From the NCBI GenBank assembly GCA_018700525.1, contig JABITN010000167.1:1-64000 (forward strand): a stretch of 64,000 bases of DNA, given 5' to 3'. Positions within the stretch are counted from its first letter, which is position 1. Every line of letters starts with the position of its first letter. The notes beneath the pieces were generated by a model, which saw only the letters and a program-made list of their open reading frames with translations, had not been told where the DNA came from and made no database searches. Source of the DNA: Opitutales bacterium. Lineage in GTDB: Bacteria; Verrucomicrobiota; Verrucomicrobiia; Opitutales; Opitutaceae. Shown here in pieces: positions 1 through 64,000 of this stretch. The position numbers and the translations under genes were made by a program.

Positions 1-112
1 CCAAAGGGAAGGGACCGACACTGACCCTTGGTAGGATGAGATAAATCCTTCTGATCGATTCACGAAAACATCTAACACACCTTTACCCGCACTCATTACA
101 AATGAGCGAGCC

Positions 113-144
113 AACGGCTATCACTTCTCGGATAGCCGTTTTTT
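113..144 (+). terminator. Rho-independent terminator
   Basis: A perfect 10-bp stem (AACGGCTATC / GATAGCCGTT) with an 8-nt loop is followed by a run of T. A smaller hairpin (CTCATT-ACA-AATGAG) lies just upstream at 92-106. It would end a plus-strand transcript coming from left of the window. A short open frame ends at position 44 (…KGKGPTLTLGRMR) and could be the tail of that gene, but I cannot identify it. Confidence 0.8.
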
Positions 145-511
145 CAAATGCTGAGTGGATCGTTGCGCCATGCACCATCAAAAATCGACTCATAGCCCTA
201 CTCCCCGAATCAAATCGGAACAATTGAATTTCCTATCAACAAGGCTCTTTCAGAGATGCCCCCGAAAGTCCAAACGATTAGTAAAATCAAAAAACGTACA
301 TGCTAAAGTTAGTACATTCTAGTGTGAAAAATACCGTCTTTCTAGGCGGTTTTTTTGTTTCTGCTTTAAGCCTACTGCTAATAAAGTTATACAAATCTAT
401 ACACGAAACTCTACCTTTTGAGCAAAACCTCTGTGCTTTGCACTTCTTTATTCGCTGATAAACAGATACTTACGGATATCTTCGTGTATAACTTTCGCAT
501 TGGGAAAGTGG
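145..511. other. Intergenic region with no recognisable gene
   Basis: This stretch lies between the first terminator and tRNA-Tyr. It holds no convincing open frame on either strand and is AT-rich. The only structured element is the second terminator-like hairpin near 333-356. A short untranslated plus-strand transcript ending at that hairpin cannot be excluded. Confidence 0.5.
333..356 (+). terminator. Terminator-like hairpin with T-run
   Basis: A 7-bp stem (ACCGTCT / AGGCGGT, one G-T pair) with a TTCT loop runs straight into seven T. No plus-strand gene precedes it after the terminator at 113-144, so it may end a small RNA or be a back-up terminator. Confidence 0.65.
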
Positions 512-594
512 TGGTAGGAACAGGATTCGAACCTGTGTAGGGTTTCCCCAGCAGATTTACAGTCTGCCCTCGTTGGCCGCTTGAGTATCCTACC
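512..594 (-). tRNA. tRNA-Tyr (anticodon GTA)
   Basis: The minus strand folds into a class II tRNA of 83 nt. The 7-bp acceptor stem is GGTAGGA/TCCTACC with discriminator A. The anticodon arm is CAGA-CTGTAAATC-TCTG with GTA. A long variable arm follows (GGGG…CCC), and the T arm contains GTTCGAATC. The CCA end is not encoded. The long variable arm with a GTA anticodon is diagnostic of bacterial tRNA-Tyr. It stands alone; the queA gene for queuosine synthesis, a modification found at the wobble base of this tRNA, starts about 130 bp away on the other strand. Confidence 0.95.
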
Positions 595-727
595 ACAGGC
601 CTGTAAGAAGGTCGCATACAGTTATACATTTATAATAAAGATCAAGGGCTTTTTTGGAAAAATTCACCCCCCTCGAATAAGCACTCGACTCGCCTTCTGG
701 CTATGAAACACTTCCGTGCCTTTTTCA

Positions 728-1819
728 ATGGAAACGTCACTTTTCAACTACGACCTCCCACGCGAGCGAATCGCGCAACAACCTGCAGCAGAGCGCGATG
801 CCTCTCGCTTGCTCGTCGTCCATCGCGATACCCGGACGATCGAACACCGCCACTTCAGCGATCTTATCGACTACATTCGCCCTTCCGATCATCTCTTCCG
901 CAATGCAGCTCGCGTACTTCCTGCTCGAATCTTCGCCTATCGCCAAACTGGCGGACGCGTAGAATGCCTCCTCCTCAGGCCCGGCAGCTCCGATCCCAAA
1001 TCGAACTGCGAAGATTGGTGGTGCCTCCTCAAACCTGGCCGCAAACTACCCGTCGGCTCCACCTTCGCCCTCGAGGATGCATTCTCCGCTACAGTCGAAG
1101 AAAAAAACGAACAAGCCGAATACCGAGTCCGCTTCGAACTCCCCCAGGGATCCTCTGTAGCCCGTATCGCCGAGACACTGGGGAAGATGCCTCTGCCTCC
1201 CTACATCGAGCGAGAACGCGAAGACAACCGCGATCCTGACGACAAAGACCGGTATCAGACAATCTACGCCCACAGCGAAAAAGCGGTCGCAGCCGCTGCC
1301 CCAACCGCCGGCCTTCACTTCACTGAAGAACTCACACGCTCTATCGAATCAACCGGAGCGACCTTCCACGACCTCATTCTTCACGTGGGCATGGGCACAT
1401 TCAAACCGCTCGACGAAGGATCCGTTGAAGACCACGAAATCCACCGCGAAATCTACGAAATTCCCGCCACAGCTCAACGTGCCCTGAGGCAGGCCCCCGC
1501 GAAAAACCAGCGACGCATCTGCATCGGCACGACCAGTGTTCGAACAGTGGAAGACTATTTGAGAAAGACTGATAGCGTCTACGACGCAGGATTTACCAGC
1601 GAAGCGGGCCTCTTCCTCTACCCTCCTGTCACTTTCGCAGGCGTCGACGCCCTAGTCACCAATTTCCACATGCCGAAATCTACATTGCTCTGTCTCGTAT
1701 CCGGTTTGCTTTCACCTGAAAAAACAGACGGAATCGATTGGCTAAAAAGGATTTACGCAGAGGCTATTCGAATGGAGTACCGCTTCCTAAGCTACGGCGA
1801 CGCCATGCTCATTCTATAA
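728..1819 (+). CDS. queA: S-adenosylmethionine:tRNA ribosyltransferase-isomerase QueA
   Basis: QueA transfers and isomerises the ribosyl part of SAM onto preQ1 in the anticodon wobble position of tRNAs for Tyr, His, Asn and Asp, giving epoxyqueuosine. The whole chain matches: an N-terminal YDLPRERIAQQP segment, AAPTAGLHFT in the middle, HVGMGTFKP, the GTTSVRT motif and a C-terminal VTNFHMPKSTLLCLVS block. A GTG at 716 is also possible, but the ATG at 728 puts the conserved FNYDLP close to the N-terminus as in other QueA proteins. The product is about 363 residues, normal for the family. It appears to be monocistronic or lead into the TPR gene. Confidence 0.95.
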   Translation: METSLFNYDLPRERIAQQPAAERDASRLLVVHRDTRTIEHRHFSDLIDYIRPSDHLFRNAARVLPARIFAYRQTGGRVECLLLRPGSSDPKSNCEDWWCLLKPGRKLPVGSTFALEDAFSATVEEKNEQAEYRVRFELPQGSSVARIAETLGKMPLPPYIEREREDNRDPDDKDRYQTIYAHSEKAVAAAAPTAGLHFTEELTRSIESTGATFHDLILHVGMGTFKPLDEGSVEDHEIHREIYEIPATAQRALRQAPAKNQRRICIGTTSVRTVEDYLRKTDSVYDAGFTSEAGLFLYPPVTFAGVDALVTNFHMPKSTLLCLVSGLLSPEKTDGIDWLKRIYAEAIRMEYRFLSYGDAMLIL

Positions 1820-1908
1820 ATCATCGCTTTAAAAAGGCTTCATCGCTGGACAAATATTGAACATTCTCCTACGGTTTGCGTCAGTTCAGCCAGCTCCCGC
1901 ACTAATTT

Positions 1909-2280
1909 ATGACCAAACCTAAAGATATCGAGGGTATAATCGAAGACGCGACATTCGACTTCACCATGGGTGATTCCAACATCGCTATCTCGAAGCTCGA
2001 ATCGCTTCTCGAAAGCACGAGCGACAGCTTCGCTGGCTGGCACGCTCTTTGCGAGATCCACTACTCCGAGAAGAACTTCGACGCAGCCCTGAAGGCCGCC
2101 GAAAAAGCCCACGGCATAAAACCGGACGACCTTTTCATAAACACCAGCCTCTCGCGAATCTGGCTCGAACTTGGCTCGAAAGAAAAAGCGGAGCTATTCG
2201 GAGCGCAGGCGAAAATCGCCGGATGGAAAGATCAACTTAAGAACCCCGACGCCGCGCAGGACGAAATTGCAATCGGCTGA
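1909..2280 (+). CDS. Small TPR-repeat protein
   Basis: A 123-residue soluble protein without signal peptide or membrane segment. It shows helix pairs typical of tetratricopeptide repeats: a unit around residues 40-73 (GWHALCEIHYSEKNFDAALK…) followed by one around 74-105 (PDDLFINTSLSRIWLELGSK). TPRs mediate protein-protein contacts; the partner is unknown. It lies 82 bp upstream of accA on the same strand, so co-transcription is possible. Small TPR proteins next to accA occur elsewhere in this phylum to my recollection, but I cannot confirm that here. Confidence 0.75.
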   Translation: MTKPKDIEGIIEDATFDFTMGDSNIAISKLESLLESTSDSFAGWHALCEIHYSEKNFDAALKAAEKAHGIKPDDLFINTSLSRIWLELGSKEKAELFGAQAKIAGWKDQLKNPDAAQDEIAIG

Positions 2281-2362
2281 TGACGTATTTATCAAAGCCT
2301 CCTTTAACCTCGACTTTCGAACACCCTTACACATATTTCGCCCCTTTTTCCGGACCAGGCCT

Positions 2363-3358
2363 ATGAATAAGAAATATGCGCTCGACTTTGAAAAGCCGCT
2401 ACGCGGTCTGAAGGATCAGCTAGATGCTCTGCATCAGCTCTCCGAAGAAAACCACATCGACGTCTCCAAAGAGATCAAAGCAATCGAAGCCAAGATAGAA
2501 CAGACGAAGAAATCAATCTACTCCAATCTCTCCTCGTGGCAACGAGTGCAGCTCGCTCGCCACCCACTCCGTCCGTACTCCCTCGATTACGTTGACGCGA
2601 TATTCGAAAACTTTCAGGAACTGCACGGCGATCGTCTCTTTCGCGACGACAAGTCTATCCTAGGCGGAATCGCTTTTCTAGACGGAAAACCCGTCATGAT
2701 CATCGCCCAGCAAAAAGGCCGCAATACGAAGGAGAACATCCTTCGCAATTTCGGAATGCCCAACCCAGAAGGATACCGCAAGGCTTTGCGCCTGATGAAG
2801 ATGGCTGAAAAGTTCAACATGCCGATCATCACATGGGTCGACACTCCCGGCGCATACCCAGGCATTGGCTCCGAAGAACGCCATGTCGCCGAAGCGATAG
2901 CGGTCAATATTCGCGAAATGAGTCAGTTGACCGTGCCGATCATTACCCTTGTCATCGGCGAAGGCGGATCAGGCGGCGCCCTCGGAATCGCTATCGCAGA
3001 CCGCGTACTCATTCTCGAAAACGCTTACTACTCGGTTATTTCTCCAGAAAGCTGTTCTGCGATTCTCTGGAAAGATCGCTCCCAAGCATCCCAAGCCGCG
3101 GAAGCTCTAAAATTGGGCGACAAAAACATGCTTATGCGATTTGGCGTAGTCGAGGAAGTTATCGAGGAACCCATGGGCGGAGCCCAAAACGATCCGAAAG
3201 CAACCGCGCAGTTCGTAGAGAAAGCCATTAAAAGCCACCTGAGTCAATTAATGAAACTCAGCACTGACTCTTTGCTAGCAAAACGCTACGAGCGGTACCG
3301 TAATATAGGCGATTACAATGACGGGAAAGTGATCGACCTCAAGACAGCGGCTTCCTAA
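2363..3358 (+). CDS. accA: Acetyl-CoA carboxylase carboxyltransferase subunit alpha
   Basis: AccA pairs with AccD to move the carboxyl group from carboxybiotin to acetyl-CoA, the first committed step of fatty acid synthesis in the cytoplasm. The 331-residue length fits the family. Recognisable segments are an N-terminal helical region (LDFEKPLRGLKDQLDAL), HPLRPYSLDYVD, FQELHGDRLFRDD, GRNTKENILRNFGMPNPEGYRKA, the oxyanion glycine block IGEGGSGGALGIA, and SPESCSAILWKD. The open frame extends further upstream, but the ATG chosen gives the usual N-terminus. accD is not in this window. Confidence 0.96.
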   Translation: MNKKYALDFEKPLRGLKDQLDALHQLSEENHIDVSKEIKAIEAKIEQTKKSIYSNLSSWQRVQLARHPLRPYSLDYVDAIFENFQELHGDRLFRDDKSILGGIAFLDGKPVMIIAQQKGRNTKENILRNFGMPNPEGYRKALRLMKMAEKFNMPIITWVDTPGAYPGIGSEERHVAEAIAVNIREMSQLTVPIITLVIGEGGSGGALGIAIADRVLILENAYYSVISPESCSAILWKDRSQASQAAEALKLGDKNMLMRFGVVEEVIEEPMGGAQNDPKATAQFVEKAIKSHLSQLMKLSTDSLLAKRYERYRNIGDYNDGKVIDLKTAAS

Positions 3359-3478
3359 TCGGAAAACCGTTTCACGAAAATCATCCGATTCGGGCTAAGC
3401 GCACACCCAGACGCCCGACTTTATCACTTGCCACGGGTGCTACCTCCCTCCTTGATATCGCGAATTTTTAAAAAACCG

Positions 3479-5245
3479 ATGAGCGCAAACACAGAACTTA
3501 AAGAGCCTTCCACCGCTACCGCAGAGATAAACGGAGCCGACATTCTGGTCGAATCGTTGATTCGCGAAGGCGTCAAAGACATCTTCGCCTATCCAGGCGG
3601 CGCTTCCATGGAAATGCACCAGTCACTGGCCAAGGCCAAAGATTGCATTCGCACCATACTTCCGCGTCACGAACAAGGCGGCTCCTTCGCTGCCGAGGGT
3701 TACGCTCGCGCAACTGGAAAACCTGGTGTCTGCATGGCAACCAGCGGACCTGGCGCAACGAACTTGATGACAGCGATCGCCGATGCGTACATGGATAGTA
3801 CTCCGCTCGTCTGCATCACTGGCCAAGTCTACTCGAAATTTATCGGCAAAGCCGCCTTCCAGGAAACCGACTTCTTCGGCATGACTCTTCCCGTCGTGAA
3901 GCACAGCTACCTGGTGATGGATATCAACGACCTCGCCCACACGGTAAAAGAGGCATTCAAAGTAGCGACTACAGGCCGCCCCGGTCCCGTCGTCATAGAT
4001 ATCCCCAAAGACGTCCAGCAATCCAAAATCGTCCCGGAATGGCCCGGCGAGATTGAACTTCGCGAATCCAAGCTCCCCACTTACGCCACCGACAGTCAGC
4101 TAAAGAACATCCTCAATCTAATTGAAGATGCAAAAAAACCGATGATTTACTACGGCGGCGGGATCGTCTCTGCAGAGGCCTTCCGCGAGCTCGGAGCCTT
4201 CATCGAAAAGACCGGTATCCCCTGCTCATCCACGCTCATGGGCGTCGGTGCATTTCCCGAAACGCATGAACTATCCACTAAATGGTTCGGCATGCACGGA
4301 TCGGCCTACGGCAATCTCGCGGTTCATAACTCCGATCTCCTTCTCGCCTTCGGCGTTCGCTTCGACGATCGCATCACCGGCAACGTATCCACTTTCGCCC
4401 CGCAAGCAGAGATCGTACATCTCGACATCGATGCATCCGAGCACAACAAGAACAAGATCGTCCACCACCCGATCGTCGGAGAAATCAAGCAAGCGCTCGG
4501 CCGCATGGTCGAACTGAGCGAGCAAAACGATTTCAAAAAACCCGACATCAGCACTTGGACAAACCAGATTCAGTCCTGGAAAAGCGAATACCCCTTCAAG
4601 TACGAAGAGAGCGAACACATCCTTCCCCAAGAAGCGATTCGCATTCTTTACGAACTTACTGACGGCGAAGCGATCATCACTACCGGTGTTGGCCAGCACC
4701 AGATGTGGGCTGCTCAGTTCTATGATTTCAAATACCCGCGCCACCATATTTCTTCCCTCGGTCTCGGCTCGATGGGTTACGGCTACCCATCAGCTCTCGG
4801 AGCCAAAGTCGCCTGCCCAGACAAGCAAGTAATCGATATCGACGGTGATGGTTCTTTCATTATGAACGTCCAGGAACTTGCGACGGCCAAAATCGAAAAG
4901 ATCGCAGCCAAAGCGATGATCCTCAACAATCAGCATCTCGGAATGGTGATGCAGTGGGAAGACCGATTCTACGACAGCGTACGAGGTAACACGATCCTTG
5001 GCGACGAGAACAACATCGGCTCGCCCGAAAACCTTGGAGGCCTTTATCCGAATTACGTACAGATCGCCAATGGCTTCGGCCTTCCCGCTCGACGCGTACA
5101 CAAAAAAGAAGAACTCCGCGACGCCATCCAGGAAATGCTCGATAGCGACGAGGCCTTTCTTCTCGACGTCATTACTCCCTACACAGAACACGTCCTCCCG
5201 ATGATCCCCGCCGGCACGTCCGTCGATCAAATGATTATCAAATAG
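3479..5245 (+). CDS. ilvB: Acetolactate synthase, large (catalytic) subunit
   Basis: A thiamine diphosphate enzyme condensing two pyruvates, or pyruvate with 2-oxobutyrate, in branched-chain amino acid synthesis. The N-terminal domain carries the catalytic Glu context ([27 protein letters not shown]) and PGATNLMT. The C-terminal domain carries the ThDP/Mg motif beginning [15 protein letters not shown] and ending LNNQHLGMV. The 588-residue length is normal. The ATG at 3479 is preferred over an upstream TTG at 3428 because it directly precedes a short linker and the conserved [15 protein letters not shown] terminator follows within 30 bp, so the regulatory subunit gene ilvN is not directly downstream, unlike many bacteria. 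Confidence 0.95.
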
Positions 5246-5271
5246 GTCTTCGATAATAAATTTCAAACAGC

Positions 5272-5306
5272 AAGGGCGGCCTCGGTGAGGCCGCCCTTAC
5301 TTTCTT
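5272..5306 (+). terminator. Strong terminator between ilvB and the GH16 gene
   Basis: An 11-bp perfect GC-rich stem (AAGGGCGGCCT / AGGCCGCCCTT) with a 5-nt loop is followed by ACTTTCTT. It lies between convergent genes, and the A-rich flank on the other side (TTTCAAACAGC) is weak, so it mainly ends the ilvB transcript. Confidence 0.85.
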
Positions 5307-5432
5307 AGCGAGAGACTGAATTCAGACAAAGACCACGATTCGTGCACGTATCCAAGAAATAGAGGCGCATTTATTCCGCTTAGTTTTTTCAGGTGGATTT
5401 CTTGAATACCGTGCCCGAAGAGAGGTCGCTAC

Positions 5433-6467
5433 CTATTCAATCCATTGGTAAACGCGCACATAATCGATTTCCATACGAGCTGGAAACGGGGTCGTCGAGT
5501 CAGGGCCGCCTGGCCAGTTTCCTCCAACTGCAAGATTGACGATTAAATAGAATGGCTGATCGAATGGTGCCGGGAAAGGCGCCCCTTCAGAACTCCAACT
5601 CGTTAAAGTCTGATATACATAACTATCAACTGACCAACTAATTTCTCCTTCTTTCCATTCGATTGCATATGTGTGAAACGCATCCTCAACGGTTCCCGAT
5701 TCCAATTCAAACTCAGTCCCCGTACTTGTATTGAACGGCCACCTACCTCCGTAATGAATCGTTCCATGCACAGTAGAAGGTTCATGCCCCACTATTTCTA
5801 CGATATCGATTTCGCCGCTCGAGGCCCATGATCCATAAATATTTTTCGCCGGTAACATCCAAATCGCAGGCCATAGCCCCTGTCCAATCGGCATCCTAGC
5901 TCTCGCCTCGATCTTCCCGTATTTCCAATTACCACGGAATTTCGTATTCAATCTCGCCGAGGTATATTCCTTCGATCCATCAAGTCCCTGATAAGACTCC
6001 TTTCGAGCCTCAATAATCAACAACCCATTCTCAATCCGACTATTCTCCGATTCGTCGGTGTAATACTGAAACTCGTTATTCCCTCCCCCATTAGCATTAA
6101 CGTCGTTAATCCATTTCGAACGATCAATCGTCGACCCTTCGAACTCATCGTTCCACACCAAGGTCCACTGATTCGAAATTCTTCTTGCTCGATAAAAGCT
6201 TCTCTTGGTCTCCGCACCCTTAGTAAATCGATCCATTGCATCGCTCGATCCTCTTATAGGCCCACCCACATTCGACCAGGTCTCCAAATCCTCAGAAAGC
6301 TCCACCTGATAGAATTCCCCAGCTTTTGCAGGAAATTTAATTTCAGTACCCAAGAATATCGACAATGACTCCCCCTTTAAAGGACTGATGGCCATAAGGA
6401 TCCCAAGATTTACAAACGTCAACGAACGCCCTAAATTCGACCAATCAACAGACTCCAACTTTTTCAT
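5433..6467 (-). CDS. Exported GH16 family beta-glucanase (laminarinase-like)
   Basis: An endo-acting beta-1,3(4)-glucan hydrolase candidate, exported by a signal peptide. The retaining catalytic motif GEIDIVE is intact (E219 nucleophile, D221, E224 acid/base, counted from the ATG at 6467). Upstream are WNDEFEGSTIDRSKW and GKIEARARMPIGQGLWPAIWML, and near the C-terminus LIVNLAVGGNWPG and MEIDYVRVYQ, all typical of GH16 laminarinases. Residues about 40-110 form an extra N-terminal module resembling small beta-rich linkers (FYQVELSEDLETWSNVGG). Alternative upstream starts exist, up to 6545, but they would overlap the divergent gene and the operator. It faces the FG-GAP gene across a 76-bp gap holding a putative LacI operator. 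Confidence 0.88.
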   Translation of the reverse strand: MKKLESVDWSNLGRSLTFVNLGILMAISPLKGESLSIFLGTEIKFPAKAGEFYQVELSEDLETWSNVGGPIRGSSDAMDRFTKGAETKRSFYRARRISNQWTLVWNDEFEGSTIDRSKWINDVNANGGGNNEFQYYTDESENSRIENGLLIIEARKESYQGLDGSKEYTSARLNTKFRGNWKYGKIEARARMPIGQGLWPAIWMLPAKNIYGSWASSGEIDIVEIVGHEPSTVHGTIHYGGRWPFNTSTGTEFELESGTVEDAFHTYAIEWKEGEISWSVDSYVYQTLTSWSSEGAPFPAPFDQPFYLIVNLAVGGNWPGGPDSTTPFPARMEIDYVRVYQWIE

Positions 6468-6480
6468 GAATGATTTTGGT

Positions 6481-6494
6481 TGCATTAGATTGCA
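6481..6494. promoter_or_regulatory. Putative LacI-family operator, GH16/FG-GAP intergenic
   Basis: The sequence TGCATTAGATTGCA has the form TGCA-N6-TGCA. Its last part forms a TTGCAT hexamer at 6490-6495 that is 16 bp from TACGAT at 6512-6517, a plausible -35/-10 pair for the plus-strand FG-GAP gene. On the minus strand it lies just upstream of the GH16 start. Closely related 14-mers occur upstream of two other genes of the locus. Confidence 0.65.
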
Positions 6495-6543
6495 TCTTAC
6501 ACAAGCCTTTATACGATTCGTTTTCAAACAAAATCTCGACCGC

Positions 6544-8790
6544 ATGCACTTTGCTCTTTTTGTATTACTAGCTGTTGTAACGATCCATCCTCTAATTGGG
6601 CAGGATAGAATATCAATCGTTCAATTTCTCCGGGAACAGCGCGATCAAACCATCTGGAAACCTGAACGGCTAGCTCAAGATTACGAAACCGCCTTCATAG
6701 AGCTTTGGGATAAATTGCGTGCATGTGGCAATCAATACGCACCATTTCACGAATTCGCATTCAACTCCATAGATCGGCTGCAACTATCGACCGCCAAGTC
6801 ACTGCCAGAAGGTATAAAGATCCAGAGCCACTCGCCTCAACGCAAATCGATTTTGTCTCGTAGCGAATTCGGCGAAGCTCTGAAGACGTTAGAAAATCTC
6901 GGATTTCGCATCGAGCAAACCGAATGGCATCATTCGAAATTCGAAGCGCCCAAAGACGATGCCGCGAAATCTGAGTTCAGTTTCTCCATACACGCTCGTG
7001 GACCGAAACCCGATTCACAATTTTACATCGTTCGCGGGGTTCTCAACATTGCTTGGAATCATAAATCCAATCCGAACGGAATATTCGAACCGGACTACAT
7101 TGGAATAAAACAGATCGATCTGCTAACACGCTCGCAAGCAGCTCCGTTCGAGGAAAGCCTCTGGCTCGAATCGAATAAGCGAGAAACTCCATATAGTATA
7201 GTCCTAGTTGAGGATCTCAATAAAGACGGATTCTCCGATATCGTTTTCCCAAAACTAAACAAAATCTTCTACAACGAAGGTGAATTCAATTTTAGAGAAG
7301 TTCCTCTCACTACTTTTCCAATTCGAACTCGAACGACTGCTGCGATATTGACGGATCTCAATCTGGACGGAAATATCGAATACGTAGTAGCAAGCCACGA
7401 AGCGCCCTATCTATTCGCTTATACTTACAATTCGGATACACAAACTTTCGACGGAAAACCATTCGGAATATGGAAATCGGAATCACCGCTTGTCATCGCC
7501 ATGCTCGCCGCGGGTGATCTTACGGGAGATGGCTATCCGGAACTCTATCTCGGCCCTTCCACTCCTGCATACGAGGACGGAAAGATGCCAACCCCATACT
7601 TCGACGCCAATGACGGGAAACCGGCCTACTTGCTACGCAATACAGGAGGCCTTCGCTACACGGACATAAGCCAGGAAACAGAATTATCGAAAAAGCGGGG
7701 CCGCAGAGCCTACGTCGCTTCAATGCTGGATCTCAACAACGACCAAAGTATGGACATGGTGGTTACAAGCGATTTTTCCGGGATCGACTTTTACGAAAAC
7801 ACTGGCGGAACTCTAAAAGACAGAACCGATGATTGGGTCGACGACCGCAGCCTTTTTGGAATGAGCCAAACATTCGCCGATTTCAACCGGGATGGAAGCA
7901 TGGACCTACTCGCGGTTGGAATGAGCTCTACCACCGCCCGTCGACTAGAACAAATGGGCCTAGGCAGAACCGAATTTCCCGACCACCAAGAAATGAGAAT
8001 GCGCATCGCGTACGGAAATCGCCTCTATTATGGAAATAGGAAAGGAGACTTTCGCCAAAATGAACATAGCGAGAACATCGCTCGCTCCGGATGGTCTTGG
8101 GGAAGCAGTTCGCTAGACTTCAATAACGACAGCTATCCTGACATCTTCATATCGAATGGCTTCCTATCAAAAGGAACCGCTCGCGACTATTGCACCAATT
8201 TCTGGACTCACGATATCTACAACGAAACAAACGTCACGACCTCCCAGATCAGTAAGTACTTTAACTCCTTCGGTCCGAAAGCGCTCGTCGGCGGAAACAA
8301 GATGGGGTGGAATCCCTACGAAAAAGACCACCTCTACTTGAACCTATCCGGCGAAGGTTTCATCAACATAGCCTACCTCTTCGGCGTCTCTAACGGCGGC
8401 GATGGACGAGCGGTCATCGGCGAAGATTTCGATAATGATGGTCGCGTGGATCTTCTGCTTGTCGAGCAAGATTCGATTAACGCCTCCGAGCGCGTTTACA
8501 TTTACGAAAACCGGCTCCCATCAGCCGGTCGCAACTGGATTGGTTTCGACCTTATGTCATCGAAAGGCAAAGCACTTATCGGTACGCGAATACGCATTAT
8601 CGGCGATGAGTACGAAACCGAACGCGTCTACACGCTCGGCGAAGCCTACTCCGGACAAACGCCTTCGAAAATACATTTCGGTCTAGGAGATGCCAAAGCG
8701 ATCATCACCGCCGAAGTCATTTGGCCCGACGGTTCCAAAACCGTTCTGCCAGAGCCTGAGCCAAATTTCTACCACCGAATTTCCCATTAA
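6544..8790 (+). CDS. Secreted FG-GAP repeat protein with C-terminal ASPIC/UnbV domain
   Basis: A 748-residue exported protein (signal peptide MHFALFVLLAVVTIHPLIG). At least seven FG-GAP/VCBS-type calcium-binding strands are visible, such as EDLNKDGFSDIVF, TDLNLDGNIEYVV, GDLTGDGYPELYL, DFNRDGSMDLLAV, DFNNDSYPDIFIS and DFDNDGRVDLLLV, consistent with a beta-propeller. The last ~75 residues match the ASPIC/UnbV domain (GTRIRIIGDEYETERVY…GLGDAK…VIWPDGSKTVL). The first ~230 residues are not recognised. No catalytic role is established for the family; a glycan-binding or cell-surface scaffold role here is inference from its position beside GH16 and its shared operator. Upstream in-frame starts exist but would place the signal peptide internally. 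Confidence 0.85.
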   Translation: MHFALFVLLAVVTIHPLIGQDRISIVQFLREQRDQTIWKPERLAQDYETAFIELWDKLRACGNQYAPFHEFAFNSIDRLQLSTAKSLPEGIKIQSHSPQRKSILSRSEFGEALKTLENLGFRIEQTEWHHSKFEAPKDDAAKSEFSFSIHARGPKPDSQFYIVRGVLNIAWNHKSNPNGIFEPDYIGIKQIDLLTRSQAAPFEESLWLESNKRETPYSIVLVEDLNKDGFSDIVFPKLNKIFYNEGEFNFREVPLTTFPIRTRTTAAILTDLNLDGNIEYVVASHEAPYLFAYTYNSDTQTFDGKPFGIWKSESPLVIAMLAAGDLTGDGYPELYLGPSTPAYEDGKMPTPYFDANDGKPAYLLRNTGGLRYTDISQETELSKKRGRRAYVASMLDLNNDQSMDMVVTSDFSGIDFYENTGGTLKDRTDDWVDDRSLFGMSQTFADFNRDGSMDLLAVGMSSTTARRLEQMGLGRTEFPDHQEMRMRIAYGNRLYYGNRKGDFRQNEHSENIARSGWSWGSSSLDFNNDSYPDIFISNGFLSKGTARDYCTNFWTHDIYNETNVTTSQISKYFNSFGPKALVGGNKMGWNPYEKDHLYLNLSGEGFINIAYLFGVSNGGDGRAVIGEDFDNDGRVDLLLVEQDSINASERVYIYENRLPSAGRNWIGFDLMSSKGKALIGTRIRIIGDEYETERVYTLGEAYSGQTPSKIHFGLGDAKAIITAEVIWPDGSKTVLPEPEPNFYHRISH

Positions 8791-8830
8791 GCAATCGACC
8801 AGCAACGTCCTTCTCAAAAGTAGTTCTAAA

Positions 8831-8920
8831 GGTAGCAGTCGATCTCCGAGCGGCCACAGTGAACGATACAATCGTCCAGCGATCTCAGCTACAATGGCCG
8901 CTTAGAGATCGGTCGCTACT
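8831..8920. repeat. Inverted repeat, GATCTCCGAGCG family
   Basis: Two 26-bp arms (8831-8856 and 8895-8920) are inverted copies with 20 of 26 positions matching; the cores are GATCTCCGAGCGGCCA and TGGCCGCTTAGAGATC. A single related arm occurs near 59072. It begins 41 bp after the stop of the FG-GAP gene. The rest of the 8791-9524 gap holds a hairpin, a doubtful small open frame and a run of nine C at 9355-9363. Confidence 0.7.
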
Positions 8921-8973
8921 CACACACATTTCCTAAACCTTCGGGCATCGACGATACTACAAAATTTATAGGG

Positions 8974-8993
8974 AGTCGCTCTTCCGAGCGACT
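8974..8993 (+). terminator. Hairpin downstream of the FG-GAP gene
   Basis: A perfect 8-bp stem AGTCGCTC / GAGCGACT with a TTCC loop, about 180 bp after the FG-GAP stop. The following sequence (GCCCAGTTATTTTCC) is only weakly T-rich, so termination is possible but not certain. Confidence 0.35.
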
Positions 8994-9076
8994 GCCCAGT
9001 TATTTTCCAGTTATCACACACCAGAATAATCGTTTCACCAAGAACTATATAAAGCCCAAAGGTACGCGGTTAAACC

Positions 9077-9268
9077 TCAGACTTGGTCTCTTGGCATGCC
9101 TGTCTCAGTCCCCTGACGGACTTCCATACATGCAAGAGCGACCAATGCCGCTAATACCAGAAGACCAATGAGTACATCTCCTGTGGGCAGAAGAATCGCC
9201 AACGGACCCAATGGGACGATGGCCATAGTACTCGATGTGATCATGTTCATCTCTTTTTTCGTTTTCAT
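9077..9268 (-). CDS. Possible small single-span membrane protein
   Basis: A 63-residue open frame from an ATG. Its residues about 12-48 are strongly hydrophobic (IVPLGPLAILLP…VLIGLLVLAALVALACM), followed by a charged tail ending PRDQV. No family is recognised and the upstream region lacks a clear ribosome binding site. The composition is more protein-like than a random frame, but the call rests on hydrophobicity alone. Confidence 0.3.
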   Translation of the reverse strand: MKTKKEMNMITSSTMAIVPLGPLAILLPTGDVLIGLLVLAALVALACMEVRQGTETGMPRDQV

Positions 9269-9524
9269 TGTTATATTGCCAGTTCTTACCGACAAAGTGG
9301 TTTTTTAACGAAATTAGATATAATTGTTTTTTACATAGACTCATTTTAGCGGCTCCCCCCCCCAGACAACAGATCATCGCAATTGACGCGCCACACTACA
9401 TCTAGACTCTTTTATTAATCATAAACGGACGTTCCTCCAAATGGTTGCAACCAACAACTCGCGCTCAAAAAGAACCTATTTTCAATTATCAGTTGCGAGT
9501 GAAACGCAAAGAGCAGGCCCTAGC

Positions 9525-12500
9525 CTACGAGCCAATAATTATTTGAGGAATCGTCACTTCAACTTCCAAGATTTCCGAATTTCGTTCGAAAACCAACTGG
9601 CTATTTTCAACTGACAACGACGCTTCGTCTTCAATCTTTTCTTCGTTTGTCGCACGTTTAATCCGAATACTCCAAGCCTCCCCTAGTCGAAGCACAAAAA
9701 GCGTTTGGCAGAAAGTGACTGCTAACTCGCCCGATTGAATTAACTTGCTTTTCGGACTTCCAGATTGATCGAGGTAAAGGAATTCCGCTGGTTCGTTCAA
9801 AAAGGCTTCTCGGCGAAGCAAAAGCGGCTCAAACCGGATTTGTCCTCCTTTAACCTTCAAACCGATTTCTCCGAAGCGAGTGATTATATCCTCTTTCACC
9901 TGTCCCGTCATCCCAGGTTGCTGAGCTCCGCAATGCTTTGGAGTATGCGAATAAGCATCGATCGGAAAGGCTCCGTAATCACATGATTCTTTATTTAGCC
10001 CAAGTCCTTCAAACGTTTCAAAATAGTACTTTCCCAATACATCAAGCGTCTTTTTTTGAGCTCCATTTACTTGCGCCCAATCATAATTCTCTTGGATGGC
10101 CAATAATAATTTGGATACCATGTGCCAGTACACGCTCCCTAAACCTTCGTATGCGAAAAACGTACTGGACCTTCCCGTGAAGCGAAGATGATCGAAGCAA
10201 TCGTCGAATATCGACTTCACGTTCGCCAGTATATCAGCACTCGAAAAATCAGGATAGTCCACTGCTATATTCTCCAGTTCGCTCCTCAATTCATCGCTAT
10301 TTCGAAAGTCTCCATTAAATCGAAACTGGCCGACCACGTCTCTCTTAATTACCCGCTCATCACAGCGTTTGATCATTTCCACTAACAATCGATTACTCTC
10401 CATCATAGTTCTCGATACCACGTTTTTCTCTAAGAAAGTTGCCAATTCACGATCTGGATACAATAGATAACTTGCGACATCTTCGCGATATAGAGCACTG
10501 CTCCGCAGTGCAGCTAACAAGCTAACAACTTGGTCAACCGATAAGCGCCCAGAACTCAGAGCCGCCACCTGGCCTTCTAGCATAATTGGCAATCGGTCTA
10601 ATTCCAAACAGTCTCCTCCCGTCGCTTTGATCAAATTATACGAATGATACAATAGGTCGGCTCGCAGATTAGCGTCAATCGATGCTTCGACAAAACGCTG
10701 ACTAAGCTTCAAATAGTCGATAATTCCCTTAAGGGAAAGGCTCTTCCAAGAACCAGCGAATCCATTTTCGTACAATTGATTTCGAAATGACTCCCCTCCA
10801 ATTCCCAGCATTCGGACCATTTCCATTCGTGATTTCGAATCGAATCCGCCAACCAAACTGCTCTCGAATTCATCGAAAACAGCAGACTGATGGGTCAGCA
10901 TTTCCATAACCTCGCCGTGAACCAAATACGCAGCCTCGTCGCTTTCAACTTCCAGTAGCTTCAACATGAATTCGATGTATCGATTCACGTAACCCAGCGT
11001 GACCATCGATATGCCATAACCCACCAGGGCATTGTTCGCATCATTCCACTCGGGACGCTGCGTATTCATCCAAATTCCTCCGTCAGGGACGAAATTCGAC
11101 AATTTCGAAAGCAAAGGAATCAACAATTTCTCAGCAAGAGTTGCTTCTTCAATTTCTCCGCTCCTATCTACCAACAATTTTCCGTCAGTGCCAATCGCTG
11201 AACAACGCTTATCGATTTTCGCAGCATCTTCGTCGCTAAAATCAATCGTCTCGCGCGGGTTCTTCCAAATCTCCGAAAACGAACGAATTCGATAAGGCAC
11301 CTGAGTGTAAGTAAAAATGCATTCACCCAGCAATTCTCGTAAGACCTCTGGATGATAACGGACCGACGTCTCAAGCAACTTCAATAAATAGATGATCTGA
11401 TGATCACCCCAATATCCGATATTCGACCAAGGCGAATCTGGTTCGATCGTTTCCCAATCTATCCCGTCACGCGTAATTCGATAGGGATTGTATCCATCCA
11501 ATGTAGATGAATTCAAAAAACGAAACACCATTCCCTCCACGTAACCTGGATACGAACAGGCGAGCGCTTCCCAATTTTGAAAAATATCACGCCAGTTTCC
11601 TTCGTACCCTAGAACCGGGTTTCCAAGCTTATCCTGAGTTTCAATGGAAAATCGATTCCAAGGGCGACTCGGATCCCCATGTCTTCGACTGAAGGTCAAC
11701 GGCAAATACTCTCTGGACAACCTAATGAGTCGAGCGTCGCCAGACTGTGACGCCCATTGGACTAGCTCATCATAATCCACGTTCTCTCGATTCCCAAACT
11801 CCTTATCGAGTCGAACCTTCAATCCAGAAAACGCAGATCGATTTCTCGATTCTACGTAATCGACGAAATCCGACACATCCAAACGGTAAGCATCATAAAA
11901 CACGCCTCCCCTCATTATATTGAACAATGTATTCGAATAATGCCGACTATCTCTTAAACGATCCGAGGTGAGTGATAGTCCATCAGCTGACGCCACTTTC
12001 AATCGAAGATCAGCAACATTTTTTTCGATGTCGACTTCGAGCCGTTCTCTCATCCAGTCCGTCCGTAAATCCGACTGCAACGATTCGACCTGAGCGGCGT
12101 CTTGATTAATCTCAGCCACTATCCACCAATCCTTTTGTCCACCTGCATCCAAATCAATCAGGCTTTCAACCAAATAAGCGCCACGCATCCCTCGAATATC
12201 TCTCTCGCCGCTCAAGGTTTTTCCATTTCGAAAAACCTCCCTTTGACGAGACGAAAGCAGCACCGTCTCACAGGCCAACCCCAGACTCCATGCAACCGTT
12301 GCCCTAAGGCCTTCGCTCGGCTCCGCTCGATCGGTGGGAACCGAACTCAGATAGAAAATCGCCAATTTTCCCTCATCCAAAAGTTCGCATTTTTTATACG
12401 CATCAGACAGATTGCTGTACTGGCTCACGAACGCCTGATCCAGGCCATAGGGAACCAGGTTTTGAATACCGTCCAGTATTCGAATTCGTACTGGCTCTTG

Positions 12501-13016
12501 AAGCAAGTTCTCTACCCATGCTTTCCGCGCGAAGCCAAAAAGGTCACTAAAGGTCCACAAATAACGGAACGAAACCCCCACGGCGAAATTCAATTCTTCG
12601 AATATCAGCTTATTGCCCGTTTGATTCTTATACAGGTTTCGCTGAATCGTTTTGCCATGGTTCGCCTCCTTGAAAGGTTCCCAGAAACGCGGAGCGTCAT
12701 ATTCAGAACGATCGACCCACAGCATACTCGCGCTACCTACTGTAGAAGATTGCTCGAATAACTTGTCCTGAGTACAATAAGGAAACAACGCGTTATCGGC
12801 ATTGCGCCTTCCTGCAGTTAGAGCGCCGTTACTAGAAATAAACATCCAATGATTATTCGCGCTGACCAAATTGATCAGGAAAGGAGCCATCTCGCTCGAT
12901 CGCTCGATTCGGAAATAGGACTCCCCTTCAATTTCTACGAAACCATCGTCACTTCCCGCACCCCCAAAAGATTTCATCGACAAGGATTGGTCTGAATCAG
13001 AAAACTCGATCTTCAT
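9525..13016 (-). CDS. Large cytoplasmic GH94/GH149/GH161-like glycoside phosphorylase candidate
   Basis: A 1163-residue protein without signal peptide. The N-terminal third resembles the beta-sandwich of inverting glycoside phosphorylases (FSDLFGFARKAWVENL then ILDGIQNLVPYGLD). The central part looks like an (alpha/alpha)6 barrel and holds PEWNDANNALVGYG, where D659 occupies the place of the catalytic acid in the DWND-type motif of GH94. A late block, DAYSHTPKHCGAQQPGMTG, may contribute to the phosphate/acceptor site. Length and layout fit beta-1,3-glucan phosphorylases of GH149 or GH161 better than the ~800-residue GH94 enzymes. Such enzymes release glucose 1-phosphate from beta-1,3-oligoglucan. 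The gene stands between GH16 and GH17 genes, diverges from lacI and shares an operator. Family and activity are inferred. Confidence 0.6.
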   Translation of the reverse strand: MKIEFSDSDQSLSMKSFGGAGSDDGFVEIEGESYFRIERSSEMAPFLINLVSANNHWMFISSNGALTAGRRNADNALFPYCTQDKLFEQSSTVGSASMLWVDRSEYDAPRFWEPFKEANHGKTIQRNLYKNQTGNKLIFEELNFAVGVSFRYLWTFSDLFGFARKAWVENLLQEPVRIRILDGIQNLVPYGLDQAFVSQYSNLSDAYKKCELLDEGKLAIFYLSSVPTDRAEPSEGLRATVAWSLGLACETVLLSSRQREVFRNGKTLSGERDIRGMRGAYLVESLIDLDAGGQKDWWIVAEINQDAAQVESLQSDLRTDWMRERLEVDIEKNVADLRLKVASADGLSLTSDRLRDSRHYSNTLFNIMRGGVFYDAYRLDVSDFVDYVESRNRSAFSGLKVRLDKEFGNRENVDYDELVQWASQSGDARLIRLSREYLPLTFSRRHGDPSRPWNRFSIETQDKLGNPVLGYEGNWRDIFQNWEALACSYPGYVEGMVFRFLNSSTLDGYNPYRITRDGIDWETIEPDSPWSNIGYWGDHQIIYLLKLLETSVRYHPEVLRELLGECIFTYTQVPYRIRSFSEIWKNPRETIDFSDEDAAKIDKRCSAIGTDGKLLVDRSGEIEEATLAEKLLIPLLSKLSNFVPDGGIWMNTQRPEWNDANNALVGYGISMVTLGYVNRYIEFMLKLLEVESDEAAYLVHGEVMEMLTHQSAVFDEFESSLVGGFDSKSRMEMVRMLGIGGESFRNQLYENGFAGSWKSLSLKGIIDYLKLSQRFVEASIDANLRADLLYHSYNLIKATGGDCLELDRLPIMLEGQVAALSSGRLSVDQVVSLLAALRSSALYREDVASYLLYPDRELATFLEKNVVSRTMMESNRLLVEMIKRCDERVIKRDVVGQFRFNGDFRNSDELRSELENIAVDYPDFSSADILANVKSIFDDCFDHLRFTGRSSTFFAYEGLGSVYWHMVSKLLLAIQENYDWAQVNGAQKKTLDVLGKYYFETFEGLGLNKESCDYGAFPIDAYSHTPKHCGAQQPGMTGQVKEDIITRFGEIGLKVKGGQIRFEPLLLRREAFLNEPAEFLYLDQSGSPKSKLIQSGELAVTFCQTLFVLRLGEAWSIRIKRATNEEKIEDEASLSVENSQLVFERNSEILEVEVTIPQIIIGS

Positions 13017-13101
13017 AACTGCAACGTTCTAAGGCTATCACCCTTCTGGCATTCCTCTAGAATCAGAAGAAAACCAAAATTAAACCCAGGTTTTATTAAA
13101 A

Positions 13102-13115
13102 TGCAATTTGATGCA
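13102..13115. promoter_or_regulatory. Putative LacI-family operator, phosphorylase-like gene/lacI intergenic
   Basis: The sequence TGCAATTTGATGCA has the form TGCA-N6-TGCA. On the minus strand its end forms TTGCAT (13106-13101), which is 16 bp from TTTAAT (13084-13079), a promoter layout matching the one at the GH16/FG-GAP site. Bound repressor would cover the -35 of the phosphorylase-like gene. The remainder of the 307-bp gap between the divergent genes shows AT-rich DNA and no other gene. Confidence 0.65.
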
Positions 13116-13323
13116 ATTAAAATTGACAATTATCTTGATTTCGGGATACTGCCGTTCATTCTAAACCTATGCCCGCCAACCGATTAATGCTAACATAGAA
13201 AATCCGATTATGCGCCACTCTTAGTTTAGGGATGAGTTCTAAGATAATAACTGATCAAATCCAAATAGCAAAATTAGATTGGATAGAAGCCCCTAACCTT
13301 CCTACTATTTCAATTCTCGAAAG

Positions 13324-14382
13324 ATGCCCAAGCCAAACCAAAAGCAAATTGCTGATCAACTCGAACTCTCCCGCACCACTGTCTCTAGATGCTTTACGAA
13401 TCACCCGAAAATAAACCCAGAGACTCGGTCGAAGGTTTTTCAATTAGCAGCTGAACTGGGCTATAGCTATTCTATCCAACGCAATGCCCACGCTAAGACC
13501 GACTCTACGCGAAACACGATTGCCATAATCGTGGGTATAGAAAAATCGGCTACACAGTCGAAAGAACCCGCAGCTGAGATCCTAAACGGCATTAGCGAAA
13601 AAGCCGCGGCCGAAGGACTGGAAATTGAGATTCACTATGTCGATCCTTCTAAGTTTCTGCCTTCATCGAGATCTAGACGCATAATCAAGGGCGTTAGTTG
13701 CCTTCATTGGAAAGGCGTTGTGTTAGTGTATGATTTCCAAGAAGAAGCCGTATCCAATATCATGGCCAAGTTTCCTACGGTCTCTGCGCTCGAAGACTAC
13801 GACGACGTAGATGTTGACTGCATTGGCCAGGATCAAGTGCGCGGGATATCCCGTATCATGCAGCATCTGCATGAATTAGGACACCGACGCATAGGTTTCT
13901 TGAGCTGGAAGTATCCGGTACACACTCCCTGGGTCGAAAGACGTCTCGGCGCCTACGTTGAAAACATCTACCGACTTGGACTGGAACTCGATACAGATCT
14001 CATTCTTAACCTCAAACCTGATGAGCAAACCCCACTCGACGAGCTTGCCGCACAGGTAGCTGAGAGAGCAAACCAGGGAGTCAGCGCCTGGGTTTGCGCA
14101 GCCGACCACCAGGCGTATCACTTGATCGACCAATTAAAAACGCACGGAATTAACGTTCCCGAAGATTGTTCTGTTACCGGATACGATGGACAGCCTCCAA
14201 CCGAAGGAACCCAACAAGTTACAACGATTCGCATGCCTTTCAAAGACATTGGAATATCCTGTATTTCCTCGCTCCTAAGAAAAATGAAACACCCAGTAGC
14301 GTCGCGCAGAAATCTACAAGTTTCAGGTGAACTCTTGATCGGATCCACAACTGCAGCTCCTCTTCAGCGAGCGATCGCCTAG
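13324..14382 (+). CDS. LacI family transcriptional regulator
   Basis: A 352-residue regulator. Residues 1-55 form the LacI helix-turn-helix and hinge region (PKPNQKQIADQLELSRTTVS, then INPETRSKVFQLAAELGY). The rest is a periplasmic-binding-protein-like sensor domain (GISRIMQHLHELGHRRIGFL, WVCAADHQAYHLIDQL, CSVTGYDG, RMPFKDIGISCISSLL). It would bind DNA as a dimer and respond to a sugar or oligosaccharide. It is divergent from the phosphorylase-like gene and near three similar 14-bp sites, making it the obvious candidate regulator of the beta-glucan locus, including itself. The ligand is unknown. Confidence 0.92.
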   Translation: MPKPNQKQIADQLELSRTTVSRCFTNHPKINPETRSKVFQLAAELGYSYSIQRNAHAKTDSTRNTIAIIVGIEKSATQSKEPAAEILNGISEKAAAEGLEIEIHYVDPSKFLPSSRSRRIIKGVSCLHWKGVVLVYDFQEEAVSNIMAKFPTVSALEDYDDVDVDCIGQDQVRGISRIMQHLHELGHRRIGFLSWKYPVHTPWVERRLGAYVENIYRLGLELDTDLILNLKPDEQTPLDELAAQVAERANQGVSAWVCAADHQAYHLIDQLKTHGINVPEDCSVTGYDGQPPTEGTQQVTTIRMPFKDIGISCISSLLRKMKHPVASRRNLQVSGELLIGSTTAAPLQRAIA

Positions 14383-14666
14383 GGATTCACCGACGCCGAG
14401 TAAAAGACCCTTTTCGCAAAGACGTTGTTCTTGCCGAACCGACTCAATCACGCATCGCACCACGTCAGCTCTTAGAAAGTACGATTAAACGCGTACCCTT
14501 CGTACCTGTAGCTCTACAAACTGCCGGAAGGATCGCTCCGCCCCGCCAACGGACGAGAAAGAGTCGCTTCAGTGAGACGACCTACAATAGGGAAGAAGCA
14601 CTACGGAGATGATCAACTAATTACAGGAGGATACGGTATTAATCACACCCTTTTCAATTTCAACAA

Positions 14667-16106
14667 TCAGTTCTCATGGATAACTTCGCCACGTCTGGCT
14701 ACCAACGCCTGTCGGATTTCATGAGCTCGTTCCTCAGTCACATCATATTTCCAGATTACCAAGATTGCCATCAATCCTGCAATGATCGGAATCAGAATAT
14801 CTGCGATTCGTAGGTTAGTCAGAGAATCAGCTGATTGTATTGTAGCGTTTTGATCAAACCCAACGAGATTCAAAACCGCTCCACTGGTTAGCAACGCAAC
14901 TGCAGTACCCAATTTAACCATCCACCAGTACACCGCCCCGAACGTGCCCTCGCGGCGCTTTCCATTGTTCAATTCGTCTAAATCACACACATCGGCTGTC
15001 ATCGACATCATCAACGTAAACAAACCGCCAATACCAAACGACATGAGCGGAATTGGCAGGAGCATAAGATACGGATTAGATGGATTAAAGCCCCACCATT
15101 TAAGCCCATAGCCAACTAACGAAATCAATGTGGCTATAATAAACGCATTTTTCTTACCCACTTTCGTAGAAATATAAGTAACGACCGGTATCACCAAAAC
15201 AGCAGTTGCTAATGCGCTGATCGTTCCAAACCAAGCAGGCCAATTCCCGGCAGCACCGGTATCACCATTAAAGAGGTGAAAAATGATGATAAAAAAAGCG
15301 AATTGCGCGATTGTCTGAAAACCATTAAATATAAGAAAGGTCGCCCCACACAGCCTTAGAAAAGGCTTACAGACTAGCGTTTGCTTAATCCCAACAACAA
15401 ACTCCCTTGTATTGACCGCCAACTCCTTCAACGAAAGTTCAGAGGCAACATTGGAATCCGGTAATTTCATTTCCTTACAGAAAAACGCTGGCATCAAACC
15501 TAAAAAAACACATAAAGAGCCCACCCATATTGCGAGATTACGAGCTCCTTCAGTTGCCGAATCATAAATCGATTCATTAAAGATGATGACCCAAAACCAA
15601 GGAGCGATCATCCAGGCGACTTGCCCCATCTTCTGCGACACCGCCATTAGGCGAGTACGCTCGTTATAATCGGAGGTCATTTCATAGCCCAACCCGATTA
15701 ACGGTGTAGCGAATAGGGTATAACCAATATAAAAGACAATGGATAGACTCAGAAAATATATAAAATTGTAGCTTTGAGAATTCTCGGGATACAACTGCCA
15801 CATAACCATGAAGCAAACCCCAGTAATCACACTCCCTAAAAAAATATAGGGCTTCCGCCTTCCCCACCTAGATCGCGTATTGTCAGAAATGTACCCCATT
15901 AAAGGGTCAGTCAGAGCATCAAGCAAACGAGGAATCGCCGCCAATAAACCAGCGATGAACGGATCCATCTTCAACGCCAACACCAAAACAATCATAAACA
16001 CGCCTAGCGCTGCCGGAAACAACTGGTTAGCCAAATGCCCCGACCCGAAGGCAAGTTTTTGACCTAAAGGGACGATATCTTTAGAAGCAGTTTTGTAGTG
16101 GGGCAT
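14667..16106 (-). CDS. MFS sugar symporter, glycoside-pentoside-hexuronide (GPH) type
   Basis: A 479-residue inner-membrane protein with about 12 hydrophobic segments. The GPH/MelB signature after the second segment is clear (LTDPLMGYISDNTRSRWGRR), with the cation-linked Asp residues. GPH members co-transport glycosides with sodium or protons. It is the last gene in the leftward run receptor-symporter-GH17-GH17-symporter, separated from the second GH17 by about 195 bp, so it may have its own promoter. It likely imports glucose or beta-1,3-gluco-oligosaccharides; the substrate is inferred from context. Confidence 0.88.
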   Translation of the reverse strand: MPHYKTASKDIVPLGQKLAFGSGHLANQLFPAALGVFMIVLVLALKMDPFIAGLLAAIPRLLDALTDPLMGYISDNTRSRWGRRKPYIFLGSVITGVCFMVMWQLYPENSQSYNFIYFLSLSIVFYIGYTLFATPLIGLGYEMTSDYNERTRLMAVSQKMGQVAWMIAPWFWVIIFNESIYDSATEGARNLAIWVGSLCVFLGLMPAFFCKEMKLPDSNVASELSLKELAVNTREFVVGIKQTLVCKPFLRLCGATFLIFNGFQTIAQFAFFIIIFHLFNGDTGAAGNWPAWFGTISALATAVLVIPVVTYISTKVGKKNAFIIATLISLVGYGLKWWGFNPSNPYLMLLPIPLMSFGIGGLFTLMMSMTADVCDLDELNNGKRREGTFGAVYWWMVKLGTAVALLTSGAVLNLVGFDQNATIQSADSLTNLRIADILIPIIAGLMAILVIWKYDVTEERAHEIRQALVARRGEVIHEN

Positions 16107-16300
16107 ATATTGTAAAACTAGTTCGTCTTGGTAATTAGAGGTATTCCTAGAAAGATTTTGATTGAGGCTATTCTCGCAGAATCAAACTACCCGCAAAATC
16201 CACAGTGCACGCTCTTCGCGAAAGGAATATCCGAGGTACGGAGTTTTGTCATATTCTCTTGGTAATCTAATACTTGACCACAGTGTCTCAAATTCCCGAA

Positions 16301-17239
16301 CTAAACGCGAGTTGAATGGAACTGATCCATCACTTTCTTCGGTTTCCGGTTAACGCGGTAAAGTCCCCAGTGTTTTTCTGGCTCCATTGGATCTGACGAA
16401 CCCTTCCAAGGTTCGTCGAAGGCTTCGAATACGAAACACAGAATCGACTTCTTTTCCGCCCACCTGACTAGATTGTCGAGGTACGTCTTTTGATTATCCT
16501 CATTTGCATCCTCTAGTCGCATTCCCCTTCCGTTCGAGCTGGTCGTCCAACCAGCCTCAGTAATCGAGACGGGCTTGCCTGGATATTTTCGAGCCACAGA
16601 CGAATAATTCTCTATTGTGAATGACATCGCTTCACTGATGTTTTTGAACTCCCAGATCGGATAAGTATGCAACGAGATGAAATCCACTTCGTTCCCCAGA
16701 ATTTCGAGCTTGCCGAGCCAAGGAACATAGTTTTCGCAAAACGTAACCGGCTGTCGAGCACCCTTCTTAACCATTCGAACGTATTCAACGACCCGGCCTA
16801 CTGGAACGAGATGATCGGTCCAGTCGACCGTCGCTTCGTTTCCCACTGATAGCGAAAACACCATCTCTGGATATAGATTGGCCAATTCGATGAGCCTGCT
16901 CACCTCATTTTCGTTGTTTCGCCTATTGGACTCCAATACCGATTCAGGATAGCTCCCGCCCCAAGGACACCCGGGGTTACTTACCTCGGCGCCAATACTC
17001 GCCCCCAACATAAGCTTGAAGTTAAGCTTTTCTTTCCGAATCACCTCCAGGACGATTTTCGCATGTTCGCTGCAATCGTAAAGCCGAAGATACCTCCATT
17101 GATCGTGGAGAATTAGCAAATCCTCCCTTATCTGCTCATAGCTTGGAAATATCCCCGTACTTGGGCTTTGCCCCTCCCGGTATCCGGAATAGCAAATAGC
17201 TCTGCCGCTACCAAACCTTAACTGGCTCTCGTCGCTCAT
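16301..17239 (-). CDS. Cytoplasmic GH17 family beta-1,3-glucanase/transglycosylase (second copy)
   Basis: A 312-residue protein with GH17 (beta/alpha)8 features: SVGNEATVD holds the acid/base E135 and VSITEAGWTT the nucleophile E228. No signal peptide is present, so it should act inside the cell. The ATG at 17239 overlaps the stop of the preceding GH17 gene by ATGA, indicating translational coupling; the longer open frame to 17278 is less likely. Sequence identity to the neighbour is low by eye, so the pair probably has different chain-length preference or hydrolysis versus transfer roles. GH17 in bacteria acts on beta-1,3-glucans; the exact activity is inferred. Confidence 0.85.
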   Translation of the reverse strand: MSDESQLRFGSGRAICYSGYREGQSPSTGIFPSYEQIREDLLILHDQWRYLRLYDCSEHAKIVLEVIRKEKLNFKLMLGASIGAEVSNPGCPWGGSYPESVLESNRRNNENEVSRLIELANLYPEMVFSLSVGNEATVDWTDHLVPVGRVVEYVRMVKKGARQPVTFCENYVPWLGKLEILGNEVDFISLHTYPIWEFKNISEAMSFTIENYSSVARKYPGKPVSITEAGWTTSSNGRGMRLEDANEDNQKTYLDNLVRWAEKKSILCFVFEAFDEPWKGSSDPMEPEKHWGLYRVNRKPKKVMDQFHSTRV

Positions 17240-18123
17240 TCGAATTTCAATTCGCCATTCTTGTCCCAGATTCCCCAATACGCACCGACATCGCCCTCAT
17301 CTCCGATCTTCCAGTCCTCGTCGAATGAAGAAAAATAAAACACCTCCAAATCATCATCGCGGGCCCACTCCTGAGTATTGATGAAATATTTAAGAGCATT
17401 GCCTACGGAAGGTTCAGCCGCTTCATGAGCAGTACCCTGACTAGGCCAGCCTGTCTCGCTAATCACCACTTTCTTGCCTTTCGCAGCTTTACTCACCCGA
17501 TGATACATATCCTTCATGTAAAGCAATGAATACTCGAAATCGCAACCTTCCCAATAAGGATAGCAATTGGCGAAAACCACATCGCAGGCATCTGTAAGCA
17601 AGGGTCGATTAACGAATTCGTAATAGGCATCTACATACCCTACCTGCAATTCCGGCAACGCCTTCTTGACCCGATCAATGTAAGCGATCAATTGCTCTTC
17701 GCTCAAGTCGTCGCGATACAATACCTCATTTCCCACCGCAACGTTATCGGCATAACCCGCTCGAGCGATTTCGATCAAATTAGCGATTTCCTTTTCATTA
17801 TCACCGAGGTCTTTCCCCAACCAGGCGCCGACCATCGTCTTCAATCCATTCTCGTGGGCGATTCGCGGGATCCGTTCATTTCCGTCCGCGCAGGAAAACG
17901 TCCTCACCCAATTCGTATAGGGTTTGATAATCTCAAGTCGACTTTGAATTTGCTCGCTGGTCAGCTCGGACCCAGGCCTTTGATCGTTCGCATAGGGACT
18001 GAAGCACAAACCGTGCATACGAGCATCCAATAATTTTCCGAATGCGGTTCTCAGATCCCCCTCGGATGCATTCAAGTAATCGGTTCCAGCCAAAGCCATA
18101 ATATTCATTTCACTAGAAGACAT
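17236..18123 (-). CDS. Cytoplasmic GH17 family beta-1,3-glucanase/transglycosylase (first copy)
   Basis: A 295-residue GH17 enzyme. VAVGNEVLYRDD holds the acid/base E133 and VVISETGWPSQGTA the nucleophile E223; GLCFSPYANDQRPG at the N-terminus matches the first strand of GH17 barrels. A start at 18141 is possible and would add six residues. It lacks a signal peptide. It lies 21-39 bp after a GPH symporter gene and overlaps the next GH17 by 4 bp, forming an operon for import and intracellular cleavage of beta-1,3-gluco-oligosaccharides. Confidence 0.88.
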   Translation of the reverse strand: MSSSEMNIMALAGTDYLNASEGDLRTAFGKLLDARMHGLCFSPYANDQRPGSELTSEQIQSRLEIIKPYTNWVRTFSCADGNERIPRIAHENGLKTMVGAWLGKDLGDNEKEIANLIEIARAGYADNVAVGNEVLYRDDLSEEQLIAYIDRVKKALPELQVGYVDAYYEFVNRPLLTDACDVVFANCYPYWEGCDFEYSLLYMKDMYHRVSKAAKGKKVVISETGWPSQGTAHEAAEPSVGNALKYFINTQEWARDDDLEVFYFSSFDEDWKIGDEGDVGAYWGIWDKNGELKFE

Positions 18124-18162
18124 AATAGAAATTCTCTCCAAATAGTTACAAATTCAATACGT

Positions 18163-19539
18163 TCAGGAATTTTCTTCCCGTCGTTTTTCCAACTCAATTT
18201 CGATTTCACTAACCTGTTCTTCGCTTAATCGATAGAAAACGACCGCCACAATACCAAGTATTGCTAGCAGTGCCGGAAATAAGCTAAACATAAGTCGAAT
18301 ACCCAGCATAGATGAATCCGATTGGGCTGTATTCGCGACGAACCCAAATAGGGCAAGTATGAATCCAGATACCCCTGCTCCAACGGCCAAGCCCATTTTT
18401 TGAGCAAACTGGAGGGCGGAAAAAATGAGAGCGGTCGTTCGACGCCCCGTCTTCCATTCACCATAATCAGCGCAGTCTGCATACATTGCCCAGACCAATG
18501 CTGGGGTCGGTCCTGAAATGAATGCTCCAATGCAGTTTACAAAGATCATCAATCCATACTGCTGTGGGGGGATGAAGAAAAAGGCAGCTATGAGAACCGC
18601 GTTCATGGAACTCAGCGCAATCAACAAATTTCGCTTTCCAAAACGGTTGCTTAAAAATTTTGTAAAGGCAACGCCAGCTATCATGGCGAAAAGTCCTGAT
18701 GACATAAATACAGCCGTCTTATCGAAAATGAGGAAGATGGGACTTCCATCATCACCCACGTAATACTTGAAATAATAGATGATCGCTCCATTACGCACAG
18801 CAAGATTCATCAACGTAAAAATGGCTGCCAAAAAGAGCGCCAGCCACGGACCATTGCTCATCAAAGCTCCAAAATCCGATTTCAAGTTGCTATCCTTCTG
18901 AGGCGTTTTGACGCGCTCTTTTGTCGTAGCGAACGTCACCCAAAAAAGACCGATGGAGATGACCGCAAAAATCATCATGGTTAGACGAAAGCCATTTGCC
19001 TCATCTCCTCCTCCAAGGATGTTCTTAAGTGGCGTCACGAAGGTACCAATCAACCAAGCTGCCCCAAAGGCACATATGAACCGAAATGATGCGACTTTCG
19101 TTCGTTCTGCGGAAGAGGGCGAAATCACTCCCATCAGTGCTGAATAGGGAATATTGATTGTCGTATACGCCAGCATCATGAGAGTGTAAGTAGCATAGGC
19201 GTAAACCAGCTTTCCCGCGTAGGTGAAATCTGGATTCGCGAACATAGCATAACCCATAATCCCATATGGCACCGCCGCCCAGAGAAGATATGGCCGAAAC
19301 TTTCCCCATCGACTATTGGTTCGATCCGCAATCAAGCCCATTACAGGATCGCTCACCGCATCGACAACCTTCGTCACGATAAACATCGTACCCACTGCCG
19401 CAGGCGTTAATCCGAATATGTCCGTGTAGTAATAGAGAAGAAATATATTAAAGACCTGAAAAAAGAAATTCGACGCGGTATCGCCCAGTCCATATCCGAA
19501 CTTCTCTCTAAAGCTAAGCACTGTGGCACGACCTTCCAT
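18163..19539 (-). CDS. MFS sugar symporter, GPH/MelB type
   Basis: A 458-residue protein with about 12 membrane segments and the family signature VSDPVMGLIADRTNSRWGKF. Loop and segment order (GYGLGDTASNFFFQVFNIFLLYYYTDIFG at the start, a charged C-terminal tail ending LEKRREENS) is typical of GPH symporters. It is the first gene after the receptor terminator and leads the operon with the two GH17 genes. Its likely cargo is laminari-oligosaccharide crossing the inner membrane; this is inferred from the neighbours. Confidence 0.9.
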   Translation of the reverse strand: MEGRATVLSFREKFGYGLGDTASNFFFQVFNIFLLYYYTDIFGLTPAAVGTMFIVTKVVDAVSDPVMGLIADRTNSRWGKFRPYLLWAAVPYGIMGYAMFANPDFTYAGKLVYAYATYTLMMLAYTTINIPYSALMGVISPSSAERTKVASFRFICAFGAAWLIGTFVTPLKNILGGGDEANGFRLTMMIFAVISIGLFWVTFATTKERVKTPQKDSNLKSDFGALMSNGPWLALFLAAIFTLMNLAVRNGAIIYYFKYYVGDDGSPIFLIFDKTAVFMSSGLFAMIAGVAFTKFLSNRFGKRNLLIALSSMNAVLIAAFFFIPPQQYGLMIFVNCIGAFISGPTPALVWAMYADCADYGEWKTGRRTTALIFSALQFAQKMGLAVGAGVSGFILALFGFVANTAQSDSSMLGIRLMFSLFPALLAILGIVAVVFYRLSEEQVSEIEIELEKRREENS

Positions 19540-19602
19540 GCTATCCGATGAATTTGATACAAGATATTCTAGCTAAGACCGATAAAACGGTCGAAAAACT
19601 CA

Positions 19603-19640
19603 TGAAAAGAGCGGCTTCAATATTCGAAATTGAAGCCGCT
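19603..19640 (-). terminator. Terminator of the TonB-dependent receptor gene
   Basis: A perfect 12-bp stem AGCGGCTTCAAT / ATTGAAGCCGCT with a 7-nt loop follows the receptor stop by about 28 bp on the minus strand and is followed there by CTTTTC and a further T-run. It separates the receptor from the symporter-GH17 operon. Confidence 0.8.
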
Positions 19641-19667
19641 TGAATTTTCGGAAATACTCCATTTGAA

Positions 19668-22547
19668 CTAAAAACTCATACCCATCTGCATCGTCCATGC
19701 TGTGCCGGTTGCGTAGATGAAACCGTATGGGTCTTTGTCGCCAAGCATGTTATAGACGTTCAATTGAACATGAGCATCTCTATCCTTAAATTTGAAGGGA
19801 TAACGAACCATGCCATCGAAGTTAAATCGCTCTTTGGTCGTCAGAATAACCCGTTGTCCTTCGCCATCGGTCACCAACTGGCCAGAGCCATCGGTTATGC
19901 CCGAGAAGTATTCGCGTGGGCTTTCCCAGTTTCCGCCAAGTCCGAATGACATTCCAGACAGAGGTCCTTCATTAACGGTGTAGTTACTCCAGAAGCTCGC
20001 TGCATGCCGAGGAGTATCGTCTTGTGCCTCTCCTCCTCCGTAACCCCTACTCTGCCACGTCGACGTATCGTTTGGATCGGTGTATTGTTCCTCCAGAGAA
20101 TATCCAGACAGACCCCAACCACCATCTGGAAAGTACCAGATCGCCCAGCGATCGACTGGTCCGTCGCCATACATATCTGCGAACTGACCTGCATTGACCA
20201 CCTGCCGTTTCGTTTGAGCGTAATTGAGTACGAATTGAATATTATCAGTCGGGGCAAAGTTGAATTGACCTTCCCAACCCGACGATTCCTGGTCGCCACT
20301 CACGTATGCATCCCAACCATCGTGTTCCTGACCTGCGAAATTCATACCTGCATGATTGGTATTCTCATCGTAATTATAAAGCCATCCGGGCCATCCAGGA
20401 TGTGTCGTTTTCGTTGCGTCGAAAACCGCATCTAAATAATCTGCACCGGCTGACTCGGTGGCATTCACATACCACGTTTCCTCAATCTGGTAGGCCGCTC
20501 CAGATGAAACAGCGCTATCCCACTGCGGCTTCGCTGCCGTCAAGGCTCCATTCCGCCAATCGGCTTCGACCGTAGGATTGAAATCCGATACATTGTATAC
20601 GATCGGAGAACTAGCATCCCATTTCGTCTTAGCCGGCGTAGGAGCCCACCAGTAGAAAATCGGCGTACCGGATTGCTTGATACGATATGCGCTAATCGTA
20701 CCGGAGAGCTTGCCATCCATAAGATCGAATTTGATTCCTACTTCTTCACTCTCAGCAGTAACAGCCTCCATAGCTTCACCATACACGTCCTTATTGCCTT
20801 CGAAGTTCGGCATAATGCCATCCGACTGCAAAGCGTAGACAGAGATGTTCTTGTTAACTTTGAAACTCAATCCGAGTTGCATCGTATCCTTTTCAGAAGC
20901 GCCTGGTCGGCTCTCGAGCACAGTATCGCCTACGTAATCATTGGTGATCGTGTTGATCGCGTTGCGATCTCGGCGAATACCAGCGACCGTCGTAATACGA
21001 TCTTTCCAGAAACCGCCTTGGTGAACCAAGTAGGTTCCTTGGTTCCAAGCTGTATTGTCGTCGCCGGAGAAATCTTCCATTCCAGGAGCGGCGCTGCCGT
21101 CTCCATTCTCGCCGAAGCGAATGTACGACGAATCCGTCGGATCCTTCCATGTGTACTCGTTAGCAATGGTTGACCGTTTGAAAATATTCGTTTGCGACTT
21201 TTCTTCGGAATGTCCCAATAGAAAACTGTTCGTAAAACCGAAGTTATCGTTATTTGGAAACGCGTCGAAAGAATAACTAGCCTCGACTCGAACCTGCTGG
21301 CGATCAATCACTTCAGCCTTATCTGCCCAAGTACCTCTGAAAATCGCTCCGGTTATTGGACCGGCCTCAAACTCGGAATCGCCATTCACAACATCTGCGG
21401 GAGTGACGACGATCGTACTACGCAAGCTCTCAGGGCCTGCATTCGTCTGAATCGATCCGTTGATATCACGGATATCGAATTTGACATTCGACTCGTTCAA
21501 TCCAACGAGAACATTGAAATTATCCGAAAATTGATGCGTCGCTTGAATGCGCATATTGGAAGTCTCGGTATCCACGAAAGTATCCGGCCCACTCCAACGA
21601 AACGTTTTAATATCCTTGCCGGGAAATGTTATAAAACCCGCCCGTTCCAGTCGATCTTGCTGATCATCCGGAATATTGGCACGCGCTCTCAAGCTCTGAA
21701 ATCCAACTCCATCATCCTGGCGTTTTCCATATTCAAAATCAAACGTCAAATCAGTCTTCTCAGTAGGCTTCATTGTAAAAATCGGCGAGATAAAGAAATG
21801 TTCGTCACTTCTAAGCTCTGTATGGCTACCGTTTTCTTCATAAGCGCTCGTTAGGTTGAAACGAAGGTCCCATGGGCCGCCAAGCGGTCCGCCAATACTA
21901 TGCGTCGCGCGACGATGTCCGCGATTGCCCATGCTCAGTGTAAAATCTTGAGCACCCTCAGCTGGAGGAAGTTTCGGGAGGTAATTAACGATACCGCCGA
22001 AGTTTCCAATTCCATAAAGCAACGCAGCCGGTCCGCGAATCACTTCAATACGACCAATATTGGCCGAGTCGGTAAAGAATTGACGCCTGTATCCATCACG
22101 CAATGTCGAATCGGTCAGGAATCCTCTTACCTTGTATGAAGTGTTGCTCTTATTCGAAGTCGCTCCTTCTGGGTTGTGAACGCCACCTACAGTGCTTGTA
22201 CTATTGCCTTTACCAGCATCGTTCTGAGATTGGAGAACGATTCCAGCGCTGTACTGCAAGGCATCTCGCAAATCGGTTGCACCGGTATCTTTAATAAACT
22301 CATCGGTGATCACCTCGATCGGCATCGGAATGTCCTTGATCGCAGTATTGAGACGCGTTCCGGAGATCGTGTTCGTCGCCCGATAGCCGCTATCATCTGA
22401 TACATCTACGGAAAATGGGGAAAGTTCGAAAATCTCATCAAATTCTTCGTCATCATCTTGACTCTGGACGGATGCCAGGATGGTCACGCCAGCAGCCAAA
22501 AAGCACATGACGGGTTTAAATTTACGTGTATAGGATAAGTGGTTCAT
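19668..22547 (-). CDS. TonB-dependent outer-membrane receptor
   Basis: A 959-residue outer-membrane channel for energy-dependent uptake. The N-terminus has a signal peptide (FLAAGVTILASVQS), then an acidic stretch and the ELSPFSVDVSDDSGYRATNT segment common in Verrucomicrobiota receptors. A plug domain follows at about 65-190 (IPMPIEVITDEFIKDTGA, YKVRGFL, RIEVIRGPAALLYG, GGIVNYLPK), then a large beta-barrel ending in the terminal phenylalanine (WTMQMGMSF). No SusD-type partner is encoded nearby, and the layout is not that of SusC. A putative LacI operator lies about 200 bp upstream. The expected substrate is beta-glucan fragments, by context. Confidence 0.92.
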   Translation of the reverse strand: MNHLSYTRKFKPVMCFLAAGVTILASVQSQDDDEEFDEIFELSPFSVDVSDDSGYRATNTISGTRLNTAIKDIPMPIEVITDEFIKDTGATDLRDALQYSAGIVLQSQNDAGKGNSTSTVGGVHNPEGATSNKSNTSYKVRGFLTDSTLRDGYRRQFFTDSANIGRIEVIRGPAALLYGIGNFGGIVNYLPKLPPAEGAQDFTLSMGNRGHRRATHSIGGPLGGPWDLRFNLTSAYEENGSHTELRSDEHFFISPIFTMKPTEKTDLTFDFEYGKRQDDGVGFQSLRARANIPDDQQDRLERAGFITFPGKDIKTFRWSGPDTFVDTETSNMRIQATHQFSDNFNVLVGLNESNVKFDIRDINGSIQTNAGPESLRSTIVVTPADVVNGDSEFEAGPITGAIFRGTWADKAEVIDRQQVRVEASYSFDAFPNNDNFGFTNSFLLGHSEEKSQTNIFKRSTIANEYTWKDPTDSSYIRFGENGDGSAAPGMEDFSGDDNTAWNQGTYLVHQGGFWKDRITTVAGIRRDRNAINTITNDYVGDTVLESRPGASEKDTMQLGLSFKVNKNISVYALQSDGIMPNFEGNKDVYGEAMEAVTAESEEVGIKFDLMDGKLSGTISAYRIKQSGTPIFYWWAPTPAKTKWDASSPIVYNVSDFNPTVEADWRNGALTAAKPQWDSAVSSGAAYQIEETWYVNATESAGADYLDAVFDATKTTHPGWPGWLYNYDENTNHAGMNFAGQEHDGWDAYVSGDQESSGWEGQFNFAPTDNIQFVLNYAQTKRQVVNAGQFADMYGDGPVDRWAIWYFPDGGWGLSGYSLEEQYTDPNDTSTWQSRGYGGGEAQDDTPRHAASFWSNYTVNEGPLSGMSFGLGGNWESPREYFSGITDGSGQLVTDGEGQRVILTTKERFNFDGMVRYPFKFKDRDAHVQLNVYNMLGDKDPYGFIYATGTAWTMQMGMSF

Positions 22548-22706
22548 TTGGGTTAGTCTAGTCTATGTGATTTAACTACGGGTTCCGCTCGAAAGCAATT
22601 TGGGAATGCCCAAGGGGCCTATTGCGAGCGGAGAGCCATTCGCCCTTAAAGATTAACTAGTGAACTAAAAAATCCTAAAAGACGAACGACAACCAACTCG
22701 GTAAGG

Positions 22707-22720
22707 TGCAATCAAGTACA
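22707..22720. promoter_or_regulatory. Weaker second operator-like site upstream of the receptor
   Basis: TGCAATCAAGTACA keeps one TGCA half and the spacing of the main site, with one substitution in the other half. Its centre is 42 bp (about four helical turns) from the main operator at 22749, a distance that would allow repressor binding on one DNA face. Confidence 0.35.
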
Positions 22721-22748
22721 ATTAATACACCATAAGTCAATTTTTATT

Positions 22749-22762
22749 TGCATTAAATTGCA
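22749..22762. promoter_or_regulatory. Putative LacI-family operator upstream of the TonB-dependent receptor
   Basis: TGCATTAAATTGCA is TGCA-N6-TGCA; its reverse complement TGCAATTTAATGCA differs at one or two positions from the two other sites (shared form TGCAATYTRATGCA). It stands in an AT-rich 358-bp region between the receptor and the PP2C gene that holds no other gene. Confidence 0.65.
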
Positions 22763-22905
22763 CCTTAATAAAAATTAAACACTGACACTGGAAACGAAAA
22801 ATACCCTAAGGCACTATAGTTCATAACTTTATCAGACTTGTGACGATGCTCGAAAAAAACAACGGTCCCCTGCGCGCGCAAAAAATTGGGCAAAGCCCTT
22901 CGAAT

Positions 22906-23745
22906 TTAACCTATCTCTACAGCAAGCGCGGTCAGATTATCGCGACCGCTCTCCTGTTTAGCATCTACAACCAGACGCTCAGCATAGTTCAAGTCAGCGA
23001 AATTTGCTGGCGGATACTCGGTTAACGCTTGAATACGCCGATTTGAGATACCATCGGTAACGCCATCCGTGCAAAGAACAAAACGGTCTCCTACTTCATA
23101 TTCGACGGAACCGATTTGCGGATCGATACGCTTCACATTGCCCCCGAGCGCTTGTTCGAGGACGTTTCGATCCGGCCGACTCCGTGCCTCGAAAGCGGAA
23201 ATCCGACCTTTCTTCACAAGCCGAGCAACGTGGGTATGATCTTCCGTTATCTGCTGCATTTCACCCTTCCGCGGAAAGTAATAGATCCTACTATCACCCA
23301 CGTGGGCAAAGTACATACGCCCTGGAGTGAACCAGCAAAGACTCAAAGTCGCGCCCATTCCCAGGCATTCTTCATAGTGAGACCCCATTTCCATCATCTG
23401 GGTATGAATCCGATTTACGAGTTCCGCCAAAATCTGGCTGCACCCGCGATCTAAACCCATTGCTCCAAGATTAAAGCTCTTCGGCAATAGCTCGGCAATT
23501 TTATCAACCGCGATCTTGCTCGCAAATTCGCCTGCATTCTCCCCACCCATCCCGTCGCTAACCGCGAAAATGTAATCACTGCCACCCAATCGCGCATCGC
23601 CAATCTTGCCCAAGTAACGGACTTCCTCGGAATTGAAAGTCAAAGCCAGAAACGCATCTTCATTATTTTTTCGAAAACGTCCTACATCCGTCAACCCACA
23701 CCAAGTCAGCGTGGCTGATCTATTAATTTTATCGCTTTCGCTCAT
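22906..23745 (-). CDS. PP2C-family serine/threonine protein phosphatase
   Basis: A 279-residue cytoplasmic metal-dependent phosphatase. The PPM/PP2C motifs are in order: GLTDVGRFRKNNED (D30), AVSDGMGGENAGEFAS (D64), FAHVGDSRIYYF, ITEDHTHV, LCTDGVTDGI and SGRDNLTALAVEI. These Asp residues bind the two metal ions. The start overlaps the end of the kinase-like gene by 17 bp, so the two are co-translated and likely act on the same substrate or on each other. Confidence 0.92.
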   Translation of the reverse strand: MSESDKINRSATLTWCGLTDVGRFRKNNEDAFLALTFNSEEVRYLGKIGDARLGGSDYIFAVSDGMGGENAGEFASKIAVDKIAELLPKSFNLGAMGLDRGCSQILAELVNRIHTQMMEMGSHYEECLGMGATLSLCWFTPGRMYFAHVGDSRIYYFPRKGEMQQITEDHTHVARLVKKGRISAFEARSRPDRNVLEQALGGNVKRIDPQIGSVEYEVGDRFVLCTDGVTDGISNRRIQALTEYPPANFADLNYAERLVVDAKQESGRDNLTALAVEIG

Positions 23746-24163
23746 GATCCGTTCTCGCTTCAGGTTGCTGAAGGCCCTCGCCCGTTTCCAAAATTATGGC
23801 ATATTCGAAATCAATTACGCAAAACCGCCCTTTCCGAGTGTCATAAGTTATGTTGCGAGAAAACGGATCGTCATGGAGCACGCCATAGTCTTTCTCCAAC
23901 TCTTGATAAAGCTCCTGAATGCGCTTATCGCTAATGCTATCATCGACCCGAGTCCCGCAATTAGTCGTTACCATGTAAAGAGAGTCGGCATCTTCCCTCA
24001 CGAGCTCAGGCACGAACGGACAAGCCTTCGTCTGCAAATAACGAAGCACATTCACTTCGTTTTCAAAGCGCTCCTGCGCTTGATGCCCTCGAAATGTTTT
24101 ATGGACCTTCCCGTCATAACCGAGCCGAACCGTTGATCGCTGCGTATCTTTGACCTCTCGCAT
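23729..24163 (-). CDS. Miniature protein-kinase-like protein
   Basis: A 144-residue protein with a reduced kinase fold. The catalytic loop HDDPFSRNI (H97, D99, N104) has the D-to-N spacing of protein kinases, and VIDFEYA (D118) takes the place of DFG, as in RIO/Bud32 or aminoglycoside-kinase-like enzymes. An N-terminal GKVHKTF (K22) and a following Glu-rich helix (ERFENEVNVL) could supply the ATP-site Lys-Glu pair, but no glycine-rich loop is seen. Normal protein kinases are about 250 residues. It precedes and overlaps the PP2C gene. Whether it is an active kinase is uncertain; the residues needed for phosphotransfer appear present. Confidence 0.7.
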   Translation of the reverse strand: MREVKDTQRSTVRLGYDGKVHKTFRGHQAQERFENEVNVLRYLQTKACPFVPELVREDADSLYMVTTNCGTRVDDSISDKRIQELYQELEKDYGVLHDDPFSRNITYDTRKGRFCVIDFEYAIILETGEGLQQPEARTDHERKR

Positions 24164-24349
24164 GGCTTATTTTGAGCTATAGCTTGGTCTAATTTGAGCG
24201 ATTTTCATAATTTGCCAATTATTTCGAAAATTAGTTGATCCTCGGCGCATCTTTTGCTCCCTTCTTCTTTCGTCCCTTTGGGCAACCGTGCTCCTGGAAG
24301 CCGTAAACATTTTCGGGACCAATAAACCCTTAAAACTAACGACAATAAT

Positions 24350-25363
24350 ATGGTTAAATACAAGCTCGAATACATCTGGCTCGACGGCTACTCGCCCGTT
24401 CCAAATCTCCGCGGCAAGACGCGCGTTGCGTCCGAAGCGCCTAAATCGCTGGATGACTGTCCGCTATGGGGTTTCGACGGTAGCTCGACTCAACAAGCCG
24501 AAGGCAGCGATTCCGATTGCGTGCTCAAGCCCGTTAAGCTTTATCAAGATGCAGGTCGTGACAACGCGTTCATCGTCATGTGCGAAGTCATGCTTCCAAA
24601 TGGCGCTCCACACCCAAGCAATCACCGCTCGACCATCGTCGATGACGAAGATACTTGGTTCGGACTTGAGCAAGAATACTTCCTCTTTGAAGACGGGCGC
24701 CCTCTCGGCTGGCCTGACGCAGGTTATCCCGATCCTCAAGGCGAGTACTACACCGGCGTTGGGTTCGAGAACGTTGGCAGTCTAGCCCGCGAAATCGTCG
24801 ATGAGCACATGGATCTCTGCCACGCAGCAGGCATCAATCACGAAGGCATCAACGCGGAAGTCGCGAAGGGCCAGTGGGAATTCCAAGTTTTCTCGAAAGG
24901 CTCCAAGAATTGCGCAGATGACATCTGGGTCTCTCGCTACCTCTTGCAACGCCTTACTGAAAAGTACGAAGTGACTGTCGAGTACCATTGCAAGCCGTTT
25001 AGCGGCGACTGGAATGGGTCCGGTATGCACTGCAATTTCTCGACCAAGTACATGCGCGAAGTTGGCGGCAAGGACTACTTCCTCGCTCTCATGGACGCAT
25101 TCGACAAGAACAAAGACGAGCATATCGCTGCTTACGGACCAGACAATCACATGCGTCTGACCGGCTTGCACGAAACGCAATCGATAGACAAATTCTCTTG
25201 GGGAATCGCGGACCGTGGAGCTTCTGTCCGCGTACCGCATGCTTTCGTCGAAGGCGACAAGTACCAAGGTTATCTTGAAGACCGTCGTCCCAACTCGGAA
25301 GGCGACCCTTACCAGATCTGCTCGCGCGTTCTCAAAACGATCGCCGAAGTACCGACTCCATAA
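24350..25363 (+). CDS. glnII: Glutamine synthetase, eukaryotic-like type II (GlnII)
   Basis: Condenses ammonia with glutamate using ATP. The 337-residue chain matches GSII rather than the ~470-residue GSI: KLEYIWLDGY at the N-terminus, LWGFDGSSTQQAEGSDSDC, WFGLEQEYFLFE (metal ligands), GINAEVAKGQWEFQ, FSGDWNGSGMHCNFSTKYMR, HETQSIDKFSWGIADRGASVRVP and LEDRRPNSEGDPY. It is followed by a terminator, and an ammonium transporter gene lies about 300 bp away in convergent orientation, forming a small nitrogen-assimilation block. Confidence 0.96.
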   Translation: MVKYKLEYIWLDGYSPVPNLRGKTRVASEAPKSLDDCPLWGFDGSSTQQAEGSDSDCVLKPVKLYQDAGRDNAFIVMCEVMLPNGAPHPSNHRSTIVDDEDTWFGLEQEYFLFEDGRPLGWPDAGYPDPQGEYYTGVGFENVGSLAREIVDEHMDLCHAAGINHEGINAEVAKGQWEFQVFSKGSKNCADDIWVSRYLLQRLTEKYEVTVEYHCKPFSGDWNGSGMHCNFSTKYMREVGGKDYFLALMDAFDKNKDEHIAAYGPDNHMRLTGLHETQSIDKFSWGIADRGASVRVPHAFVEGDKYQGYLEDRRPNSEGDPYQICSRVLKTIAEVPTP

Positions 25364-25390
25364 GACACCTTCGACATTCCCTTTTACAAC

Positions 25391-25421
25391 AAACGGCACC
25401 TCTCGAAGGCGCCGTTTTTTT
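25391..25421 (+). terminator. Terminator of the glutamine synthetase gene
   Basis: Stem AAACGGC / GCCGTTT, extended by two inner pairs around a mismatch, followed by a T-run, 27 bp after the stop codon. Confidence 0.8.
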
Positions 25422-25464
25422 GTGTCCAAATAGTAGAACTGTCCCGTGCCGATAGAAATAACTG

Positions 25465-25525
25465 AAAACCGTCTGTAGCTGCAACGTAGCTTGTCTACGG
25501 ATTCTGCAATCGGTACAACGGTTTT
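25465..25525. repeat. Imperfect inverted repeat between glnII and amt
   Basis: Outer arms AAAACCGT and ACGGTTTT enclose a segment with repeated GTAGC and TGCA words (TGTAGCTGCA … TGCAATCGGTACA). A separate small hairpin CGGCGC-TT-GCGCCG follows at 25546-25559. The 302-bp gap between the two convergent genes holds only these elements and the two terminators. Confidence 0.45.
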
Positions 25526-25601
25526 GACTTAAGGTGACGCCAATCCGGCGCTTGCGCCGTGCCGCATATACAACTCTCCTAGCGCCCAGCCGGCATTAAA
25601 C

Positions 25602-25630
25602 AAAAAAATCGGGAGCTAGTAGCTCCCGAT
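25602..25630 (-). terminator. Terminator of the ammonium transporter gene
   Basis: On the minus strand, stem ATCGGGAGCT / AGCTCCCGAT with a 3-nt loop is followed by seven T, 36 bp after the amt stop codon. Confidence 0.88.
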
Positions 25631-25665
25631 CGTAAAGTCCTTCGACTGATTTCTATCCAACGATA

Positions 25666-26991
25666 TCAATCGTTGTACGCAGACTCCCCGTGAGAGTTCA
25701 AGTCCAGTCCACCGATTTCGTCCTGATCCGAAACGCGCAGCCCGATCGTCTTTTGAAGCACCTTCAAAATCACGTACGAAATAATAAGCGTATAAACGGC
25801 AACCGAGACTCCAGCGAATAGCTGCACTCCAAGCTGCTTCATCATAGTCAAATCTCCACCCTTACCGCCTAGACTCTTAGAAACAAACACCGCCACCAAA
25901 ATAGTACCTACAAAGCCGCCTACGCCGTGAACGCCAAACACGTCCAGAGAATCGTCGTAGCGATACTTCGACTTGATCGTCGTACACATCCAGTAGCATA
26001 GCCCCGTCGAGGCAAACCCGATAACCACGGCACCCAAAGGCCCGACTGATCCGCTCGCGGGGGTAATCGCTGCGAGTCCAGCAATCGATCCCGTCGCAAT
26101 ACCCAGCACGCTTGGCTTACCAGCTTTACGCCACTCAAGAACCATCCAGCCAAGCGCTCCGCATGACGCCGAAATATGGGTTACCAAAATCGCCATGGCC
26201 GCATCGCCATTCGCTCCCAGTGCGCTGCCGCCATTGAAACCAAACCAACCAACCCAGAGCATTCCAGCTCCGGTAACTGTCATCGGCAAATTGTGAGGCA
26301 AGATCTGCTTCTTAGGATAGTCCTGACGTTTCCCTACCATGAGACAAGCAACTAAAGCCGCCACCCCCGCTGTAATATGCACCACAATCCCGCCAGCAAA
26401 ATCCAACACTCCCATATCGGCTAAGAAGCCACCATCTCCACCCCAAACCATGTGACAAACCGGCAAGTAAACCAATACAGACCAAACAGCCATAAACCAC
26501 AGCATCGCCGAAAATTTCATACGTTCCGCAAATGCTCCGACAATCAGGGCTGGAGTTATAATGAAGAACGTCATCTGAAACACGAAAAACAATGGCTCGG
26601 GAATCGTGCCCCAAGGCGAATTCGCGGAAACGCCCTTCAAAAAGATCTTATCGAAACCGCCAATGAACGAATTCCAACCAATCGAACCAGCCTCCATGCC
26701 AGCGGTCGAAAATGCCATCGTGTAGCCAATCCCCAGCCAAATAAGGCTCATCATAGCTGTGAGAACAAAACAATGCATTAAAACCGAAAGTACATTTCGG
26801 CTGCGTACTAAGCCCGCATAGAACAGCGAAAGACCCGGTATCGTCATAAAGAGGACCAGGGCGCTCGACGTGAGAATCCAAGCGGTATCCCCCGTATCTA
26901 TCGAGTTCGTATCTTGGCCGAAGGCCAAAGTAGGCAGCAGGAATGGCAGTAAAGCAACGCCACTCAGGAGAGTGCTTTTGAGGGATCGCAT
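25666..26991 (-). CDS. amt: Ammonium transporter, Amt/AmtB family
   Basis: A 441-residue inner-membrane channel for ammonium. An N-terminal signal sequence (LLSGVALLPFLLPTLAFG) precedes about 11 membrane helices. Family motifs are TAWILTSSALVLFMTIPGLSLFYAGLVR (in part the Amt start signature), FAERMKFSAMLWF, the DFAGGIVVHITAGVAALV block with the first pore His, GWFGFNGGSAL, and VFGVHGVGGFVGTI with the second pore His. The ATG at 26991 is preferred over the longer frame. A PII gene is not adjacent. Nearness to glutamine synthetase fits ammonium assimilation. Confidence 0.96.
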   Translation of the reverse strand: MRSLKSTLLSGVALLPFLLPTLAFGQDTNSIDTGDTAWILTSSALVLFMTIPGLSLFYAGLVRSRNVLSVLMHCFVLTAMMSLIWLGIGYTMAFSTAGMEAGSIGWNSFIGGFDKIFLKGVSANSPWGTIPEPLFFVFQMTFFIITPALIVGAFAERMKFSAMLWFMAVWSVLVYLPVCHMVWGGDGGFLADMGVLDFAGGIVVHITAGVAALVACLMVGKRQDYPKKQILPHNLPMTVTGAGMLWVGWFGFNGGSALGANGDAAMAILVTHISASCGALGWMVLEWRKAGKPSVLGIATGSIAGLAAITPASGSVGPLGAVVIGFASTGLCYWMCTTIKSKYRYDDSLDVFGVHGVGGFVGTILVAVFVSKSLGGKGGDLTMMKQLGVQLFAGVSVAVYTLIISYVILKVLQKTIGLRVSDQDEIGGLDLNSHGESAYND

Positions 26992-27121
26992 AATCAAGGT
27001 GTTGTGAGGGATTTTCGAAAATTCAAACAATCGCTAAATTCTGATTGAAATGCGATAATTTAAATTCTCGAACGAAATTCAACGGAAAACCTTCCCTACC
27101 AAAAATTCGCTATTCCAATCG

Positions 27122-29608
27122 TCAAGGGCTCGCGAAAGTTTCGCTCAAAACGATCAAGCGAACTAAATCCCGAAAACCATCGCCTGTTTCTTCCATCGAT
27201 TCGAGAATTCGATCGATTTCCGTTCGATCCATAATCTCAATACGACGCCCTAAAGCATAGGACAGCATCTTCTTGGTCAACGCCCTTGAAAAGATGTCTT
27301 TCTTAGCCAATAATGCTTTCTTAAAGTTCACTACATCCTCGAATTGCTCTCCGCTAGGAAGCTTTCCAGACGCGTCGATTTCCGCCCGGTCGCCATACAT
27401 ATCGCGCCACTGTCCTATCGGATCGAAATTCTCCAAAGCGAAGCCCAAAGGATCTATTTTCCTGTGACACTCATTGCAGGCTTCCGCTTCCCGATGCTTG
27501 GTCAACTGCTCGCGAATCGTCGTGGTACCGCGAATATCCGGGTCCAAAGGCTCGACGTCCGGCGGTGGCGGTGGCGGTGGCGTACCTAGCAAATTCTCTA
27601 ACAACCATACTCCACGCAATACTGGCGAGGTATCCACTCCATTAGCGGTCACCGTCAAAATGCTTGCCTGCCCCAACAGTCCTCCTCGGCGAGGGTCCGT
27701 TAAAGCCACTTTTCGAAACGCAGCGCCTTCTATGCCTTCCAAGCCATAGAGCTCCGCCAAATCCTCGTTGACGAAAGTAAAATCGGCGTCCAAGAAATAA
27801 TCGACGCTGAGGTTCTCATCCAATGCGAACCGAGTGAACATCTCTGTCTCCGTCCGCATAGCATCGCCCAAATCATCCGCGTAGTACTTCTCGAATTTCC
27901 CCCGGTCTGGCGGAGCATCGCCCAAATTTCGCAATGTTAGCCAACTATCCAAAAAGCCGCTCACGAACCGATCCGATCGCTCATCCGCTAACATGCGATC
28001 CATCTGCAAAGCCAAAACTCCAGGCCGACTCAGACGATTGCGCCGTGCTAAATTAAATAATTCGCTATCCGGCTGCGATCCCCATAGAAAATAAGACAGG
28101 CGAGACGCCAAACCATAATCCGTCAACCGATCCGAATCCGAGGTCAGTTTCTCCTCTTCCAAATAAAGGAAAACAGGCGAACACAAAATCGCCTTCAATC
28201 CATCCTTCATCGCCTCGAACTCCGAGTGTCCCTGATCCAACCTCGCCGATACGACACGCATCAAACGATCCACTTCCCCCTTGCTCGCCGGACGACGATA
28301 AGCGCGGTCCGCAAATCCTTGGACAATCTTTCGCGTCTTTTTTGGGTTAAACGCCCCTGATCCGACGATCGCCTTCCATGTAACTGTCGGCCATTCTTCG
28401 TAATGCGGCCCCGTCACCTCCACTTCATGAATACGAATATGGGGAATCCCGCCGTGCTTGATCGCAAGCGCCATGTAGTCGGCCTTCAAGTCCTCCTTAG
28501 GGACAGACGGGCCAGGGTTCTTAATTACCAAATTCGAGACTTCCCTAAACGCCGGACGAATATTCATCGATCCGTTCGGGTAAATGTAACGCGGAGAAAA
28601 ACCCTTATCCAACCAGGCCTCCGCCGTATACCAATCCGGCCCGTCATCTTTCAGTGCAAAGATCCCTAAATCCGGCTCGTGGGGCTGAGGTAAGTGTAGT
28701 CCTCCATATTCCCTACTCCCCGGTATGACGTGCATCAGCATAGGTTCTGCCGGGTCGTTGATAACCTTCTTGCGATTGAATGAGTGAAACCGATTCACCG
28801 CTTCCGCTCGTGTTCGGATCGTATACATACCTCCCGCAGGCACTCCTTCCGAAAAGGCGTGCAACGGTCCGTAGGAGCCGAATCGCCGAACTGTATTCGG
28901 GCGTTCATACACATTCAAATACCGTTGCCCATGAGCGACTATATGACGCTTGTTGAGCTCTGACTGTTGTTCGAAATCACCCTTGAACGTCCAGGTTTGC
29001 GACTCCGGCTTCGTTTCGAACGGCAAGGCCTTTTCAACAATGCGATCCGCCGCTACAATGTAACGATCCAACAGATAACCGGACGTCACCAGCATATCGC
29101 CTACATTGTCCTGATGCTCTGCCAATCGCTCCCCTGGAAAGGTCTCAGTCGGATCGAACATGCTCATATCCATTTCAAAAAGATCGCTAACCGTATTGAA
29201 ATATTCGCGATGATTCAATCGCCTCAAAACAGTTTCTCCACCGGTTATCTCGCGCGTCGCATACGCATCGCTCACCGCTTGAGTCAGCCAATCGACCACT
29301 GCCTGCCGTTCGCTCGAGCTGGGCTGCGCCTCATCTTCCGGAGGCATATCGCCCAAATTCATCAGGTCCAAGATATCCTGAAAATCAATTAACGCATTGT
29401 CATCGGATATCGGATACTCCAACGAATCAAATCGACGATTGCCCTTCTGCTTCTCTTCTCCATGACATCCAATACAATACTCCTCCAAAAATGGACGTAT
29501 CCGATTATCGAATGCGATCGGATCGAAACCCACGGATCCAACATCGTTTCCATGCAACAAAAAGCAGCCCAATAGGCTACTGAAAACCAAAACGCTTTTC
29601 ACTCTCAT
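27122..29608 (-). CDS. DUF1592-family protein with planctomycete-type cytochrome c domain
   Basis: An 828-residue exported protein. After the signal peptide a single heme-binding CIGCH (C45, C48, H49) lies in the cytochrome c-like domain. It is followed by blocks matching DUF1587 (LRRLNHREYFNTVSDLF), DUF1595, DUF1592 (LASRLSYFLWGSQPDSEL…), DUF1588 (RRGGLLGQASILTVTANGVDTSPVLRG in part, then a seven-proline run) and DUF1585 at the C-terminus (LLSYALGRR-like, here KMLSYALGRRIEIMD). These proteins are abundant in Planctomycetota and Verrucomicrobiota; their biochemical role is not established. The start overlaps the stop of the DUF1552 gene by ATGA. Confidence 0.9.
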   Translation of the reverse strand: MRVKSVLVFSSLLGCFLLHGNDVGSVGFDPIAFDNRIRPFLEEYCIGCHGEEKQKGNRRFDSLEYPISDDNALIDFQDILDLMNLGDMPPEDEAQPSSSERQAVVDWLTQAVSDAYATREITGGETVLRRLNHREYFNTVSDLFEMDMSMFDPTETFPGERLAEHQDNVGDMLVTSGYLLDRYIVAADRIVEKALPFETKPESQTWTFKGDFEQQSELNKRHIVAHGQRYLNVYERPNTVRRFGSYGPLHAFSEGVPAGGMYTIRTRAEAVNRFHSFNRKKVINDPAEPMLMHVIPGSREYGGLHLPQPHEPDLGIFALKDDGPDWYTAEAWLDKGFSPRYIYPNGSMNIRPAFREVSNLVIKNPGPSVPKEDLKADYMALAIKHGGIPHIRIHEVEVTGPHYEEWPTVTWKAIVGSGAFNPKKTRKIVQGFADRAYRRPASKGEVDRLMRVVSARLDQGHSEFEAMKDGLKAILCSPVFLYLEEEKLTSDSDRLTDYGLASRLSYFLWGSQPDSELFNLARRNRLSRPGVLALQMDRMLADERSDRFVSGFLDSWLTLRNLGDAPPDRGKFEKYYADDLGDAMRTETEMFTRFALDENLSVDYFLDADFTFVNEDLAELYGLEGIEGAAFRKVALTDPRRGGLLGQASILTVTANGVDTSPVLRGVWLLENLLGTPPPPPPPDVEPLDPDIRGTTTIREQLTKHREAEACNECHRKIDPLGFALENFDPIGQWRDMYGDRAEIDASGKLPSGEQFEDVVNFKKALLAKKDIFSRALTKKMLSYALGRRIEIMDRTEIDRILESMEETGDGFRDLVRLIVLSETFASP

Positions 29609-30885
29609 GCGAGTTCCAAACCGGTGAGCGTTCCTGAACTCGTACCAAATGTTTCCGTCTCGACGCCGAATCGTTGAAGCATCGACAAATAAAGATTACA
29701 CAAAGGAACGCGCTTTATTTTTTCAGTTGGAAAGCGCTTGTGCTCGCCCAGCTTGTAACCGCCTCCTACCAATATAATCGGCAGATCCGTATTCACATGA
29801 GCATTCCCATTCCCCATTCCACTACCGAACATCACCATTGAACTATCCAGCAAGGTCCCATTCGAATCCGGTTCTCTAATCGATTTTAGTTTTTCCAGAA
29901 AACGTGCCAATTGCTGCATCTGATACAACTCGATCTTCACTAACCCCTCGATCCGATCGGCTTTCTTTCCATGATGCGACAGGGAATGATAACCCGAGCT
30001 CAATCCGAAAAACGACGTATCGAAATTCGTACCTGCCATTTCGAATGACGCCACGCGCGTCGAATCGGTTTTCAACGCAATCGCAATAAGATCGTACAAC
30101 ACCGGAATATCCTCAACCAGACTGCGATCCTCCGGTTCTCCCATTGGAGCCTTTGGCTTAGACACTTTCGCCCAACGCTTATCCAACTCGAGGTTAACTT
30201 CAACGTCCCGAACCGAAGTAAAATACTCGTCTAGCTTGTCTTTATCCTGCCCGCTCAATCGGCGCTTTAAATTCGATGCCTCATCCTTAACCGAATCAAG
30301 AATCGAGCTTCTCAGTTCGAAATTATCCGCTGCCTCTTCCTGAGCCTTCGCATCTACATTGATAAACAGCTTTCGAAACAATTCCCGCGGACCCGCAATC
30401 GGCGGTACCCGAACACCCGTTCGAGTCCAGCACATCTGGCAACCGCCATGCAAACCGTCTTCCGAACCAATCGTGAGCGACGGGAAACGCGTCTCCGCAC
30501 CCACATGCTCGGCAGCCCGTTGATCCACGCTGATGTTCCCCTCAGGCATTCCCTTCGCGTCGCCCATCTTCACTCCGCTCAAGAAAGAATGCACCGAAAA
30601 GTGCCCTCCCTTAATATCATGATCGAGATGCGAAAATACCGAAAAGTCTTTCCTGTGTTTTTCGAGAGGCGCCAATAGAGGCGTCATTTGATAATTCGCT
30701 CCGGCCTCCTTCGGGAAAAAGCGTTTCGGGTACATGCCAAATGAATTCCCGATGCACACCATTCGCGTTGGCGGACGAACACCCGATGCCTTTATAGCGC
30801 CTGCAGGCAATGATGCCGAAACCGACTCCAAAGCAGGCAAAGCCAGAGTGGCAAAAGAAGACTTTAAGAAAACGCGTCTGTTCAT
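29605..30885 (-). CDS. DUF1552-family exported protein
   Basis: A 426-residue protein with a twin-arginine-like N-terminus (MNRRVFLKSSFATLALPALE). Body segments such as FGMYPKRFFPKEAG, FSVFSHLDHDIKGGHFSVHSFLSGV and VMFGSGMGNGNAHVNTDLPIILVGGG are characteristic of DUF1552, which is related to the DUF1501/sulfatase-like fold group. It is the first gene of the pair with the DUF1592/cytochrome protein, an arrangement conserved in the phylum. Function unknown; a joint exported redox or ester-cleaving role is speculation. Confidence 0.9.
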   Translation of the reverse strand: MNRRVFLKSSFATLALPALESVSASLPAGAIKASGVRPPTRMVCIGNSFGMYPKRFFPKEAGANYQMTPLLAPLEKHRKDFSVFSHLDHDIKGGHFSVHSFLSGVKMGDAKGMPEGNISVDQRAAEHVGAETRFPSLTIGSEDGLHGGCQMCWTRTGVRVPPIAGPRELFRKLFINVDAKAQEEAADNFELRSSILDSVKDEASNLKRRLSGQDKDKLDEYFTSVRDVEVNLELDKRWAKVSKPKAPMGEPEDRSLVEDIPVLYDLIAIALKTDSTRVASFEMAGTNFDTSFFGLSSGYHSLSHHGKKADRIEGLVKIELYQMQQLARFLEKLKSIREPDSNGTLLDSSMVMFGSGMGNGNAHVNTDLPIILVGGGYKLGEHKRFPTEKIKRVPLCNLYLSMLQRFGVETETFGTSSGTLTGLELA

Positions 30886-31011
30886 ATCAGTTAGCCGGGG
30901 TAATCTACTGGGGATAAATCAGCGATCCCCGTCTCATTTACTATACATTCCCTAAAATCGGACAATTTTCAAGCCAGCCCCACAAACCCTCCCCGCGAAC
31001 AACCGCACTCA

Positions 31012-31036
31012 GAAGGAGCAACCACATCGCTCCTTC
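31012..31036 (+). terminator. Terminator-like hairpin in the leader of the symporter operon
   Basis: An 8-bp stem GAAGGAGC / GCTCCTTC with a 9-nt loop is followed by CTTTT. It lies about 85 bp upstream of the DUF4212 start, with no plus-strand gene before it. It could be an attenuator or end a small transcript. Confidence 0.4.
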
Positions 31037-31121
31037 CTTTTATCCAACAGCAACTTCCTGTCTTGCCTTGAGGAAACGATTGGCTAACAAGACCTCTTTC
31101 CACCTTCTCTTATTACTCACT

Positions 31122-31388
31122 ATGAAACTTGATCACCCCCGAGCGCATCGTAGCGCCTGCTTGAAAATCACCCTCATCCTTCTCCTCGTTTGGTTCGTCG
31201 TCAGTTGTTGCGGCGGCATATTCTTCCGGGATTGGCTCGACGCCAATATGCCTTCGATAGGAAGCGCTCCTTTCGGATTTTGGATCGCGCAGCAAGGCTC
31301 GATCATCAGCTTCGTACTGATTCTGATCGTTTACGCAGTCCTCATGAATCGCTTGGACAACAAGCACGGCTACACCGAAGAAAACTAG
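31122..31388 (+). CDS. DUF4212 small subunit of a sodium:solute symporter
   Basis: An 88-residue protein with two membrane helices (residues about 17-37 LILLLVWFVVSCCGGIFF and 51-72 FWIAQQGSIISFVLILIVYAVL). Its N-terminal residues and the W-F-R-D turn match DUF4212, which occurs next to VC_2705-type sodium:solute symporters as a putative small subunit. The ATG chosen is internal to a longer open frame and gives the normal family length. The large subunit starts 9 bp after its stop. Confidence 0.9.
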   Translation: MKLDHPRAHRSACLKITLILLLVWFVVSCCGGIFFRDWLDANMPSIGSAPFGFWIAQQGSIISFVLILIVYAVLMNRLDNKHGYTEEN

Positions 31389-31397
31389 GAATACGAC

Positions 31398-33230
31398 ATG
31401 ACTCAAGGACTCCTCAACGGCATTTTCATCGGCCTCACTTTCGCCATCTACATCACTATCGCGATTCGTTCGCGAGCGGGCTCGACCAAAGAATACTACA
31501 CGGCAGGCGGCGGCGTTTCTCCAATCGCCAACGGCATGGCAACCGCAGCCGACTGGATGTCAGCAGCGACATTCATCTCCATGGCGGGGACTGTCGCTAT
31601 CAGCGGCTACGATGCCTCTCGATTCCTGATGGGTTGGACCGGCGGTTTCGTGCTTCTTACGGTTCTAATGGTTCCGTACCTTCGAAAATTCAACAAAGCC
31701 ACCGTTCCTGATTTCGTTGGCGACCGCTATTATTCCCGCGTCGCGCGAGGCGTGGCAGTGATCTGCGCGATCTTCATTTGCATGACCTATATTATGGGGC
31801 AAATGCGCGGAGTCGGAGTGGTCTTCTCACAACTCTTCGGGATCGGCGTTCCTGCCGGAGTGTTGACGGGCGCAGCCATCGTTTTCTTTTATGCAGGTCT
31901 AGGCGGCATGAAAGGGATTACCTATACGCAAGTCGCTCAATATTGCGTTATGGCATTCGCATATACGATTCCCGCTATATTTATCGCGATGGCAATGACC
32001 GGCAATGTTATTCCTCAGTTGGGACTCATCGGCAACTATACGGTCGGCGGCGAAAGCGTTCCATTTCTGCAAAAGCTCAACAACATCAATACCGAACTCG
32101 GATTCCAGGAATACACTTCGGGCAAGATGTCCACGATTAACATGTTTTGCATAACCGCCGCTCTAATGTGCGGAACCGCAGGACTGCCCCACGTTATCGT
32201 TCGATTCTTCACGGTCAAAAATGTGAAATCCGTTCGCAAGTCAGCTTGCTGGACGCTCGGATTCATCGCCGTCATCTACCTTACCGCTCCGACCATCGGA
32301 GCGTTTTCCCGAGTCAACCTGATCGAAAAGCTCCACAACACCAGCTACGCTGAAGCACCTGACTGGTTCAAGGCATTCGAAAACACCGGTCAAATGGCCT
32401 GGGTTGATAAAAACGGCGACGGAGCCATCCAGTATTTCGGAGCCGGCAAATCCGACATGGGCACCAATTCCGTTTTCCAAGGCAAGGGTCCCACCTACCC
32501 CGCATACGATGCTCCCGAAAACCAACGCATAGGCTCACAAGGACAACGATTGCTAGCCAACAAGGCCGACGACTCCAATCCGAACGAACTCTATTTCGGC
32601 AACGACATCATGGTCATGGCCAATCCATATATGGCCGGTCTGCCAATGTGGGTCATCGCATTGCTCATGGCCGGTTGCATCGCCGCGGCGCTCTCAACGG
32701 CGGCAGGGCTCCTGCTCGTGCTCTCGACTTCGATCTCTCACGATTTGATGAAGAAGATCGTTAACCCCAAACTCACCGATAAGGAAGAGGTTAAATACGC
32801 ACGGATGGCTTCCTTCGCCGCGCTCGTGGTCGCCGCCTACTTCGGGATCAACCCGCCATCTGCATTCATCGCGAAAACCGTCGCGTTCGCATTCGGCCTG
32901 GCAGCATCGTCTTTCTTTCCAACATTACTAATGGGAATCTTCTCAAAGCGGGTAAACCGCGAGGGGGGCATAGCCGGAATGTTCTGCGGCATCGCCTTCA
33001 CTAGCGGTTATATCGTCTATTTCCAATTCCTCGGAGGCACTACTGATCAGCTATTGTTCGGAATCACTCCAGAAGGGATTGGCTTCGTAGGAATGTTGAT
33101 CAACTTCGCTGTAGCGTTCTCGGTCAGCGCTTTCACCTCTCCCCCTCCCAAACACGTTCAGGAAATGGTTGAAAACATCCATATTCCTACCGGAGCGGGC
33201 GAAGCAGAAACGCACGATTTCGAAATCTAA
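31398..33230 (+). CDS. Sodium:solute symporter, VC_2705 subfamily (large subunit)
   Basis: A 610-residue inner-membrane symporter of the SSS family. It begins directly with a helix ([16 protein letters not shown]) and has SSS motifs including [30 protein letters not shown] in part, [15 protein letters not shown] and [17 protein letters not shown] soluble loop at about 335-400 contains [11 protein letters not shown], an EF-hand-like insertion seen in this subfamily. Members are related to acetate/pyruvate symporter ActP. It is translationally close to DUF4212, so the two probably form one transporter; substrate likely a small organic acid, by homology only. Confidence 0.92.
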
Positions 33231-33284
33231 TTCTCCTATAAAGAATTGTTGGCATTCGCAAAGCAGGTCCTATCCTGAACCGCA

Positions 33285-34700
33285 ATGCCTCCCCCCGATT
33301 CCGAAAAGCTACCTCGTTTAAGTATAGCCTTAATCCCCGTCTACGCGCTCATCGCGTTGCTCTACGGAGCTATTCGCTATCTGGATGCGTCGCCTCATAT
33401 CCCGATCATACTCGCATGCTCCGCGGCGGGATTAATAGCTCTTTACCTCGGTTACACCTGGAAACATCTCTTAGATTCGATCGTCAAAAGTATCAGTATC
33501 GCCCTGCCATCCATTCTAATACTCTTGGCGATCGGAATCCTTATCGGCGTTTGGGTCGCCAGCGGCATCGTACCCTTGATGATCGACTACGGGCTCAAAT
33601 TGCTTTCGCCGACTTACTTCCTTGTCGCATCCTGCCTAATTTGCTCAGTGGTATCCCTCGCAACCGGAAGCTCTTGGTCGACAATCGCAACTGTCGGTGT
33701 CGCGCTCATTGGGGCCGCGCAAGGACTTGATATTTCACTGCCCATGGTAGCCGGGGCAATCGTTTCGGGTTCATATTTCGGCGACAAGCTCTCTCCGCTA
33801 TCAGAGACTACCAACCTCGCCCCGGCTGTCGCGGGCTCCGAACTCTTCGAGCATATAAAACACATGCTCTACACAACCATCCCGAGTATGCTCATAGCAC
33901 TCACCCTCTATCTCGTGCTCGGACTTTACTACAACGCAAATGGAACCGACATCGAAAAAGTTCACGCCCTCAGCGCATCGCTTCACGAACAATTCAATCT
34001 AACTCCCCTGCTGCTGCTCGCACCGATTTCCATTCTTGTCCTAATAGCTTTCAAAATTCCCGCACTCCCAGCGATCCTAGCAGGGGCCCTCTTCGGAGGA
34101 ATCTTTGGAATGTGGATACAAGAAATAACCATAGGAGAGATGCTCACTGCGATGCAATATGGATACGTAAGCGAAACCGGAAACGCTCAAACAGACCAGC
34201 TCCTCTCTCGTGGCGGCATGTCCAGTATGGAGTACACGATTTCTCTCGTGCTTTGCTCAATGAGTTTCGGGGGCCTTATGGAAGGCACGGGAATGCTCAA
34301 GAGTATCGTGCAATCGCTATTGAATACCACCCACAAGACTGGTCGCATTGTCGCCTCAACGGTAGCGACCTGCATAGGAATGAACATCATAGTGCCCGAT
34401 CAATACCTTTCGATAATAATGCCAGGCCGCATGTACAAAAGCGCTTTCAAAAAAGCCAAGCTCGCCCCCAAAAATCTCTCTCGTTGCCTAGAAGACGCAG
34501 GTACGCTTACCTCGCCTCTCATCCCCTGGAACACCTGCGGAGCATGGGTTCTCGGCGCCCTGATGGTCGACCCCTTCGTCTATCTCCCATTTGCATTCCT
34601 CAACCTCATCAGCCCCATTCTATCCGTAATCTATGGATACACAGGTTGGACAATGACCCCCGAATTGAAAACGGATTCGATTGAAGAACCTGTTCAATAA
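33285..34700 (+). CDS. nhaC: Na+/H+ antiporter, NhaC family
   Basis: A 471-residue membrane protein with about 11-12 helices. NhaC features include LLAIGILIGVWVASGIVPLMIDYGL, SLATGSSWSTIATVGVAL, SGSYFGDKLSPLSETTNLAP (ion-binding Asp) and LTSPLIPWNTCGAW. It exchanges sodium for protons. It lies 54 bp after a sodium symporter gene, so it may restore the sodium gradient used by that transporter. Confidence 0.88.
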   Translation: MPPPDSEKLPRLSIALIPVYALIALLYGAIRYLDASPHIPIILACSAAGLIALYLGYTWKHLLDSIVKSISIALPSILILLAIGILIGVWVASGIVPLMIDYGLKLLSPTYFLVASCLICSVVSLATGSSWSTIATVGVALIGAAQGLDISLPMVAGAIVSGSYFGDKLSPLSETTNLAPAVAGSELFEHIKHMLYTTIPSMLIALTLYLVLGLYYNANGTDIEKVHALSASLHEQFNLTPLLLLAPISILVLIAFKIPALPAILAGALFGGIFGMWIQEITIGEMLTAMQYGYVSETGNAQTDQLLSRGGMSSMEYTISLVLCSMSFGGLMEGTGMLKSIVQSLLNTTHKTGRIVASTVATCIGMNIIVPDQYLSIIMPGRMYKSAFKKAKLAPKNLSRCLEDAGTLTSPLIPWNTCGAWVLGALMVDPFVYLPFAFLNLISPILSVIYGYTGWTMTPELKTDSIEEPVQ

Positions 34701-34800
34701 TTCCGCCCACATACAAATCACTTGGGGCTGGCTCTCGCACCAAGCAGCATAACATGGATTTTTCATTTCCATACGCGGTACACCTCTACGGCGACACACT

Positions 34801-35667
34801 CTACGAACCGCCAATCTTTTCTAACAGTACTTGGTACTGCTCAGAATCGAGAGGCTGCAATCGTCGGGATAGATTGGTCGCTATCTGCTCTCCTTCTCCG
34901 TGAAACAAAAAGATTTCGCATTTTGACCCCCTCTCGAAAAACGTTTTCAAGCTTCTCCTGAATTTCACAGTCTCAACACGACCAGCTTGGAGCTTTCCAA
35001 TATATTCAGCAACGACCTGTGATCCTGATTTTGAACCGCTTTGACGCGACAGTTCGAAACTCACTGCGACCGCAATATACGCGTCATTATAATCTTCCTC
35101 CGGCAAGAGATCGAATTGTAAATGAAGCGTATCGAATTTATCTTCAGCGTCGTCAGACGCCAATTTCGAATGATCGCGCAAACCTTCTTGGTATTCCTGA
35201 GTCTCTCGTTTCATTTCCTCGATCACATCGTAATTCAACCGAGTACGCCCACCACCAATCCTCAATTTTTCCAAAATGGCGATTTCCTGTTCAGTTCCCA
35301 TTTGATGTCGCAGCATATCAGAGATCGCTTGAGCTTCTATACGTGAAGGAAGAGTCGAGCTATACGCCATATCAAGGTTACTTATCTCTACCAACGAACT
35401 CGACACAGTAGACTGCAGTTTCAGTAGCATTGAAGAATTTTTGCTGACTTTCTTTGTACCGGTCCCTTGATCCACGAAAATGTGCCTCTTGCTCATAGTC
35501 GAAACCGGGAAATACCCTTTGCCCTGAGCCACGATCAACTCTCCTCCGATGAACATATACACAACAGGATCCCCATTGATCTCGCCGGCACTCTGAGCCC
35601 AAAACGAAACACCTCCTACACAGGATAAACCAACCGAAATGACAATCTGCAAGCGTAACCAATGCAT
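34801..35667 (-). CDS. Exported protein of unknown function
   Basis: A 288-residue protein with an N-terminal signal peptide (LQIVISVGLSCVGGVSFWAQSAG). I recognise no family. The middle part is charged and helical (EEMKRETQEYQEGLRDHSKLASDDAEDKF), the C-terminal part beta-like (AYIAVAVSFELSRQ, CEIFLFHGEGEQ). It faces the metallo-hydrolase gene across about 30 bp, so the two share a promoter region. Confidence 0.65.
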   Translation of the reverse strand: MHWLRLQIVISVGLSCVGGVSFWAQSAGEINGDPVVYMFIGGELIVAQGKGYFPVSTMSKRHIFVDQGTGTKKVSKNSSMLLKLQSTVSSSLVEISNLDMAYSSTLPSRIEAQAISDMLRHQMGTEQEIAILEKLRIGGGRTRLNYDVIEEMKRETQEYQEGLRDHSKLASDDAEDKFDTLHLQFDLLPEEDYNDAYIAVAVSFELSRQSGSKSGSQVVAEYIGKLQAGRVETVKFRRSLKTFFERGSKCEIFLFHGEGEQIATNLSRRLQPLDSEQYQVLLEKIGGS

Positions 35668-35692
35668 CTAAACGAATAATGTAGCGCAAAAC

Positions 35693-36814
35693 GTGCAAAT
35701 GTCACTTTCATTATATCGAATCAGTCAAACTCTACGCGCAATCTCGCAAGAGACCAACCATCACTTTCATAACCGTAGACTTGTCAACCGCCTCCAAATT
35801 ACAATAAGGTACTCAATCGAAAAGACACCACTGCCCCACAAATACATTCCTATAGCCATTCTCGCTATCGCCACGCTGATGCTTGGTTGCGCAGATACAG
35901 ACCCGAGCTCAAACGCTTCGTCTGCCCTCTCCAAAAGTTCCGAACCCTTCGTCGCCGTTCTTGGTATCGCTCAAGACGCAGGGTATCCGCAAGCTGGATG
36001 CGCTCTGGATTGCTGCCGAGAGGTTTGGAAGAACCCATCGCTTCGCCAACACGCAACGTGCTTGGCAATAGTCGACCCCATTAGTCATGAGCGATGGCTA
36101 CTCGAATGCACCCCAGACTTCAAAGATCAACTCAAACTCCTAAATCAACTCGATTCTAACAACTCGAAAAAAGGTATCAATGGACTCAGTGGGATCTTTC
36201 TAACCCATGCCCACATCGGGCACTACACTGGCCTCATACATCTTGGACACGAGGTTATGGGCGCCAAAGAAACGCCGGTGCACGTCATGCCGCGAATGGC
36301 TGAATTCCTCCGAACCTCGGGTCCCTGGAGTCAATTGGTTGACTATAAGAACATCGAATTGCGTATACTTGAAAATCGAAAACCCGTAAAACTCAACGAA
36401 CGAATCACGGTAACTCCGATACAGGTTCCGCATCGGGACGAATTTTCCGAAACCGTAGCCTTTCGCGTCGATGGCCCCAACCGCTCGATCCTCTTCCTGC
36501 CAGACATCGATAAATGGAACCGCTGGAACGAAAATGTCGAAACGATCGTAAAATCCGTTGATCGAGCCTACGTTGATGGAACGTTTTTCGGCGATGGTGA
36601 ATTACCCAATCGCCCAATGGACCAGATCCCACATCCATACATTGTAGAAACGATGGATCGCTTTGAATCAGCACCCCAATCTGAACGAGCGAAAATACAC
36701 TTCATCCATTTCAATCACACAAACCCCGTTCACAATCCCAATAGCGACGCCACCAAGCAAACTACCGAAGCCGGATTCAACATAGCCCGCCAGAACGATC
36801 AATTCAAACTATAG
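35693..36814 (+). CDS. PqqB-like metallo-beta-lactamase-fold hydrolase, probable lipoprotein
   Basis: The mature region matches PqqB-like MBL-fold proteins: VLGIAQDAGYPQAGCALDCC near the start, GIFLTHAHIGHYTGLIHLG, then VPHRDEFSETVAFRV and ILFLPDIDKWNRW. The metal motif reads HAHIGH, with Gly where the canonical HxHxDH has Asp. A signal segment (IPIAILAIATLMLGC) ends in a lipobox Cys, but this sits at residue 66 of the open frame, so the true start is downstream of the GTG at 35693 and probably uses an unusual codon. No PQQ genes are nearby, so a role in PQQ synthesis is unlikely; the substrate is unknown. Confidence 0.75.
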   Translation: MQMSLSLYRISQTLRAISQETNHHFHNRRLVNRLQITIRYSIEKTPLPHKYIPIAILAIATLMLGCADTDPSSNASSALSKSSEPFVAVLGIAQDAGYPQAGCALDCCREVWKNPSLRQHATCLAIVDPISHERWLLECTPDFKDQLKLLNQLDSNNSKKGINGLSGIFLTHAHIGHYTGLIHLGHEVMGAKETPVHVMPRMAEFLRTSGPWSQLVDYKNIELRILENRKPVKLNERITVTPIQVPHRDEFSETVAFRVDGPNRSILFLPDIDKWNRWNENVETIVKSVDRAYVDGTFFGDGELPNRPMDQIPHPYIVETMDRFESAPQSERAKIHFIHFNHTNPVHNPNSDATKQTTEAGFNIARQNDQFKL

Positions 36815-36900
36815 GGAAATAGTGAATACACACCCAAGGATGCGTTCAACCTCCATAATACAGTTTCGCTACCCCTTCGAAAGCTCAGCGACATAACCTC

Positions 36901-36927
36901 GTAGCTACGTAAGGAACTCGCGTAGAA
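36901..36927 (+). repeat. GTAGCTAC-family dispersed repeat (copy 1)
   Basis: GTAGCTACGTAAGGAACTCG followed by CGTAGAA, between two convergent genes in a 345-bp gap that otherwise contains only the inverted-repeat element at 37003-37083. This is a diverged member of the family described at 48675 and 50001. Confidence 0.65.
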
Positions 36928-37002
36928 ACTGAACAGATTCCTAGTCCACCATCTTAGAAGTTTCATGCATCCAGAACGTTGAAGAAAACTTTGGAAAGGT
37001 AA

Positions 37003-37083
37003 AAACCACTGAGGACACTGATTTACACTAATATCATTTTAAAAAGCCTAGTCATCAGTGTAATTCAGTGCCCTCAGTGGTTT
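37003..37083. repeat. Palindromic ~80-bp element (copy 1)
   Basis: Arms of 27 bp (37003-37029 and 37057-37083) are inverted copies with only two mismatches; the outer ends read AAACCACTGAGGACACTGA and TCAGTGCCCTCAGTGGTTT. The 27-bp centre includes AGCCTAGTCAT. A second copy with a related centre lies at 62695-62764. The element sits 77 bp from the stop of the peptidase E-like gene. Confidence 0.85.
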
Positions 37084-37159
37084 AATAAAATCGAAGCTTT
37101 GGTTTTCAGCCGGTCGTTCAATTCTTCGATGAGTATTAACCATATTTATAGGGCGATGC

Positions 37160-37999
37160 CTAGTCGGACTCCAAAGCCTTCGAAACCTCACCCACTTGCG
37201 TCGAAATGATGACCTGCTTGCTACCTTGACTGTGCACGAAAGCTGTTGCTCCAATTCCAACCAGGGAAATTTCGTCGCCACGAATCCGAAGCATTCCTGG
37301 ATTCGTCACTCCGATAACCGCTTGGTCTTTATGATAGCTCGTGTATTCGCCAATTTTCCATTGTCGCGCTTCGAATTGAACTTCGTCTAAAGCAGGATCA
37401 GGGTGATGCGGATTGTATACCGCTGGAAGAATCCCTAATGAACGACGCGTCGGAACATCCACCAATGGAAAATCGTTAGTCGTTCCAATCACTTGACCAC
37501 CGATATTCGAACCTGCACTCGAGCCAATATAAGGCGTTCCATCGAGAACACGTTTGCGGATCAATTCGACGACATCGCGATCGTATAGTTCCCGCAAAAG
37601 TAAAAACGTATTTCCGCCGCTAACGTAAAATGCATCCGCATTCTCAACGGCTTCTACGCACTGACTCACTTCGAAATCATGCAAAGATTGCATTTCATAC
37701 CCTGGTCCGATTTCAGCGAACAACCCTTTCATACGAACCAAGTAGGCATCGCGCTTTTCGGGCAAACTAGCGAAATTAATGAGCAGAACATTCTTCGCAT
37801 CTCCAAAAGTCTCCGCAATGGATTCCCGAGCATGTTCCAAGGCCGTTTGGCCTGGATTGGTTGTGCCGCTAATCAAAAGAGCGTTCACCTGCCTACGTTG
37901 ATCGGAAGTCGGATACATACTTGTATCCGAATTCTCAGTGCACCCAAAGGCAAGGAGAAACACCAAAGAAAAACCTAGCAATTTTAATCTCCAATTCAT
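37160..37999 (-). CDS. Peptidase E / cyanophycinase-like (S51) lipoprotein
   Basis: A 279-residue lipoprotein: signal LKLLGFSLVFLLAFGC with lipidated C20. The catalytic core of family S51 is intact: YVSGGNTFLLLREL then TPYIGSSAGSNIGG with nucleophile S161 in the GxSAG elbow, and a later VYNPHHPDP segment. S51 includes aspartyl dipeptidase and cyanophycinase. Its membrane anchoring outside the cytoplasm is unusual for peptidase E and suggests cleavage of external peptides. It follows the Asp-box protein gene by 5 bp on the same strand. Confidence 0.85.
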   Translation of the reverse strand: MNWRLKLLGFSLVFLLAFGCTENSDTSMYPTSDQRRQVNALLISGTTNPGQTALEHARESIAETFGDAKNVLLINFASLPEKRDAYLVRMKGLFAEIGPGYEMQSLHDFEVSQCVEAVENADAFYVSGGNTFLLLRELYDRDVVELIRKRVLDGTPYIGSSAGSNIGGQVIGTTNDFPLVDVPTRRSLGILPAVYNPHHPDPALDEVQFEARQWKIGEYTSYHKDQAVIGVTNPGMLRIRGDEISLVGIGATAFVHSQGSKQVIISTQVGEVSKALESD

Positions 38000-38004
38000 C
38001 AAGC

Positions 38005-39021
38005 TCAATCGACAACCGGAATAACATCCATATCCAACACGTAGGCCCCATCGAGGTTTCCATCTTTCCACGTCTCTCCATTGTCATCCGAAAAAACGGT
38101 TCCTTCCTCGAAGGTCGAAACCCAGATACGATCCGTGTGAACCGGATCGTAAGTCATCGCCGTCACATTCTTAGACGGGAGACCTGCACTCCGATCTTTC
38201 CAGGTTTTGCCCCGATCATCCGACATCCAAACGCCCGCAACCCAACCGCCAGCAGCCATTTTCGAAGCCGTCTTTGGATTCAACGCAACTGCATAGACAT
38301 TAGTTCCCTCCAGCTCACTTGAAGCGGATTCCCAGGTTTTGCCATCGTTCTTCGAAAGAAAAACGCCTTCCCCCTCGGTCCCGGCAATCCACAAATCTAA
38401 ATCGGCTCCACTCCGAGCCATCCTCAAGATGTTCGATTTTGGCGAATTCCGAACAGCGGTCCAGGACTCCGCCCGATTGCGACTCTCGTAAACTCCGTCA
38501 TCAGTGCCAAGTAGCACGCGTTTGGAATTACGCTCGTCGACGATAACACAGCGACAATACTGTTCAGCCAACCCTTTGTTGGCAGCCTGCCAGCTCTCAC
38601 CGCCGTCGCGACTGAGACTGACGCCCCAAACCGAAGCAGCGTAAATGTTGTCACCATTTCTCGGATCAATAGAGATTTTCGTAAAATCGCTTTCCCGCCA
38701 ACCAGTGACCATTCGCCAAGAAGCGCCATTGTCCAGAGAACGCACGATTCCGTTGCCGCAAGCGATAAAGATCTTCGAAGGATCCGATGGGTCCGACGCC
38801 ACGCTATTCATCGCTTGAATAACCGGCCCAATCCGGTCCCACGCTCCGTCACCAGGTCCTTGCAGAAAAATACCGGAATCCGTCGGCAAGGAACTCGCCT
38901 GCTGCGCTTTGGTCATTGCAAAAGCGGTAAACAGCTTCGACTTAATAGCCGAGTCCGACGCGACTGAAGCGCTCGCTACCGCGAGAAAAGAAATGAGAGT
39001 GAATATCGTTCGTTTCATCAT
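38005..39021 (-). CDS. Exported Asp-box (BNR) beta-propeller protein, copy 1
   Basis: A 338-residue exported protein with five or more Asp-boxes of the form S-x-D-x-G-x-S/T-W: SLDNGASW, SRDGGESW, SKNDGKTW, SDDRGKTW and SDDNGETW, spaced about 40-50 residues as in a sialidase/vacuolar-sorting-type propeller. No sialidase arginine triad is evident, so it may bind rather than cut glycans. It overlaps the stop of the upstream unrecognised exported gene by ATGA, implying coupled translation. A second copy of this gene pair is found at 45.7-48.6 kb in the reverse order. Confidence 0.8.
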   Translation of the reverse strand: MMKRTIFTLISFLAVASASVASDSAIKSKLFTAFAMTKAQQASSLPTDSGIFLQGPGDGAWDRIGPVIQAMNSVASDPSDPSKIFIACGNGIVRSLDNGASWRMVTGWRESDFTKISIDPRNGDNIYAASVWGVSLSRDGGESWQAANKGLAEQYCRCVIVDERNSKRVLLGTDDGVYESRNRAESWTAVRNSPKSNILRMARSGADLDLWIAGTEGEGVFLSKNDGKTWESASSELEGTNVYAVALNPKTASKMAAGGWVAGVWMSDDRGKTWKDRSAGLPSKNVTAMTYDPVHTDRIWVSTFEEGTVFSDDNGETWKDGNLDGAYVLDMDVIPVVD

Positions 39022-40943
39022 TCTGACAATACAGAGGTTTCAACACGGTTATTCTTGAAATCCAAGAAGTACCGTTCTTGTCCGTGGATCATTTCGAGCG
39101 TCTGACTCTCGCGCTCGGCTTGAGCAAAGGGACCATCAAAGAGTTTCCACTCCGCGTAATCGACGAGCTTTCCGTCAATCGTTGGCGTTTCTCCATAACG
39201 GGCGGTCAGTTCGACTCCATCCAAGTTGGTGTATCGAACGCTAGGAGTAGGCTCCAAATCGAATTCGACCGACAACGCTCGTATCGCATCTTGGAAATCC
39301 GCATAGGTCTCGTATTCGCTAACTGGAGCGATCTGCACGATGTAACCGTTTTTCAATGACGTACTAACGAAACACTCGCTACCTTCCGACAACTCCGCAA
39401 ACCCCGTACTAAACCAAGCCCCTGCCCCGCCTTTCAATAAACCCGTCCAATCCACCGGTTTCCAATCGCCCGCAGCAAAGGGTCGATAAGCTATGTAAAC
39501 CGGACCGCCCTGCCCGAATATCCAACCGGAATCATCCTCGACTCGGCGATTAACGTCGCGGCTAAACAGTGTATTGATTAAAGGAAACCGAGTACCCTCC
39601 GGGATATCGTAAAGCGCAACCAAAGTCGATTCATGCTGAAATACCTGTTCGTAAAGCGAACCGCCTTCCAGTTTATCCTCGGAATCGTAATCCACTTTGG
39701 ATCGAGCAATGAGATCCGTAACCGTATCCCAATCAGACGGAAAGTACATTGTACCTTCGATAGGCGAAGAAAATGGCTGGATTCCAAACATCGTATTCGA
39801 TTTGCCTTTCGCATTTTCCTCGCGCCATACCAGACTCCAAGTCTGCTGCTGAATCGGCTGAAGTAAGCCTCCTTGAGAGGAACCTAAAATGTAGTCCGGG
39901 TGAACATAACTGTATTTGTAAACTGGGATCGTGCTTTTTCCGTCGATTTCATACGCTTCTGAACTAGCGTGACGAAAGCGCCAGCGAGTTCTTTTCAATT
40001 CGCGATGGACATAGGCCTTGTCACGATCGGTAGCGATGCGAAAGAGAATCGGCGGCGGGGTGTATCCACTCAGTGCAATCATTATGTTTCCGCCATTCGA
40101 CAGGTATTCTCCCTGATTGAATAAAAGCCATCCATGAGCAGCCCCTGCAGTCAAAGATGGCTGTAAAAGATGGCGCGGATAAACCCGACTATGGGCTCCG
40201 CCATAGAGGCCATTCAAATTCTCGACTGCGTAATCGAGCAGGATATAATCCATCATCATATTACCCTTCTGGCGCAACTCGGAATCCTGAGCCCAACCGA
40301 CCAGCAAGGCCATCGGCCGCGTGTATTCCTCGATGTAGTTGGGAGAGTCATACTCGCCCTGACCATAGGAGGTCGTGATCCGCATCCAATCCAAAATATA
40401 CTCCTTGGCATCCGCCATGATTTCGACAGAAGTCTTGCCATTGTACCAGGCCTCCGCTCCAGCATCGGGAAACATTTCCGCCGCCAGATACAAGCTCACG
40501 TAATACATTATCCAGTGATTCTCCGTGTCGCCGCGATAGGGGAAATACGTCCGCCACAATTCGCGAATGAATGCCCAATCTTCGTCATTCAATACGCCGC
40601 GACCATTTTCCATCAACAAAACCATCGGGTGCATCCAGAACATCGCTCCCGATGGCGGATCATTCGAAAGACGCAAGCGCTGCCTTGCCCAATCCAAGTT
40701 GGCACCGCGTCGCAAATTCGCCGCGATCGTGAAACTGCTGCCGCGCGAAAGATCATTCGGATCGGTAGCAGCCACCGTCTGGTCGATCACATAGTCGCAG
40801 CGTTCGCGATACTGACGAATAAGGTCGGCGTCGCTCAGCTCAACCTCGGGCGGTTGTTGAGCAAAAGCGACAACGGTTAGCAAAACGGAACACAAAACTC
40901 CCGCAAAGGAGCGTCCCTTAAAAACATTCGATTCGAAGAACAT
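39018..40943 (-). CDS. Large exported protein of unrecognised family, paralogue A
   Basis: A 641-residue exported protein (signal GVLCSVLLTVVAFAQ) starting at the ATG at 40943; a TTG start at 40976 would lengthen it. I do not recognise the family. The first half is helical and contains YRGDTENHWIMYYVSLYLA, GQGEYDSPNYIEEYT and RIATDRDKAYVHRELKRTR, reminiscent of the (alpha/alpha)6 toroid of polysaccharide lyases or hydrolases. The second half is beta-rich (LYEQVFQHESTLVALYDIPEG in part, DDSGWIFGQGGPVYIAY). Its paralogue at 46722 conserves the DTENH, RIATDRD, YEQVFQ and SGWIF-QGG segments. A carbohydrate-active role is inferred from fold impression and neighbours. Confidence 0.7.
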   Translation of the reverse strand: MFFESNVFKGRSFAGVLCSVLLTVVAFAQQPPEVELSDADLIRQYRERCDYVIDQTVAATDPNDLSRGSSFTIAANLRRGANLDWARQRLRLSNDPPSGAMFWMHPMVLLMENGRGVLNDEDWAFIRELWRTYFPYRGDTENHWIMYYVSLYLAAEMFPDAGAEAWYNGKTSVEIMADAKEYILDWMRITTSYGQGEYDSPNYIEEYTRPMALLVGWAQDSELRQKGNMMMDYILLDYAVENLNGLYGGAHSRVYPRHLLQPSLTAGAAHGWLLFNQGEYLSNGGNIMIALSGYTPPPILFRIATDRDKAYVHRELKRTRWRFRHASSEAYEIDGKSTIPVYKYSYVHPDYILGSSQGGLLQPIQQQTWSLVWREENAKGKSNTMFGIQPFSSPIEGTMYFPSDWDTVTDLIARSKVDYDSEDKLEGGSLYEQVFQHESTLVALYDIPEGTRFPLINTLFSRDVNRRVEDDSGWIFGQGGPVYIAYRPFAAGDWKPVDWTGLLKGGAGAWFSTGFAELSEGSECFVSTSLKNGYIVQIAPVSEYETYADFQDAIRALSVEFDLEPTPSVRYTNLDGVELTARYGETPTIDGKLVDYAEWKLFDGPFAQAERESQTLEMIHGQERYFLDFKNNRVETSVLSE

Positions 40944-41208
40944 GAGGTAAGCGGAGTGAAACGGAAAAACTTTCAAAAATCAATAGAGGTCTCAAGCGCG
41001 GGAACGACCCTCTTTTTAGTGTAAGGTAAAACGGAAGGACGAATGAGGCGCCTAAGCCTCCAAAAGATTGTTGAACAAACCAATAATCAACCAATTTCAA
41101 GATAGGGCTGGCGCTCGCCCCACGTCGCGTAGCTAGAGTAATTGACCACTCATAGCGGCACAGTGCAAGCACCGGCCCTACGACTACTAACTCTATCAAT
41201 CAGGACCC

Positions 41209-42174
41209 CTAAGGCGTAAAACACACCTTGATCGCCTTTTGCTCTCGCAACAACGCAACCCCTTCCGCATAACGATCAAGCGGTAGCGTTTTCGTTATCA
41301 AAGGGGCCAACTTCAATGTTCCAGCTGATATGTGAGCAAGCGCCGTTTCCGCCGCCGTCTTATTATGCGCTCCATAACCTATCAAATGCAGACCGCGACA
41401 CCAGTGCATAAAACCGAAATTCACCTCGTCGCGCAGAACCCCGAACAAGGCGACCACTTCCGCCGTTCGATGCATCAAATATTCGATCGACACTTTCAAC
41501 CCCGTACAATCAATCGCCAAGTCAACCGCTTCCGAACTGAATCGATTGTGTGGAAACGCTTCTTCATCGGTCGGATCCAACACACGATCCGCTCCGAGCT
41601 CCGTCGCCAACTCCCGTCGCGACTCCACAGGATCGAACGCGATCACCTCCGATGCTCCGTAAGCCTTAGCCAATTGAATCGCAACCAATCCTGCAGGTCC
41701 CAACCCGCTAACCGCGAATCGTTTTCCCTCGATCGACTTCACATTCGCAATTTGATCGAAAGACACCTGAACGCACATCGCCAATTCCAGCGATGCCACT
41801 TCCTCAGGAGCAAACGACACGGGTATCGCCAATAGATTCCCTTCATCTGCCACCACATACTCAGCGTAGCAACCCTGAGTAACGCCAGCCTGGTCTTGCC
41901 AAAGCACAACTTTCGACCCAACCGCGAACTGCTCGACTCCAGGCCCCAGAGCGACTACCTCGCCCATCGCTTCGTGACCAGGCTGGCCCGGCATATACGG
42001 ATATTCGACCGTCCCTCCAGGGACCATCGAAACACCGTCATTGATATGCAAATCCCAGTGCGGACACGTAGCCACCCCATGGATTTTCATCAAAACCTGT
42101 CCTTTGCCAGGAACCGGCATTGGCAAATCGACAACCTCAGGTCTCCCTTTTTCCAAATACTGTATCGCTTTCAT
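41209..42174 (-). CDS. Medium-chain zinc-type dehydrogenase
   Basis: A 321-residue MDR-family oxidoreductase. The N-terminal catalytic domain has a Cys at the zinc position (ATCPHWD) and the GHEAMGEVVALGPGV motif; the Rossmann domain shows VSGLGPAGLVAIQLAKAYGA and D in FDPVESRRE. The structural-zinc four-Cys loop is absent. The ATG at 42174 lies 2 bp from the stop of the preceding dehydrogenase gene, so the two form an operon. A role oxidising or reducing a sugar or polyol from glycan breakdown is plausible but not shown. Confidence 0.82.
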   Translation of the reverse strand: MKAIQYLEKGRPEVVDLPMPVPGKGQVLMKIHGVATCPHWDLHINDGVSMVPGGTVEYPYMPGQPGHEAMGEVVALGPGVEQFAVGSKVVLWQDQAGVTQGCYAEYVVADEGNLLAIPVSFAPEEVASLELAMCVQVSFDQIANVKSIEGKRFAVSGLGPAGLVAIQLAKAYGASEVIAFDPVESRRELATELGADRVLDPTDEEAFPHNRFSSEAVDLAIDCTGLKVSIEYLMHRTAEVVALFGVLRDEVNFGFMHWCRGLHLIGYGAHNKTAAETALAHISAGTLKLAPLITKTLPLDRYAEGVALLREQKAIKVCFTP

Positions 42175-42176
42175 AA

Positions 42177-43166
42177 TTACACCCAATCCAAAACAACTCC
42201 CAAAACCGGTTCCTTTTTCGACTCGACCAAATCCCAAGCTTCCGCCGCTTGCTCCACGGGAAATCGATGAGTAATCAAAGACATCGTATCCAAAACTCCC
42301 TGCGCGACCAGTTCCATTGTTTTCTCCAATCGATCCGGAGTCGCTCCTGACACTAGGTCAATACAAAGTTCCTTATATCGCGGAGGCTGCAAAGCCATGC
42401 AATCATCCGTACCGTAGAAACCCGCCGACACCAAATGCCCGAACCGCTTCATCGAACTCTCCAATTGTCCCATCACACCCAACGAGCCGACCGTGTCGAC
42501 GCCCACTTGCAAACCATCAGGGAAACGCTCCTTCACAGCCTCAACCCAGTTGCCACCATCCTCGAGCATCGTCTCGCCAATCGAGAAATGACTTAGTCGG
42601 TCTTTATGCCTACCGACTAAAACGACCTCCGCGCCACGCGACGCCAACATCTGACCAGCCCACTGACCCACCAGTCCATCTCCAACGACAACCGCAGCAT
42701 CGCCCGACTCGAAACGCGGACGATCTCCGCAATTGAAGCCGACCTGCGTCAATACGAGTCCCGAATACGCCACAGGATCGAGCTCCGGCGGCAACTTAAT
42801 CACGGCGCCACATCCCGATACCGAAGGTGAAATGTGACCACCACGCGGCTCGAACATCCCATTGATATTACTTACCGAAACGAAAACCGCATCGCCCTTT
42901 TTCAGACCCGTCACACCAGATCCCAACCAATCGACGATCCCGACTTTTTGGTAACCAGCGACAATTGGAAATGGATGCGGATCCCCTGGTCTCCAAGGCG
43001 TATCTCCATCGATGCGCTCCCCACGAAGGTAGGAGCCCTCGGTTCCATTGCTAATCCACGAATGAGTGACATTTACAACAACCTGCCCTTCGTCCGGATC
43101 CGGACAATCGACAACCTCGAAAGAGACCTCGTTGGGACTTCTGAATACAACTGCTTTTGCTTTCAT
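42177..43166 (-). CDS. Medium-chain dehydrogenase-like protein
   Basis: A 329-residue MDR protein. The N-terminal domain has HSWISNGTEGSYLRGE and GYQKVGIVDWLGSGV, where the usual catalytic zinc Cys and His-Glu are replaced, resembling the BchC/threonine dehydrogenase-like side branch. The Rossmann region has VVGDGLVGQWAGQMLASRGA and LVGRH. It precedes the zinc-type dehydrogenase by 2 bp and follows the heparinase-type gene by about 75 bp on the same strand, with a GTAGCTAC repeat in the gap. Confidence 0.8.
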   Translation of the reverse strand: MKAKAVVFRSPNEVSFEVVDCPDPDEGQVVVNVTHSWISNGTEGSYLRGERIDGDTPWRPGDPHPFPIVAGYQKVGIVDWLGSGVTGLKKGDAVFVSVSNINGMFEPRGGHISPSVSGCGAVIKLPPELDPVAYSGLVLTQVGFNCGDRPRFESGDAAVVVGDGLVGQWAGQMLASRGAEVVLVGRHKDRLSHFSIGETMLEDGGNWVEAVKERFPDGLQVGVDTVGSLGVMGQLESSMKRFGHLVSAGFYGTDDCMALQPPRYKELCIDLVSGATPDRLEKTMELVAQGVLDTMSLITHRFPVEQAAEAWDLVESKKEPVLGVVLDWV

Positions 43167-43203
43167 ATAAAACTCAAAAAAAATTCCACGCCGCATCCGC
43201 GAC

Positions 43204-43230
43204 GTAGCTACGCGAGGGATTCACGTAGAA
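43204..43230 (+). repeat. GTAGCTAC-family dispersed repeat (copy 2)
   Basis: GTAGCTACGCGAGGGATTCA followed by CGTAGAA, in the gap between the heparinase-type gene and the dehydrogenase pair. Confidence 0.75.
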
Positions 43231-43241
43231 AAAATCAACCA

Positions 43242-45275
43242 CTAAAAAAATACCTCCGGGATTCGATCGCTCGTATCCAGTAAACCCTTAACATCATCCG
43301 CTCGAAACGTCCAACCGGATTCGATCTCCTCTATTTCAATAACTGGTTTCTCTGTGTTTCCTTTGGGACGTGCGACCATGACCGTTATCAACGAATGATC
43401 CTTCGCCTCATTCGCCTGTACTCCAACAAACGGGAAGCGGCCGAAATTTCCCGTCCCCGGATCCTTACTTGAATCGACGACCCCAGGTTTCAGTTCCAAC
43501 TCCGCCTCTTTCACTACCGCCGAGGAACTCGACCCGATAGCTCCGTACAGCAACGCATCTGGTCGCTCGATACGGAACTCATCGCCGTCTGTCTCGATCC
43601 TCGCCATCTCATCCCGATTGTCCGGAAAGAAACGTGCCTCGACGGTTCGCGAGGCTTTTTCGAGGATTACCCGATCCAAAACCGCAACGACATTCGGTTT
43701 TGCAAACACGATTGTACGAGTCACGCTGGATACATTCCCATCAACCAATTTATAAGCCTGAGTCGCATCGCTACACCACGTCACCGTATCGCCGCGATCG
43801 CTCCAACGAACCAACTTCGCACTCGCCTGGCTCTCATTAACGCCTTCTTCGCCATTGTGATATTGATGGCCTTTTCCGCCTATCAATACTGCATTGTGAG
43901 CCAGCGTTAGCCTCAGCGTCCATCCAACGCTGGTAGCATCATAGGACGCTCCAAACGGATCGTTCAACAATCGCTCCCCGTAAATTTTATAGAAAAAGCT
44001 ATTGCGATCCGCGTGCTCGTGATTGGCCGGGCGACCGCTACGAAACGCCAGTACCGCATCCTCCGCTCGCCACCCGCTGCGACAAATTATCCAGTCCTGC
44101 TCATTACGGTAATTCTTCAATTCTCGCGATGGCGAACGGCTCGGGCGGTTGGGACGATACCATAAATAGTCCAAAAAGTAGCCCGGTTCCGCGAAATGAT
44201 TAGTAGCGTACTGGGCAACCGGATTCCCCGTGCGCTTTTCGATCCACGATGAAACGCAGGGATAAATACTCTTGGAAGCATCGCTAAAATTAACGATATC
44301 CGGCATCCCGTCAGCTTTCTTTCCCGCCTGCATCGCCGCGATATAATCGACGTGAGCCGTAAAATCCAGTTCCTGTGCCCAATCGATCGTTCCCTTGATT
44401 CGATAGTGCGCCTCGCAAAACGCCAAAACCGTTCGGAGCAAATACTCCGAATAACTCAAACCTTCGAAATAGCTGCCATCTCCGAAAAACAGATCGAACG
44501 AAGTCTTCGCGCTTTCCTCCGCCGCAGCGACCCACTTTTCCGCGCGATCGTCCATGCCCAACAAAGCCAAGCCTCCAATCCCCAAAGCCATCGTCGGAGC
44601 GCCCCGCAGATTAATACTTCCTAAAATAAACGGCCACCGAGCCATATCGATATCCTGGACGAACGGATGGTCCGGATCCATGCGCCAACCTTCGACCTCA
44701 TCCGGATTCTCCATCCCATTGATAGTCCGATAACACGGCGCGACGCCCTTGTCGGCAATCGCCGCCATTAGGCGTCTATCGAAATCCGGATCTATCGTGT
44801 CGCCCAAAACCTCCCTGGCGAACAGCATTCGAGACGTCGCCATCGACGAACGCATCAGCCCAAGCACATGATCGCCATCGAGCATGTAATCCCATTTCGG
44901 CAAGGCCATGACCTCTTCCATAGAATCGATCAAAACCTTGCGCCTAGCTTCAGTTGGCTCGACCAAATGCACAACCGAAGTTTCCTCAAACGCGATCCAC
45001 ACCTTACGCAAATCGTAAGTGATGTTTCCCGATTCGCGAAAGCGCTTCCACGCTGGTTCGAATGAAGCCGGCGACCGCGAAGCCCACTCGCGAAATTTCG
45101 ATCCTAAAAGAACGCTACGCGCATTCGCTCGAATCTGCGGGATGTCCGCATCCTCGAAAAAGATCCGCTTACCTCGGGCCGGCGGCAGCGCAATTCGCCC
45201 CGCATAAGAAGCGGATAAACCGCCGCCCAACAAAGTCGCTCCACCTAAACGCGCAAATTCTCTTCGATTCATCAT
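43242..45275 (-). CDS. Heparinase II/III-family exported polysaccharide lyase candidate
   Basis: A 677-residue protein with a twin-arginine signal (MMNRREFARLGGATLLGGGL). The N-terminal half is the (alpha/alpha)5-6 toroid (FFGDGSYFEGLSYSEYLL, a segment typical of these lyases) and the C-terminal half the beta-sandwich domain (FRSGRPANHEHADRNSFFYKIYGERLLNDPFG in part; LAHNAVLIGGKGH). Heparinase II/III enzymes cleave uronate-containing glycans by beta-elimination with Tyr/His residues; H and Y candidates lie in NHEHAD and SYSEY. The start uses ATG at 45275 or 45272. It leads the operon with two dehydrogenases. Substrate unknown; alginate, glycosaminoglycan or ulvan types are all possible. Confidence 0.82.
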   Translation of the reverse strand: MMNRREFARLGGATLLGGGLSASYAGRIALPPARGKRIFFEDADIPQIRANARSVLLGSKFREWASRSPASFEPAWKRFRESGNITYDLRKVWIAFEETSVVHLVEPTEARRKVLIDSMEEVMALPKWDYMLDGDHVLGLMRSSMATSRMLFAREVLGDTIDPDFDRRLMAAIADKGVAPCYRTINGMENPDEVEGWRMDPDHPFVQDIDMARWPFILGSINLRGAPTMALGIGGLALLGMDDRAEKWVAAAEESAKTSFDLFFGDGSYFEGLSYSEYLLRTVLAFCEAHYRIKGTIDWAQELDFTAHVDYIAAMQAGKKADGMPDIVNFSDASKSIYPCVSSWIEKRTGNPVAQYATNHFAEPGYFLDYLWYRPNRPSRSPSRELKNYRNEQDWIICRSGWRAEDAVLAFRSGRPANHEHADRNSFFYKIYGERLLNDPFGASYDATSVGWTLRLTLAHNAVLIGGKGHQYHNGEEGVNESQASAKLVRWSDRGDTVTWCSDATQAYKLVDGNVSSVTRTIVFAKPNVVAVLDRVILEKASRTVEARFFPDNRDEMARIETDGDEFRIERPDALLYGAIGSSSSAVVKEAELELKPGVVDSSKDPGTGNFGRFPFVGVQANEAKDHSLITVMVARPKGNTEKPVIEIEEIESGWTFRADDVKGLLDTSDRIPEVFF

Positions 45276-45675
45276 AGACAAGAGGCCAACCCAAACATTC
45301 GATTAGAAACCAACCTTTGGATCGACGACAGTTCGACCCCTCTAGCTTTTTATCCTCCCCCACTCCCACGGAAACGCTTTTATCCGCTATATCGTAAACT
45401 AAAGGACCAAAGGACCAATCCCACCCCAAACGCTGTATCTTCGCTCCACACATTCAAGTAGCTACGCTGGCGACTCGCGTGGTCATAAAGACTGCAAAAC
45501 CGAATCTGAAGGCTTCGCTCCACCTACTCAAAAGCAACCGAGCCATCCCGACTCTCATCCTCCCCATCTCTTCGCCCTTCGCCCTTCGCCCTTATTTTAC
45601 CGTACCCCCCAATTAGACCAATCAACACTTTACCCCATCTCGGTAAACAACACACTCGATCCTGTTATTAATCCT
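45276..45675. other. Divergent intergenic region with repeats
   Basis: About 400 bp between the heparinase-type gene and the second Asp-box gene. It contains one GTAGCTAC repeat and, near 45571-45591, three tandem copies of the 7-mer CGCCCTT. No gene or clear promoter was identified. Confidence 0.55.
45458..45482 (+). repeat. GTAGCTAC-family dispersed repeat (copy 3)
   Basis: GTAGCTACGCTGGCGACTCG followed by CGTGG, 25 bp, in the divergent intergenic region. Confidence 0.75.
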
Positions 45676-46695
45676 ATGTGCCTCTCAAAGACTATTCCGA
45701 GCCTCGTCGCTTTGGCGACGTTCTCCATCACCTGCCTATCGCAGACATCGAAACACGATTTCTACGTTTGCGCAGCGGTTAACAAAAACTACGTCATTGG
45801 ATCGAAGATCGTGACCACAAGTGGTCTCCACCGCAACGATGAATCCGGCAAATGGGAGCATATCGGAATCAACGACCCGAGTATCTTCGCCGTATCCTTC
45901 GACCCCCGCAACCGCAAAGTCTTCTACACTGCCACTCTAAACGGTGCCCTCAGGACTCTCGACGGCGGCAAGAGCTGGCGTATCATGACCAGTTGGGACA
46001 TCACCGAACCCAAAGACATCTGCGTCGATCCGCACGCTCCGGATACAGTCTACCTCGCCCACCCTGGCGGTATCGCCGTTTCCAAAGACCAAGGCATGAC
46101 CTGGCTTCGGCTAGAAAAAGGCCTTCCGAATCGTGGCAAATACACTCAGACCATCGAAGCTGATCGCGCCCGCAAAGGCCGCATTCTCGCCGGATGCGAG
46201 ACGGGCATCTACTTGACCCAAAACGGGGCTCGCTCATGGCGACGCGTCCTCGCAACCAACGAAACCGTGAACGACATCCAACAGTCCCCGCACAATCCCC
46301 AGACCTGGGTCGCCGTCACTCAAAGTTCCGGAGCGTGGGCCTCCAGAGATAACGGCCAATCCTGGATACCATTCCCCGACGTTCCTTCCGGAGCCGCTCT
46401 CTACAACATAACCTTCGACCCAACCAATCCGAAACGCCTCGCTATCGGCAGCTACACCTACGGCGTCCTTACCTCCGAAGACAAAGGCGAGACCTGGACC
46501 ACGTGCAACGAAGGATTACCCACTCCTCACCGCGTCTGGCGCATAGGAGTCCACCCCGACACCGGACGCCTCTTGGCCAGCGTTTACCAAAACGCCCTTT
46601 TCGCCTCGGACAACTTCGGGCGAACCTGGTCGCAAGCAGGCCTCGAAGGTTCCGCCATCAACAGTTTCGTATTCCTCCCCAAAGAGCGGAAGTAA
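45676..46695 (+). CDS. Exported Asp-box (BNR) beta-propeller protein, copy 2
   Basis: A 339-residue exported protein (signal IPSLVALATFSITCLS). Six Asp-box-like repeats are visible: TLDGGKSW, SKDQGMTW, TQNGARSW, SRDNGQSW, SEDKGETW and SDNFGRTW. Overall length and repeat spacing match the copy at 38005, but sequence identity by eye is modest. It is followed after 26 bp by the second paralogue of the unrecognised exported protein, so the same two gene types are again adjacent but in the opposite order. Confidence 0.8.
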   Translation: MCLSKTIPSLVALATFSITCLSQTSKHDFYVCAAVNKNYVIGSKIVTTSGLHRNDESGKWEHIGINDPSIFAVSFDPRNRKVFYTATLNGALRTLDGGKSWRIMTSWDITEPKDICVDPHAPDTVYLAHPGGIAVSKDQGMTWLRLEKGLPNRGKYTQTIEADRARKGRILAGCETGIYLTQNGARSWRRVLATNETVNDIQQSPHNPQTWVAVTQSSGAWASRDNGQSWIPFPDVPSGAALYNITFDPTNPKRLAIGSYTYGVLTSEDKGETWTTCNEGLPTPHRVWRIGVHPDTGRLLASVYQNALFASDNFGRTWSQAGLEGSAINSFVFLPKERK

Positions 46696-46721
46696 ATCGC
46701 AGCCCTATTAATTTTCCTAAC

Positions 46722-48623
46722 ATGAAATCGACTTTCATAACATCCCTCCTCGCTCTTTTACTCTGCGCCCAAATCGCGAACGCTCAACCTTCGTACGAAG
46801 CAGCCCACCCGAGCCTAGAAGTCATTGACGACCCGATCCAACGACGCGCTCAATATATGGAGCGCGTCAACGAAGTCATCGAATGGCGAGCCGATATCGT
46901 AAAAAACGGCCTGACTGAAAAAATGGATCTAGCATCCGTATCCGCTAATTTGCGACTTGGACGGAATATCGACGAATGCTCCGCCCGCGTTATCGAAATA
47001 ATGCAAACGCCCGGCTCGGGACCCTTCTGGATGCTTCCTTCCGTTTGCGCCGCCTTTTCGGGCAAAGAGCTTCTCTCCCAAGAAGCTCGTAACGCCATCC
47101 GAGAAACCTGGAGAACAGCCTACCAACTACGCGGCGATACGGAAAACCATTTCGCAATGTACTACACGATGCTTTACCTCATGTCAGAGATGTATCCGAA
47201 TGAACTTGGCGACACTTGGTACACAGGTAAAAGCTCCGATGAAAACCTAGCCGAATCACGCGACTACCTCATCGATTGGATGGATCTCACAACGACCATC
47301 GGACAAGGAGAATTCAACCCGACGCACTACCTTGGCGAATACGCGATCCCAATGCTATACCTGGTTTCCTGGGCAGAAGATCCCGAAATGAAGATGCGCG
47401 GAAAGATGACCCTCGACTGGCTTTTCGCCGGACTCGCAGCCAATACTATAAACGGCGTTCTCCGCGGACCCAATTCCCGAACCGACGACAGCTCGGTAAC
47501 TGAACGCTGGAATAGTCTAACCTCTTTTTTCTCATGGATAAACTTCGGAAACTGTCCCCCGACCAAAGGATTTAGTTGGGGTAATTATTATGGCATTGTC
47601 GCTGAAAATTACGAAGTGCCCGAAGTCATCTATCGAATCGCAACTGACCGCGACGACAGCTTCGAACAACGCGATCTCAAACGTTCTCGCCATCAGTGGC
47701 GCTACAGCGACTTCGGCAAGGCCCCCATCTACAAAACCACGTACATCGCAGACGACTACGGAGTAGGCTCCTACCAAGGCGGCATGGCCGACCCGATACA
47801 GACTCACGTCTGGGATGTCACCTGGAAGACCCCCGACCCGCGCGGCCTCCACCCGACCATGTTTTCAATCCACCCCTACTCCGCCTCAAAAGGCATGCAG
47901 GCATATTTCAACGTGCGCCCCGACACCATGGTCACAGCCGTTGCTGCCGAAGGAAAGCCCTCTTACGACGTAGCCGACAAACTCGTTGGCTGCTCTCCCT
48001 ACGAACAAGTGTTCCAAGATCTCGATACAATCGTCGCCCTTTACGACATCCCCAAAGGAACGCGTTTCGAACAAGTCAATGGATTCTTCTCAAAGGACCT
48101 CGAAAACCTAAGCGAAGACCAGTCAGGCTGGATATTCGCCCAAGGCGGCGATACCTACCTCGCCTACTATCCTCTCGCCCCCTATCGCTGGGAAGCGCAC
48201 ATGAAGTACAGCCGTCTCCCCTCCACTGGAAACGGATATCGCTACGAGCGCGTAGATTCTGGCAGCCAAGTCCTCATCAGCCCGCACGTCAAAAACGGAA
48301 CGATCCTCCAAGCCGCTTCCGCCTCTGAATTCGCGAATTTCGAAGCCTTCAAAAACGCCATCCGCGACCTTCCTCTAGAATTCACTCTAGAGCCGACCCC
48401 ACGCGTTAGAATGCGCAGTCTACGCGGCAAAGACATTTCCTTCGAATATGGCTCCGCACCCAAAGTAGACGGCAAAGCCACGGACTACTCGAAATGGAAG
48501 CTCTTCGAAGGCCCCCACCTCAACGCAGAAAAAGGATCCCGAAAACTAGAGATCACCCACGGCCGCCTCAGCCGTACCCTCGATTTTAATACACTATCGA
48601 TCACCGACAGCATAAACCCCTAG
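46722..48623 (+). CDS. Large exported protein of unrecognised family, paralogue B
   Basis: A 633-residue exported protein (signal SLLALLLCAQIANA). It is a clear paralogue of the protein at 39018-40943: shared segments include LRGDTENHFAMYYTMLYLMS versus the copy-A equivalent, GQGEFNPTHYLGEY, RIATDRDDSFEQRDLKRSR, YEQVFQDLDTIVALYDIPKG and SGWIFAQGGDTYLAYYPLA. A weaker LEPTPRVRMRSLRGKDI block is shared near the C-terminus. The start was set at the ATG after the Asp-box gene; the long open frame upstream merely overlaps that gene. Likely an extracellular glycan-active enzyme; family and chemistry unknown to me. Confidence 0.72.
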   Translation: MKSTFITSLLALLLCAQIANAQPSYEAAHPSLEVIDDPIQRRAQYMERVNEVIEWRADIVKNGLTEKMDLASVSANLRLGRNIDECSARVIEIMQTPGSGPFWMLPSVCAAFSGKELLSQEARNAIRETWRTAYQLRGDTENHFAMYYTMLYLMSEMYPNELGDTWYTGKSSDENLAESRDYLIDWMDLTTTIGQGEFNPTHYLGEYAIPMLYLVSWAEDPEMKMRGKMTLDWLFAGLAANTINGVLRGPNSRTDDSSVTERWNSLTSFFSWINFGNCPPTKGFSWGNYYGIVAENYEVPEVIYRIATDRDDSFEQRDLKRSRHQWRYSDFGKAPIYKTTYIADDYGVGSYQGGMADPIQTHVWDVTWKTPDPRGLHPTMFSIHPYSASKGMQAYFNVRPDTMVTAVAAEGKPSYDVADKLVGCSPYEQVFQDLDTIVALYDIPKGTRFEQVNGFFSKDLENLSEDQSGWIFAQGGDTYLAYYPLAPYRWEAHMKYSRLPSTGNGYRYERVDSGSQVLISPHVKNGTILQAASASEFANFEAFKNAIRDLPLEFTLEPTPRVRMRSLRGKDISFEYGSAPKVDGKATDYSKWKLFEGPHLNAEKGSRKLEITHGRLSRTLDFNTLSITDSINP

Positions 48624-48629
48624 AAACAT

Positions 48630-48654
48630 CCACGCGAGTCCCACACGTAGCTAC
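48630..48654 (-). repeat. GTAGCTAC-family dispersed repeat (copy 4)
   Basis: On the minus strand it reads GTAGCTACGTGTGGGACTCG followed by CGTGG, 7 bp after the stop of the large exported protein gene. Confidence 0.75.
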
Positions 48655-48674
48655 GAAATTCCAAAGCTTCCCAT

Positions 48675-48698
48675 TAGCTACTCGAGGGACTCGAGTGG
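48675..48698 (+). repeat. GTAGCTAC-family dispersed repeat (copy 5)
   Basis: TAGCTACTCGAGGGACTCGA followed by GTGG. The core is a near-perfect hairpin, CTACTCGAG-GGA-CTCGAGTGG. It is inverted relative to the copy 20 bp away. Confidence 0.8.
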
Positions 48699-48796
48699 AT
48701 CCCTCAATCTCCCAATCTTTCCTCATCTCTCCATCCCCAATTACTATAAACCTACGAACCCGTTGCTGACTTTCCACCCCCACCCATCACCAAACC

Positions 48797-49993
48797 ATGC
48801 CTTTCCTTCCCCACCCCAGTTGCCGATTAATAGGGTTTGCGCTCCTAGCCGTACTGCTTTCTCCGCTCATAAACGCCGCCGACAAGTCCAACTCCCAGAT
48901 CCTTCGCCATTTTAGCATATACGAGAAGCGCGACGCCTATTGTGCCTGGCCCGCAATCGCTCGCACGAAATCCGGCGACCTCGTTGTTCTATTCACCCGC
49001 ACCGAAGAGCACATGGCCCCCAACGGAGAGATTCTCCTATCACGCTCGACCGACAACGGCGAAACCTGGATGCCCCCAGCTGTCGTCTACGATACCATTC
49101 TCGATGACCGCGAAAGCGGAGTGACCACACTGAGCGACGGCAGTCTACTCGCCCATTTCCGATCCGTTCGATTCACACGCGCCACCTACGAATCGATGCC
49201 AACAGGTTCTTACGAACAAAGCTTTATCGATCGCTGGATCGGATACGTCGAGAAACCGGAATATGCCAATGCCACCGCCCTCAACCGCGCCTGGCATGCG
49301 ATCTCCGATGACAATGGTTTCACCTGGTCGCAAACCACTCCCGGACACGACAGTATCCACGGAGGCGTCCACCTGCAAAACGGGTCCTTTCTGGTAGCCT
49401 CCTATCGCGATGACGCAGGAAACATTGGCCTGTACGCAAGCGATGAAGCATTAGGCGAATGGAACCCTATCGCCACCGTTGTCTGCCCGCACGCCGACAC
49501 CATTCGCTTTGGCGAACCGCACATCATACAACTCGATTCTGGGCGTGTCATCATGATGATCCGGGCAACCGCGATCCCCTACGACGACCAAAGCCCCGAC
49601 TGTCAAATGTGGGGCACGTATTCAGATGACAATGGCACGACTTGGGCCAAGCCCTACCAGACACCACTCTGGGGATTTCCTCCTCACTTGCTCCAGCTAT
49701 CCGACGGACGAGTCCTTTGCAGCTACGGATACCGCCGACAACCATTCGGCGAACGCGTTTGCATCAGCCAAAACGGCATCGATTGGAATCTCGAAAACGA
49801 AATCATTCTACGAGACGATGCCGCCAACGGCGACCTAGGATACCCCGTTTCAATCGAGCTCGAAACCGGAAAGATTCTAACCGTCTACTATCAACCCAAC
49901 ATCCCGAAAGGCTCCACCCCATCGACGCATCCCCCGCTCCCAAACCGCAAGAAACCCGGTATCATGGGAACTATTTGGAAGATCGATAAATAG
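48797..49993 (+). CDS. Exported sialidase-like (BNR) hydrolase
   Basis: A 398-residue exported protein (signal LIGFALLAVLLSPLINA). It has the sialidase-superfamily six-bladed propeller pattern: AWPAIARTKSGDLVVLFTR at the start, Asp-boxes SRSTDNGETW, SDDNGFTW and SDDNGTTW, RFGEPHIIQLDSGRVIMMIR, and GYPVSIELETGKILTVYY near the end. R residues that could form the carboxylate-binding triad occur, but a GH33-type FRIP motif is not obvious, so the sugar cut may not be sialic acid. It follows paralogue B on the same strand. Confidence 0.8.
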   Translation: MPFLPHPSCRLIGFALLAVLLSPLINAADKSNSQILRHFSIYEKRDAYCAWPAIARTKSGDLVVLFTRTEEHMAPNGEILLSRSTDNGETWMPPAVVYDTILDDRESGVTTLSDGSLLAHFRSVRFTRATYESMPTGSYEQSFIDRWIGYVEKPEYANATALNRAWHAISDDNGFTWSQTTPGHDSIHGGVHLQNGSFLVASYRDDAGNIGLYASDEALGEWNPIATVVCPHADTIRFGEPHIIQLDSGRVIMMIRATAIPYDDQSPDCQMWGTYSDDNGTTWAKPYQTPLWGFPPHLLQLSDGRVLCSYGYRRQPFGERVCISQNGIDWNLENEIILRDDAANGDLGYPVSIELETGKILTVYYQPNIPKGSTPSTHPPLPNRKKPGIMGTIWKIDK

Positions 49994-50000
49994 AGAGAGT

Positions 50001-50025
50001 CCACTCGAGTCCCTCGAGTAGCTAC
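50001..50025 (-). repeat. GTAGCTAC-family dispersed repeat (copy 6)
   Basis: On the minus strand it reads GTAGCTACTCGAGGGACTCG followed by AGTGG, virtually identical to copy 5, and lies 8 bp after the sialidase-like stop between convergent genes. The hairpin could act in termination. Confidence 0.8.
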
Positions 50026-50151
50026 TTTCAAAACTCAGACCGAGACTACAGAAAAACGCGTGCCTGCACGTCCCGCGCCACCTAGACCAACTCCAACAGT
50101 GTCATCAGCGGTTAACACCTAACAACCCACTTCTCTCCTTCCCTGCAAAGC

Positions 50152-51792
50152 TCAGTACCCCTTAAAATGCACTGGATCGTCCGCTTGACGAAAACGCGTC
50201 TTATACGTTTTCTTACTCGCGGCTAACTTGAGAAATTCATCGATCGCGACAACTTCAACCGGTCCTTCCAAGTTCTCTACCACGGTCACCAAACTATTCA
50301 CGTCGTTCGACTCGCGCACATGAACCAATAGAAAATAAGGAAGCTTGCTATTAAGTGCTATGAGCTCGTTTAAATCCGCGGTCACTTCTTCGCGAGGACG
50401 CTTCGGATCTATATAGTAATCGTACGAAATCATAGGCCGCGAGTCTCGAAGATCACGCGTCCGTGCCGGGCCGTATCCATTTAAAAACCCCAACACGTCC
50501 GGGAAGGCCTCGTAATAGGCATCAACTGTTTCCTTGAAGAGCTCGGCATTGCCTACGTTTCCGTCGGCTGCAGAATTGTCCATAATCTCCATCACATGCT
50601 CGTCAAGCACCCCCATTAGCTTCTTAGCCTCGTCCATCAATATCGGAAAGCGATCTTTTGGAATATTATTTGGATACATATATCCGGGACCCGAGAGACC
50701 GCCGATGAAATAATCGTTCGGCGTAGCGGACTCGTGAAAATACTCCAATGCAGCCGGCGAAAAATCCGTCCAGTTCATTGTTACCTGCCACGCGAAAGGC
50801 AATTTCCCGCGTCCTGGTTTTGTCCATACGCCAATGCCAATACTATCCGATTGCACGAAAGACATGTAGACTTTCTGTTCCGCTACGAGCCTCTCGTCCA
50901 GATCGACATGATGATTGTTGGTGAACTTAAAACCTTCCGTAAACTCGAATTGGCAATTGTAACTCAAGTTCGGCAAGTTATGCAGCCCTTCCATTTTCAG
51001 CCCGTAAGTCGACAAAAGCATCGTCGACTGCTCCTCGGTATCCTTGCCGTACGGATGCCAGCCGAAAACGATTGAACCTGGATTCAAATCGCCGATAAGG
51101 CGACGGTTCAGGACGAGCTCGTCCGCCTCTTCCGGATCGGCCGACAAATCATGAAAGAACATTCGCTCGCGTATGCCCCAGTCTGCCATTGCCGGCATCA
51201 TGACGCGCCCGCGATGCCCTCCCATGAGCATTATCTTGTCACGATTGCAACGATCCCAATAGCGGTCGATCGCATTCCCGTAAATCTGCGCATCCGTCTG
51301 TCCCGTATAGCGCCCGCGCAGATCATCGATTTGCTTTAGTCCCTGTTTCCTGACTAGCGGGATAAGCGCCTCGCTCACCACGATCGCATCTTCGAGACCG
51401 GCTATCGTGAATGCGACATTTAGAGAAGCCCCGATCGCAGTGTCCCAGACCACGTAACCCTTGGCTGCCGATTTGAAACGCGACAAAGCCGCCTTCGCCG
51501 TCTCGATCTCCCTAAAAGCGATCCCATGCTTGCGCTTGTAGAAATCGTAGAGCGGTTCTGTGATCTCCCACTGAAAATCAGCCGGATGAATAATGTAAAG
51601 CTGCGCCTCGTCCCGATTCGCCAAGCCCTGAAGGCTGATAAGCATCGCTTTTTCAGGCAATGCGCTGGCGACTTCCCAATCGCCGTCGAAGCGCATGACC
51701 CAGGCATTCTTAGCAGGAGCAGCGTTGGAAGCTGTGATTAGACAACCGGCTGCGATTAAACAAATGATAGAATTTCGTAACGCTCGAATCAT
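50152..51792 (-). CDS. Exported GxGYxYP-domain protein
   Basis: A 546-residue exported protein (signal IICLIAAGCLITASNA). It carries the defining motif GLSGPGYMYPNNIP of the GxGYxYP family, a putative glycoside hydrolase found in gut and marine glycan loci, preceded by VQSDSIGIGVW and VTMNWTDFSPAALEYF. An N-terminal sub-domain (residues about 30-200, LQGLANRDEAQLYI) precedes it, as in family members. Catalytic residues are not established for the family. It follows a small exported protein gene by 5 bp, in an operon. Confidence 0.85.
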   Translation of the reverse strand: MIRALRNSIICLIAAGCLITASNAAPAKNAWVMRFDGDWEVASALPEKAMLISLQGLANRDEAQLYIIHPADFQWEITEPLYDFYKRKHGIAFREIETAKAALSRFKSAAKGYVVWDTAIGASLNVAFTIAGLEDAIVVSEALIPLVRKQGLKQIDDLRGRYTGQTDAQIYGNAIDRYWDRCNRDKIMLMGGHRGRVMMPAMADWGIRERMFFHDLSADPEEADELVLNRRLIGDLNPGSIVFGWHPYGKDTEEQSTMLLSTYGLKMEGLHNLPNLSYNCQFEFTEGFKFTNNHHVDLDERLVAEQKVYMSFVQSDSIGIGVWTKPGRGKLPFAWQVTMNWTDFSPAALEYFHESATPNDYFIGGLSGPGYMYPNNIPKDRFPILMDEAKKLMGVLDEHVMEIMDNSAADGNVGNAELFKETVDAYYEAFPDVLGFLNGYGPARTRDLRDSRPMISYDYYIDPKRPREEVTADLNELIALNSKLPYFLLVHVRESNDVNSLVTVVENLEGPVEVVAIDEFLKLAASKKTYKTRFRQADDPVHFKGY

Positions 51793-51797
51793 GATAA

Positions 51798-52334
51798 CTA
51801 AGGACGAGAAGTATCGTCGGAAGACAGTTTACGGAAGCGATAAACAAGCGGGTTGTTACGCGTGGAATGCAGCTCTAAAAGCGTGAGCATTTCGCCCCCC
51901 ACACCTAAACGATACTCGCAATAAATTCGGATTTTAGCATTTCCCTGCGACACCTCAACTGGAACCGTCGTCTCGACCTTCAAGGTCTTACCTTTATCCA
52001 ACCACCGAGCTCGAACGGGAGACACGCTCTTCTTCGGAGCATATACCGCCATGTGCCTTTGATCGATCCGAAAGAAATTCGAGATTTCAACCCGCTCCTT
52101 CGTATCGACCACGTTGGTTTCAACCACTCTGGACGTACGCCAGCGCATGTCATGCTCGATCGAGACCTTCGACCCATCGACCGTCAAAACGAGGTCCATG
52201 GCAGTCCAGCCATCTAACGCTGAACTGCGCTCGACATCCAGACGCCACCGTCCGTTGAAATCAGGATTTGCCACAGCTGCGGTCACAGGAACCAAGAGAC
52301 CGAGCATCAGAAATTTGAAAAGGAACGCTTTCAT
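51798..52334 (-). CDS. Small exported protein, unknown
   Basis: A 178-residue exported protein (signal LMLGLLVPVTAAVA) starting at the ATG at 52334. The pattern NPDFNGRWRLDVERSS followed by alternating beta-strands ending LVYRFRKLS suggests a lipocalin-like small barrel, common in Verrucomicrobiota/Planctomycetota. It ends 5 bp before the GxGYxYP gene and is probably co-transcribed with it. Function unknown. Confidence 0.7.
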   Translation of the reverse strand: MKAFLFKFLMLGLLVPVTAAVANPDFNGRWRLDVERSSALDGWTAMDLVLTVDGSKVSIEHDMRWRTSRVVETNVVDTKERVEISNFFRIDQRHMAVYAPKKSVSPVRARWLDKGKTLKVETTVPVEVSQGNAKIRIYCEYRLGVGGEMLTLLELHSTRNNPLVYRFRKLSSDDTSRP

Positions 52335-52558
52335 AGGATAACAAACTACAATCCTTACCCCATCCCATCCCAAAATCTATTTAAATAACGCTTTACCATA
52401 AAAAACCCCACATGCAGTCGCCCCGCTGAGGCGAAGCCCCATCAACAGCAAAGCATACCGCCCTACTTAGACCCCATAGGCCGTTACCCTAAAATCACCC
52501 TCCAAGCTCAATTCCCCAGCTTCGGACAAACGCTCTCAAGGTTACGCCAATCCTACAC

Positions 52559-53573
52559 CTAACGACGTCCCCCTCCCACTTCGAGAAAGGTCGGTGCAAG
52601 GTCCATCAGATTGACGAAATCCGTAACGACACGTCCCGGATTACCTTTGCCTGGCCAGCGGATGGCTAGGGTTACATGCGTTCCGAAATCGTAAAGGTTC
52701 GTCTTCGCGTGCGTAAAACCGGGAATGCCATGATCGCCACTCACTACTAAGATCGTATTTTCTAATTCGCCCAGAACCGCGAGCCGGTCCAACAAAATTC
52801 CTAACGCCGTATCGAAGGCCATCACTTCGCCAAGGTAGTCAACCATGTCTTCGCGAACGGCGTGCACGTCTGGGAGAAAATCTGGCAGCTTCCCCTTCAG
52901 GTCGTCGGGATCTAGTCCCCAGAGCGTTTTGCCCGAACCGCGTGTCCACTTTCTGTGTACATTGGTCGGCCCAAACCAATAGCAGAACGGCGTATCCCTT
53001 GGCTGGGCTTCGATAAAGCTATCGAAGTTCTGCGTCACTTCATCGTAGAGAGCACGTTTCACATCCATCAAAGAACTGCCTAAATCTATCAACTTGGTAG
53101 CGTTCTGCGAAAACTGATTAAATCGACTCCCGGCCGATTCGTATTCATATTTTCGAGCGCCGCAAGGGGCGTCCCTAACCGACCCAGGCGACCACACTTT
53201 GTAAGTTTGGCCAATATGATAACCCGCATCCCGCAGCATCAATGGGAACGACGGAATCGAATCGTCCCAAACCGCTCCTTGCAAGATCGCTCCCAAACCC
53301 GTTCGAAAGAAGTACTAACCGGAAAGCAATGCACGGCGTGCATGAAGGCGAATTGACGAATGCATTGGTAAAGAAAACCCCTTCTTCGGCGATGCGATCA
53401 AAGTTACGCGTCTTCACCACGGAATTCGGACTAGGTTGTTTATCCAGCACCTCGTAAGCACTGGCGTACCGTCCCCAATCACCAGCGAAAGCAAACAGAA
53501 TATTGGGTCGCTAATCCGCAAAAAGAAAAGACGCAAGAACCCGCGATATGGTGAAGACTAGAGGGGTTTTCAT
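52559..53573 (-). pseudogene. Decayed S1-type sulfatase
   Basis: Reading from ATG at 53573 gives a signal peptide (ISRVLASFLFAD), then a stop codon exactly before [13 protein letters not shown], where intact sulfatases continue. The next stretch ([20 protein letters not shown]) reaches the active-site block SCTPC, after which a frameshift is needed to continue as ALLSG, and a second stop (TAG) precedes [13 protein letters not shown]. The remaining frame runs through [20 protein letters not shown] and RWPGKG but stops after FLEVGG, so the C-terminal third is gone. Two nonsense changes, one frameshift and a truncation make activity very unlikely. Intact sulfatase genes follow upstream on the same strand. 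Confidence 0.88.
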
Positions 53574-53835
53574 GATTAGATTTCTTTACGAGGGGATGGG
53601 TTCATTTAAAATCGCGCTGCACCACGCCGAATTCTCGGCGTAGCGCCCCCCAAAAAACGTTATTGATTATCAGATTAGGACACGCCTAACGCAATCGTCT
53701 TCGCTCTTCGAATTACGGAAATTGAGAACTCCGAGTTACTCAAAAGGTATGAAGCCCTCAGACAGGCGCAGAATCTACGACAAACCTCGAGGGATTTACT
53801 CAGGAGAAATAATCTGGCCTTTTTAATATCGAAAA

Positions 53836-55395
53836 TCACTTCGGAGCCAAACGGTTGTACTGGCCTTCGTTCAACCACGCCAGATCGTCCCAATAGCCCG
53901 TATCATTTAGTTGCGGCACTCCATCCGTCGTGCGACCGCGACAAACAATCTCGGAAATTCTCTGTTCAAGACGAGTGGCAAGTTTCACGTTCTTTCCGTA
54001 GACGTTGGTTTCCTCGCCAGGATCTTTTTCCAAGTTGTAGAGTTCGTGCTTAAGATTCTTATGCGGCATTATGAGCTTCCACTTTCCTTCGGTGATCGAG
54101 AAACGGCCAGATATCCCATGATTGATCAGGGGCAGACGCTTAGCATCCGATTTCGGATCGATCAAAACGGAATAGAAGCTCTGACTATCCTCAGCTCCAT
54201 CATCAGGAACCTCAGCTCCAATCATCTCCGCAACCGTCGACAAGACGTCGATCTGGCCAACGAGCTTATCCCAAGAGCGTCCTGGCGACTGAATCCCAGC
54301 TGGCCAACGAACGAAAAACGGCACGCGATGCCCTCCTTCGTAGATCGATCGTTTTCCGTCTCTGTATATGCCGCTACTGTCGTGATCGAATTCCTCAATA
54401 CGTTCCGCCCAAGTTCGCTCCGGACCATTATCGCTACTGTAAACAATCATTGTATTTTCGTCTAAACCCGATTCTTCGAGAAACGCGATCACCTGACCGA
54501 CATGATAATCGGTCTCGATCATGAATTCGCCATATCCGCCCGCTGCGCCCTGCCCCCAAAACTCCGGCCTAGGAGCCACTGGATAGTGCGGCGAGGTGAA
54601 CGGTAAATAGAGAAAGAAAGGCTTTCCTGCCTTGGACGCCTCAACCTGTCCGCTCAACCACTCGATCGATCTTTCAACAAAACGTTGCAGACATTCCGTA
54701 TCTACAAAATCGGGAGCCACTTCGATGACCGCTGCGCCATGAAGCTCTTTGGCTTCTTTTGCCGTTTTAAAATAGGGCGGCATAATGCGGTAATCCGAAT
54801 GTCGATCATTCGGCTTCTTAGCTGTGTAAAGCGACGGCGGAACTTTCGTGTAACGTCCTTCAATCCAGGCGAGGTAACCATAATTCAGCGACGCCGGAAT
54901 CCCGTAAAAATAGTCGAAGCCTTTATCCAGAGGCATATCCATAATCGGCTTGCTGAAATCTCGATCGCCAAGCGTGCCTGGAATATCCATTCCCAGATGC
55001 CACTTGCCCACCATAGCCGTATTGTACCCGTTTTCCTTGAGCAACGATGCAAGTGTCAATCTCCCCTGAGCTATTAGAGCAGGCGTATCCGCGCCTTGGA
55101 CACCCGTTTTCTTTGTTGTCCGCCAACTGTAACGCCCAGTCAGAAGTCCATACCGCGATGGCGTGCATACCGAATCGGAGCTATGGCCGTTCGTAAAGCT
55201 GACGCCCTCCTTCGCTAACCGATCCAGATTCGGCGTCTCGAATTTCGCCTCTGGGTTTAACGCACTCGAATCACCAAAACCTTGGTCGTCCGAGTAAATG
55301 ACAATAATATTGGGTCGCTTGGTTTCCGCGGACGAAGCCAACAAGGGAAATATAACGAAAAATAAAATACAGAATACAGAGGTTAGATTTTTCAT
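53836..55395 (-). CDS. Exported sulfatase (S1 family, arylsulfatase A-like)
   Basis: A 519-residue exported sulfate-ester hydrolase (signal FCILFFVIFPLLASSA). The formylglycine site is CTPSRYGLLTGR with C77; metal ligands sit in IIVIYSDDQGFGD and YSSDNGPE. KWHLGMD and the C-terminal LYNLEKDPGEETNV block are typical. A sulfatase-modifying FGE is needed for activity and is not in this window. The next gene downstream is the decayed sulfatase, so the pair may have arisen by duplication or may have served the same glycan. Confidence 0.93.
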   Translation of the reverse strand: MKNLTSVFCILFFVIFPLLASSAETKRPNIIVIYSDDQGFGDSSALNPEAKFETPNLDRLAKEGVSFTNGHSSDSVCTPSRYGLLTGRYSWRTTKKTGVQGADTPALIAQGRLTLASLLKENGYNTAMVGKWHLGMDIPGTLGDRDFSKPIMDMPLDKGFDYFYGIPASLNYGYLAWIEGRYTKVPPSLYTAKKPNDRHSDYRIMPPYFKTAKEAKELHGAAVIEVAPDFVDTECLQRFVERSIEWLSGQVEASKAGKPFFLYLPFTSPHYPVAPRPEFWGQGAAGGYGEFMIETDYHVGQVIAFLEESGLDENTMIVYSSDNGPERTWAERIEEFDHDSSGIYRDGKRSIYEGGHRVPFFVRWPAGIQSPGRSWDKLVGQIDVLSTVAEMIGAEVPDDGAEDSQSFYSVLIDPKSDAKRLPLINHGISGRFSITEGKWKLIMPHKNLKHELYNLEKDPGEETNVYGKNVKLATRLEQRISEIVCRGRTTDGVPQLNDTGYWDDLAWLNEGQYNRLAPK

Positions 55396-55576
55396 AAAAG
55401 TGGGGCGAAATAATTAACGAACGAATATATTCCCGATTTTCAGCACGCAACTCGACAAAAAACGAAAGGTTATTCATCAAGTCGGTGAATAAGCGCAAAC
55501 CGTTGCGTTTCGCGCCACCCTTCCCTAATTACATCGGGTGGACAGGGGCCTCCCGACGCGATTTGAGCACCAAGAA

Positions 55577-56989
55577 TCAATCGTTCGGATCGACTAGATT
55601 CCGCCAATCCGGATAGATTGGCCGGTGCTCAGTGGTACTATCCCCTTTTTCAGTTGGAGCTGGCGGGGTCTCGTCCAAGAACGCCTGAAGCCGTTCGCGA
55701 ACGAGCTCTCCACGTTCTCCAGCCGAGCCTTCCACCAAATCACTGGCCTCCTTGAGGTCCTTCGGAACTTCGAAAAAGCGGCCATCGCGATATAACTTAA
55801 ACCGTTCCGTCCGAGCAAACTGTACGGGGACCTTATTCCAATACGGCTGATAGTGAGTAAACACCCAGTCCCGCGGATTGCCTGCCTCGCCTCTCAAACG
55901 CGGCAAAAAGCTGCGGCCATCAATCGGATCAGTTGAATCCATTGCGACTCCCGCCGCATCCGCAAGCGTCGCGTAGAAATCGGTAAAATCGATCAAGTCA
56001 TCTAAAGCTGCTCCATTTGGCGTCTGCCCTTTCCAATAAGCCACGAAAGGAACGTGATTCCCCATATCAGTTGGACCGCCCTTCCCGCCTTTGATATCCT
56101 GCCCCTGCCAACGCGAAGTGATCCCAACGCCCGTACCATTGTCTGCAGTGAAAAGTATAATCGTGTTCTCAGCCAAGCCGAGGGATTCCACTTTGTCTGC
56201 AATCTTGCCGACAATCTTGTCCATGTAATTCACCATCGAAACGAAGTGCTCTTTGTTTCGCGTCTTATCCCATTCGTTCGCTGTCGCCTTAGAAGCGTTC
56301 CCTATCGAATCAGGCGTGGGCACGAACGGATCGTGAACGAGCACCATCGGATAGTAGAGAAAGAACGGATCCTCCGCATTGCGCTCCATAAAATCACAAA
56401 GAAAGTCGCTCATTTGGTCAGGACCATAGGCGCCCGCGTTTTCCTGCTTCGTTATGAATTTCCCATTGGTCTCGATAGGCGGATTCCAGAATCGCTCGCC
56501 GCCAATATCACCCGATTTGCCGGTCGTTACTTGCCAAAGAAAATACTCGTCGAAGCCAGCTTTAGCTGGACGCGTTCCATCATCGTGCCCGGGCAATTCA
56601 TTATAAAGTCCGTTAAGCTGCCACTTTCCCGCGATCGCAGTCTTATACCCGGCTTCCTGCATCAGATGTCCGAACGTTTTTTCATTCGGATTCAAATAAC
56701 CAAAATGAGTGTAATTCCGAAAGTTATACTTTCCGGTCATAATCTTCACCCGCGACGGCGTACAAATCGGAGTCGAAAAACAATTTTTGAAACGGATTCC
56801 CTTCGAAGCGAGTTCATCGATTCGCGGGGTCAGGTAATCCTCGCCGCCGTAACAGCCAAAAGCTTCCCAGCTCACGTCATCCGCCATTATCACAATAACG
56901 TTCGGCTTATTTCCGACTGAGCGGTCCGCTCCAGACAGCACGGTCATACCAAATATGAACAAAAACAAGGGTAGCATGGCAAGTCTCAT
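55577..56989 (-). CDS. Exported sulfatase (S1 family)
   Basis: A 470-residue exported sulfatase (signal PLFLFIFGMTVLSG). VIVIMADDVSWEAFGCYGG binds the metal, CTPSRVKIMTGKY holds formylglycine precursor C76, and GKWQLNG and FTADNGTG complete the site. It is clearly a different subfamily from the sulfatase at 53836 (distinct N-terminal and loop segments). It lies between that gene and an AraC regulator, all on the minus strand. Confidence 0.93.
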   Translation of the reverse strand: MRLAMLPLFLFIFGMTVLSGADRSVGNKPNVIVIMADDVSWEAFGCYGGEDYLTPRIDELASKGIRFKNCFSTPICTPSRVKIMTGKYNFRNYTHFGYLNPNEKTFGHLMQEAGYKTAIAGKWQLNGLYNELPGHDDGTRPAKAGFDEYFLWQVTTGKSGDIGGERFWNPPIETNGKFITKQENAGAYGPDQMSDFLCDFMERNAEDPFFLYYPMVLVHDPFVPTPDSIGNASKATANEWDKTRNKEHFVSMVNYMDKIVGKIADKVESLGLAENTIILFTADNGTGVGITSRWQGQDIKGGKGGPTDMGNHVPFVAYWKGQTPNGAALDDLIDFTDFYATLADAAGVAMDSTDPIDGRSFLPRLRGEAGNPRDWVFTHYQPYWNKVPVQFARTERFKLYRDGRFFEVPKDLKEASDLVEGSAGERGELVRERLQAFLDETPPAPTEKGDSTTEHRPIYPDWRNLVDPND

Positions 56990-57080
56990 GAAAAACGGCT
57001 ACCTAAAAGCACCCACAAGGTCAGCTCTTTTTTTGCTAAGTCTGTCGATGCGCATCAACTTGCCCGAAATTCGTCACAAA

Positions 57081-57103
57081 CCCACGTGCGTCCCTCACGT
57101 GGG
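57081..57103. repeat. Perfect hairpin, GTAGCTAC-related
   Basis: Arms CCCACGTG / CACGTGGG with a 7-nt centre CGTCCCT, in the gap between the AraC gene and the sulfatase. The centre resembles that of the GTAGCTAC family (GTCCCT), suggesting a related or shortened copy. Confidence 0.55.
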
Positions 57104-57174
57104 TTCTGCAATTCTTCCAGACTTACGCAGACTCCACCGGTCCTGCCCAGGAGACGATTTAATGATTAACTCCC

Positions 57175-58083
57175 CTAGGCAATAAAAACGCTCTGCTTCG
57201 ATTGAATACTACGCTCGTCAATTTTTTGGCGGTAAGCCGATCGATATTCTCTCGGCGTCAACCCCACCTGCTCGCGGAAACGTCGATTGAAATTCGATAA
57301 ATTGGAAAACCCGCAAGCGAAGCAAATTTCCACTATTCGCCTGTCTGAAACCTGCAAGCCTTGGCATGCGTGATCTATTCGAATCTCATTCAAAAACTCC
57401 GTAAACGTCTTTCCCGAAACGCCGCGGAAAAATCGACTGAATGCCGAACCGCTCATCCCCACAGCGCGAGCAACGTCGTTCTGAGAGATGCTCTCGCAAA
57501 ACCGCTCGTTTATAAACGCATACGCTTTATTGATACGCTGATCGCCTGCTATTGAATTCGGCTTTGCATATTGGAGGCTCGAAAGCTCCACTCCCCCTGC
57601 ACTCGCCGCCAAGCCATCCAGTAGTTTCAATAACAATTCGATACGGCTCGCCCCATGGGCCTCCTTTAACTGCTCCATCACCCCGACTGTCCCCTCCACG
57701 ATCGGACCCGTAAAATGCAAACCACGGGCGGATCGATCCCAAAGCGCCCTGATCGCTTTCATTTCCGAAATCTCCCAAAACCGATCGCCCAATAAATTCA
57801 AATCGAACTGCATCACCAACGACCGAGCCCATTCGGGATCCTGAGACACCGGTTCGTCATTGAAATACATGTGAGGCAATCCACCGCCAATCATCACCAA
57901 ATCCCCCGGGCAAAATCGACCGATATGGTCTCCGATAAAACGCCTTCCCACACTTGAAGCGATGTAGGTTATCTCGATCTCCGGATGAAAATGATGAGGA
58001 CAATTGAATACCTCTCCAGTGAACTCCGAACACGTAAATGAATGCCCCTTCGAGTGCGTTATCTTTTCAAAATAGAGCTTCAT
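57175..58083 (-). CDS. AraC family transcriptional regulator
   Basis: A 302-residue regulator. The N-terminal cupin-like sensor (residues about 25-70, CPHHFHPEIEITYIASSVGRR in part, then GDLVMIGGGLPHMY) is followed by a C-terminal double helix-turn-helix (residues about 195-290: ISQNDVARAVGMSGSAFSRF, FTEFLNEIRIDHACQGL, EICFACGFSNLSNFNRRF). Its position upstream of two sulfatase genes and divergent from the dioxygenase gene makes these the likely targets. The ligand is probably a sugar or sugar derivative. Confidence 0.9.
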   Translation of the reverse strand: MKLYFEKITHSKGHSFTCSEFTGEVFNCPHHFHPEIEITYIASSVGRRFIGDHIGRFCPGDLVMIGGGLPHMYFNDEPVSQDPEWARSLVMQFDLNLLGDRFWEISEMKAIRALWDRSARGLHFTGPIVEGTVGVMEQLKEAHGASRIELLLKLLDGLAASAGGVELSSLQYAKPNSIAGDQRINKAYAFINERFCESISQNDVARAVGMSGSAFSRFFRGVSGKTFTEFLNEIRIDHACQGLQVSDRRIVEICFACGFSNLSNFNRRFREQVGLTPREYRSAYRQKIDERSIQSKQSVFIA

Positions 58084-58232
58084 TTATCAAACCGTTCTAC
58101 AATTATTCGAAAACTAAGCATCAAAGTATCAATTTTTGCAATATCCGAGTAGGATTGAACTTCATTAATACGCTAATTTCTGGGGCTCACATTTCTGCCA
58201 CGCAGTTTTAAATCCAATACAAATCCCGACAT

Positions 58233-59051
58233 ATGAACACAGAAACCCTCGATCTCGAATCCGAGTACACGATTACTGGCGAGCAAATCGAACGCTTCCA
58301 GAGCGACGGCTACATTAAACTAAAGAACGTCCTCTCCCCCGAGGTCATTGCTCACTACCAAGCTGAGATCACAAAAACCGTCAACGCTCTTAATCAGGAG
58401 ACTCGCGAAATGAACGCACGCGATACGTACAGCAAAGCTTTCCTTCAAATAATGAACCTTTGGCGGACCAACGCAGTCGTCGAGGAATTCATCAAAAGCA
58501 AACGCCTCGGTCGCATCGCCACTCAACTAATGGGAGTGAGCGGCGTCCGCCTCTACCACGACCAAGCCCTCTACAAAGAACCAAGTGGTGGATACACGCC
58601 TTGGCACGTCGATCAATACTATTGGCCGCTTTCCAACAACAACACAGTGACCGCTTGGATTCCCCTCCAAGCTGTACCAATGGAAAAAGGACCGCTAGAA
58701 TTTTCAATTGGCAGCCAAAGCATCGCTTTTGGACGCGATCTCGAAATCAGTGACGCAAGCGAAAAGAAAATCGACGAGCACCTAAAACTCTCCGATCTCC
58801 CTATCGACAGTTCGCCCTTCGATCTAGGCGAAGTCAGTTTCCACTATGGATACACCTTCCACCGAGCCGGTCCCAACACAACCGATCAGACGCGCAAAAT
58901 CATGACGATTATCTACATGGATAAAGACATGCGACTCGCTGAACCGAAAAACCAAAACCAGCAAAACGACTGGGACACATGGATGCCAGACGCCACAATC
59001 GGGGAGATTATCGACACCGAACTAAACCCTGTGATCTACCAAGAGAAATAA
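58233..59051 (+). CDS. Phytanoyl-CoA dioxygenase (PhyH)-like Fe(II)/2-oxoglutarate enzyme
   Basis: A 272-residue cytoplasmic non-heme iron oxygenase. The facial triad is visible as H125-x-D127 in WHVDQYYWPL and H210 in YTFHRAGPN; a 2-oxoglutarate-binding Arg is likely in the following TRKIMTIIYMD. YIKLKNVLSPEVIAHY at the N-terminus is typical of PhyH proteins. Family members hydroxylate diverse small molecules, so the substrate cannot be named. It diverges from the AraC gene with a 149-bp spacer, suggesting shared control. Confidence 0.85.
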   Translation: MNTETLDLESEYTITGEQIERFQSDGYIKLKNVLSPEVIAHYQAEITKTVNALNQETREMNARDTYSKAFLQIMNLWRTNAVVEEFIKSKRLGRIATQLMGVSGVRLYHDQALYKEPSGGYTPWHVDQYYWPLSNNNTVTAWIPLQAVPMEKGPLEFSIGSQSIAFGRDLEISDASEKKIDEHLKLSDLPIDSSPFDLGEVSFHYGYTFHRAGPNTTDQTRKIMTIIYMDKDMRLAEPKNQNQQNDWDTWMPDATIGEIIDTELNPVIYQEK

Positions 59052-59071
59052 TTTCCAAAAATTGCTTCGAA

Positions 59072-59097
59072 GGTAGCTACCGATCTCCGAGCGTCCA
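59072..59097 (+). repeat. Single arm of the GATCTCCGAGCG repeat
   Basis: GGTAGCTACCGATCTCCGAG followed by CGTCCA matches the left arm of the inverted repeat at 8831-8856, with a few substitutions. A partial partner (GGTCGCTA) follows. It lies 20 bp after the dioxygenase stop, between convergent genes. Confidence 0.65.
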
Positions 59098-59162
59098 TTA
59101 ATCGTCAAGGTCGCTAAACGAATACTCCGTTCAATATCGCGGCCCGAAACTCGCCGTCAGAC

Positions 59163-61001
59163 CTAATTACTCAAACCCGCCACGATGGATTCAGTGTACC
59201 TCAGTTCGCCGGTAAATGCGTCGTAGTACTTGAACATTACTTGCGGATGCGGGAAGGCCACCCAACGTTCGTCGCCCCGCTGTATTGGACTATTGAAAAC
59301 ATTGTTGATCTGAACGACGCAATAATGCGGATGGATTCGCTCCAGGCGCGGAGCGTCGCCTAGCACATAGGATGACCAGCGAATCTCGCATTCGCGCGGA
59401 CCGTATTTGAACAGGCCATTGGCAGGACGATTTCCTTCGTCCACGGCTGGTACGTGATTGACCGAGTTGCCGGGACCAGATGCGAATTCCCATATATTCG
59501 GCGTTACCTTAATCGCAAAGCTATTGTGCAAATCGCCGGTCATCATGAAAAATTGCTTCGGTTCGCGTTTCTCGAAAAATTCGATAAGATCCTCTCGCTC
59601 TTCGAGAAAGACCGTCCACGCATCGTCTTTGGCTACGGCTAAATTAAGGTCGCTGCCGCCACCATTGCCGACATGCGGGATCATGAAATCGACCGACGAT
59701 GCCATGAAAAAGAAATCCGCATCCGATTGATCGATCGTATCCTTCACCCACTTCAGCTGCTGCTTACCCAAAATCGTCGCTCCAGGCTGTGCAGGATTTT
59801 TCACATCATGCATCGAACGATGCGAACGCGTATCGAGCAAAAGAAACTCGCAATTGGCTACGCGGAACGATCCATACGAGCGACGACCCACCGAGTAAGC
59901 CGCTTGGCCATCTGCCCGGCCTGCAGGTTCAATTTTCAAGCGATGCTTATCGATAACCTTTACGATTCCATAAACTCCCGAATTCGGATCCCCCGGAATC
60001 GCATCGAGATCGCTAGACATGATGCCGTCAGTAAGCTTGCCCCAATGGACGTGCAAATTCGCGTAGTCTTCGACCGATAGCGATGTGAAATCCACATTGG
60101 GATCGTAAAGCACGTCGCTCCCTTTTTCGAACGTTCCTTTTCCAAATCGAGCCTTCTTGTCATGAGCCACTGGATTCGCCCAACCCAAATAATCAAACCA
60201 TCCCTTAACTGCCGTATCACGAAAAACAGCTCGGCGATTAACGTATCCAACTTCTCCAGTGCCGTAAATATCGTTGATAAGTTCATGATCGTCGAATGTG
60301 AAGAAGCTCGGCACTCTACTGTGCCACTCCATCATATTGCGACCGCGATTCATATAAGTTTTGTAATTCTCCCAAACTCCGGTCACCGCTGGCGCCAGGT
60401 TTACAATATCCGGTTTTTCACTTGGTCCCGCTCGAACTTGCTTCAACCATGCATCCGCCGGAAAGTCGCGATCCTCTTCGTATAGCCAGTCCCCATTTAA
60501 AATCGCGAAGCTTACATGGTCCGCGACCTGATCGTTCAACGTATCGTAGATTGGCATACTCGGCCCCACACTCGATTGGGGCTTCTGATTCACACAGGAA
60601 ACGAATTCGAATTGGAAGTTGAATAACCCCTCTGGGTTATGCTCGTCATTTGCGAAATCGCTCCCTCTTGGCAACGTCCGAAACGAACCTGCTAATCCTC
60701 TATCCACAGTGTAATAGTAGAGTGTGTCTGGATACAGATTCGTTAGCGTTACGACTCCCGTGTTATCGTTTTCCAGTTTCGTATCCACGTACTCCGATAC
60801 CATCAGCTGTTTGAATTTCTCCGTGCCGTATCGAACGGAGACTTCGCCTGGGATATTCGTCCGTACCCAAATGCTCATTGTCGTCGGACCCGGCCTCCCT
60901 AACATCGGCCCGTGAGTGACCTTAAAGTCCACTATCGAGGTGTCAGCTAGGAGAAATGAAATCGAAAACGAGAGAATCAGGAGTAGAGAAACGAGTTTCA
61001 T
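59163..61001 (-). CDS. PhoD-type alkaline phosphatase / phosphodiesterase
   Basis: A 612-residue exported metallophosphoesterase (signal LVSLLLILSFSISFLLA). The N-terminal fibronectin-like PhoD domain (VTHGPMLGRPGPTTMSIWVRT, LYPDTLYYYTVD) precedes the catalytic part with NGDWLYEEDRDF, PSFFTFDDHELINDIYG and MMTGDLHNSFAIKV, which hold Asp, Asn and His metal ligands. PhoD enzymes use Fe/Ca and release phosphate from diesters. It may supply phosphate or cleave phosphorylated glycans; context alone does not decide. Confidence 0.88.
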   Translation of the reverse strand: MKLVSLLLILSFSISFLLADTSIVDFKVTHGPMLGRPGPTTMSIWVRTNIPGEVSVRYGTEKFKQLMVSEYVDTKLENDNTGVVTLTNLYPDTLYYYTVDRGLAGSFRTLPRGSDFANDEHNPEGLFNFQFEFVSCVNQKPQSSVGPSMPIYDTLNDQVADHVSFAILNGDWLYEEDRDFPADAWLKQVRAGPSEKPDIVNLAPAVTGVWENYKTYMNRGRNMMEWHSRVPSFFTFDDHELINDIYGTGEVGYVNRRAVFRDTAVKGWFDYLGWANPVAHDKKARFGKGTFEKGSDVLYDPNVDFTSLSVEDYANLHVHWGKLTDGIMSSDLDAIPGDPNSGVYGIVKVIDKHRLKIEPAGRADGQAAYSVGRRSYGSFRVANCEFLLLDTRSHRSMHDVKNPAQPGATILGKQQLKWVKDTIDQSDADFFFMASSVDFMIPHVGNGGGSDLNLAVAKDDAWTVFLEEREDLIEFFEKREPKQFFMMTGDLHNSFAIKVTPNIWEFASGPGNSVNHVPAVDEGNRPANGLFKYGPRECEIRWSSYVLGDAPRLERIHPHYCVVQINNVFNSPIQRGDERWVAFPHPQVMFKYYDAFTGELRYTESIVAGLSN

Positions 61002-61158
61002 GGCTAAAGACTAAACAGGGGTCCTCCTGGGAGGCCAAGCGAATACGTGCCTAACCAAAGTCAAATGGCATTCATATTCCGAGAGAATCTCCAGTATGCC
61101 GAAACCGGAGAATCAACCTAAAACCAATATCGGAGCCGACCACTCCTGAGCTATGCGA

Positions 61159-62598
61159 CTATGCCATAATGCCCTTGACCAAACGGCCATGCACATCGGT
61201 CAGGCGGAAACGGCGGCCTTGGAATTTATAAGTCAGTCGTTCGTGATCGATGCCTAAAATATTCAACATCGTTGCATGGAGATCGTGCACATGCACCGGA
61301 TCCTGAGTGATATTGTAGCAATAGTCATCTGTCGCTCCGTAGCTAATACCGGGTTTCACCCCCGCCCCTGCCATAAAGATCGTAAAGCAGCGCGGATGGT
61401 GATCCCGTCCATAATCTACTTCAGTCAAGGCTCCTTGACTGTAAATCGTCCGTCCGAACTCTCCGCCCCAAACGACCAAAGTATCCTCTAGTAGTCCGCG
61501 TTGTTCTAGATCCTCAATCAAAGCGGCCGTGGCCTGGTCCGTATCGTAGCACTGTCCTTTAATCTGCTTAGGCAAGGTCTTATGCTGATCCCAACCCATG
61601 TGGAAGAGCTGCACAAAACGAACGTCCCGTTCAACCAACCGACGGGCCAAAATGCAATTATGAGCATAGCTCCCCTTGTTGCGAGATTCCGGACCGTAAG
61701 CGTCGAAGGTTCGATCCGACTCGTCTGCCATATCAGTCAGCCCTGGAACCGAAGTCTGCATCCGGTACGCCAGTTCGTATTGGGAAATACGCGTCGAAAT
61801 TTCCGGGTCGCCCACTTCCTCGTAACGTTTCTGGTTAATCGCGTTGAGATCGTCTAACATGCGCCGTCGCATAGGTCGATTCACTCCGTGCGGGTCGTTG
61901 AGGTAAAGCACTGGATCACCGACTCCACGAAACTTAACTCCCTGGTGCGTCGTCGGCAAAAACCCGCTTCCCCATAGACGATCGTAAAGCGGTTGTCCTC
62001 CAGGGCGCCCCGTTCCCGTGGAAATCATCGACACGAAAGTAGGCAAATCTTCGTTCATGCTTCCCAGTCCATAGGAAAGCCACGACCCGATCGACGGACG
62101 TCCCGCAATCTGCGAGCCGGTTTGGAAAAAAGTGATCGCCGGGTCGTGATTGATCGCCTCCGTGTACATCGATTTAATGAAGCACAATTTATCGGATACG
62201 CGGGCCACGTTCGGCATCAATTCGCTCACCCACGCCCCGCTGCTTCCATGCTGCTTAAAATTAAAAATCGTGGGAGCCACTGGAAAGCGCTTTTGCCCAG
62301 ACGTCATTCCAGTCAGACGCTGTCCCTGCCGCACCGAGTCTGGCAGGTCCTGATCGAAGCGATTAGCCATCTCCGGTTTCCAGTCGAAAAGATCCAGCTG
62401 AGACGGAGCCCCCGATTGAAAAAGATAAATAACGCGCTTCGCCTTCGCTGTAAAGTTAGGGAATGCCGACGATGTATCCGCTCCCAGTAAATCCTTCCCT
62501 AATAGGCTCGCTAGTGCAGCTGAGCCTATTCCATTCGCCGCTCGACCGAAAAACTGGCGGCGATTCATCAAGTAACGCGATTCGAGAAGTGGGTCCAT
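61159..62598 (-). CDS. DUF1501-family exported protein
   Basis: A 479-residue protein beginning MDPLLESRYLMNRRQFFGRA, the usual DUF1501 N-terminus with a twin-arginine motif. Conserved blocks are YLFQSGAPSQLDLFDWKP, WSELMPN-type and KSMYTEAINHDPAITFFQTG, then WGGEFGRTIYSQG, GRDHHPRCFTIFMAGAGVKPG in part and VHDLHATMLNILGIDHERLTY. The fold is sulfatase/phosphatase-related, but function is unknown. It is the downstream partner of the PSD1/DUF1553 gene, the usual order in this phylum. Confidence 0.92.
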   Translation of the reverse strand: MDPLLESRYLMNRRQFFGRAANGIGSAALASLLGKDLLGADTSSAFPNFTAKAKRVIYLFQSGAPSQLDLFDWKPEMANRFDQDLPDSVRQGQRLTGMTSGQKRFPVAPTIFNFKQHGSSGAWVSELMPNVARVSDKLCFIKSMYTEAINHDPAITFFQTGSQIAGRPSIGSWLSYGLGSMNEDLPTFVSMISTGTGRPGGQPLYDRLWGSGFLPTTHQGVKFRGVGDPVLYLNDPHGVNRPMRRRMLDDLNAINQKRYEEVGDPEISTRISQYELAYRMQTSVPGLTDMADESDRTFDAYGPESRNKGSYAHNCILARRLVERDVRFVQLFHMGWDQHKTLPKQIKGQCYDTDQATAALIEDLEQRGLLEDTLVVWGGEFGRTIYSQGALTEVDYGRDHHPRCFTIFMAGAGVKPGISYGATDDYCYNITQDPVHVHDLHATMLNILGIDHERLTYKFQGRRFRLTDVHGRLVKGIMA

Positions 62599-62694
62599 GG
62601 GTGGAAGAAGTTGAAATTAGGAATTTTGAATCTGGTACATCATCTTGAAAGTTTCATATGTATAGATCATTAAAACGACCATTGAAAATCAAAT

Positions 62695-62764
62695 AACCAC
62701 CGAGAACACTGATATTATAAGGGTTAAGCCTGATCATCAGTGTATATCAGTGTCCTCAGTGGTT
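62695..62764. repeat. Palindromic ~80-bp element (copy 2)
   Basis: Arms of 21 bp (62695-62715 and 62744-62764) pair with two mismatches and carry the same words as copy 1 (AACCACCGAGAACACTGATA; TCAGTGTCCTCAGTGGTT). The centre shares AGCCT…TCATCAGTGTA with copy 1. It splits the DUF1553 and DUF1501 genes, within a 270-bp gap that holds nothing else recognisable. Confidence 0.85.
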
Positions 62765-62868
62765 TAATGAATTCTTAGCCTTGGTTTTCGCAGGTCGCTC
62801 TTTGATTCAATGGTATCAACGTAATTCATAAGACTATGCACTAGGATCTAAGATTTCGGATTTAATAC

Positions 62869-64000
62869 TTATTCCTTAGTGACGGTTTCGTCGAGGTTGA
62901 GCAGTGTACTGGCGACCATGGTCATAGCCGCTAATTCTGGGGAACTTAGATCCGGGTGAGCCCTCGAAGCTCCTGTAGTAACCAAACTGTTCGCGCGTTC
63001 GGGTTGGGTTCTAAATTCGGAGAGGTAATCTTCGTAACCCGTTTCCAATATGGAAAGCGTCTCTTCTTCCGGAGACCGAGCCAAGACCAGTCGATGCCCG
63101 AATTCGATGCGATCCGAGGACGATTCTCCACCTTCGCGAAGCATCCGCTCCCCGAGAGCTCTGGCCGCTTCGACGAATTGAGGATCATTCATCAAATTCA
63201 ACGCCTGCAAGGGCGTATTCGTTGCATTGAGACTAACTGAACAAATTTCACGTGACGAATTGTCGAAATTCATCATCGATGGCGGTGGTACTGTCCGGCG
63301 CCAAAACGTGTATAGACTTCTCCGATACAAATCATTGCCTTTGCCAACGATATACTTGTAGCCCTTTGCGCTGACTTCATCCCAAAGTCCTTCCGGCTGA
63401 TAAGGCATCACCGGCGGACCTCCCTGTTCGTCTGCCAGCAATCCGGAAACCGCTAGAGCTTGATCCCTAAGCGCCTGACCGTACAATCGAAATCGAGGAC
63501 CTCGAGCGAGAAGCCGATTATCAGGATCTTTCTCCAATAGCGTCTCACTAAAGCTCGACGATTGACGATAGGTCGAACTCATGACGATTTTCTTCTGCAT
63601 CGCCTTCACATCCCAATCGCTTTCGATAAACGAAGCCGCCAGGAAATCGAGCAATTCAGGGTGACTGGGGACTTCGCCTTGGGAGCCGAAGTCTTCCGGC
63701 GTTTTAACCAATCCGATTCCGAAGTACATCTGCCAGTATCGATTCACCGCAACACGAGCCGTCAGCGGATTATCGGGATCTACAATCCATTGAGCCAAGC
63801 CCAATCGATTGCGCGGCAACGACGAATCCATTCGAGGAAGAGCATCCATGGTGCCCGGCTCCAGTCGCTCGCTTTTATCAGGTTGGTCATAGGCTCCGCG
63901 GGTTAGCAAGTAGGTCTCTCGCGGCGTATCCATTTCCTCCATTATACTCACTTCAGCTACATGCTTTTTCTCGAAAGCATTTAGCTCCGCTTTTTGATTT
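62869..64000 (-). CDS. PSD1/DUF1553-family protein (5' end beyond window)
   Basis: Only the C-terminal ~376 residues are present; the frame is open to the window edge, so the GTG at 63951 is not the true start. The C-terminal PSD1 domain shows [59 protein letters not shown] and MSSTYRQSS, followed by the usual [20 protein letters not shown]. The missing front normally holds a planctomycete cytochrome c domain and DUF1549. It is transcribed towards the DUF1501 gene across the repeat-bearing gap. Confidence 0.92.

Follow-up and report, generated by a model that had tools for sequence, protein, structure and literature searches.

The window is a stretch of 64,000 nucleotides of an Opitutales bacterium (contig JABITN010000167.1, positions 1 to 64,000), and the gene studied here lies on its minus strand in a cluster with the following neighbours:

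5433..6545, minus strand: GH16 endo-beta-glucanase, likely a secreted laminarinase, the sole GH16 detected in the genome
6388-8790, plus strand: FG-GAP/UnbV_ASPIC repeat protein, between the GH16 and GH149 genes
9525..13016, minus strand: GH149 beta-1,3-glucan phosphorylase of 1163 aa, assigned by NF058639, the 6hq6 alignment and the AlphaFold2 model
13324..14382, plus strand: LacI-family transcriptional regulator, divergent from the GH149 gene
14667..16106, minus strand: MFS_2/GPH sugar:cation symporter (GPH1)
16301..17278, minus strand: GH17 protein (GH17b), without an evident signal peptide by eye
17236..18141, minus strand: second GH17 protein (GH17a), in tandem with GH17b
18163..19539, minus strand: second MFS_2/GPH symporter (GPH2)
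19668..22547, minus strand: TonB-dependent outer-membrane receptor with a plug domain

The initial annotation had placed the protein among GH16, GH17 and sugar symporter genes in a beta-1,3-glucan (laminarin) context. This context is right: a GH16 gene, two GH17 genes and two symporter genes are found nearby, together with the TonB receptor and the LacI-family protein, which is the probable local regulator. GH17b is probably cytoplasmic, as judged from its N-terminus. The 2018 paper founding GH149 described 'Type II' clusters, in which the phosphorylase gene is accompanied by genes for a TonB receptor, a GH16 enzyme, a cytoplasmic GH17 enzyme and a transporter of the MFS type (pfam13347; PMC5827456), and the window cluster is essentially of this kind. 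It shares all four components with the Type II cluster of Gammaproteobacteria (Alteromonadales), but it has a LacI regulator instead of the histidine kinase/response regulator, carries two GPH symporters and belongs to a verrucomicrobial host. Sets of GH17, GPH, GH16, LacI and TonB genes recur around GH149 in many relatives. More specifically, LacI adjoins GH149 in five related loci (L002, L003, L016, L017 and L054), and in most Bacteroidota loci GH17 and GPH genes are found several kilobases or less from GH149.

Some other features of the region should be mentioned. The FG-GAP/UnbV_ASPIC protein adjoins GH149 in the closest relatives as well (L002 and L016). At 27122-30885 the window has a planctomycete-type gene pair, in which a PSCyt1/PSD-domain protein adjoins an HXXSHH (DUF1552) protein. 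GPH1 (14667-16106) is 78-79% identical to Bacteroidota proteins from two loci (L083 and L095), whose GH149s are about 45% identical to that of the window. Since the identity of the transporter is far above that of the phosphorylase, it is possible that the GPH1 gene has been transferred laterally.

The open reading frame at 9525..13016 has an ATG start and encodes 1163 residues, exactly the position and length first reported, in a single frame without an internal stop, while frame 1 of the plus strand across the same interval contains many stops. Chance origin of the frame is ruled out because the protein has a family match of 1463 bits. The N-terminus, MKIEFSDSDQSLSMKSFGG, has no evident signal sequence by eye, and a cytoplasmic location, as originally proposed, therefore fits.

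Reversible phosphorolysis of beta-1,3-gluco-oligosaccharides, with acceptors of DP>=1, is the activity of GH149. The NCBIfam equivalog profile NF058639 ('1,3-beta-D-glucan phosphorylase, GH149 family') covers residues 25-1156 of the protein with a score of 1462.7 bits, which is more than 300 bits above the curated cut-off of 1150 bits. Residues 26-1157 align at E=0 with PDB 6hq6, a crystal structure of the GH149 enzyme Pro_7066, and 47% of the 596 aligned positions that were compared, beginning at residue 473, are identical in the two proteins. A Pfam search of the protein gave no match at E<=1, hence no GH94 domain; the same search of one relative likewise gave none, and profile search detected no GH94 match across the whole genome. 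The length of 1163 residues, noted before as typical of beta-1,3-glucan phosphorylases, does match GH149. Two other statements of the initial annotation have to be given up. It had found the protein close to no family that could be named, whereas the sequence passes the GH149 cut-off by a wide margin and matches, from end to end, a characterised GH149 enzyme of known crystal structure. It had also suggested a divergent or new phosphorylase subfamily, which we reject because the curated cut-off is passed and, in the tree, the protein branches within the range of the other GH149 sequences. Thus, the enzyme is of a known kind, a member of GH149, in a type of laminarin cluster that has already been described.

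An AlphaFold2 model was built from 30 aligned sequences (pLDDT 84.4, pTM 0.86) and compared with the PDB by Foldseek. The top matches are 6hq8 and 6hq6, with TM 0.93-0.94, rmsd 2.3-2.4 and 44% identity. On 6hq8 the model superposes across 1144 columns (rmsd 2.4, TM 0.94), and the superposition contains the (alpha/alpha)6 core, the N-terminal beta-sandwich, the C-terminal jelly roll and the two GH149 insert domains. The GH94-like phosphorylase layout noted earlier is thereby borne out at the level of clan GH-Q, by both sequence and structure, and the best structural match of the phosphorylase core is a GH149 enzyme. The GH161 and GH94 phosphorylases (9gy9, 6ggy) share the fold of clan GH-Q and its catalytic scheme, but their structural identity to the model is only 8-14% and their TM scores are far lower. 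There is practically no chance that the protein belongs to GH161 or GH94 instead of GH149: the clan is shared, the GH161-like structures 9h8v and 9qqk give weak sequence matches (E about 1e-10) and the folds are similar, but GH161 reaches only 14% structural identity and TM 0.65 against E=0, 44% and TM 0.94 for GH149, GH94 stays at TM 0.58 or less and has no match in the protein or the genome, and profile, sequence and fold comparison together rule out both memberships.

The active-site residues published for Pro_7066 include R470, D471, W651, N652, D653, E951 and H959 (PMC6771811). In the alignment these correspond to R476, D477, W657, N658, D659, E957 and H965 of the window protein, identical at seven of seven positions and invariant across the 30-sequence alignment; R476 and D477 make up the RD sugar-phosphate motif of the family. 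The WND motif thus occupies residues 657-659, with D659 in the catalytic position where the first reading of the sequence had put it. Note that pLDDT drops below 50 in the catalytic loop 656-660, which holds D659. The loop is therefore not reliably positioned, and the model alone cannot place D659; the residue is placed because the segment WNDANNALVG aligns exactly with Pro_7066. It is very improbable that the protein is an inactive or repurposed homologue of GH149, a reading for which we found no supporting point: the reading frame is complete, these seven active-site residues are all retained and the gene context is conserved. A same-family relative (L004) has one in-frame TAA within its GH149-matching stretch.

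Pro_7066 and the window protein thus align end to end and have the same fold, with inserts inside the catalytic domain, and identical active-site residues, but they are only about 44-47% identical overall and the surface site that binds laminarihexaose in Pro_7066 is partly kept. This surface oligosaccharide-binding site is not a strict feature of the GH149 family. Three of its eight residues are retained (E838 as E845, E994 as E1000 and R1062 as R1068), one is replaced conservatively (K831 by R838) and four are changed (Y841 to A848, E982 to K988, E990 to K996 and Y993 to F999). Since the glucan-binding residues are only partly kept, the chain-length preference of the window protein may differ from that of Pro_7066. 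In the 30-sequence alignment the surface-site positions vary freely across GH149, and the authors of the Pro_7066 structure also remark on this variation (PMC6771811).

The nearest organism-named relatives are all from Verrucomicrobiota: Opitutales bacterium OFTM265 (66%), Puniceicoccaceae K14 (55%) and Pelagicoccus mobilis (53%). Judged by these neighbours, the genome falls in Verrucomicrobiota (Opitutales/Puniceicoccales). In the tree they are grouped with the window protein, which forms a supported clade (100/99) with four verrucomicrobial or same-order sequences. This clade, together with A848, K988, K996 and F999 at the surface site, would fit a distinct verrucomicrobial subgroup of GH149 with an altered acceptor preference, for example for longer chains or with different handling of glucose. 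We consider such a subgroup rather unlikely, as the same surface positions vary freely family-wide, while the active site is invariant. We are highly confident that the protein is a cytoplasmic GH149 beta-1,3-glucan phosphorylase.

The family itself is patchily distributed. GH149 is present in 17 of 95 related genomes and in two of 11 in the genus, the window's own genome counted, and the genome collection contains at least 588 stretches that code for relatives. The hosts named in 2018 were Proteobacteria, Bacteroidetes and Euglenophyceae (PMC5827456). Six loci with GH149 genes (L020, L048, L068, L077, L033 and L059) extend this range to Bacillota, where two of the carriers are isolates (Alkalibacterium subtropicum and Amphibacillus cookii), and, on the basis of MAGs, to Brockarchaeota and Acidobacteriota.

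From the family and the neighbouring genes we infer the substrate and activity of the enzyme and the order of a pathway. GH16 would cut laminarin outside the cell, the TonB receptor would pass the oligosaccharides across the outer membrane and the GPH symporters would bring them into the cytoplasm, where the GH17 enzymes would trim them. GH149 would then take off the non-reducing-end glucose by inverting phosphorolysis, with D659 as the general acid and phosphate as the nucleophile, so that alpha-glucose 1-phosphate is released and the chain becomes shorter. The released product would be led to glycolysis by phosphoglucomutase; genes of the PGM family are found in the genome.

The genome search covered GH1, GH3, GH30 and GH94; beta-glucosidases also occur in GH2, GH5 and GH116. 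GH3 and GH30 have no match in the 96.5%-complete assembly. No intact GH1 was found in the genome; the single match, 35 residues within a 60-codon frame near rnpA/yidC-like genes, is a short fragment that we judge not to be a gene. Since GH3, GH30 and GH94 were not detected, laminari-oligosaccharides may be broken down inside the cell mainly by phosphorolysis, and GH149 and GH17 may handle them without a beta-glucosidase. A stronger version, in which a verrucomicrobial GH149 subgroup has phosphorolysis as the sole intracellular route and an acceptor preference unlike that of Pro_7066, seems to us quite improbable.

Based on these results, the initial idea of an energy-saving laminarin route by way of glucose 1-phosphate is supported in these bacteria, and no existing concept is changed. 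With this analysis a known phosphorylase family gains a further verrucomicrobial member, and a Type II-like laminarin cluster is documented in that phylum.
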